DNA of 32,700 nucleotides from a virus, in IMG/VR virus record IMGVR_UViG_3300005542_000018, positions 1 through 32,700 of that record, one strand, 5' to 3'. The notes below the pieces were generated by a model that saw nothing but the letters and a program-made list of their open reading frames with translations, searched no databases and was not told where the DNA came from. The translations under genes and the position numbers were made by a program. Shown here piece after piece: positions 1 through 32,700 of the stretch. Position 1 is the stretch's first letter; the number at the start of each line of letters is the position of its first letter.

Positions 1-61
1 GAGGTCCGCTAACAACACCCAGATCGTAAGGCGCCTCTCTCCTACCGTCTTAGCGGACCTC
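1..61. repeat. 12-bp perfect inverted repeat with 37-nt spacer
   Basis: Positions 1-12 (GAGGTCCGCTAA) are the exact reverse complement of positions 50-61. A smaller perfect palindrome, AGGCGCCT, lies in the loop at 29-36. The repeat starts at the first base of the window, so it may continue upstream. It lies just ahead of a purine-rich ribosome binding site (GGGGGAGG, 63-70) and the first gene. It could be a structured leader, an operator or part of a terminator; there is no trailing T-run, so a simple intrinsic terminator is unlikely. Confidence 0.6.
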
Positions 62-83
62 AGGGGGAGGCGCTGAAATTTTC

Positions 84-560
84 ATGGACCAGCCAGCTCA
101 GCAAGTCGACTACTCGGAATATTATCAGGCCATGCTCGAGGAGTCTGAGGAGTATATGGACTGGCTCTGCCAACGCCTGATGCGTTACGGCATCGTCCTA
201 CAGAACATGTGCAGCAAGAAAGGCCAGCTCAAGTGCGAGAACCTTTTGGGCCTAGAGATAAAGTACCAGAAGGCCTATAAAGCTACGCGCAATATTTGGA
301 TCGAAGTGCGCGAAAAAAAGAACCTGGGCATAGTGGACTTTGTCATCTCAGGCATTTACAAATGCGACAACTCCTGGCTTCTCGGATGCGGGGACTATCA
401 GGAGTTTTTCTTGTTCACGAAGAAGCACTTGCAGCGCTTCCACGCCTCCTTGCCGCCAGAAAGAACAAGACTGAACAACAAGAATACTGGCATGGGCTTT
501 CTGATGTCCCGCAGCGAAGCGATGGAAGAGTGCGAGCGGATGTTCACGTTTTCTGGATGA
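84..560 (+). CDS. Hypothetical protein, 158 aa
   Basis: The open frame starts at ATG 84 behind a GGGGGAGG Shine-Dalgarno-like tract, with a slightly long spacing. The product is mixed-charge and helix-prone. Six cysteines are scattered (about residues 29, 43, 51, 94, 102, 150) without a clear zinc-ribbon pattern. There is no signal peptide or membrane segment, and I recognise no family. Only 6 bases separate its stop from the GTG of the replication initiator-like gene, so the two are probably co-transcribed. An early regulatory or replication-accessory role is possible from position only. Confidence 0.65.
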   Translation: MDQPAQQVDYSEYYQAMLEESEEYMDWLCQRLMRYGIVLQNMCSKKGQLKCENLLGLEIKYQKAYKATRNIWIEVREKKNLGIVDFVISGIYKCDNSWLLGCGDYQEFFLFTKKHLQRFHASLPPERTRLNNKNTGMGFLMSRSEAMEECERMFTFSG

Positions 561-566
561 CTGACA

Positions 567-1364
567 GTGAACAAGTTACCCTGGTTTACGCATGACAATG
601 ACGCTCATGAAGATCTCACTCTTAGAGCAGTTATGCGGGCGCATAGAGGCCCTTGGGCTTATGGAATTTGGTGGATATTGGTAGAAATTTTGGACCGTCA
701 TGGCAATGGTGACAAGGTATCAATTGAATGGGCCGAATTTGAGCGCTTGGCGATGACTAAGAGGGGGTCTGATGGGGGGTCTGATGGGGGGTCTGATGGG
801 GGGTCTGTAAGGGGTCTGGTGGGGGGTCTGCATAGGGCAGGCCTCATAAATTGCATCGCATCTGAAGGGCCTCTGCTCGTTTACGAAATAAAAAAGTTCA
901 GAGAAAGACAAGCAAAATTGAAAAGCAAAATTCGCTCAAGACTCTTTCAAAACTACCCCAAGACTCTACAAGAAAGAGAAGAAGAAAGAGAAAGAGATAT
1001 AACAGATACTGCGCAGGGCATGCCTGCGCCAACACAAGAGTCTTCTTCAAAACCCTATGAATTGAAGACAAAAGAGCAGCGGGTAGTTTGTGCATATAAA
1101 CGATCTTTGGGGATTGCTTGGGATGATCGTGAGTGGGATAAAGCAAATTATAAGAGATGGGCTCCATCTGCGGTCAAACTGTTGAAAGCATTTGGTGGAA
1201 ATACAAACCCGACAATTGATTACGTAGGTGTTCAAGCAGCCATTTTGAAAGAAAAGAATTTGACTTATAACTTAGCAACATTAGCCAGGATGGCATGGGA
1301 TAACCCGGAGACAGGAGAACATAGAAATGGAAATAGAATTGCAAAAGACGAAGAAAAAGTCTGA
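567..1364 (+). CDS. Replication initiator-like protein (DUF4373/Lin1244-type N-terminus)
   Basis: The start is GTG 567; the product is 265 aa. The N-terminus (WFTHDNDAHEDLTLRAV, then GPWAYGIWWILVEIL) fits the winged-helix domain of phage replication proteins of the DUF4373 type: a WF-x-HD motif, then a glycine-rich turn and an aromatic helix. Residues about 68-85 are a low-complexity linker rich in Gly, Ser and Asp, encoded by tandem GGGGTCTG repeats. The middle is highly charged. The C-terminal part (about 175-250) resembles the helical tail of DnaD-like replisome organisers, though weakly. By analogy with lambda O, it would bind the repeats in its own gene and recruit host helicase. No helicase or primase motif is visible. 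The gene turns AT-rich after the repeats, unlike its neighbours. It overlaps the next gene by 38 bases. Confidence 0.65.
   Translation: MNKLPWFTHDNDAHEDLTLRAVMRAHRGPWAYGIWWILVEILDRHGNGDKVSIEWAEFERLAMTKRGSDGGSDGGSDGGSVRGLVGGLHRAGLINCIASEGPLLVYEIKKFRERQAKLKSKIRSRLFQNYPKTLQEREEERERDITDTAQGMPAPTQESSSKPYELKTKEQRVVCAYKRSLGIAWDDREWDKANYKRWAPSAVKLLKAFGGNTNPTIDYVGVQAAILKEKNLTYNLATLARMAWDNPETGEHRNGNRIAKDEEKV
764..830 (+). repeat. Six iteron-like GGGGTCTG repeats (candidate replication origin)
   Basis: GGGGTCTG begins at 764, 776, 788, 800, 811 and 823, giving spacings of 12, 12, 12, 11 and 12 bases. The first four copies sit in a near-perfect 12-bp unit (GGGGGGTCTGAT). The 11-base step shifts the reading frame: copies 1-4 are read GGG-TCT-G and copies 5-6 GGT-CTG. 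The DNA word is therefore kept while the encoded peptide changes from Gly-Ser to Gly-Leu. Spacing near one helical turn inside an initiator gene followed by AT-rich DNA resembles lambda O/ori. Origin function is inference; slippage expansion is the alternative. Confidence 0.55.
887..997. other. AT-rich and polypurine tract, candidate DNA unwinding element
   Basis: Downstream of the repeats, the coding strand becomes very A-rich (AAATAAAAAAGTTC at 887-900, several AAAATT runs to about 945). It then forms an uninterrupted 28-base purine run at 970-997. It lies within the initiator gene, about 55-170 bases from the last repeat. The arrangement iterons, AT-rich segment, purine tract parallels lambdoid origins. 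It may also simply reflect Lys/Glu-rich coding, so the call is tentative. Confidence 0.3.
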
Positions 1365-1842
1365 ACCGGATAGTTCTCAATTTGCGCGATGGTTGGCTAT
1401 TAAGCGTTTGTCTATGGTTCAAATGGCAAGGTTGCATGAAATAGAACGCAAGGCTTTCCAGCTTGGGTGGGAAAGAACTAAAGCCAGAAAATTACTAACC
1501 GACGAGTCTGACTGGAAACATTGCGGTATAAATTACATGATAATCATAAGCCAAGAATTTGGTCACTTCTGGCCATATAAGTCGGAATTGGCATGGCGCA
1601 GCGAGGAGACGCAAAAATTCATACGGCTAATTTATCCAATTTGGCGACCGATATGGGATCATTATGACGATACGTGGGATATGTTGCCAGAGGACAAAAA
1701 ATATTTCGGAGAAATAGATGCCGTTCATTTGATAGATCAAAAGATACATGCTATGTTTTATAAATTCCCGCCTTCTAAAATGCCGAAGCCAGGAGAAGTA
1801 GCAGACGATGCCTTGAAAGAAGATGACCAAACGCAACATTGA
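1327..1842 (+). CDS. Hypothetical protein, 171 aa, in AT-rich replication module
   Basis: The start is ATG 1327, behind AGGAGA at about 1314-1319 and overlapping the end of the initiator gene. The product begins with a basic segment (LQKTKKKSE), followed by a helical region and a Trp- and Tyr-rich middle (EFGHFWPYKSELAWRS, PIWRPIWDHYDDTWDM). It has no membrane segment or signal peptide, and I do not recognise the family. It shares the low GC of the initiator gene, and that composition stops at its 3' end. This suggests the two genes arrived together. A role in replication is possible from linkage alone. Confidence 0.6.
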   Translation: MEIELQKTKKKSEPDSSQFARWLAIKRLSMVQMARLHEIERKAFQLGWERTKARKLLTDESDWKHCGINYMIIISQEFGHFWPYKSELAWRSEETQKFIRLIYPIWRPIWDHYDDTWDMLPEDKKYFGEIDAVHLIDQKIHAMFYKFPPSKMPKPGEVADDALKEDDQTQH

Positions 1843-2158
1843 AATGGACAACCCATTCATCGACGGCGTCCGCATCTTGATCCGCAAGACCATCGACGAG
1901 GAGTTTGAGACGCTGTTCGCTGATAACATCGAGGAGATTGTGGCGAAGCTCGTGCCGATCGAGGTCTCGGCTTATCTGCATCAAGCCTTCAAGAAGGCCG
2001 AGTTCGGGGACATGGCCGGGAAGTCGGCATTTACCGAGACGAAGAATGTGAAGAGAGGACCGCGGCCGAGATGCGATATGATAGGCTGCGGTTGGCACGG
2101 CCGCTGCAAGAAGAAACAAAGCGACGGTTCGTGGAAATGCGACGAGTGCGGGGCATAG
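1823..2158 (+). CDS. Small protein with C-terminal zinc-ribbon-like cysteines
   Basis: The 111-aa frame uses ATG 1823 (GAAAGAAG upstream) and overlaps the previous gene by 20 bases. A second ATG at 1844 would give a 104-aa product and coincides with the return to GC-rich DNA, so the true start is uncertain. The N-terminal two thirds are acidic and helical. The C-terminus has five cysteines in the pattern C-x4-C-x5-C-x10-C-x2-C with a His between the second and third, ending SWKCDECGA; this looks like a metal-binding ribbon. It could bind nucleic acid or act in early takeover. The family is not recognised. Confidence 0.6.
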   Translation: MTKRNIEMDNPFIDGVRILIRKTIDEEFETLFADNIEEIVAKLVPIEVSAYLHQAFKKAEFGDMAGKSAFTETKNVKRGPRPRCDMIGCGWHGRCKKKQSDGSWKCDECGA

Positions 2159-2172
2159 CCCAAGGAGAAATT

Positions 2173-2499
2173 ATGGACGAATACGACGTGATGTGGACGC
2201 CTACGCAATGGTTGGTTTTTGCCGTAGCTCTTCTGGCGGCTGGTATCGTCGCCTTTCATTTCTCTGGTCTCACGGTGACGCGCAAGCCAGCGCCGCAAGA
2301 GAACATCCACTGGCTCGAGACGCCCATCGCCATTCAGAAAGATGAAAAAGGCAATGTGGTTGGCTACATCGTGCTCGGTGCCGACGATAAAGGCTATGCG
2401 CGGATTGGCCACGCGCCGCCTAACTCAGTGACAGTCCCTCCGCCGGCTCCTCAGCAACCGACTGCCCGGAAGGCAGAAGAACCAAAGGCGAAGAAATGA
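2173..2499 (+). CDS. Single-pass membrane protein, 108 aa
   Basis: The frame is open from 2071, but ATG 2173 is preferred: it follows the upstream stop at 2158 and has AAGGAG at 2162-2167. The product has a short acidic N-terminus and one clear transmembrane helix (WLVFAVALLAAGIVAF, about residues 12-30). A soluble C-terminal domain follows, ending in a Pro- and Lys-rich tail (VPPPAPQQP...AKK). The topology is probably N-in with the domain outside the inner membrane. Its stop overlaps the start of the 28-aa ORF in an ATGA junction, so the two and the glycosyltransferase gene form a translationally coupled membrane cassette. Function unknown. Confidence 0.6.
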   Translation: MDEYDVMWTPTQWLVFAVALLAAGIVAFHFSGLTVTRKPAPQENIHWLETPIAIQKDEKGNVVGYIVLGADDKGYARIGHAPPNSVTVPPPAPQQPTARKAEEPKAKK

Positions 2500-2582
2500 A
2501 CGAACGCGAAAAGTTCTCTTGGCTCGTGGCCTTTGTTCTTGTCGGCGGCCTGTTTTTGGCTTGGCTCTTTATGCCGCAATGA
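2496..2582 (+). CDS. 28-aa membrane microprotein
   Basis: ATG 2496 lies in an ATGA overlap with the previous stop, and TGA 2580-2582 overlaps the ATG at 2579 of the glycosyltransferase. The translation starts MNEREKFSW and continues as one hydrophobic helix (LVAFVLVGGLFLAWLF) ending in MPQ. The two exact overlaps and the charged-then-hydrophobic pattern argue for a real gene. It may be a small subunit or stabiliser of the neighbouring membrane enzyme, or just a coupling ORF. No family is recognised. Confidence 0.5.
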   Translation: MNEREKFSWLVAFVLVGGLFLAWLFMPQ

Positions 2583-3697
2583 AGCCAAAGGAATTACTTG
2601 TCGTTTTCTTGCAGGCGCTCTTCATGCGCCTCTTGCTGTTCTTCGTTTCTCAAGGGCGCCATTTGACGCCGGACTCGCTAGGCTACATCGAACTCGCGAG
2701 GAAGCTTGCGCTTAACGGCTCGTTCTCCGAGCTTGGGCGCACACCGGGGTATCCGATGTTTCTGCTCTTGTTTAAGTCCGTGCCAATCGCCATCATGGTT
2801 CAGGCCGTCGCAGGATCCATCACCTGCGTCGCTACGTCTCTCTCGGCATGGCTCTTATGGCGCAGGACGCAGTGGGCCGTGCTCGCCGGCCTGCTCATGG
2901 CGTTCGATCCGGCGTCTATACTGCACTGCAATATGCTCATCACCGAGACGCTATACACATGCGTCTTCACTCTGGGAGTTAGCATGCTCATCAGCGCTTT
3001 GCATTTCGATGGTCGAGAACTGTTCAATTTTATCCAGAGCTCCTACATGTTCGGCATGGCGTCGTTTATACGGCCCATAGGCGTGCTTTATCCGCCAGCC
3101 TTGGCAGCCGCCATCGCTTTCTTCTGGCAGGGCAATTACGCCCGCCGCAGGATGCTTTATCTCTTCGCTGCGATGTCGATGATGCTCCCGGGGGCTTGGA
3201 TGCTGCGAAACAAGATAAGCCAGGGCAAAGCGGCTTTTTGCGTGATGCAGAAGTTCGACCTATCTCCGCGCGTGGCGCACCCTAAGCGCTACGCTGTCGA
3301 GATGGTCAGCGATACGGCCAAAATATTTTTGGGGCACGCCTCGGAGCTTGTTGCATGGATGGTCTTGCATGATGATCGTTATGACCCGATCAAGCCGCAG
3401 GAGAGTCCGCAAGGACATTTCGCAGGCACACGGCAATTGCTCAAGCTTCATCCCACGCTCGCCTTCTTCGCCTTGGGCTATGTGCTTTGTTTGCTCTTGG
3501 TCTATCTCTCCGCAGCCGAGGGCTTCAACTTGGCGCGCACCTATGGCCAGTTGCCGCATGCGATGATCCCGTTGTCGGTTATCGTTTACCACGTGCTCGT
3601 GACCGTCGTGTTCACCTCGGCGTATTATCGCCAGCGAGTTCCCATCATGCCGTCTATCTGCATTTTGGCCGCCCGCGGCAAAGGAGCGAAGGTATGA
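2579..3697 (+). CDS. GT-C type membrane glycosyltransferase-like protein
   Basis: ATG 2579 is chosen over the upstream ATG 2519 because it overlaps the preceding stop and begins a clean hydrophobic protein of 372 aa. It has about eight to ten membrane segments. An early loop reads LTPDSLGYIELARKL (about 29-43), where D32 matches the conserved acidic residue of GT-C enzymes (ArnT/PMT type). RTPGYPMFL (54-62) and ITETLYT (121-127) are further typical motifs. Such enzymes transfer sugars from polyprenyl-phosphate donors to acceptors on the outer face of the inner membrane. Some phages use such membrane transferases for O-antigen (serotype) conversion. No flippase (GtrA) or cytosolic GtrB homologue is visible here. 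Acceptor and donor unknown. Confidence 0.65.
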   Translation: MKPKELLVVFLQALFMRLLLFFVSQGRHLTPDSLGYIELARKLALNGSFSELGRTPGYPMFLLLFKSVPIAIMVQAVAGSITCVATSLSAWLLWRRTQWAVLAGLLMAFDPASILHCNMLITETLYTCVFTLGVSMLISALHFDGRELFNFIQSSYMFGMASFIRPIGVLYPPALAAAIAFFWQGNYARRRMLYLFAAMSMMLPGAWMLRNKISQGKAAFCVMQKFDLSPRVAHPKRYAVEMVSDTAKIFLGHASELVAWMVLHDDRYDPIKPQESPQGHFAGTRQLLKLHPTLAFFALGYVLCLLLVYLSAAEGFNLARTYGQLPHAMIPLSVIVYHVLVTVVFTSAYYRQRVPIMPSICILAARGKGAKV

Positions 3698-3852
3698 ATT
3701 ATGTCGGGGAGGCGGGCAGGTTGCTGCTCGAAGGAAGCCTGTTTATGGTCGGCTTCATCATTCTCTTGGTCGGCGTGGATATCTTCCGCGCGGCTCGCGA
3801 AGGCCGAAAGAATTTGCGGGAAAGACTTGACAAAAATAAAAATAGCAAGTAG
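3694..3852 (+). CDS. 52-aa membrane microprotein
   Basis: ATG 3694 overlaps the glycosyltransferase stop (ATGA) and has AAGGAG at 3681-3686. The product has one hydrophobic helix (LFMVGFIILLVGVDIF, about residues 16-31) and a very basic tail (RAAREGRKNLRERLDKNKNSK). Positive-inside rules place the tail in the cytoplasm. It ends the membrane cassette and overlaps the candidate promoter at 3827-3855. It could be a holin-like or enzyme-associated peptide; I cannot assign a function. Confidence 0.55.
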   Translation: MNYVGEAGRLLLEGSLFMVGFIILLVGVDIFRAAREGRKNLRERLDKNKNSK

Positions 3853-3855
3853 ACT
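3827..3855 (+). promoter_or_regulatory. Sigma70-type promoter candidate for the late operon
   Basis: A perfect TTGACA (3827-3832) is followed by a 17-base, A-rich spacer and TAGACT (3850-3855; 4 of 6 matches to TATAAT). Initiation near 3862 would leave a leader of about 24 bases before GTG 3886. It lies at the junction between the membrane cassette and the structural genes, one of the few gaps in the window. The match is good but unproven. Confidence 0.5.
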
Positions 3856-3885
3856 TTTGACTATGGCTTCGCTCCTGGTGCGCGC

Positions 3886-4485
3886 GTGAGCATTGTCCAG
3901 ACAATTATCGAGACGCTGTTCACCTCGGGGTCAACACTCTACGCCATACTTCGGGACCGACTCACTGGCCATGTTTGGAATGGCACCGCCTTCGAAGCCT
4001 TCAACTCAGCGCACTGGTCGTCTTATGCTATCCCGCTCACCGAGCAGTCGCCTACGGGTTATTACACGGCGTCGAGGCCGTCGGGTGTTTCTGGTTTTAT
4101 CGTCTCTGAAAGCATTTACCAACAAGCGGGCGGATCGCCTGCGACGAGTGACTCGCCAGCCACAAACTTAGGCTACAGCGCTGGGCAAAATATCGCGGCC
4201 ATCGCTGGGGATGCCGCCCTTGCGCCTTCAAATTTACAGGCTGCACTCTCGACGGAAGCTCAGGGAACCATCTCCGCAGGAACGATCACCGCTTCGTCTT
4301 TTCCAACCAGCCTGCTCAACACAAACACAAACAACTTTCAGGGCCGCATACTGTTGATGGTCTCGGGAGCGGCCGCTCAGTCTGCGGCTCTGATCGCTCA
4401 ATACAACCCGACTGGAGGAGTGCTCACTCTGTCAGGGGCATTGGCCGCCGTACCAAGCCCCGGCGATAGTTTCGTGATCGTGTGA
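3886..4485 (+). CDS. Phage structural/accessory protein, 199 aa
   Basis: The start is GTG 3886, with no obvious Shine-Dalgarno. The N-terminal domain (about 12-75) is beta-rich: TLYAILRDRLTGHVWNG, then TEQSPTGYYTASRP. This resembles small domains seen in phage accessory virion proteins near terminase genes. The C-terminus (FQGRILLMVSGAAAQSAAL, ending PSPGDSFVIV) looks like another compact beta unit. The linker between them is low in charge and rich in Ala, Ser and Thr. There is no signal peptide or membrane helix. It is followed after 7 bases by an Ig-like protein. Likely a minor virion or head-decorating protein; the exact role is unknown. Confidence 0.55.
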   Translation: MSIVQTIIETLFTSGSTLYAILRDRLTGHVWNGTAFEAFNSAHWSSYAIPLTEQSPTGYYTASRPSGVSGFIVSESIYQQAGGSPATSDSPATNLGYSAGQNIAAIAGDAALAPSNLQAALSTEAQGTISAGTITASSFPTSLLNTNTNNFQGRILLMVSGAAAQSAALIAQYNPTGGVLTLSGALAAVPSPGDSFVIV

Positions 4486-4492
4486 TGAAACA

Positions 4493-4939
4493 ATGGCGAT
4501 ACTGGGACAGCCCATCACAGGCCTTGCGTCGTATGGCTCAGTCGGCATACCGTACAGGCAACCTCTCGTGATACCAGTTGACTTCGCCCTGCAAGTCGCC
4601 GGCCCCTTTCAGCCTACTGGCTTTCTCGTCACGACGAACTTCTGCCAAGTAGCGAACGCCGGAATTCAGATCATAGTGCAAGTGCTCGACGAGAATTTAA
4701 ACCCGATCAATTTGTATGGAGCCACTGTTCTCACGATCGCTTTCATGAAGCCGGACGGAATGCAGTTCTCAAAGACCGCGCAGTATCTCACCAACGGCAT
4801 CGACGGAAATATTTATTACACCACGCTCGCAACGGATATTCTCGAGGCTGGCCTTTGGTACGTGCAGGCTCAAGTCACCATCGGCGGGGCGACACTCACG
4901 ACGCAATGGGGCGAGTTCGAGGCGAACGCAAACTTGTAG
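4493..4939 (+). CDS. Ig-like/BppU-N-like virion protein
   Basis: The start is ATG 4493; the product is 148 aa. From about residue 30 the sequence is a single beta-sandwich with alternating hydrophobics. Segments such as IQIIVQVLDENLNPINL, TVLTIAFMKPDGM and GLWYVQAQVTIGG fit the N-terminal domain of baseplate upper proteins and related phage Ig-like modules. Such domains dock fibres or decorate capsids. Its location upstream of the terminase, away from the baseplate genes, suggests a head-side or accessory role. No catalytic motif is seen. RBS support is weak. Confidence 0.55.
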   Translation: MAILGQPITGLASYGSVGIPYRQPLVIPVDFALQVAGPFQPTGFLVTTNFCQVANAGIQIIVQVLDENLNPINLYGATVLTIAFMKPDGMQFSKTAQYLTNGIDGNIYYTTLATDILEAGLWYVQAQVTIGGATLTTQWGEFEANANL

Positions 4940-4948
4940 GAGGCCAGA

Positions 4949-5308
4949 GTGGAAAACGGAGAAGACATCAAGACGCAAGATAACGCACCGTCGCAAGAAG
5001 CGCCGCCCGCAGAGGCGCAACAGTCGGCTAACCAGGACATCCTCACTTTCCCAGAGGGGCAGATCAAAGGCCAGGCTTTCTCGCAGCATGATCCTAAGAC
5101 GGGCTGGCTGTGGGTAGGCGTGCATCTTCCATCGTTCGGCTTTCGCACGGCCTTCTCGATCTTTCGAAGCCAAGAGATGAAGCTGTCGCTTGAGTACGAC
5201 AAGCTCGAACAAGAGCGAATGCGGCGCATGCAGATAGCGGCGGCCGCAGGAGGCGGGAAGAACGGAGGCTTGCTGCAACGCTTTCTTCCGAACCTGCGAA
5301 AACATTGA
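4949..5308 (+). CDS. Hypothetical protein, 119 aa
   Basis: GTG 4949 follows a strong AGGAGG (4938-4943). The first ~30 residues are acidic and rich in Gln, Ala and Pro, probably disordered. The middle has an aromatic stretch (TGWLWVGVHLPSFGFRTAFSIFRSQE). A charged helix (YDKLEQERMRRMQIAAAA) and a basic C-terminus follow. No family recognised. It immediately precedes the small terminase candidate, with 26 bases between. It may be a packaging or head accessory protein, from position only. Confidence 0.55.
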   Translation: MENGEDIKTQDNAPSQEAPPAEAQQSANQDILTFPEGQIKGQAFSQHDPKTGWLWVGVHLPSFGFRTAFSIFRSQEMKLSLEYDKLEQERMRRMQIAAAAGGGKNGGLLQRFLPNLRKH

Positions 5309-5334
5309 GTACCGTAAAATTTCGGTGAAACTCG

Positions 5335-5652
5335 GTGCCAAGAGAAGAGACTCAGTTCAAGAAGGGCAACAAAGCGGGAGGACATGGTGGTAGACCGAAG
5401 GAACATCCTCTCAAAGGCAAGGTCGCCTTCGCTCTCTGGGATGCAATGGCAAAACTTTCCCAGATGAAAGAAGCCGATGCCCAGAAGAAAATAGACGGCA
5501 ACCCGACTGTGGCTGAAGCGGCGGCGTGGAAGTACATCCAAGAATATCCCTCCGAATTTATCGACAGGTTCTGCGGACGAATACCGAACAAGCAAGAGCA
5601 CACAGGCCCGGAAGGTGACGTCATAGAAATGACGCTTAACATTCGGACCTAA
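5335..5652 (+). CDS. Putative small terminase subunit / DUF5681-like protein
   Basis: GTG 5335 begins a 105-aa basic protein. Its N-terminus (FKKGNKAGGHGGRPKE) matches the Gly/Arg/Lys motif common in DUF5681-type proteins encoded next to large terminases. A helical core follows (KVAFALWDAMAKL, AAAWKYIQEYPSEFIDRF). The stop is 3 bases before the large terminase start, the usual position of the DNA-recognition subunit. No clear helix-turn-helix is evident by eye, so the small-terminase role rests on gene order and the motif. Confidence 0.55.
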   Translation: MPREETQFKKGNKAGGHGGRPKEHPLKGKVAFALWDAMAKLSQMKEADAQKKIDGNPTVAEAAAWKYIQEYPSEFIDRFCGRIPNKQEHTGPEGDVIEMTLNIRT

Positions 5653-5655
5653 AAT

Positions 5656-6858
5656 GTGCATAAGAAAATTATTTACACTCGTCCGCATCTTTATCCTTAC
5701 CAGCTCGACGCCTTCTTCCACGACAAACGATACGCTTGGATCGAGGGCACGACGAAGTGCGGCAAGACTCACACGGGAATTTGCTGGCTATTCGAGCAGT
5801 CTGTCGTCGGCAAGTTCAAGAATTATTGGTGGGTGGCTCCGACGTATAAGACGGCCCGCATCGCCTTCACTCGCATGTGCGACGCTATCAGAGAAGACCT
5901 GCGGACTCCGAACAAGACCGACGCGAACATCACGCTTCCTAACGGCCACATCATCTGGTTTCTCTCGGGAGAAGACCCGGATACTCTCTATGGCGAAGAC
6001 GTTGGCGCTGTCGTTCTGGATGAAGACACTCGCATGCGCGAGGAGGCTTATCACGCCATCCGCACGACGACCACTTTCACTCAGGCTAAGATACGCGGCA
6101 TCGGAAACATCAAGGGCACAAAGAACTGGGCCTACAAGATGGCTCGCAAAGCCCAGGCTGGTTCTCCTGACTCGCATTGGGCAGCCATCACATCGGCTGA
6201 CGCCGTCCGAGTCGGCATACTACCGCAAGAGGAAATTGACGACGCTCGAAGGAACTTGCCCGAGGCGGTCTTCAACGAGCTCTACATGGGCATACCCACC
6301 GAGGATGGGTCAAACCCTTTCGGGGCCAAGCACATTGAATATTGCGTCGCGCCTATGTCGTCTAAGCCGCCAAGAGTATTCGGCGTGGACCTTGCCAAGT
6401 CAGTTGACTGGACGGTGGTCATCGGCTTAGATCAAAATGGCTACATCTGCAAATGGGATCGATGGCAAGCTCCTTGGGGTGAAACCAAGGAACGCATTAA
6501 GGCGCTTGTTGGTAGTATTAAGACGCTCGTTGACTCGACCGGGGTGGGAGACCCCGTGCTTGAGGATCTCCAAAGAGCGAGGGGCGGAGTGTTTGAGGGT
6601 TACCATTTTACTGCGGCATCGAAGCAAAAACTTATGGAAGGCTTGGCAGTCGCTGTGCAGCAACAGAAGGTTCACTTCCCGGACGGCGTCATCCGCAACG
6701 AACTCGACTCGTTCGAGTACGAATACACCGGGCGCGGGGGTATCTCTACAGGAGTACGCTACTCGGCCCCAGAAGGTATGCACGACGACTGCGTCTGTGC
6801 GCTTGCGCTCGCTGTCCAAATGATGCCTAATGCAACGAGCATGTGGGACCGCTTATGA
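5656..6858 (+). CDS. terL: Terminase large subunit (packaging ATPase/nuclease)
   Basis: This motor pumps DNA into the prohead and cuts concatemers. Walker A is GTTKCGKT (residues 31-38) and Walker B is AVVLDED (118-124). The C-terminal RNase H-like nuclease shows the acidic residues expected: D245 in VFGVDLAKSVDW, D293/D299 in LVDSTGVGDP, and D377/D378 in GMHDDCV. At 400 aa it is compact compared with many TerL proteins (often 450-600). The start is GTG 5656; an ATG two bases upstream (5654) opens a different, non-homologous frame. The stop overlaps the next ORF in an ATGA. Confidence 0.93.
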   Translation: MHKKIIYTRPHLYPYQLDAFFHDKRYAWIEGTTKCGKTHTGICWLFEQSVVGKFKNYWWVAPTYKTARIAFTRMCDAIREDLRTPNKTDANITLPNGHIIWFLSGEDPDTLYGEDVGAVVLDEDTRMREEAYHAIRTTTTFTQAKIRGIGNIKGTKNWAYKMARKAQAGSPDSHWAAITSADAVRVGILPQEEIDDARRNLPEAVFNELYMGIPTEDGSNPFGAKHIEYCVAPMSSKPPRVFGVDLAKSVDWTVVIGLDQNGYICKWDRWQAPWGETKERIKALVGSIKTLVDSTGVGDPVLEDLQRARGGVFEGYHFTAASKQKLMEGLAVAVQQQKVHFPDGVIRNELDSFEYEYTGRGGISTGVRYSAPEGMHDDCVCALALAVQMMPNATSMWDRL

Positions 6859-7019
6859 GCGTTGAAGGATGGGACAGAGGCACGCTGGTTAAGACGATAT
6901 TTTATATGCGCATACCTTTCACTCGCTGCACCTTCTCTATCGACCGCATCATCTTGGCTAACGCCCAGAACGACGAGCTTGAAAAAGAGATCACTTTGCT
7001 TCAATTGAAGGACAAATGA
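6855..7019 (+). CDS. 54-aa microprotein between terminase and portal
   Basis: ATG 6855 overlaps the terminase stop (ATGA), and its own TGA (7017-7019) overlaps the portal ATG at 7016. Both junctions are therefore translationally coupled. The product has a basic, aromatic N-terminal half (GTLVKTIFYMRIPFTRC) and a helical C-terminus with a heptad-like pattern (NDELEKEITLLQLKDK). It could form a short coiled coil. No family is recognised; a packaging or portal assembly factor is possible from position. Confidence 0.55.
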   Translation: MSVEGWDRGTLVKTIFYMRIPFTRCTFSIDRIILANAQNDELEKEITLLQLKDK

Positions 7020-8467
7020 AAATGGAAGCCAAGACGCTGAAGGGCTTGCAGCTCATGAACTCGCTCTTAGCCGAGCAGAACAAAGAGATTAAGAACAACC
7101 TCGAGCTGCGCTCAAGAGTGGCTCACAACTCGCTCGCCTCCATCTCGGGCTTCAACAACCAGGCAGGCCCGCTCAGTCCATTCCTGCAAACTCCGTTGAC
7201 CTCGTTTAACCCGATGCTTCAAAACAACATCTATGCGCCAGTCACCATCGACTGGACCATCCTGATGTACGCTTATAAGTCGCACGGCATCATCCAGACA
7301 CTCTGCGATATGCCAGTGCTAGACGCTCTCCGCGGCGGCATCATCATCCGCTCCGACGAGCTTGACGATGACGATATAGCTGAAATTGAAGACGTGATGG
7401 ACAAGAGAGGAATGCTCGATATCGTGGCCAAGGCGCTCATTTGGACTCGCCTTTTCGGCGGCGGTGGCCTTATCATCTCGACAGACAGGCCGATGGAGGA
7501 GCCGTTTGATCCAAAGCAGTTGGCCAAAGACCAGATACTAGATGTCTATGCCTGCAACCGCTGGGAGTTGATGGCTCCTTGGCGCGTGGCTCCCACCTAC
7601 AATTTCTACGGCAAGACAGTTGACGCCTCTCGCGTCATCACGATGTCAGGCAAGGAAGCGCCGTACATGATCCGCTGGCAACTCGCCGGATGGGGAATGT
7701 CGGAACTCGAGCGCGTCATCGAGGACTTCAACACCTACATCCGTGTTAAGAATGTCATTTACGAGCTGCTCTATGAAGCCAAGGTTGACGTGTACCACTT
7801 CAAGGACTTCGCAGCGCAGATGCTCTCGGCCGAGGCTGAGCAGGCAACCAACCGACGCATGCAGATCATGAACATGCAGAAGAACTACAACAGCGCTTTG
7901 CTGTTGGACAAGGAGGACGACTTTGACCAAAGACAAGTCACATTCTCAGGCCTCGCGGAGATATACCGTGAAAGTCGCGTCGAACTTGCTTCAGCACTCC
8001 GCATGCCCATGTCCAAGCTGTTCGGCATCCCTTCAACTGGTTTCTCGTCTGGCGAGGATGATATTGAAAATTACAACGGAATGATCGAGTCGGAGATACG
8101 GCGCCCGCTGCGCCCGATCATCCGCCAGGTTCTCGATCTCATTTGCATCATGCTCTTTGGCGACGTATACGACCTAGACTTCGAGTATAAGCCTCTCAGG
8201 GTTCTCGGCGCGAAGGAAGAAGAAGAGATAAAGTCGTCCAAGTTCAACCGCATGATGATGCTCTATGACAAGGGGCTTATCACCTCGGAAGACTTGGGAG
8301 GCATGCTGTCAAAGGAGAAGATCATCGACTCTGATATTGAGCTGATGGCCAACCCCGAGCCGATGGTTCAGCAAATAGACGATGCCGAAATGCCTGAGCG
8401 GCAAGTCGGCGTCGCTGGCGGAAACAAGCAGATCGAAGACAAGAGCAAGGATGAAGCCGGGTTGTAA
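7016..8467 (+). CDS. Portal protein (DUF1073-like)
   Basis: The dodecameric portal forms the DNA gate at one capsid vertex and docks terminase and connector proteins. The 483-aa product has features of the DUF1073 portal family. They include SHGIIQTLCDMPVLDALRGG (89-108), the clip/stem region with RLFGGGGLIISTD (145-157), and PMSKLFGIPSTGFSSG (331-346) followed by an acidic YNG motif. The C-terminus is acidic and Gln-rich, likely disordered. ATG 7016 overlaps the upstream stop; ATG 7022 is an alternative. Position between terminase and Mu F-like gene is canonical. Confidence 0.85.
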   Translation: MKMEAKTLKGLQLMNSLLAEQNKEIKNNLELRSRVAHNSLASISGFNNQAGPLSPFLQTPLTSFNPMLQNNIYAPVTIDWTILMYAYKSHGIIQTLCDMPVLDALRGGIIIRSDELDDDDIAEIEDVMDKRGMLDIVAKALIWTRLFGGGGLIISTDRPMEEPFDPKQLAKDQILDVYACNRWELMAPWRVAPTYNFYGKTVDASRVITMSGKEAPYMIRWQLAGWGMSELERVIEDFNTYIRVKNVIYELLYEAKVDVYHFKDFAAQMLSAEAEQATNRRMQIMNMQKNYNSALLLDKEDDFDQRQVTFSGLAEIYRESRVELASALRMPMSKLFGIPSTGFSSGEDDIENYNGMIESEIRRPLRPIIRQVLDLICIMLFGDVYDLDFEYKPLRVLGAKEEEEIKSSKFNRMMMLYDKGLITSEDLGGMLSKEKIIDSDIELMANPEPMVQQIDDAEMPERQVGVAGGNKQIEDKSKDEAGL

Positions 8468-8576
8468 TTGCTCGACATGCAAGAAAGAAAGTGACGCGCT
8501 CATTATTATCGCCTGCATCTCTACCTGCATCGTCGGTGGACTCTTCTCTGCATTACTTTATATCCTCTACGGATAA
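8451..8576 (+). CDS. 41-aa cysteine-rich membrane microprotein
   Basis: ATG 8451 lies within the end of the portal gene (17-base overlap), behind AAGG. The product starts MKPGCNCSTCKKESD, then one transmembrane helix (about 16-38, ALIIIACISTCIVGGLFSAL). Its TAA directly abuts the next ATG at 8577. The C-x-C-x2-C cluster at the N-terminus may bind metal or form disulphides. The gene fills the gap between portal and minor head genes exactly, which supports a coding role. Function unknown. Confidence 0.5.
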   Translation: MKPGCNCSTCKKESDALIIIACISTCIVGGLFSALLYILYG

Positions 8577-9569
8577 ATGAGGACGCTGCGACCGCAGCAC
8601 CTACAGGACTCGTACTTCTCCGACATAGAGCGGCAACTACGAGCCATCTTCTTTGAAGAGCTTATCGAACCCCTCATCGCCATCATCAAAGAACACAGCC
8701 CTCTCAACCTCAAGATAGAGAACGCCACCACCTCGGCTCTGACAAGAGCGCTTCTCTCCGGGCGCGTGCAGTACAAAGACAATAAGTTTACTGGCGAGTT
8801 CTCGGCCGCCATCGTAAAGGACCTGCGCAGCATCGGCGCTGTTTTCTTGAAGCGCCAGAAGGCTTATAGGCTCGCACAGGCCTTGGTCCCAACAGTGGTG
8901 CTTGATGCCGCCATACGCTATGAGTTCAGAGCCAAGGGCGCTCACGATGCGATCGAGGCTGAACTAAACAGGGCGATGCACTACGCCATCGTAGACACGC
9001 ATCATGTAGACGCATTGTCGATGGTCTCGAAGGTTGACGCTGGCTGGCGTGCTTCCGCAGCGCGACTTGAAGTAAAGCCGGAGCTGACCGTAGTGGGCAA
9101 GCATCGCTTGGCCGCGAACTACAGCGAGGCGCTTTCATTGCCGATCAAGAACTGGCTTCAAGAGCAGATACTAAAGCTGCGCCAGGATGTGAAGGAGAAC
9201 GCAGAGGCTGGCTACCGCTTCGACTCGCTCATCAATATCGTAAGGCAGCGAGGCAATGTGTCAAAGTCCAAAGCTAAGTTCTTGGCCAGGCAAGAGACAG
9301 GACTCTTCATGGCGCAGTACCGCAGGCAGCGCTTTTTAGATGTCGGCGTCAGAAAGTACAGATGGTCCACCTCGCATGATGTGCGCGTGCGCCCCGAGCC
9401 TGGGCTGTCCGCAGCCGAGAGGATACATGCCGGGAACCACCGCATCTTGGACCAGCAAGAGTTCACCTATGAGAACAAAGCGCCGGCGAGGTACATGTCC
9501 ATCGGCAAGCCGTGCAACCCTGGCGAGGACTATAATTGCAGGTGCGTGGACATTCCATTGATCGCATGA
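8577..9569 (+). CDS. Minor head protein (Mu F / SPP1 gp7-like)
   Basis: This 330-aa protein belongs to the Mu gpF-like minor head family. The C-terminal signature is clear: KFLARQETGLFMAQYRRQRF (234-253), RWSTSHDVRVRP (262-273), a HRILDQQEF segment (288-296), and a cysteine motif GEDYNCRC (316-323). The family acts in early prohead assembly and may enter the host with DNA. The N-terminal half is helical without further motifs. It sits directly after the portal, the standard position. Its stop overlaps the next microprotein (ATGA at 9566). Confidence 0.85.
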   Translation: MRTLRPQHLQDSYFSDIERQLRAIFFEELIEPLIAIIKEHSPLNLKIENATTSALTRALLSGRVQYKDNKFTGEFSAAIVKDLRSIGAVFLKRQKAYRLAQALVPTVVLDAAIRYEFRAKGAHDAIEAELNRAMHYAIVDTHHVDALSMVSKVDAGWRASAARLEVKPELTVVGKHRLAANYSEALSLPIKNWLQEQILKLRQDVKENAEAGYRFDSLINIVRQRGNVSKSKAKFLARQETGLFMAQYRRQRFLDVGVRKYRWSTSHDVRVRPEPGLSAAERIHAGNHRILDQQEFTYENKAPARYMSIGKPCNPGEDYNCRCVDIPLIA

Positions 9570-9646
9570 AACCGGATATCTTTGAGATGTCGGTCTGCTT
9601 GCTGACAGCCATCGGCATCATCATATTCTGGGATAAATTCAGGTGA
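9566..9646 (+). CDS. 26-aa membrane microprotein
   Basis: ATG 9566 overlaps the minor head stop. The peptide (MKPDIFEMSV, then a helix CLLTAIGIIIFW, then DKFR) is one short membrane helix. Its TGA (9644-9646) overlaps the GTG of the next ORF at 9643. The double overlap is its main support. No function can be assigned. Confidence 0.4.
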   Translation: MKPDIFEMSVCLLTAIGIIIFWDKFR

Positions 9647-9816
9647 GCGTCACGCCGAAGTTCAAGGAGAAGTACGCGCGCCGCTATTTCCAGCTCATCG
9701 AACGAGTCCCTATCCGCAAGCAGGCGATGCTCCAACTCAAGACAGAGATGCGCGCTGAAGGGGTCAAAGTGACGGAGCGTACAATTTACAACTGGATCAA
9801 TAACTTCTCGTCGTAG
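9643..9816 (+). CDS. 57-aa helix-turn-helix-like protein
   Basis: GTG 9643 overlaps the previous stop (GTGA). The basic product (KFKEKYARRYFQLIERVPIR, then RKQAMLQLKTEMRAEGVKV) ends with TERTIYNWINNFSS. That ending looks like the recognition helix of a helix-turn-helix: T-x-x-T-I-Y-N-W. It is short enough to be a single DNA-binding domain. It is followed by a 72-base gap with a promoter-like element, so an operon-internal regulator is plausible. It could also be an unrelated head accessory protein. No match to a named family is claimed. Confidence 0.5.
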   Translation: MSVTPKFKEKYARRYFQLIERVPIRKQAMLQLKTEMRAEGVKVTERTIYNWINNFSS

Positions 9817-9853
9817 CTTTCAAAACTTTTCAAAACATTTCAGCAACTTCCCA

Positions 9854-9882
9854 TTGCACGCTTTACCTGCGGCTGCTAGGAT
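9854..9882 (+). promoter_or_regulatory. Weak promoter candidate before the capsid maturation genes
   Basis: TTGCAC (9854-9859), a 17-base spacer and TAGGAT (9877-9882) form a sigma70-like arrangement; the -35 matches only TTG and the -10 matches four of six. The preceding bases hold a direct repeat, TTTCAAAACTTTTCAAAAC (9818-9836). Initiation would fall near 9889, at the GTG of the next gene. It lies in one of the few non-coding gaps (9817-9888). Confidence 0.3.
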
Positions 9883-9888
9883 AGCGGT

Positions 9889-10197
9889 GTGCAAGAGCCG
9901 CCCTCGAGCCATCCATTCTTAGGGCCTAGCCAACGGCTTACGTCAGGAATTCCCAACGCTCAAACCCCAGCGGAAAAATACGCTAACCCACCTTTAGCTG
10001 GCCGACCTCGTCCGAACTCTGAAAATTTAAACCGACCATATCAGGACACAGAACCAGCCACGCCGCAACCAGTGGCCAATGTAGCGCCTCCCGGCTGGGA
10101 AGGAACGGTCAGGAAGATGAAGCATGAGTCCGGCGTGAACAACCCTTTTGCCTTGGCTTGGTGGATGAAGGATCGCGGGTACAAGTCACACAAATGA
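9889..10197 (+). CDS. Head-associated hypothetical protein, 102 aa
   Basis: The start is GTG 9889, without a Shine-Dalgarno. The first ~65 residues are Pro- and Asn-rich and likely unstructured. The C-terminus (PPGWEGTVRKMKHE, then NNPFALAWWMKDRGYKSHK) carries a motif I recognise from many phage head-gene clusters (KMK...NPFALAWWMK). There it is found next to, or fused to, capsid maturation proteins. Its stop overlaps the protease ATG at 10194. Function is not established; a role in prohead assembly is inferred from context. Confidence 0.6.
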   Translation: MQEPPSSHPFLGPSQRLTSGIPNAQTPAEKYANPPLAGRPRPNSENLNRPYQDTEPATPQPVANVAPPGWEGTVRKMKHESGVNNPFALAWWMKDRGYKSHK

Positions 10198-11345
10198 ACC
10201 AAGAATTTGCCGCCACGATGGAAAAGGTGAAGCCTTTCATCGCCGACTTTAAACGCGCTCAAATTTTAAACGCCAAGGCCCAGTGGCCTCGCACTTTCAA
10301 AGCCCGCTTTATCCAGCCAGGCCTCGTACACTACGACGACATGGGCACCGTTCTTGTTGAGCGACCATGCTTGAACAAGATGGCTCAGTCCTTCGTTGGG
10401 AAACCTGTCATCGACGAAGTTCACAAAGATGTGAACCCTGATAATTTCAAGGATATCGCAGACGGCGTTGTCATTAGAGTCTGGACCGATCCCGTCGACG
10501 GCTGGGATTGGTGCGAGTTTCTGGTATGGGACGACCAGGCGCGCAAGCACTGCGAGAGCCGCGAGTACAGCGTCTCTTGCGCCTATACTCCTAGCGAGGT
10601 AAACCAAGTTGGGGGCAAGCACAACAATTTGGAATATGACGGCGAGTTCCTCAACGGTACCTATACGCATCTGGCCATCGTGCGCGACCCGCGCTACGAG
10701 AAGGCGATCATCGTAACAAACTCCAAAGGGGGAAATTCTATGTTCAGCCTATTCAGGAAAAAGGATCAAGAGGAAAAAGCCGAGGTTCGCGCTGATGACG
10801 AACTCGAGATAGAAGGCGAAAGAGTCCCCCTCGCCAAAGCCATCGAGGCTTATAACGCTTTAAACGGCATGAAAGACGAGGACACCATCCGCGTCAACGG
10901 CAAGAACGTTAGCATCAAGGAACTCAAGAACGCCTATATGGCCGAGTGCAAACGCAAGAACGCCCAGGAAAAAGGCGAGAAGGCCGGTGACCAGGAAGAA
11001 GCCGAAGAGAAGGAAAAAGAGGAAGGCAAGAAGCGCGATAAGGGCGAGGCGGCCAATGCCGAGGACGAGGAAAAAGAAGAGAAGGAAAAAAAGAACCGAA
11101 AGAATGATGTCGAGGAAGAGTCCGTCGAGGAAGACACTAAGCGGCGCGACAAAGTCGACAAGGAAGCCAAGAACTCGGCCGACGACAAGAAAGCTGAGGA
11201 GAAGGGCAAATATGCAAAGGAATTTGCCGAGGTCGCGGAGATGAGAAACAACGAGCCGAGCCTCCCGACCATCAACACCATGTCAGAGCGCCTCGCGTTA
11301 GGCAAGGCCCGCTACGGTGGTGTAAAGAACAAGGAGGCCGCATAA
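10194..11345 (+). CDS. Prohead protease with fused scaffold domain (DUF2213-like)
   Basis: ATG 10194 overlaps the previous stop and is preferred over ATG 10158. Of 383 residues, the first ~180 form a DUF2213-like capsid maturation protease. Candidate catalytic residues are H77 (GKPVIDEVHKD), S126 or S128 (REYSVSCAY) and H159 (YTHLAIVRDPRYEKA). After residue 183 the protein is extremely charged, with Glu/Lys-rich coiled coil typical of internal scaffolds (EKEKEEGKKRDKGE-like segments). The C-terminus (MSERLALGKARYGG) may contact capsid. An internal start at 10740 could make the scaffold alone. It lies directly before decoration and capsid genes, as expected. Confidence 0.75.
   Translation: MNQEFAATMEKVKPFIADFKRAQILNAKAQWPRTFKARFIQPGLVHYDDMGTVLVERPCLNKMAQSFVGKPVIDEVHKDVNPDNFKDIADGVVIRVWTDPVDGWDWCEFLVWDDQARKHCESREYSVSCAYTPSEVNQVGGKHNNLEYDGEFLNGTYTHLAIVRDPRYEKAIIVTNSKGGNSMFSLFRKKDQEEKAEVRADDELEIEGERVPLAKAIEAYNALNGMKDEDTIRVNGKNVSIKELKNAYMAECKRKNAQEKGEKAGDQEEAEEKEKEEGKKRDKGEAANAEDEEKEEKEKKNRKNDVEEESVEEDTKRRDKVDKEAKNSADDKKAEEKGKYAKEFAEVAEMRNNEPSLPTINTMSERLALGKARYGGVKNKEAA
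10740..11345 (+). CDS. Nested scaffold protein from internal start
   Basis: ATG 10740 is in frame with the protease gene (residue 183 of the long product) and begins MFSLFRKKDQEEK. It is preceded by AAAGGGGGAAATTCT, a strong Shine-Dalgarno-like tract with good spacing. It falls exactly at the boundary between protease and coiled-coil scaffold. The product would be 201 aa, nearly all scaffold. This mirrors lambda C/Nu3 and Mu gpI/gpZ, where scaffold is translated from within the protease gene. Use of the start is inference. Confidence 0.5.
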   Translation: MFSLFRKKDQEEKAEVRADDELEIEGERVPLAKAIEAYNALNGMKDEDTIRVNGKNVSIKELKNAYMAECKRKNAQEKGEKAGDQEEAEEKEKEEGKKRDKGEAANAEDEEKEEKEKKNRKNDVEEESVEEDTKRRDKVDKEAKNSADDKKAEEKGKYAKEFAEVAEMRNNEPSLPTINTMSERLALGKARYGGVKNKEAA

Positions 11346-11858
11346 ATGACTGCCCAACCATCCCTTAACCTAAACCAACTCACACTACAGTCTGTCCTGG
11401 GCCAACTGGCGCTAGGGCTGAACGGCGCTCCTGCCCTCACCATCCAAGCGGTAGTGAGCGCGACTGGTTCGCCGAGCCTATCGCCCGGTCAAGCGGTCAA
11501 GTTCGATACGACCATCACGACCAACCCGACGGGACTTCCGCCGATCGTGGCCTGCGCCGCGAACGCTTATGCGGACGGCTATATCGTTTATGATGTTAAG
11601 CTCGGCGGCACGTTGACCGCAGGCACAATCCTTCAAGTCCTCCTTCAGGGCGCCATGTGGATGCTCGTGGAGGGTACGACCGTCGACTCGGGTTCGGTGC
11701 TCGAGGACGGCGCTGATGTCGGATCGATGGAGCCTTTCGCCACTACGGGGAATTATCCGCGCGGCGTATCGTTGGACTATGCCACCAGCGGCCAGTTGTT
11801 CAGAGCGTTCCTGACGCCATTCACCATCAAGTCGGCGCAGGCATCCTCACACGCCTGA
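11346..11858 (+). CDS. Head decoration / structural cement-like protein
   Basis: ATG 11346 directly follows the protease stop. The 170-aa product has a beta-rich core. LSPGQAVKFDTTITTNPTG, an Ala-rich stretch, GYIVYDVKLGGTLTAGTIL and WMLVEGTTVDSG resemble capsid cement proteins that sit between protease and capsid genes. Such proteins stabilise expanded capsids from outside. There is no signal peptide or membrane segment. The family name is not certain; the call rests on gene order and fold-like pattern. Confidence 0.55.
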   Translation: MTAQPSLNLNQLTLQSVLGQLALGLNGAPALTIQAVVSATGSPSLSPGQAVKFDTTITTNPTGLPPIVACAANAYADGYIVYDVKLGGTLTAGTILQVLLQGAMWMLVEGTTVDSGSVLEDGADVGSMEPFATTGNYPRGVSLDYATSGQLFRAFLTPFTIKSAQASSHA

Positions 11859-11877
11859 TACCAAGGAGAACACGAAT

Positions 11878-12888
11878 ATGAAGAAACCGTTGCTCAGATG
11901 GCAGGCAGGCATGAGGATAGACAATGCCGCCGGGACAGTAAACCCAACGAGCCTTGGATATCAGTACACGATCCAAACCACCACGCAAATTCTGCCCGAG
12001 AAAGTCATCGGTCAGACCTTCTACACGGTGCCGTTCGAGAAGTTCGTGCCTGTAGAAGTGGGCTTGGCTGCGTGGATGGAGAACATCAAGATCAACACGG
12101 GTTTCCACTTGGCTGGCAATTTCTTCCAAGCGCTTTCCTCGCTGTCACAGGGATCGGCCCAGATGGCTAGGGTTGATGTCGGTATCGCGCCCGTGACGGC
12201 CGCCATCGACACGTTCACTGCGGGGTATGACTATACCATCGCCGAGATCAATAAGGCCCTCGCCTCTGACAACTGGGACGTGGTCTCAGACAAGATGCTG
12301 GCCTTAAAAGAGATGTGGGACCTCGGCTTGCAGTATACGTGTTTCCTGGGAAACCCCAACGACCAGACAAACTTCCCCGGGCTGCTAACGAACTCGGGAG
12401 TGACGATCGACACGACTACCATCCCGCAGCTTATCAACCAGATGAGCTCGGCGCAGTTCGCTTCATTCGTGTCCAAGGTGGTCCAGGCGTATTTCGCCAA
12501 CACCAACGACACCATGATGCCCGATACCTTCGTCATTCCGTATACCGACTGGAATGGCTTGGTGACTCCCGTGAGCGCGCAGTTCCCGAACGTGTCGATG
12601 CTGACCTATCTGCTCGACGCTTTCAGACAGGCGACCGGGAACCAGGACTTCCAAATTCTGCCTTTGGCTTATAGCGACACCGCCAACAACGGCACGCTCA
12701 TCGGCCATTATCGGTACGCCTTGTACCACAAAGACCCGCGGACGCTGCGCATGTTCATCCCTGTGGACTTCATGCTCAACCCTGCGGGCACGGCCAACAA
12801 CTGGCAGTGGCAGGGCGTGGCGGCTGGACAGTTCACGTCGCCTGTAGTCATTAAGCCGGCCGAGGTGCTCTATTTCGACCATTCGTAA
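11878..12888 (+). CDS. Major capsid protein (DUF2184-like)
   Basis: A strong AGGAGA (11864-11869) precedes ATG 11878. The 336-aa product fits HK97-fold capsid proteins of the DUF2184 type. It has an N-terminal segment VIGQTFYTVPFEKFVPVEVG, a long helix around EINKALASDNWDVVSDKML, LGNPNDQTNFPGLLTN, and a C-terminal FIPVDFMLNPAGTANN, PAEVLYFDH end. No cleavage site is obvious, although a protease gene is present. It lies between decoration and connector genes. It has the length and composition of an abundant structural protein. Confidence 0.8.
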   Translation: MKKPLLRWQAGMRIDNAAGTVNPTSLGYQYTIQTTTQILPEKVIGQTFYTVPFEKFVPVEVGLAAWMENIKINTGFHLAGNFFQALSSLSQGSAQMARVDVGIAPVTAAIDTFTAGYDYTIAEINKALASDNWDVVSDKMLALKEMWDLGLQYTCFLGNPNDQTNFPGLLTNSGVTIDTTTIPQLINQMSSAQFASFVSKVVQAYFANTNDTMMPDTFVIPYTDWNGLVTPVSAQFPNVSMLTYLLDAFRQATGNQDFQILPLAYSDTANNGTLIGHYRYALYHKDPRTLRMFIPVDFMLNPAGTANNWQWQGVAAGQFTSPVVIKPAEVLYFDHS

Positions 12889-12914
12889 AAAATTGTAAAG
12901 CCAGGAGCCAGACC

Positions 12915-13277
12915 ATGCCAGACAAGACGGTAGCAATTCTTAACCTCAGCAAAGCGAACAGGCGGTACGAAGTAAACGGCGGAGAGGACGGGGAAGGAAA
13001 GCCGATAAAGCTGAAGATCCTTCCAAACCAGAAAGCGGTTGAAGTGCCGGAGAAGGAGGCGGTTTTCCTCCTGAGCAAGTTGCCGAGCGGTAAGCCGAGG
13101 TTCCCGGACCTCATCAACGCTTCTGAATTTAGGCCGGAAGTCACGAAGCAGAAGGAAGAGGCGCTGGCCGAGAATGCCAAGCTTCTTAAAGAGAACGCCG
13201 AACTTAAGGCGAAGCTTGAGGAACAGACGAACGTGAAGCCGGAGAAAGAAAGACCGAAAGGGGGATCAAAGAAATGA
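12915..13277 (+). CDS. Coiled-coil head accessory protein, 120 aa
   Basis: AGGAG precedes ATG 12915. The N-terminal half is a small beta-containing domain (VAILNLSKANRRYEV, then LKILPNQKAVEVPEKEAV). The C-terminal ~50 residues are a charged coiled coil (KQKEEALAENAKLLKENAEL) ending in a basic tail. It follows the capsid gene by 26 bases and overlaps the next gene (ATGA). Proteins of similar layout occur after capsid genes in many myoviruses, but no function is established. Probably a minor capsid component. Confidence 0.6.
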   Translation: MPDKTVAILNLSKANRRYEVNGGEDGEGKPIKLKILPNQKAVEVPEKEAVFLLSKLPSGKPRFPDLINASEFRPEVTKQKEEALAENAKLLKENAELKAKLEEQTNVKPEKERPKGGSKK

Positions 13278-13681
13278 AGCGCACCATCTTAGCCTTAGCA
13301 TTCGCATTCGCCCTTTGCGCCAAGGCGCACGCAGGCACAACGGTCTATCGAGTCGAGGTATCGACTCCAACGGACACGCCCATTCTCCTGCAAACTGGGC
13401 CTGGCGTGCTTTACGGCGTTGACTGCTCTTCCGGGACAAGCACGGCTTTCGCGATCGCTTATGATGCCTCGAGCACGTCCGGCATCACCTTCACAACCAC
13501 TGGCAAGGCGATCACGCCCTCCATCTTCAGCAACGCAAACACGGCATCCAGCGTTCCGAACGCAGGCTGGAACCAACGTCTTGGACCGCCTGAGTTCTAC
13601 AGCGGCCTCGTAGCCTTGACGCATGGCTCAGCCATCAACTGCTTGTTCCGTGTCGGTCCTAACAACGGCGCAAACCCTTGA
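13274..13681 (+). CDS. Secreted beta-rich protein in head-connector region
   Basis: ATG 13274 overlaps the previous stop. The first 20 residues are a textbook Sec signal peptide: MKRT, a hydrophobic core (ILALAFAFALCA), and cleavage after KAHA. The mature ~115 aa are Thr-, Ser- and Gly-rich with beta alternation, and two cysteines (VDCSSG and INCLFRV) that may form a disulphide. No family recognised. It is unusual to find an exported protein between capsid and connector genes. It may be a periplasmic or surface protein carried as a moron, or a virion decoration. Its layout parallels the product of 17586-17972. Confidence 0.65.
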   Translation: MKRTILALAFAFALCAKAHAGTTVYRVEVSTPTDTPILLQTGPGVLYGVDCSSGTSTAFAIAYDASSTSGITFTTTGKAITPSIFSNANTASSVPNAGWNQRLGPPEFYSGLVALTHGSAINCLFRVGPNNGANP

Positions 13682-13698
13682 CGGGGAAGGTATGGTGA

Positions 13699-14445
13699 AT
13701 GAGTTTTCAACCTCCGACTATCGCGCAGTTCAAAGCACAGTTTCCGCGCGACTTCAAGTACGGTTCGGGGTTTGATACCGTCCAGGACGTCGACATACAG
13801 GCAGCCCTGAACATCGGCCAGGGGCTGTTCAACCCCAGCCTTTTCAGCACGAATATCCCGTCTTTCTCGACGCTCATCACTGGCGATACGACATCTGGTT
13901 CTGCGACCATCATCAACCTGTCGTCGGTCACTGGCTTGCAGCCAGGTCAGAACATCAGCGGCGTAGGGATACCAGCCAGCACAACCATCCTGCTTGTAGG
14001 CTTGACCAGCATCGTCATCTCAGCCAACGCTACGGCGACAGCGACTGGCGTTCAGCTTACCATTGGCGGCGTTTCAGGCTTCAGCGTCTCGGAGGCTCAG
14101 ATAGCCTATTCTTATTTGACGGCCCATTTCCTGGTGTTAAGCCTTCAGAACTCGGGAGGCCTTGGCGCCGTGCTTTCCTACCAGGGGCCTGCAAGCTCCG
14201 GTGGCGGCATCGTGCAGACAAAGTCAATAGACGGCGTTTCTATAGGTTACGCCTTCCCGGACTACGTCATCAACAGCCCTACGCTTTCCCAGTATTTGCG
14301 CACTGGCTATGGCCAAATTTACTTGCAGATGGCGACGCCTAAGCTCCCGGGTCGGCGCGTCATGGTAGTTGGCGGGGAACCGACGATAGACTCGGCGGAC
14401 GCCATCAACAACTTGACTAGCTTCATCCCGACGGAAGTGCTATGA
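13699..14445 (+). CDS. Head-tail adaptor (DUF4054-like) with inserted beta domain
   Basis: GGGGAAGG precedes ATG 13699. The 248-aa product starts like DUF4054 adaptors (PTIAQFKAQFPRDF, then a D-x-D-I-x-x-AL helix) and resumes with AQIAYSYLTAHFLVLSLQ (134-150) and SQYLRTGYGQIYLQM near the end. Between them, residues ~60-124 are an extra beta-rich module (PGQNISGVGIPASTTILLV core). A related module occurs in the baseplate J protein. Adaptors of this kind bind the portal and prepare the tail-attachment site. The insertion likely projects from the neck. The stop overlaps the next gene (ATGA). Confidence 0.7.
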   Translation: MSFQPPTIAQFKAQFPRDFKYGSGFDTVQDVDIQAALNIGQGLFNPSLFSTNIPSFSTLITGDTTSGSATIINLSSVTGLQPGQNISGVGIPASTTILLVGLTSIVISANATATATGVQLTIGGVSGFSVSEAQIAYSYLTAHFLVLSLQNSGGLGAVLSYQGPASSGGGIVQTKSIDGVSIGYAFPDYVINSPTLSQYLRTGYGQIYLQMATPKLPGRRVMVVGGEPTIDSADAINNLTSFIPTEVL

Positions 14446-14972
14446 ACGACGATCCTACCGTCTTTCATTTCGACGACTCAGGCATAAAGAACCTGCTCAA
14501 AGCGATGGAGTCGGATCACTTCCTGCGAGTCGGCGTCTTCGGCGGAGATCATAAGAAAGCGGGCGAGAAGAAGGCTGCGGCCAACAAGTTCGGAGGCAGG
14601 AAGAAGTCGAAGGAGTCTACAGGCATGACCAATGCCGAGGTTGGTTTCCTATGCGAATTTGGGAGACCGAAGCTTGGCAATAGGCCGAAGGTGCCTGCTC
14701 GCTCATGGCTCAGGACGCCCATCATCAACCACATCAACGATATCGCCAAAGAGTGCCAGGTCCAGTTCGAGGACCAGATCAAGGACGGCGACTCGGTCAA
14801 GTTCTTGAAGTACATGGGCGTGCGCGTGGAAGCCTACATACAGATGGCCTTTGATGAGCACGGCCCGGGATGGGATCCAAACACGCCATATACCATCGCT
14901 GAGAAAGGCTCGGCCGCTCCCAACATCGACACTGGGCAATTGCGGCGCGCCGTGGCGACTGAGGTTATATGA
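14442..14972 (+). CDS. Tail completion / HK97 gp10-like protein
   Basis: ATG 14442 overlaps the adaptor stop. The 176-aa product has a basic segment (KKAGEKKAAANKFGGRKK), then NAEVGFLCEFGRPKLGNRPKV-type sequence, PARSWLRTPI and a C-terminal DTGQLRRAVATEV. The P-x-R-x-[WF]-L and DTG-x-L-x-x-[AS] motifs are characteristic of virion morphogenesis (gpS-like) and gp10-like proteins. They act at the head-tail junction. Its location between adaptor and head closure supports the assignment. Which subfamily it belongs to is uncertain. Confidence 0.65.
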   Translation: MNDDPTVFHFDDSGIKNLLKAMESDHFLRVGVFGGDHKKAGEKKAAANKFGGRKKSKESTGMTNAEVGFLCEFGRPKLGNRPKVPARSWLRTPIINHINDIAKECQVQFEDQIKDGDSVKFLKYMGVRVEAYIQMAFDEHGPGWDPNTPYTIAEKGSAAPNIDTGQLRRAVATEVI

Positions 14973-15328
14973 GCCTGCCACTTATGTATGAAGCTTTCAG
15001 CGGACTGACACAACAGGCGCAGTTCGCCATCTTGAACAAGACTCAGGAAAATTTCAACACGGTTGAGAGTATTGAAGTGCTGGGCTATATTCAAGCATCG
15101 CTTCAACCGCTTCATCCGAGGGAGATACTCTTGAAGCCGGAAGGCCTGCGACGCTGGAAGTGGTACACGATGATCTGCAAGGACGACATGCCAGTAGGCA
15201 ATTACATCATGGACGCCCAGGGCATCCAGTACCGTATCATGTCCAAGCAGGACTGGCGCACTGGCGGCTCCGACTTCGTGCGCTACGAGATCATCCAATC
15301 ATCGAAGGCGGGTTCAGAGGCTCCCTAA
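14969..15328 (+). CDS. Head closure / collar protein
   Basis: ATG 14969 overlaps the previous stop. The 119-aa product contains GYIQASLQPLHPREILLKPE, RRWKWYTMIC and GIQYRIMSKQDW. I recognise these from collar or stopper proteins of Pseudomonas and Burkholderia myoviruses (Q-P-L-x-P-R-E-L-L-x-K-P-E-G). It would plug the filled capsid and offer the tail-docking surface. It follows the adaptor and gp10-like genes, as expected. No unusual residues noticed. Confidence 0.65.
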   Translation: MSLPLMYEAFSGLTQQAQFAILNKTQENFNTVESIEVLGYIQASLQPLHPREILLKPEGLRRWKWYTMICKDDMPVGNYIMDAQGIQYRIMSKQDWRTGGSDFVRYEIIQSSKAGSEAP

Positions 15329-15918
15329 TGCCGAAGAAAACCTACAACACGCCGACGACGACTACGATAGAGCCTGCGGTGCTGGTGGCAAATATCCTTC
15401 AAAGCGAGATGGGACTCACATCCAAGCAGATCGCGCTGGCCTATCAGAACTACGAAATACCGCCGGATGGTCCTTTCGTGGCGGTCGGCTATTTAAACCC
15501 TTCACAGCAAATTTCCAACATGGGCTATTTCGACTCGACGACAGCGACAGAGGTGCAGGAGACGGTATTCCTTCACACCATCCAGATCGAGATAATGAGC
15601 CTAGCCCCGGACAACTCAGCGCGCATACGCAAGGAAGAGATCGCCTTGGCGCTCAAGTCCTTCTATTCGCAGCAACAGCAAGATAAGAACGTCATGGGCA
15701 TTGCTTGGCTTCAAGGCGACTTCATTGATGGAAGCTACGCTGAGGAAACGGCCATGCTCCAACGCTACATCACAACTTGCGCCGTGACGGCCCTGCATCG
15801 CAAGGTGAAGACAGCCGACTACTTCAGCACTTTCCCGATCGAACTGATAACGAGCGACCAGGCAGGCCGCGAGACGGACGTCAACATCAACCCAACGGAG
15901 GCCCCTTTCGGGGGATAA
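15328..15918 (+). CDS. Tail terminator / neck protein (LIC_12616-like)
   Basis: ATG 15328 shares its A with the upstream TAA; the longer frame from 15160 overlaps the closure gene and is rejected. The 196-aa product begins with a Thr-rich tail, then VLVANILQSEMGLTSKQIAL, YLNPSQQISNMGYFDST, and an alpha-beta core (TVFLHTIQIEIMS, RKEEIALALKSFY). This resembles phage neck terminator proteins of the LIC_12616 type. The hexameric terminator caps the tail tube and joins it to the neck. Position before the sheath is standard. Confidence 0.6.
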   Translation: MPKKTYNTPTTTTIEPAVLVANILQSEMGLTSKQIALAYQNYEIPPDGPFVAVGYLNPSQQISNMGYFDSTTATEVQETVFLHTIQIEIMSLAPDNSARIRKEEIALALKSFYSQQQQDKNVMGIAWLQGDFIDGSYAEETAMLQRYITTCAVTALHRKVKTADYFSTFPIELITSDQAGRETDVNINPTEAPFGG

Positions 15919-15924
15919 AAAACT

Positions 15925-17100
15925 ATGTCTACTTCAGTGCTTCCTCTATCAACCGTCGTCTCAGTCTCGATAACTTCGGCGCCGTCTCTTCCACAGGTTC
16001 CGAACATCAACACTCTGGCTATCATAACGCAGGACCTTACCCCGGGCGGCTGGGCTGGTGGGCAGGCTTTCGCCATCTATTTCGACTTGGCTGAGGTGGC
16101 CGTCGACTTCAGCGTCACATCGAACACGTATGCCATCGCCCAGGGCTTCTTCGCGCAGAACCCGAACCCTCTGGCCGCCGGCGGCTACCTCGTCATTATA
16201 CCGCGGCTTCAAAGCCCGAGCCTTGAAAGCGTAGTCGCATGCTTGACGAGAACGCAGCCGCTGGTCTATTATTTTTCCTTTGTCATCGACCAGGAGCTGA
16301 CGACCTCCTCGCCGTCGACGTTCGCTTCTATCGCCGCCTATGCCCAGGCCAACAACATCATGTTCTTCTACACCTCGTCGAACCCGAACGACTGCAACTC
16401 TGGCTCGCCGCTGGACTTGGTAAGGCAGGCGGCTGACCAGAACACTCGGTGCAGCTATTACGGAGCGCCTCTCTTAAATGGAGCTGGGAGCCAACAGACG
16501 CAGATATTCGCAGCCTCCTACGCTTCGCGCGAGCTATCGGTTAACTTCGGCGGATCGAACACCGTCATCACGATGAACCTAAAGCAGCTCGCCAACATCG
16601 CCGCCGACAGCACGCTCACTCCGACAATCTATACGGCCGCTCAGGCCTCCGGCGTTGATGTGTACGCAGATGTCTCCGCATTCACCTGCCTGCTTACCTC
16701 CGGGGCCAACAACTGGACTGACCAGGTTTACAACCAGTTCTGGCTGCAATTCGCCTTGCAGATCGCAGGCTTCAACCTCCTGGCCGGGACCAACACAAAG
16801 ATACCGATGACCGAGCAAGGCATGTACTCGCTTAAGAACGTCTTGGCCCAGGTCATGTCGCAGGGCATCAACAACGGCTTCCTGACTCCAGGCGTGTGGC
16901 CTCCAGGGGCTACCGTGTTCGGGAACACACAGTCGCTTGTCAGGAACATCTCAGACATCGGCTACTATATTTTCAGCTCGCCAGTAGGCTCGCTCTCTCA
17001 AGCGCAGCTTCAGTCAAGAACGGCGCCGCTTGTCCAGATAGCGACCCTGGCGGCCGGAGCCATACAGAAGGTGTCGATCATAGTCAACATCTCTCTATAG
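15925..17100 (+). CDS. Contractile tail sheath protein (DUF3383-like)
   Basis: GGGGGA at 15910-15915 precedes ATG 15925. The 391-aa product has the DUF3383 sheath layout. It has an N-terminal strand (STVVSVSITSAPS), an early core ITQDLTPGGWAGGQAFAIYF, a region like GGYLVIIPRL, and a C-terminal IQKVSIIVNISL strand. The last strand is the part that weaves adjacent sheath subunits. The presence of a sheath shows that the virus is a myovirus. The tube gene follows after 9 bases. Confidence 0.8.
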   Translation: MSTSVLPLSTVVSVSITSAPSLPQVPNINTLAIITQDLTPGGWAGGQAFAIYFDLAEVAVDFSVTSNTYAIAQGFFAQNPNPLAAGGYLVIIPRLQSPSLESVVACLTRTQPLVYYFSFVIDQELTTSSPSTFASIAAYAQANNIMFFYTSSNPNDCNSGSPLDLVRQAADQNTRCSYYGAPLLNGAGSQQTQIFAASYASRELSVNFGGSNTVITMNLKQLANIAADSTLTPTIYTAAQASGVDVYADVSAFTCLLTSGANNWTDQVYNQFWLQFALQIAGFNLLAGTNTKIPMTEQGMYSLKNVLAQVMSQGINNGFLTPGVWPPGATVFGNTQSLVRNISDIGYYIFSSPVGSLSQAQLQSRTAPLVQIATLAAGAIQKVSIIVNISL

Positions 17101-17109
17101 GAGCGAAAT

Positions 17110-17580
17110 ATGCCACAGGCAAAAGGACTGACCGTATCCCTGACCGGGGACGACACCATCCAGATAAACAACCAGGTCATCAGCACGTTGTCGAACCAGG
17201 ACCCTGGGCATGTGACCTTCCCCAACGAGCTCGCCACCGTAGAGCAAGGCAAGAACGGAACGACCATATATGCCCAGAACAACATGGGCTTCGTGGCCGA
17301 CCTTAACCTGCGGGTGCTCTTGGCTGGCACGGACGACCAGTATCTCAACAGCCTCTTGCAGCAACAGAACACTTCCTTCTCCGACTTCGGGCTGATGACT
17401 TGCCTCTTCAATAAGCGCGTCGGAGACGGCAAGGGCAACATCCTGACCGTCCAGTACCAATTGAACGGCGGCGTGTTTTCCAAAGGAGTTGAGGTGATGA
17501 CCTCGGCCAGGGGCGATGTAAACCAGAGCGTGGCCGTTTGGCCCATCCGCTTCGGCAACTGGACCAGGCTCATTCAATAG
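17110..17580 (+). CDS. Tail tube protein (DUF3277 / KPP10 ORF10-like)
   Basis: AGGAG precedes ATG 17110. The 156-aa product matches the tube family of KPP10-type myoviruses. GLTVSLTGDDTIQINNQVIS, DPGHVTFPNELATVEQGKN, and NLLQQ-type central and NQSVAVWPIRFGNWTRLI C-terminal segments are characteristic. Stacked hexamers form the inner tube under the sheath. In most such phages the chaperone genes come next; here two secreted-protein genes intervene. Confidence 0.75.
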   Translation: MPQAKGLTVSLTGDDTIQINNQVISTLSNQDPGHVTFPNELATVEQGKNGTTIYAQNNMGFVADLNLRVLLAGTDDQYLNSLLQQQNTSFSDFGLMTCLFNKRVGDGKGNILTVQYQLNGGVFSKGVEVMTSARGDVNQSVAVWPIRFGNWTRLIQ

Positions 17581-17585
17581 GGGGG

Positions 17586-17972
17586 ATGATGAGAAAATTT
17601 ATTCTCGCGGCATTCTTGGGGATGATGTGCTTGTCCAAGGCATCGGCCCAGAACGTACCTCCGACGACCTGCGTGCCAGTGACCATCTCATCGTCCGTTC
17701 CGACAGAAGTGAGCGGCAACACGACGAGCGTGACCACTTCTAGCGCCACCTGGTTTGTCTCGGTTATGAACTTGGACACTGCCAACAATATCTATTGCAG
17801 CCATGACTCGGCGGTGGCGACAAGCGGGACGCATCAAGGCGTTCCAATCATTTACCAGTCGGCCGCGACGAACTCCTTCAACTGGTTTGCATGGCAGATA
17901 GGCATGCTCGAGCCTTGGTATTGCAAAGCGGCAACGGCGTCCGTTACGGCGATGGTGTGCAGATATAGGTGA
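17586..17972 (+). CDS. Secreted small beta protein inserted after the tube gene
   Basis: ATG 17586 and 17589 are adjacent possible starts behind GGGGG; the longer frame from 17538 overlaps the tube gene. The N-terminus is a Sec signal peptide (MRKFILAAFLGMMCL, cleavage after KASA, mature Q). The mature ~105 aa are beta-rich with four cysteines (TTCVPV, NIYCSH, WYCKA, MVCRYR), likely disulphide-bonded. The mature region resembles small beta-sandwich domains sometimes fused to phage structural proteins, but I cannot name a family. It breaks the usual tube-chaperone adjacency, suggesting later insertion. Confidence 0.65.
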   Translation: MMRKFILAAFLGMMCLSKASAQNVPPTTCVPVTISSSVPTEVSGNTTSVTTSSATWFVSVMNLDTANNIYCSHDSAVATSGTHQGVPIIYQSAATNSFNWFAWQIGMLEPWYCKAATASVTAMVCRYR

Positions 17973-17976
17973 CGAA

Positions 17977-19110
17977 ATGAAAAAGAGCTTTGCCGCCCTG
18001 GCATTGCTGTTCGCAGCGGCTTTCGCTTCCGCACAGACGCAGTTTCCTCCTACGTCAGGAAGCGTTGGTGGAGGAAGCAGCGGAGGCGGGGGCGGCGGGA
18101 CCGTAACGAGCGTCTCTGGCGGCACCACAGGCATCACCGTGGCTCAGCCAACGACAACGCCTACCCTTGGCGGCATCTTAAACAAGGCCAACGGCGGCAC
18201 TGGAACGGCTACGCCCGCGCTGGTGGCTGGGACGAACATCACGATAACTGGAAGCTGGCCTAACAACACCATCAACGCCAGCGCACCTACGCCGGGAGGT
18301 TCTGCCAACCAGGTGCAGTACAACAACGGGACCACCTTTGCGGGTGATCCAAATTTCAATTTGTTCGCATCCAGCGCAGTCTATACTGGCGCTCTTGGAC
18401 TCAACGTAACCTACGGCATCCAGTCAGGCACAGCAACTATAACTGGCCTCGTGACCGCTGGTTCCTTCTCAGGCAACGGCGCTTCCATCACGGCTTTAAA
18501 CGCCTCTTCATTGGCCTCTGGGACGGCTGCGGTTACGGTTGGAGGCACAGGGACCACCACAACCTTTACGCTTGGCTCTGTAGTTTTCGCTGGGGCATCA
18601 GGCGTCTACACGCAGGATAATGCCGCTTTCTTTTGGGATGATGTTCATACTCGCCTTGGAATAGGCACAGCCACGCCTGTTACGAATATCGATATCGAGA
18701 GTTCCGGGCAAGCGGCCATCACTATAAATTCCTTGGCTGGCAGCGCAAATTATATCGAGTACAAGTCCAACGGTCGCCCAACTTGGGATGTAGGGCGCGA
18801 GCTTTTAGCCGGAGACGTAGGCATGGAATGGAATAATACCGCCACCAATGTGGATCAAATGAAGCTCAGCTCGACAGGCGATCTCACGGTTTACCAAGGC
18901 GTATTCGCTTCGTCCGGGACATTCACTGGGACTATGGTGGTTGGAGGAAACAGCGCGCTTGGCACCACGCTTGGCACAGGCACTCAGGTTTATAGATGCT
19001 CTGGCGGAACCGATGCTGGCTGGGTACTGTATGGAAATTCAGGTGCTGCGCAGACGCTTTGCACTGGCGGCGGAGGTTCGTTGGTCGCGACAGGCGTGTT
19101 CTTGCCGTAA
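17977..19110 (+). CDS. Signal-peptide-bearing tail-fibre-like protein
   Basis: ATG 17977 starts a 377-aa protein. It has a Sec signal (MKKSFAALALLFAAAFASA, mature QTQF) and a Gly-rich linker (GGGSSGGGGGG). A low-complexity beta-repeat body follows, with [33 protein letters not shown] and RLGIGTATPVTNIDI. The last motifs are typical of trimeric phage fibre repeats and recur in the second fibre gene at 27042-29753. The C-terminus has two Cys (YRCSGG, TLCTGG). Fibre proteins normally assemble in the cytoplasm, so an export signal is unexpected. It may display on the host surface instead of, or besides, the virion. Confidence 0.65.
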   Translation: MKKSFAALALLFAAAFASAQTQFPPTSGSVGGGSSGGGGGGTVTSVSGGTTGITVAQPTTTPTLGGILNKANGGTGTATPALVAGTNITITGSWPNNTINASAPTPGGSANQVQYNNGTTFAGDPNFNLFASSAVYTGALGLNVTYGIQSGTATITGLVTAGSFSGNGASITALNASSLASGTAAVTVGGTGTTTTFTLGSVVFAGASGVYTQDNAAFFWDDVHTRLGIGTATPVTNIDIESSGQAAITINSLAGSANYIEYKSNGRPTWDVGRELLAGDVGMEWNNTATNVDQMKLSSTGDLTVYQGVFASSGTFTGTMVVGGNSALGTTLGTGTQVYRCSGGTDAGWVLYGNSGAAQTLCTGGGGSLVATGVFLP

Positions 19111-19124
19111 GGCTCGGGGGCTTA

Positions 19125-19457
19125 ATGGACTTTGTCTTGAAGAGCGGTGCGAAATTGACGGTGTCGGTGTCTCCGTTCGAGATAGGAAACGAGATGCGCA
19201 AGCAGTTCCGTGTGGCGGCGAAGTCGAACATAGACATACTGACTGACGATAAGATGGAGGACCTTTTCTTCCTGGCGGCACAGAAGGCGATATATGACGG
19301 AGCCAAGGTGAACAAGGCCCTCTTCGACGATCCGAAGCTTGGCGAGCAGGCGCGCGGCGACTATGACGAGATATTCGAAAAGGTGCTTGAGGTTAACCTC
19401 ACCCCTTTTTTTTCGAAAATTTCAGGGTTAAGCACAGCCTCTCCGACAGGGGCATAA
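19125..19457 (+). CDS. Tail assembly chaperone, 0-frame product
   Basis: ATG 19125 (GGGGG upstream) yields 110 aa; the frame continues further upstream to 18996 but overlaps the fibre-like gene. The product (DFVLKSGAKLTVSVSPFEIG, then LTDDKMEDLFFLAAQKAI) matches the position and size of the short chaperone (lambda G / P2 E-type). The last ~15 residues after the slippery site (SKISGLSTASPTGA) are a typical short 0-frame tail. It guides the tape measure and tube during assembly. Located immediately before the tape measure gene. Confidence 0.75.
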   Translation: MDFVLKSGAKLTVSVSPFEIGNEMRKQFRVAAKSNIDILTDDKMEDLFFLAAQKAIYDGAKVNKALFDDPKLGEQARGDYDEIFEKVLEVNLTPFFSKISGLSTASPTGA

Positions 19458-19651
19458 GGCCGGAGATAGAGGTCAACGCAGACGAGGCCTTGGCGATAGC
19501 CCTGAAGTTGGCGAGGCAGGGGTATGGAGGCGGTGACCCGGAGAGGATAATGAAGATGCCCACTGACATCGTGATGGCGGCGTTGCAGTACGAGAATTTC
19601 CTCTCAGACTACGAGCAGGCCTACCTCGACTTAAACAAAGACAATGGGTAA
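19125..19651 (+). CDS. Tail assembly chaperone, -1 frameshift fusion
   Basis: A -1 slip at 19406-19412 joins 96 residues of the 0-frame to 79 residues from the -1 frame, about 175 aa in total. The extension has no start codon of its own placed like a gene. It contains NADEALAIALKLARQGYGG, DPERIMKMPTDIVMAALQYE and FLSDYEQAYLDLN, the conserved helical T-domain pattern of long chaperones (lambda GT, P2 E+E'). Without the slip, 19458-19643 would be an unexplained gap. The fusion recruits tail tube protein to the tape measure. The end overlaps the tape measure start by 8 bases. Confidence 0.75.
19406..19412 (+). other. Programmed -1 frameshift slippery site T TTT TTT
   Basis: Eight Ts occupy 19406-19413. 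In the chaperone frame they read CCT TTT TTT TCG, giving a perfect X-XXY-YYZ heptamer (T TTT TTT). Slipping back one base leads into an open frame that stays open to TAA 19649-19651. A short stem (GCCTCT, 19437-19442, with AGGGGC, 19448-19453) lies 24 bases downstream, too far to be a typical stimulator. Confidence 0.75.
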
Positions 19652-20654
19652 AATATCGGACTTCTTCGTCGATCTTAAGGTCAAGGGCGACACCATAACC
19701 TTGAAGGACATGGTCGCGCGCATGTCCGATCTTAAGCTGACCACTCTTGGCGAGATAACCGCTCTCGGCGTTCTTGGCGACATGCTCAAAAATACCGCTC
19801 TTCATGCGATGGACATGGCCTCGAATTACACCACCTTGAGTAAGGAACTCGGCATCAATACCGACCTGCTTCAGAAGTGGCAGAACGTGGCTAGGACTTC
19901 CAACGTGCCAATTGAAGCCGTCGCTTCCTCTTTCGCCAATGTACAGAAGACGCTCGCAGGTTTTAAGATGGGGCAGTTCAACGAAGGCTTCATGCGCGGA
20001 GCCGCTTTCTTGGGAGTGCCGAATGCCGCCGCCATGAGCTACGACCAGATATTCGAGACGCTGAGAGCCAAAGTCCCGGACATGATAAAGTCCAGGGGAC
20101 GGGCCTTCACGTCAAACGCTCTGTCGCTCATGGGAATAGACCCGTCGATGATCCAGATGTTCGAACTCAACCGCAAGCAGTTCGGCTCGCGTGAGAACGC
20201 AACGCCTATTATCAACCAGGAGCAGCTCAAGCAATGGACGGAGATGAACAACCAGATCGCGATATTAAAGCAGAACTTGTTCATTCTCTCCGAGGAAGTC
20301 CTCACGCCTCTTCTCCCAAAGCTCATAGATCTAGCCAAGATAGCCGAGATCATGTTCAGAATACCGACTGGCAAGGAGATGGAGCAACATCCTATTTTAA
20401 AGGGCATGAAGCAATTTTCAGACTTGGGTGACTATGCCAATAGAGCCGGGCTATCGACGAGAGCCTTCATCGCAGGCGCAGCTCCTCGCGTGGCAGCGAC
20501 CGCAAGAACGGTGGTGCAAAATATTAAGACGGACTTCCACATCGTCGGAGGGAACGCTGAGGCTATTGCCAAGGAGACCAAACGCCACTTGGACCGCCAG
20601 CAAAGGGACTTAACGACAGCCTTGCAGGCTACCAACAGCCAGTGGGCGCAATGA
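19644..20654 (+). CDS. Tape measure protein (short)
   Basis: ATG 19644 lies in the 3' end of the chaperone fusion. The 336-aa product is largely helical: TLKDMVARMSDLKLTTLGEI, then a central region LLQKWQNVARTSNVPIEAV and QNLFILSEEVLTPLLPKLID. Family members set tail length and are ejected first. The identification rests on location after frameshifted chaperones, helical content and motifs shared with small tape measures. If the usual ~1.5 angstrom per residue holds, the tail would be about 50 nm, short for a myovirus. No peptidase domain is visible. Confidence 0.75.
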   Translation: MGKISDFFVDLKVKGDTITLKDMVARMSDLKLTTLGEITALGVLGDMLKNTALHAMDMASNYTTLSKELGINTDLLQKWQNVARTSNVPIEAVASSFANVQKTLAGFKMGQFNEGFMRGAAFLGVPNAAAMSYDQIFETLRAKVPDMIKSRGRAFTSNALSLMGIDPSMIQMFELNRKQFGSRENATPIINQEQLKQWTEMNNQIAILKQNLFILSEEVLTPLLPKLIDLAKIAEIMFRIPTGKEMEQHPILKGMKQFSDLGDYANRAGLSTRAFIAGAAPRVAATARTVVQNIKTDFHIVGGNAEAIAKETKRHLDRQQRDLTTALQATNSQWAQ

Positions 20655-20655
20655 T

Positions 20656-21531
20656 ATGTCGCTGACAGACTACGCAGGCGGAAGCCAGGTCGCCTCGGCG
20701 GTGCAGGTCGGATCGAGCGCCGTTTACAGCTCCATATCGAGCGTCCAGAATTACGTCAACGGCGTCAACTCTCAGTATGTCTTAAACCCTCATGGCATGA
20801 AGGGCATCGCTGGCTTCGTCTTCGACTATGAGGGGGATGACCAGGTAGTGCTCGAGTCGGACATCACCGACCATTTCGCGGAGAACAATTATGCCGTGCA
20901 GGACCAGATCGCATTAAAGCCCTACAAGATAACGCTGCGCGGCTTCGTGTCTGAGTTGATCCTGCCAGCGACCAGCCAGGGCCTATTCGGAGCGCTCACG
21001 ACGCTGCAAACGAGCATTGCGACTGTCCCTGCCTACCTGGGCAAGTACACTCCGCAGGCGCTTCAGAAGCTTCAGGGCACGGCTTCAAAGGCCATCAGCC
21101 AAGTACAGAACTATGCCAATACGGCAGCCCAGTATTTAAACCAAGCCAAGAACATAGCGGCCTTCTTCGGCGGCGGGACTGGCGCTCCTACAAAGCAGCA
21201 ACAGGCTTTCGTGGCTCTATCGCAGCTCAGGGACCGCCGTCAAATTTTCAATGTGCTCACTCCTTGGAAACTTTTTGAGGGCATGGCCATAGAGACGCTT
21301 GTCTTCGTGCAGCCGAAGGACTCGAAGACGATGTCGGATATCTCGGTCACCATGAAGCAGATGCGCTTCGTCGACGTGGCGAGTTCGCAGAATATCACGG
21401 CGACACACGCCGGGCGCGCCGGCTTTCAATACCAGCCTCAGAACAGCAACGGGGCTACTCCGGGAACGCCAGTGCCGACGAACCTTCTATCGCTCAACCC
21501 GATATTCTCAGTGGCGACGGTGAGGGGATAA
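20656..21531 (+). CDS. Baseplate Dit-like protein
   Basis: ATG 20656 starts 2 bases after the tape measure stop. The 291-aa protein has a helical N-terminus, then a beta domain, GFVFDYEGDDQVVLESDITD, HFAENNYAVQDQIALKP, YKITLRGFVSEL. This matches Dit-like phage tail proteins that link tube to hub. A long helical insert (about 110-185) follows. A second beta part, RDRRQIFNVLTPWKLFEGMA, SDISVTMKQMRFVDV, completes the fold. It sits immediately after the tape measure, as in KPP10-type phages. Confidence 0.7.
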   Translation: MSLTDYAGGSQVASAVQVGSSAVYSSISSVQNYVNGVNSQYVLNPHGMKGIAGFVFDYEGDDQVVLESDITDHFAENNYAVQDQIALKPYKITLRGFVSELILPATSQGLFGALTTLQTSIATVPAYLGKYTPQALQKLQGTASKAISQVQNYANTAAQYLNQAKNIAAFFGGGTGAPTKQQQAFVALSQLRDRRQIFNVLTPWKLFEGMAIETLVFVQPKDSKTMSDISVTMKQMRFVDVASSQNITATHAGRAGFQYQPQNSNGATPGTPVPTNLLSLNPIFSVATVRG

Positions 21532-21887
21532 TGGTCCAGATAGACAACCTCACGGATGCGGCGGACCAGGTTACCACTTTGCAGATGCCGGATGGATCCA
21601 TCGGCACGCTAGAGCTTAATTTCAGAGGGTCCACTTCAAGGTGGAGCTACAATTTCACGCATCCGCAATTCCCGAATGGCGCAGACAACGGGCAAATGCT
21701 CTGCATACACCCGAACATTCTCCGCAACTTCAAGAACATCTTGTCATTCGGGATGTCCTGCGTGAGCGTAGACGGAAACGATCCCGTCAGCATCGAGGCG
21801 TTCGCGAGCGGACAGACCTCGCTTTTCATACTTGATGAAGTTGATGTCGATGCGGTAGAGTCGTCCATTTATGGGATCAACACGTGA
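21531..21887 (+). CDS. Baseplate plug-like protein (Pam3 gp18-like)
   Basis: ATG 21531 shares its A with the upstream TAA. The 118-aa beta-rich protein (DGSIGTLELNFRGSTSRWSY, GQMLCIHPNILRNFKNIL) resembles the small plug or hub-adapter protein next to Dit in myoviruses such as cyanophage Pam3. The assignment is by size, position and pattern. Its stop overlaps the GTG start of the hub gene (GTGA). Confidence 0.55.
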   Translation: MVQIDNLTDAADQVTTLQMPDGSIGTLELNFRGSTSRWSYNFTHPQFPNGADNGQMLCIHPNILRNFKNILSFGMSCVSVDGNDPVSIEAFASGQTSLFILDEVDVDAVESSIYGINT

Positions 21888-22786
21888 AGAACGAGAGAAT
21901 ATTTTGGATGCAGGTGCAGGGGGCCACGCAGACGTGGACCTTCCAGTATCCGCTCACGCTCGAGGTTGAAGTGGAGCGCGGCGCTTGGCAGTCCATCTCT
22001 ACCGGGGAGTTTCGCATATATAACCTCGCCCCATCGACGAGATCGGATATTTACCAGAACTGGCTCGACCAAGGAGAGTTCAGGTCCATTACGCTCAGGG
22101 CCGGGTATCTCTCCTGGATAACGGTCAATGGACCTCCAAATTTCCAGTCGTTGCCATTGATATTTAAGGGCAACATCAAGCAGGCATACAGCAAGCGCGA
22201 AGGATCGAGCTGGGTCACCACCATCTCCGCATGGGACGGCGGCTTCGCCGTGACGCAGGGAGATACTTATGTGCCGTTCCCGGCGGATGCCAAGCTCGAG
22301 GACATCGTCAACGGCTTGATAGACAAGATGCCGAATGTGACTCTCGGCTACCTCGACCCTTTGCTGACGAGCGATAACATAAGGGGCGTTTCCCCGGTAG
22401 GCTCTCCGTGGGACAAGCTGACGCAGATCGCCGCGCAGATATATGCGGACGTTTATATAGACGTGGAGAAAGTCTACTTCGTGGCCAAGGGGCAACCCGT
22501 CCCTGGCCTGACAGGCGGACTCGGCGTCATCTCTTCGGAGCAAGGACTCTTGGACACGCCGATGAAGCAGGGCATTACTGTGTCATTCGAGATGCTCTTT
22601 GAGCCGCGCGTTACGGTGGGGCAGGCGCTTGTCTTGCAGAGTCTTGAGAAGGTCAACAACGGAACGTATACGGTGGTAGGCATAGACCACCGCGGAACGA
22701 TATCGGGAGCCGTGGGCGGAGATATGCGCACCAAGCTGACCTGCTCGCAACCCCAAGGATACCAAGCAAGTGGCGCCATCCAGTAG
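21884..22786 (+). CDS. Baseplate hub protein (gp27-like)
   Basis: GTG 21884 overlaps the previous stop. The 300-aa product is rich in beta strands with motifs of gp27/gpD-type hubs: FQYPLTLEVEVERGAW, TGEFRIYNLAPSTRSDI, ITLRAGY, FKGNIKQAYSKREGSSW, WVTTISAWDGGF, and C-terminal NGTYTVVGIDHRGTI. The hub trimer connects spike to tube. There is no lysozyme or peptidase insertion. The spike gene overlaps its end by 17 bases. Confidence 0.75.
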   Translation: MKNERIFWMQVQGATQTWTFQYPLTLEVEVERGAWQSISTGEFRIYNLAPSTRSDIYQNWLDQGEFRSITLRAGYLSWITVNGPPNFQSLPLIFKGNIKQAYSKREGSSWVTTISAWDGGFAVTQGDTYVPFPADAKLEDIVNGLIDKMPNVTLGYLDPLLTSDNIRGVSPVGSPWDKLTQIAAQIYADVYIDVEKVYFVAKGQPVPGLTGGLGVISSEQGLLDTPMKQGITVSFEMLFEPRVTVGQALVLQSLEKVNNGTYTVVGIDHRGTISGAVGGDMRTKLTCSQPQGYQASGAIQ

Positions 22787-23486
22787 CCCTCCTCTCGTAG
22801 GTTACGGACTTCCTCTTAGGGAGCCGAAGCTCTACGATGTTCTGTTGGCGTGGAAGACGCAGTTGCTAATGAACCTGCATTGCGTCAAGCAGGGTCAGAT
22901 CATGAGCTATTCCTATCCCACGGCTACCGTGCAGATATTGGGGCAGCGCGTGCTTAAGGACGGCACGACTTCGCCATACCCGCAGTTGCAGAATGTCCCG
23001 GTCTTCACCATCCAGGGAGGCGGTTACTCTTTGCAGTTGCCAATCGCGTCCGGGGACCAATGCCTCGTCGTGTTCGCTGACAGGAACATCGACAACTGGT
23101 ATCTCAACGGAAACTCCCAGCCGCCGCTCGACGGTAGGCTTCACGATATGTCAGACGGCTTCGCCTTGGTGGGGATAAACTGGAAGGGATCGACAGCCAT
23201 ACCAGCGCCTTCATCGACGGAGGCAAGGCTTATTTCGCAGGATGGGCTGACAAAGATCGGGATACAGACTGGCAAGATAACGGTCCAGAACGCCGCTGAA
23301 AGCCTACTGACCGGGCTGAGCGACCTGACCACGGCCGTCAAGGACTTGATAACCGTGCTAAACACATTGACCACGACTGGCTCGGCGACGACGCAGACGA
23401 TAAGCGCAGCTACCGTGGCGGCCCTCGTGCCAGTGACGGCCGAGCTGGTAGCGGTGCAAGCGGAGTTCAACGCATTACTTTACTGA
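22770..23486 (+). CDS. Baseplate spike protein (Gp138-N/gpV-like)
   Basis: GTG 22770 overlaps the hub gene. The 238-aa protein has an OB-fold-like N-terminal domain (SYPTATVQILGQRVL, VFTIQGGGYSLQLPIASGDQ, CLVVFADRNIDNWYLNG) matching the Gp138 N-terminal family. Then come short beta-repeat and helical segments (TKIGIQTGKITVQNAAESL). It punctures the outer membrane. No metal-binding HxH tip is evident at the C-terminus, which is helical (ALVPVTAELVAVQAEFNAL). A separate tip protein is not seen. Confidence 0.7.
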   Translation: MAPSSSPPLVGYGLPLREPKLYDVLLAWKTQLLMNLHCVKQGQIMSYSYPTATVQILGQRVLKDGTTSPYPQLQNVPVFTIQGGGYSLQLPIASGDQCLVVFADRNIDNWYLNGNSQPPLDGRLHDMSDGFALVGINWKGSTAIPAPSSTEARLISQDGLTKIGIQTGKITVQNAAESLLTGLSDLTTAVKDLITVLNTLTTTGSATTQTISAATVAALVPVTAELVAVQAEFNALLY

Positions 23487-23854
23487 TGATACTTCGAGCG
23501 ACGACGAAGACGAACGACTGGCTCTTCGGCAAGGGCCTGCAAGACTATTTCTTCAACGAGGCAGCGATCGAGGCGAACATCAGGACCAAGCTGCTCGAGT
23601 GGGTCGGCAATTGTTATTTCAATTTGCTCGCAGGCATAGACTGGCGCAACAGGCTGGATGTCGGCCAACAGCAAGCGCTCGTGGTTGAAATAAAGCAGCT
23701 CGTGCTACAATGCTACGGTGTCATCTCGATCCTGGTTTTTCAAGCGAACTTTATCTCCAAAACGAGGATGGACAATATAACGATGACTCTTCAGACGATC
23801 TATTCTCCTTCTGCTTCCATCGTCGTCAGCACGCCGCAGGTAGGAGTCTCCTGA
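23486..23854 (+). CDS. Baseplate wedge / sheath initiator (gp25-like)
   Basis: ATG 23486 shares a base with the spike stop. The 122-aa product contains NDWLFGKGLQDYFFNEAA and EWVGNCYFNLLAGIDWRNRL. This fits small gp25-like or related wedge proteins encoded between spike and baseplate J in KPP10-like phages. They start sheath assembly. The match is by position and pattern, and the canonical EPR motif of T4 gp25 is not evident, so the family is tentative. Confidence 0.6.
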   Translation: MILRATTKTNDWLFGKGLQDYFFNEAAIEANIRTKLLEWVGNCYFNLLAGIDWRNRLDVGQQQALVVEIKQLVLQCYGVISILVFQANFISKTRMDNITMTLQTIYSPSASIVVSTPQVGVS

Positions 23855-23855
23855 T

Positions 23856-25253
23856 ATGCCGAACCAATTGACCGCCGCAGGTCTTACCGTCGAGTCGGTC
23901 ATCGAGATCGTTGCCGACTTGAGCACTGGCTACGCTTCCATTTACGGCTCCGACATCAACCTCGACTCGAACACGCCGGACGGGCAGAGCATCAACATTT
24001 ATGCGACTGCCTTGGAGGACAACCTCGAACTCTTGGTCTCGGTCTACAACCAGTTCAGCTTGCAGAACGCTTTCGGCATCCAGGTGGACAACTTGGTCGC
24101 GCTCAACGGACTACAGCGCTTGCAGGGAACGAATACCATCACCTATGTGAATGTGACCGTCTCGCAGGCCATCACTTTGCCGGGACAAGATGTTCTCATC
24201 AGCAACCCAAACGGGACCGTCTTCACCGTATCAGACCAGGCCGGCAACCAGTACCAGCTCGAGGTTTCTTATGTCTTCGCAGGAGCAGGCACGGCGACGC
24301 TTGCCTTTGCAGCCGTCAACATCGGCCAGACGCTAGTTACGGCAAACACCATCACGATCATCGTCACTCCTTTGACTGGCACGTCTGCGGTCAACAACCC
24401 TGGAACTTCCATAAGCACGACTTGCACGACGCATGGCACGGCTGTGCTAACAGCGATCGCGACGACCACAAACATGTTCCCTGGGATGATGGTGACAGGA
24501 TCCGGCATTCCCGCCGGGGCGAAGATACTCACAGTAGACTCCTCATCGCAGATAACGCTAACGGCCATCGTCTCTGGGTCCTCCTCCGGCGTTTCCATTG
24601 TTGTCGCTGTACCGCCAACTGTGACAGGGACCAACGAGGAGACCGATGTTCAGCTAAAGATACGCCAAGGCCAAAGCTTCCAGCTCGCATCGACGGGGCC
24701 TGCGGACACGATACGCGCGCAGCTTCTCAACACGCCTGGCATCATCGACGCCTTCGTGCCTGACAACGATACTGGATCGACCGTCAACGGCGTCCCGGCG
24801 CACGGCATCTGGGTCATCGTCAACGTGAGCACGGCGACTCCCGCACAGATAGCGCAGGTTATCTATTCAAAGAAGACGATAGGCTGCGCACAGAAAACGA
24901 CAGCGGGACAAAGCTTTAGCATCACGCGCCCCGCTGGCAACGTGTTCACTGCTTACTGGGACCTGGCATTGACCGAGCAACTCTACATCTCCTTTACGCT
25001 CTTGCCGTTAAATGGGGTCGATACGTTCGACAGGACATCCCTTGCGTCGCAGCTCGCGCAAGCGCTTATCTATAAGCTCAACGAGAGCGCCTTCGTAGGC
25101 CAGGTGGTAACGGCGATGAACACGCTGACGCCTAACGGCTTTTTGACCAGCATCTTCGTTGGGACATCTCCAAGCCCTTCGGCCCAGCAAGTGTCGCCGT
25201 CTGACTATCAGCATTATTTCGTGCTTCAGGCGTCGAACATTGTGATCTCATGA
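23856..25253 (+). CDS. Baseplate J-like wedge protein with inserted beta domain
   Basis: ATG 23856 starts a 465-aa protein with typical gpJ features. NTPDGQSINIYATALEDNLE (39-58), ALNGLQRLQGT (82-92), TVSQAITLPGQDV (101-113), and a split NPG...TGTNEETDVQLKIRQGQS (181-274) are characteristic; ETD and R are core to the family. Between NPG and TGTNEETD sits an extra module, residues ~186-255, with core FPGMMVTGSGIPAGAKILTV. It is related to the insert in the head-tail adaptor. Wedges form the baseplate periphery and trigger contraction. The insert probably protrudes. Confidence 0.75.
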   Translation: MPNQLTAAGLTVESVIEIVADLSTGYASIYGSDINLDSNTPDGQSINIYATALEDNLELLVSVYNQFSLQNAFGIQVDNLVALNGLQRLQGTNTITYVNVTVSQAITLPGQDVLISNPNGTVFTVSDQAGNQYQLEVSYVFAGAGTATLAFAAVNIGQTLVTANTITIIVTPLTGTSAVNNPGTSISTTCTTHGTAVLTAIATTTNMFPGMMVTGSGIPAGAKILTVDSSSQITLTAIVSGSSSGVSIVVAVPPTVTGTNEETDVQLKIRQGQSFQLASTGPADTIRAQLLNTPGIIDAFVPDNDTGSTVNGVPAHGIWVIVNVSTATPAQIAQVIYSKKTIGCAQKTTAGQSFSITRPAGNVFTAYWDLALTEQLYISFTLLPLNGVDTFDRTSLASQLAQALIYKLNESAFVGQVVTAMNTLTPNGFLTSIFVGTSPSPSAQQVSPSDYQHYFVLQASNIVIS

Positions 25254-25885
25254 CAAATGCAGAATTAGTCGCCACATACGTCGCGCTGCTCATCATCGAG
25301 TATAGCGACCCAAATAACCAGCCAAACGCGCTGGCCACGATCGCGCTGCTCGCCAATGAGGCCATTGCCAACCAGGTGGTAGGCCAGGTCGGCTCCGGCT
25401 TCGCGCTCACCAACATTTACGGACAGTCTGTTGCGCAGGGCGTGCAACTCAATATTCTCGGGCAATTCGTAGGAGCTCAGCGCGATCTGCCAGGATATCC
25501 TCCAACACCATTCACTTTCTTCGGCTTTGAAGATACGCAGGTTCCGTACAACCCGGCCATCGGCGGCTTTGGAAATACGACCGTCGGCATCCCGACGGAC
25601 TACTTCGAGGACACCAGAAACGCCAACTCCGGGACTTATGTACAAAGCGACGCTCAGATGATACAGTTGATCGAGTTCCTGGCGGCCGTCAACAACGCCT
25701 ATCTCTCCGTCGAGAACGTGGACAACATACTCTTCGAGTTCTTCGGCACTTTCGTGACCGTGACTGAAAGCGCTACCATGCAGATAACTTATGCCGACAG
25801 CCCTTCAGACACTGGGACGCTCTACAGCATCGTGAAGTATTTCAACGCTTTCCCTCATCCGGCGGGCGTTCAGGTGATAGACTAG
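25250..25885 (+). CDS. Baseplate protein (DUF2612 / Mu gp48-like)
   Basis: ATG 25250 overlaps the J stop. The 211-aa protein has a helical N-terminus (LIIEYSDPNNQPNALATI), GVQLNILGQFVGAQRDL, then a beta and helical C-terminus (ENVDNILFEFFGTFVTV, YFNAFPHPAGVQVI). This matches the DUF2612 family that follows baseplate J and precedes fibre genes. It likely connects wedge and fibres. No anomalies noticed. Confidence 0.7.
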   Translation: MTNAELVATYVALLIIEYSDPNNQPNALATIALLANEAIANQVVGQVGSGFALTNIYGQSVAQGVQLNILGQFVGAQRDLPGYPPTPFTFFGFEDTQVPYNPAIGGFGNTTVGIPTDYFEDTRNANSGTYVQSDAQMIQLIEFLAAVNNAYLSVENVDNILFEFFGTFVTVTESATMQITYADSPSDTGTLYSIVKYFNAFPHPAGVQVID

Positions 25886-25894
25886 GAGAAGAAA

Positions 25895-27028
25895 ATGGCA
25901 AAGCTCTCAAGAGTCACGAACACAATCTTCGCAAGCACCGCTCCGTCGAATACGATGGAGCAGTTCGGCTCTTTCGTGCAGACTGGCATACCGAACTATA
26001 CCAACGACCCAAGCATCATCCAGGGACTCTCGGCATGGGTCGACGGATGGACAGTCGCCATCAACTCCGGCAACAAAGCGCCTTATGTGCAGGACATGAA
26101 CGCAGTGCTCTTCGTCCTTTCTTACCAGCTCTCTTATCTCTTCCAAGAGGGCATACCGGAATGGGACTCGGGTACGACGTATTACAGGAACTCTGTCGTG
26201 CAGGACAACGCCGGGAACGGCCAATGGTTCGTCTCGCTTCAGGACAGCAACATCGGCAATACGCCGCCAGTTGGAGCATCCAACGCTTTCTGGGCATGGG
26301 TCAACCCGCCAGTGGCTACAGTCGTAGTCGGCAATTCTCTTAAGTCAGGTTTGTCAGTCTCGCCAAACTCAGGCGCGCCATTGACGAAGACTACGGTGAC
26401 GGCCTCGCTCTTGTCGGTGCAAGGCGTGACGCTTTCAAGCATCAACCAGACTGCGGATATCACGGTCATGGGCGCTGGCGGGCTGGATACTGGCAACCCC
26501 ACCAACAGCACATGGTACGCCATCCATATCATCACCAACAACCTAGGCACCAGCACTTCGATCATTTATTCATTGTCGCCAAGCGCGCCGACGCTTCCTG
26601 GTGGCTTTACAAAGTTCAGGCGCGTGGGATGGACCTATCGAAACAGTTCAGGAAATTTCCGACAATTCTTGCAAATTGGAAATTGGATCAATTGGATAGA
26701 TGCGGCCGCAGTAACTCAGCTCCTGCCTCCAAGCGCAGCGGCAACTGGCACATTAACATGGACCGTCGGCGCTCCGCCTACCTGCCAACTGGCCGAGTTC
26801 GACTTCGTTCCAAATTCCGGCGCATCGGCATCATTATTTGTGCGTGTCACAGGAACTTCTATGCCGTATCGACAAATTCTCTTTGTTCCTGGTTCGGCGC
26901 TTTTAAACGATAACTCTCCTATCGTGGCGATGAATGCGGGTCAACAGTTTGACTGGCAAATGGGAGGAGGCGAGTTTTCCATTAACACCGTCACAGTAAA
27001 CTTGGCGGCCTATTATGATCCTATCTAA
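25895..27028 (+). CDS. Tail fibre adaptor/receptor protein
   Basis: AGGAGAAG precedes ATG 25895. The 377-aa product begins with a domain typical of tail-fibre N-termini in this phage type: [72 protein letters not shown]. The rest is beta-rich with Thr/Ser/Asn bias and a C-terminal domain. There is no signal peptide, unlike the next fibre. It probably attaches to the DUF2612 protein. Receptor specificity cannot be read from sequence. Confidence 0.7.
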
Positions 27029-27041
27029 CAGGGGGATGGCC

Positions 27042-29753
27042 ATGCGATCGCTCATAGTCTCTGCTTTGCTTCTTTTCGCGCGTCCTTCATTTTCTCAATT
27101 CTGTCCGGGGTGCGTTCAGAATACGGCCGTACCGCAGAACGCGCAGATCAATATAGGCACAGCTACCATCCGCGGCTCGCTCACGGTAAGCACTGGGACA
27201 TTCACCTACTTCTATACGAGCAACCTGACGGCGACGAGCTTCTCTGGCGTCGGCACGAACATCACCTTGCTCAATGCCGCGAACTTAGGCTCGGGAACAG
27301 TGCCCAGCGCGCGCGTCTCCGGCTCCTACTCCGGGATCACTGGCGTCGGCACGTTAACGGCTGGTTCATGGCAAGGCACGCCGATAGGAACACAGTACGG
27401 CGGCACGGGCCAAAACTTCGTCAACATCTCCTCTGGCAGCATTATCTATTTCTCAAATTTGGGGCAGATGGCCACGCTGCTCGGAGGAACGCCTGAAGCG
27501 CTACTGCAAACAAACGGCTATGCGCCGCCTGTGTGGACCTCTTCACCATCGGTCAGCGGCGTCAATATCTATGGGTTGAACCTGGCGAACCTTTCACCTG
27601 GGACATTGCCGACTTCCGTCATCGTCTCGACGCCTTCGATACCTTACATCCTCGGCTCTCAGGTGATCGGCAACATCAGCGGGGCGGCCGGATCGTACAC
27701 TGGGCCTATATTGTTGTCTCAGCTTTCAACAGGCACATTGTCGAACCAGGTAGTCGCATCCTCAATAACAGTGACAGGCGTGACACCAAGGAGCTATGGC
27801 GCTTCTTCTTCTTATGTGCAATTCACAGTTGGAGCCGATGGCAGGCTCACAGCCGCAGCCGATGGAGCGATAGCGCTTGCGCCTTCGCAGTTGACATCCG
27901 GCACGCTTCCAAGCGGAGTGCTTGTCCCTGCGGCAAACATACAAAGCGGCATCCTTGGAAGTTCGGTCATCGCATCCAGCGTGGCCGCATCCGGCATATT
28001 GCCGAGCACTTACGGCGACTCAACGCACTCGCCGCAATGCACATACCGCGCAGACGGAAGAGCGACGGTATGCTCCAACGTCACGATAAGCGGGGTGGCT
28101 CCCGGAGGCTCGGCCGGAGGTTCTCTGGCAGGCAGTTATCCAAACCCGACCATAGCGCCTACTGGCGTCAGTTCGGGGACATATGGCGGCGCTACCCAGG
28201 CAGTTGTCGTCACTGTCGGTTCTGATGGTCGCGTCAACAGCATATCGACCACCACCATTACTGGCGGAGCAGCGACTCTACCGGGCGGTGTCAGCGGGAC
28301 CATCCAGTACAACGGTGCTGGGGCTTTTGTGGGATCGAGCAACCTGACTTGGGACAACATCAACTCTAATTTAAAAGTGACTGGACAGGTCTATATCGGC
28401 GGCACGCCGTCAGTTGCGGCGACGCCTTTATATGTCCAGTCGGAGAACAACCCGTCAACCTATATCCTAAATATCTCGAGCCAGGACGCCACGACGGTCA
28501 TCTTCGGCGTCTTTGGAAATGGCAACGTAGTCTCAACGGGGACGGTCACTGCGACCAAGTATTTCGGCGATGGTTCAAACCTGACTGGCTTGCCATCGAC
28601 GCCTCCTGGCGGCTCACCAGGCGCTGTTCAGTTTAGCAATGGGAGCACGTTTGGAGGAGACGCAACAAACTTCTTCTGGAACTCGACAAGCCGGCTCCTA
28701 GGCATAAGGACAAATGCGCCGATGGCTCCTTTGGACATTAGGGGATCGAGCACAACCTATTCGCTGTTGGTCAGCACTTCCAGCATAAGCGAGCAGTACA
28801 ACCTGGTGGTGAGCAGCCCAACCGGGAATGTCGGCATATCCACTGGTACCCCGCAATATACGCTTGATGTCAATGGCGACATCAACACCTATACCGAGTA
28901 CAGGGTGAGCGGCGCGCAGATAGGTTTCAGCAACCTCGCCGGGACCATAGCGAACGGTCAAGTGTCTGGTTCCTACACTGGCATCACAGGCGTGGGAACT
29001 TTGACCGCAGGCACGTGGAATGCCACGACGATAAGCGCAGCTCATGGCGGAACTGGCGACACGACGCTCACGGCGCATGGGACTATGATAGGAGAAGGGA
29101 CAAGTCCTGTCCTTACGCTTCCGGCTATGGGAACTCTTGGCCTCGTGATGGGCAACGGCACGAGCGTCGATCCATCAACGACAACGCTCACCGCTGGCTC
29201 CAACATCACGATAACGAATACGCTTGGCGTGCTGACAATATCCGGTACTGGCGGGTCTCCTGGAGGCTCGACAAATAATGTTCAGTACAATAACGGTACG
29301 ACGTTCGCAGGAGACAACGGCCTCAATTATAACCCTACAGGGTTGTCTAGTGCTCATCCAGCATTTAGCGTCGGAACGACTGCGGTCAATTCGGCTGTCG
29401 TGTCAGTCCACAGCGTTTTGTCAGGCGGATACGACATCTGGGCCGATGCTGGAAATGGTTTGTCGGCTGGCATCGTCATACAACGCGGTCCAAACGATGG
29501 TGGTGGGACAACTCTGCAATGGCGAGACAATGGCAGCACCGTGATATGGGACTTCGGCATGGCGGTAGGAGCCAACGACTTCACCTTCAAGAACGGCGCA
29601 ACTACCTTCATGACTGTCGTAAATGCCAGTAGCGATATCCAGTTCAACCAGATAACGACAGGCCATGCACTGTGCGAGGACGCAAGTCACAACCTAGGTC
29701 ACTGTACGACTCAACCGGACGCTGGCGGGGCGTGCACATGCACCGCCAACTAG
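27042..29753 (+). CDS. Large modular fibre protein with signal peptide, 903 aa
   Basis: Possible starts are 27015, 27036 and 27042; ATG 27042 has the best spacing from AGGGGG (27030-27035). The N-terminus is a Sec signal ([18 protein letters not shown], mature QFCPGC). The body is repeated beta modules. [19 protein letters not shown] occurs near 27316 and [19 protein letters not shown] near 28962. Q-[YF]-[NS]-N-G-x-[TG]-F-x-G occurs near 28300, 28630 and 29280. [16 protein letters not shown] follows one repeat, a trimeric-fibre type motif. The C-terminus has four Cys ([16 protein letters not shown]). The first fibre-like gene at 17977 shares modules. An exported fibre is unexpected; host display or receptor masking is possible. 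Confidence 0.7.
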
Positions 29754-29760
29754 GAGGCAT

Positions 29761-30459
29761 ATGCCCCAGAAAATAGACATCATTAATGCGAGCACCGTAC
29801 TTAAAGACTCGCAGATAGAACTCATCATGGCCGCTTTGCAGACGCAGGTATCTCGCGACTTCTCTGCGGCCTGGGGTTTGGATGCAGACCTTAAGTTTGT
29901 GCCAACAGGAACAGCGCCGGATGCTATGGATCCAGAGGCATGGCAGCTTGTCGTCCTGGATAACTCCGACCAGGCCGGCGCGCTCGGGTATCACGACTTC
30001 ACATCGCAGGGTCTACCCATCGGCAAGGTATTTGCCGGGACCGACATTCAATACGGGAACTCCTGGATGGTAACCATCAGCCACGAGCTGCTCGAGATGC
30101 TGGCCGACCCGGAGATCAACCTCTGCGCGATGGTGGACGGCAAGCTTTACGCCTACGAGGCATGCGATGCGGTCGAGGACGATGCGCTGGCTTATCGCGT
30201 CGACAATGTCCTGCTCTCTGACTTCGTGTGGCCTTCATGGTTTGCGCCTACCGCAAAAGGGCCATACGACCAGGCCGGGCATGTGTCAAAGCCGCTAGAG
30301 CTTGCACCGGGGGGTTACATCTCCGTCATGAATGTTTATGGTTTTGGATGGAAGCAGGTCAATGGGGACCCGTCCATGCAGACGGTAAGGGCACCCGTAG
30401 GAAGCCGGCGCGAGAGAAGGACGGCGCCGAGAGAGTTGTTCAGGAGGAGCACGAGATGA
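29761..30459 (+). CDS. Putative metallopeptidase-like protein with HELLE motif
   Basis: AGGAGG lies at 29752-29757, close to ATG 29761. The 232-aa protein contains SHELLEMLADPEIN; H108, E109 and E112 form an HExxE-type motif. Further conserved-looking acidic residues follow (YEACDAVEDD, 132-141) and LSDFVWPSWFAP (152-163). Similar proteins occur in phages and bacteria and look like degenerate zincins. A peptidase role is inferred, not shown. The C-terminus is very basic (RRERRTAPRELFRRSTR). It lacks a signal peptide. It lies between the fibre and an outer-membrane-like gene. Possible roles are fibre processing or host wall or surface cleavage. Confidence 0.5.
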   Translation: MPQKIDIINASTVLKDSQIELIMAALQTQVSRDFSAAWGLDADLKFVPTGTAPDAMDPEAWQLVVLDNSDQAGALGYHDFTSQGLPIGKVFAGTDIQYGNSWMVTISHELLEMLADPEINLCAMVDGKLYAYEACDAVEDDALAYRVDNVLLSDFVWPSWFAPTAKGPYDQAGHVSKPLELAPGGYISVMNVYGFGWKQVNGDPSMQTVRAPVGSRRERRTAPRELFRRSTR

Positions 30460-31016
30460 AAAGTATTCTGTTGGCCGCAGCCTTGCTGGTGTCGTTTCAG
30501 ACAGCCGGGATGTCGTCGTCCTACGTCTATGTGCCGTTTACAAAGACAGCGACTTATCCCAACGGCGCACCGCTCCCTGTGAGCACTGGGCTGTTGTACG
30601 ACTCGCAGTTCACGAACACTGTCAGCTTCACCAACGTGGCGGCCGTATACCATCCGGCTGTAGCAGGCTCGTTCGTAGACTCCTTGTTTCCAGTCATCGC
30701 GCCTTACGTGCCAGCGGAGTCATGGTCGTTGAACCTCGGCGGGGGCGGAAGCAGCGGCAATTATTTGGGCGGCATCGGCTTCTCGGTGAACCTGCTCGAT
30801 ACAGTGAGACAAGAGTTGTCGGTTGGTCTCAAAGCCATAAACAGCCCTGCAACGCAGGCCATCGCGGCCATCGTAGCGCCGTCGAGCACTGGCAATGTGA
30901 TGCTTACATTCGGCCCGCAGTGGACAGCGCCCTTTGTGAAGAGCGGGGCCTTCCAGCCGTTGAACCAGTTGCGCGTGACCAACCATTGGTTCGCCGGCGT
31001 AGGTTACACCTTCTAA
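30456..31016 (+). CDS. Small outer-membrane beta-barrel-like protein
   Basis: AGGAGG (30442-30447) precedes ATG 30456, which overlaps the previous stop. The 186-aa product has a signal peptide (MKSILLAAALLVSFQTAG) and amphipathic beta strands (WSLNLGGGG, YLGGIGFSVNLL, QELSVGLKAI, NVMLTFGPQWT). It ends HWFAGVGYTF with a terminal Phe, the C-terminal signature recognised by the BAM machinery. It could be a Lom-like moron or a surface protein that blocks superinfection. No family is certain. Location after the tail fibres matches lambda lom. Confidence 0.55.
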   Translation: MKSILLAAALLVSFQTAGMSSSYVYVPFTKTATYPNGAPLPVSTGLLYDSQFTNTVSFTNVAAVYHPAVAGSFVDSLFPVIAPYVPAESWSLNLGGGGSSGNYLGGIGFSVNLLDTVRQELSVGLKAINSPATQAIAAIVAPSSTGNVMLTFGPQWTAPFVKSGAFQPLNQLRVTNHWFAGVGYTF

Positions 31017-31297
31017 TGAACTTCGACCCCTCACAGGAGTCGGAAGTCCAAGGGCTGCATACGGCGCTCGGCGCGCTCTTCGTTCTGTTGCCGATAGCCT
31101 TGGGAATGAAGCACCCGCATCTGTTCTACGGAAGCCCGAGGATCATAGGCTCTCTCTTGGGAGTAGTGTTTGCTGGCCTTAAGGAGTTCATCTGGGATCA
31201 AGAGATGGAGTCGCCTGCGGTGCGCGGTAGCAACTTGCGCGACTTCTCGTTCTACATCGTCGGCATCACAGCCGCCAACATCGTATTGTGGCTGTGA
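31016..31297 (+). CDS. Three-helix membrane protein, holin candidate
   Basis: ATG 31016 shares its A with the upstream TAA; the longer frame from 30722 overlaps the barrel gene out of frame and is rejected. The 93-aa product has hydrophobic helices near 15-33 (ALGALFVLLPIALGM), 41-57 (RIIGSLLGVVFAGLKEF) and 76-93 (FYIVGITAANIVLWL). A conserved-looking GLKEFIWDQEMES loop lies between. Three helices, small size and closeness to the endolysin candidate suggest a holin. Other small phage membrane proteins share the KEF...D motif, so this is tentative. Confidence 0.55.
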   Translation: MNFDPSQESEVQGLHTALGALFVLLPIALGMKHPHLFYGSPRIIGSLLGVVFAGLKEFIWDQEMESPAVRGSNLRDFSFYIVGITAANIVLWL

Positions 31298-31298
31298 G

Positions 31299-31757
31299 AT
31301 GACATTCGTCATAACGTGGGGACATGTCGGCGTATTTGTCGCCGTATGCGTAGCTCTGGGCAGTCTGGTAGGATGGCTTATCAGTCGCTTCGACAAAGCG
31401 CAGGACGAAGCGCGTAAAGTGCTTCTTGACAAAATAGACGAGAGAAACGGCGAGCAGGATAAGGCCCGCCTTGCGCTCAGGGAAGCCATCAATGAAAAGC
31501 ACGTCCAGCAATTCAAAGAGACGGCCGACCTTCGAAAGAATATCGAAGCGGCATGGACAAAAATAGACAAACTGATGATCGACTCCGTTGCTAGGGAAGA
31601 CTTCAGACACTTCCAGAGCGAGAGGATCGCCGGCGATGAGAAGCTGCGCATCGAGTTCAAGGAAGATATAGACAGGCTTGGCTTGCGCCTTGAAACTGCC
31701 ATCGCGAATATAGGATCACGGCTGGACGCTTTTCTTAAAATGAAAAATGGTTCATGA
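31299..31757 (+). CDS. Membrane-anchored coiled-coil protein, i-spanin candidate
   Basis: ATG 31299 follows the upstream stop by one base. The 152-aa product has an N-terminal transmembrane helix (WGHVGVFVAVCVALGSLVGW). A long charged coiled coil then runs to the end (KAQDEARKVLLDKIDERN, LRKNIEAAWTKIDKLM, DRLGLRLETAIANIGSRLD). This is the layout of inner-membrane spanins (lambda Rz). No overlapping or adjacent outer-membrane lipoprotein (Rz1) was found. Alternatives are a tail- or lysis-regulating coiled coil. Its stop overlaps the endolysin start. Confidence 0.5.
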   Translation: MTFVITWGHVGVFVAVCVALGSLVGWLISRFDKAQDEARKVLLDKIDERNGEQDKARLALREAINEKHVQQFKETADLRKNIEAAWTKIDKLMIDSVAREDFRHFQSERIAGDEKLRIEFKEDIDRLGLRLETAIANIGSRLDAFLKMKNGS

Positions 31758-32281
31758 GATATTTGTGGCTGAAAATTCTTCAAAGGTGGGGCTTAACAAG
31801 AATGGCCGATGATCCAACAGCCAAACTGAACGCCGCAATAGAGGCTGCGATCAACAATGCGGCATGGAAGTCACTGCCAGATGGGACGACGTTTTGCAAC
31901 GACTTCTGCCAGCAAATACTCAATGCGATGGGCTGCAAGGAGCTTGATGGCCTTAAGGCTCGCGATATGGGCATGCGTGTGCTCGATGCCATAGCTCGCA
32001 CCGGAGACACTATTTCTTCTTGGCAAGAGGTGACCGCTCAGAAGGCTGTAGATATGGCCAAGACTGGCACTGCGGTGCTTGGGTGGTCGCCTATCCTTGA
32101 AGAAGCTCACGGCCATGTCGTCATCGTAGCACCGGAAGCAATGGAAGATAGCGGTACGTTCGGTGGCCCTGTCCCTATGTGCGCTTCGATAGCAAAATAT
32201 CCTTTTTTGAACCGAATAATGAAGGTGAGTGAGGCTTATCGAGTGGCCAATAAGCCGCGGTACTTTGCATGGCTCGGATGA
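31754..32281 (+). CDS. Endolysin candidate (CHAP/NlpC-P60-like cysteine hydrolase)
   Basis: ATG 31754 overlaps the coiled-coil gene stop. The 175-aa protein contains TFCNDFCQQILNAMG, in which C48 is in the position of the catalytic Cys. HGHVVIVAPE follows with H121 as the probable catalytic His. A Trp-containing segment, GWSPILEEAHGHV, matches the turn before the His. This order is typical of CHAP/NlpC-P60 peptidoglycan hydrolases. Location among putative holin and spanin genes supports it. The N-terminal ~15 residues are basic and may not be cleaved. A non-lysis role of the fold is possible. Confidence 0.6.
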   Translation: MRYLWLKILQRWGLTRMADDPTAKLNAAIEAAINNAAWKSLPDGTTFCNDFCQQILNAMGCKELDGLKARDMGMRVLDAIARTGDTISSWQEVTAQKAVDMAKTGTAVLGWSPILEEAHGHVVIVAPEAMEDSGTFGGPVPMCASIAKYPFLNRIMKVSEAYRVANKPRYFAWLG

Positions 32282-32439
32282 AAATACACGTCGCTGAGCA
32301 CGTCGTCGTGGACTTAACCGACAAGGAAATTCTTTGTTGCTGCGGTTGGAGCTATGCGATGCCTCTTGCCGAGAAAGTCCTAGACGGAAATAAAGACCTT
32401 TTGCTCGACGAATACAACAAGCACCGGGAGGCAAGATGA
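32278..32439 (+). CDS. 53-aa Cys-rich microprotein
   Basis: ATG 32278 overlaps the endolysin stop (ATGA); its TGA overlaps the next ATG at 32436. The product (VVDLTDKEILCCCGWSYAM, ending LLLDEYNKHREAR) has three consecutive Cys at 20-22 and a His near the C-terminus (about 49), perhaps a metal site. Both overlaps support coding. It is unrelated by eye to the other microproteins. Function unknown. Confidence 0.5.
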   Translation: MKIHVAEHVVVDLTDKEILCCCGWSYAMPLAEKVLDGNKDLLLDEYNKHREAR

Positions 32440-32700
32440 TCGACAAGTTAAACGCACTCATCGCAGGACACGGGTTCTCAAGCGTCGCTGTCAGCGCCGT
32501 AGTTGGCTTTGCCATCAAGCACTGGTTGCCGCAGCTTTCCTCATGGATCACCACGGAAGCTACGGACAGAGTCGTCACCAAAGCGCTCGCTCTCTTTAAG
32601 ATGTCTCTTCGCAAAGTGGGTGCTTCTGAAGATGAGATAAAGTCCGTCGAGACCGTCGTGGCCCAGATAACAGCGCGCGTCCTGGCAGACGAGCAGAAGG
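32436..32700 (+). CDS. Partial hypothetical protein, runs off window
   Basis: ATG 32436 overlaps the previous stop and the frame is open to the last base (at least 88 aa). The N-terminal part (GFSSVAVSAVVGFAIKHWL) may be a membrane-associated helix. The rest is a charged helix (KMSLRKVGASEDEIKSVETV). It is probably another late or lysis-region gene. Truncated by the window; nothing further can be said. Confidence 0.5.
   Translation, partial: MIDKLNALIAGHGFSSVAVSAVVGFAIKHWLPQLSSWITTEATDRVVTKALALFKMSLRKVGASEDEIKSVETVVAQITARVLADEQK

Follow-up and report, generated by a model that had tools for sequence, protein, structure and literature searches.

The window analysed here is the whole record of a metagenomic virus contig of 32,700 bases. 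Its terminase, portal, head, tail-sheath and baseplate genes identify the source as a contractile-tailed phage or prophage. Early genes are few in this 32.7-kb record, which is possibly incomplete. One of its genes resembles replication initiators and carries two repeat arrays and a purine-rich tract inside its coding sequence (Table 1).

Table 1. Coordinates of the initiator-like gene and of the features lying within it.
Feature	Position	Strand	Remarks
Replication initiator-like gene, distant DUF4373/Lin1244_N type	567..1364	+	265 aa, GTG start
Codons of the N-terminal winged-helix domain (residues 6-107)	582..887	+	AlphaFold model
Six GGGGTCTG copies	764..830	+	Steps 12/12/12/11/12; the window has no other G-quadruplex motif and no other tandem repeat with a score >46
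GGGGTCTG copies 1-4, read GSDG, in a predicted flexible turn	764..807	+	Two 12-bp units (8 residues) of net insertion relative to the family
GGGGTCTG copies 5-6, read RGLVGGL, within the predicted recognition helix	811..830	+	Other reading frame
Candidate iterons CAAAATTCGCT CAAGACTCTTT CAAAACTACCC CAAGACTCTAC	926..969	+	Exact 11-bp phasing across reading frames
Purine-/AT-rich tract, candidate DNA unwinding element	970..1010	+	Directly 3' of the 11-bp array; position of the family purine tract
Codons of the C-terminal region, common to the otherwise different phage gene L005	1047..1298	+	WDDREWDK motif

The initiator-like gene and its relatives

The original prediction had seen a replication-protein N-terminus in this gene, and weak profile matches together with repeat-removed searches support it. 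The 265-aa product matched phrog_24189 (E 7.6e-6) and, weakly, phrog_2562 (replication initiation protein, E 0.0048). PF14297 (Lin1244_N) aligned to residues 6-93 with 14.4 bits (E 0.065), below the curated cut-off of 25, and four phage relatives score above this cut-off with 41-45 bits. With the repeat removed from the query, tblastn matched the N-terminus to DUF4373 genes of Vibrio, Pantoea and E. coli phages, the best match being an unannotated gene of Pseudomonas phage 15b (E 2e-3). The protein has the N-terminal motif and the winged helix of the Lin1244_N/DUF4373 family, with which it shares about 20% identity and the motif residues W6, H9, D10, A13, D16, G28, Y32, W36, E40, G92 and L93. 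Its membership of this family is distant at best, and it appears to work like a member. Most of the DUF4373-type genes compared are annotated as hypothetical protein or DUF4373, and some as origin-specific replication initiation factor. Genes of the family neighbour replication protein P or DnaB-like helicase genes: the replication protein P gene stands after the DUF4373 gene in Pantoea phage PdC23, and a COG0305 helicase-like gene follows it in Vibrio phage 1.042.O. In the window, the gene that comes next (1327-1842) matched neither PHROG nor Pfam, in a record that may lack parts. Because of the profile and tblastn matches and of the replication neighbours and annotation of its relatives, the 265-aa product is taken as a putative initiator, distant from the named family.

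The full window protein gave no tblastn match at E <= 0.01 against phage records, and scans of viral contigs and genome contigs with the single protein recovered no close initiator relative beyond L005, which matches in the C-terminal part only. In L005 (L005:2470-3399) the WDDREWDK region stands behind a DUF1376-like N-terminus, and this sharing of a C-terminal region despite different N-termini suggests that DNA-binding and C-terminal modules may be swapped. Records with related terminases gave no match to the window initiator, one of these searches having had no positive control. Records whose terminases are 47-60% identical lack an initiator of this type, so related phages seem to exchange the replication module. 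Foldseek of the window model against the PDB returned just weak generic winged-helix matches (best E 0.34), and the window profile found nothing significant among PDB sequences.

The 12-bp array in the winged-helix codons

The six exact copies of GGGGTCTG start on the + strand at 764, 776, 788, 800, 811 and 823, just where they had first been placed, and the word is absent elsewhere in the window. Dinucleotide shuffles contained 0.72 copies on average and at most 4 in 100 shuffles, against the 6 observed. TRF scored the array (763-830, period 12, 5.8 copies) at 108, and the other tandem repeats of the 32.7 kb at 46 or less. The reported frame change is real as well: copies 1-4 read GGG TCT (GSDG GSDG GSDG GS), copies 5-6 read GGT CTG (RGLVGGL), so that the same DNA word encodes different peptides, and the switch falls on the 11-base step from 800 to 811. 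Both portions continue in frame with their flanks. Copies 1-3 are identical over 12 bp, the 8-bp core is identical in all six copies, and every difference between copies is confined to the linkers. Among the Gly codons of the window phage, GGG is a minor one (17.5%). The statement that AT-rich and polypurine DNA follows also agrees with the sequence, with a GC content of 0.38 at 831-1010 and, in the tract at 970-1010, 85% purine and a GC content of 0.29. The core/linker pattern was considered as a proof of DNA-level selection and rejected; the core was defined post hoc, and the linker changes of copy 4 may be a single event.

The place of the array in the protein was examined in an AlphaFold model (42-row alignment, mean pLDDT 68, winged-helix domain blocks 60-91). 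In this model a helix at residues 55-67 is followed by a turn (68-77), a helix at 78-90 that is presumed to be the recognition helix, and wing strands at 96-98 and 103-107. The protein has Gly at residues 83, 86 and 87, where none of 40 aligned relatives has Gly. From the HD to the GL motif it counts 83 residues vs. 74 in nearly all relatives, and eight of these nine extra residues map to the array, corresponding to two 12-bp units. The frame switch falls at the junction of the flexible turn with helix 3. It had been argued from this switch that selection acts on the DNA rather than on the protein; the switch itself stands, but the argument is less decisive given its position at the turn/helix 3 junction and the 8-residue net insertion. 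Slippage is favoured because whole units were inserted in frame relative to the relatives and because the copies are perfect or nearly so, and the array is probably a slippage expansion, which is the preferred reading. On this reading the array would be distinct from the conserved iterons, a G-rich 12-bp repeat peculiar to this lineage, and as a site it could be auxiliary at most.

A G-quadruplex in the mRNA or in a DNA strand, tuning initiator translation or fork passage, would give the G-rich word another role. No other such motif occurs on either strand of the window, and RNA folding yields -56.1 kcal/mol with quadruplexes vs. -29.6 without. However, any G-run repeat gives such scores, the TCTG portion of the core is left unexplained, and the DUF4373-type family offers neither conservation nor a known precedent, which makes this role very improbable.

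Phased arrays in DUF4373-type genes and in the window

For the family comparison, 46 non-redundant DUF4373-type genes, that of the window included, were anchored at the HD codon; self-similarity values are means of the 45 genes other than the window's. In each of the 46, the best four-copy 10/11-bp array has its start between 305 and 416 nt past the HD codon, and its p in synonymous shuffles is <= 0.02 in 35 of them. In a control set of 142 unrelated ORFs, nine have an array with p <= 0.02. The position of the family arrays is the linker behind the winged helix and before the C-terminal part, and a purine tract then follows; in many family genes the best array is the purine tract itself, and non-purine arrays occur as well. 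At nt 310-380 the self-similarity of the 45 genes is 0.377 at lag 11, 0.323 at lag 10 and 0.320 at lag 21, lags 21-22 being enriched, whereas lag 12 (0.236 vs. 0.377 for lag 11) is not. At nt 370-440 lags 5, 10, 15, 20 and 25 are enriched (0.473 to 0.358), and no lag series of 11/10/21 or of multiples of 5 occurs in other regions of these genes. Since 11 and 5 are not multiples of three, the family pattern is one at the DNA level. TRF likewise found 11-bp repeats in the relatives, for example TCATGATGGAG, downstream of the winged helix and then purine repeats of the AGAAN type. The 5-bp repeat (AGAAN/AGATN) of the purine tract behind the iterons spans half a helical turn, is not codon-phased, and is seen in divergent phages, e.g., L102, L158 and L105.

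Three of these nine control ORFs, L028, L050 and L078, score above 0.7 (0.74-0.82) with an 11-bp array at nt 309-383, just behind likely winged-helix regions. These genes (L028:3315-4073, L050:2252-3103 and L078:1290-2021) and L007:1195-2049 are likely winged-helix initiator-like genes with 11-bp arrays in this interval, e.g., CGTTAGCGGAA; the array of L007 is not significant (p 0.07).

The window gene has a corresponding array, which is missing from the original prediction. The array at 926 (period 11, score 0.64) is the best of the gene for periods 7-20 outside 764-830 and starts at nt 335 after the HD codon. It was matched by 7 of 3000 synonymous shuffles, by 1 of 3000 codon-order shuffles and, in the region defined a priori from the family, by 10 of 5000 shuffles (p about 0.002). 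Against an iteron reading of 926-969 count its score, weaker than that of many family arrays, and the period of the window's purine tract, which is 6/12 and not the family's 5. A 12-bp array in the winged-helix zone was found in none of the 45 other family genes, the best scoring 0.46 vs. 0.92 in the window. The expectation that related phages would have repeats in this gene thus holds in part: they have an 11-bp array elsewhere in the gene, and two of them, L217 and L270, an array in the winged helix, but not the 12-bp array at the position of 764-830. Phage proteins with a Lin1244/Lin1753-like N-terminus (PF14297, DUF4373), such as the "origin specific replication initiation factor" of Vibrio phage Athena1 and pdc_052 of Pantoea phage PdC23, carry the motif W.xHDxDA...D.KL....G..GYG.YW...E and share with the window the winged helix and an array with a purine tract at the same place; unlike it, they are without the GGGGTCTG array and the 8-residue insertion, both unique to the window among the genes compared.

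An origin inside the initiator gene is a classic feature of lambda. In the lambda record, nt 349-433 of gene O are annotated as iterons. Lambda ori and the window both have iterons, or candidate iterons, midway along the initiator gene and then an AT-rich tract. The lambda iterons are 18 bp long at steps of 20-24 bp, whereas the units of the window measure 11 bp. In the window, phased repeats behind the DNA-binding domain (926-969) adjoin the AT-rich/purine tract (970-1010); the GGGGTCTG array, in contrast to the lambda iterons, lies within the winged-helix codons and not behind them. The parallel drawn earlier to lambda O/ori is therefore supported in its layout, an origin within the initiator gene, but the place conserved in the family is 926-1010 and not 764-830. 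As judged from the sequence, 926-969 with 970-1010 is a better candidate than 764-830 for iterons and unwinding element.

It could also be that neither array is an origin, both being peculiarities of coding sequence, and that replication starts elsewhere, including parts missing from the record. The contig is metagenomic, 32.7 kb long, poor in early genes and possibly incomplete, and GC skew does not mark 0.9 kb; as an origin marker, GC skew is uninformative in the window because nearly all genes lie on one strand. The 11-bp phasing at the family position (p about 0.002) and the family-wide pattern speak against an origin elsewhere, which we regard as very improbable.

Readings of the two arrays

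From the sequences, their positions and periods, the family comparison and the predicted fold, we infer an origin of the lambda O type inside the initiator gene. The N-terminal winged helix of the initiator would bind the 11-bp-phased sites at 926-969 on one face of the DNA, the adjacent tract at 970-1010 would melt, and the helicase or its loader would be brought in by the C-terminal part. The GGGGTCTG array would have been enlarged in frame by slippage, with a net gain of two units or 8 residues. The main iterons are placed at 926-969 and not at 764-830 because the family arrays all start at nt 305-416 after the HD codon. The upstream array is disfavoured because the family does not use period 12, the array is unique, it brings an 8-residue net insertion, and its copies 1-3 are perfect. 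This scheme is favoured with modest confidence. Against it count the distant family membership of the protein, the fact that the initiator gene, 2.4% of the 32.7-kb window, holds its sole strong tandem repeat, the restriction of copy differences to the linkers, and the significant winged-helix arrays of L217 and L270, by which such arrays can be more than slippage.

In its N-terminus the window protein is closest to the products of L217 and L270, genes of IMG/VR viral contigs, with 49% identity over residues 6-40. Both genes have an 11-bp array of the AAGCAGAACTA type in the codons of the recognition helix and wing, matched by 0 of 2000 and 2 of 2000 synonymous shuffles, and an additional short repeat before the downstream repeat tract. 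They thus resemble the window in having a lineage-specific array in winged-helix codons and, ahead of the downstream repeat tract, another repeat; their array, however, is phased at 11 bp with a unit of its own, and the sequence that follows has little in common with the window. L274, the third member of the subgroup and a closer relative of L217 and L270, is without a winged-helix array. As two of these genes have the array and the third does not, such arrays seem to come and go as lineage-specific additions, which may be bound or not. By a by-eye count from the two proteins, L270 exceeds L274 by about 11 residues (33 bp) in the array stretch. An 11-residue tandem repeat of L270, TSAELKLIESR TSAELKQFTSR, coincides with three 11-bp units in winged-helix codons, at about nt 225-300 in L217 and L270.

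The GGGGTCTG array could instead consist of genuine iterons to which the initiator binds, forming the main cluster or an extra one distal to the AT-rich tract. In Stx phages, O is longer by 13 residues owing to two extra distal iterons; these are weakly bound and needed for plasmid transformation, and iteron number varies among lambdoid and Stx phages, adding residues to O (PMC7466680). The exact core between variable linkers, the word kept across the frame switch, the use of a minor Gly codon and the three recognition-helix Gly residues absent from 40 relatives, as if the DNA had dictated the protein, would all fit such a cluster, as would the arrays of L217 and L270. However, 12-bp steps drift off the helical phase at a lag not enriched in the family, 0 of 45 other genes have a 12-bp array in the winged-helix zone, and L274 has no array there. 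The only resemblance between the core and the 926 unit is AGAC(C/T)C, on the opposite strand, and it is estimated to be within chance. No exact two-unit GGGGTCTG array was found in other viral contigs, and the looser arrays in 8 viral contigs are mostly coding repeats or intergenic stretches, none of them in a recognisable initiator gene. An iteron cluster at 764-830 is accordingly a possible but rather unlikely reading; if it were true, the recognition helix would be encoded by its own binding sites. Put more narrowly, the array may be a functional second cluster, in which the codons of the turn and the recognition helix double as binding sites and L217 and L270 follow the same principle with a different word. 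We consider this second cluster unlikely; if it exists, the origin would be located within its own initiator gene, in the part that reads DNA.

Under the favoured scheme, with iterons at 926-969 and a slippage-enlarged upstream repeat, the window belongs to a wider pattern. Iterons in the initiator gene are known from lambda. For the 11-bp form seen throughout the DUF4373-type family, a search of open-licence papers found no description, neither of DUF4373 together with replication nor of 11-bp iterons inside such genes. A lambda-like layout, with 11-bp units and a usually pentameric purine tract, extends across dozens of divergent DUF4373-type genes and several other winged-helix genes that were found blind. 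It offers a testable prediction of the origin from sequence alone for many uncultured phages and prophages. The window itself, with a DNA repeat running through the codons of the presumed recognition helix, provides a natural test of a possible mutual constraint between DNA site and protein sequence.
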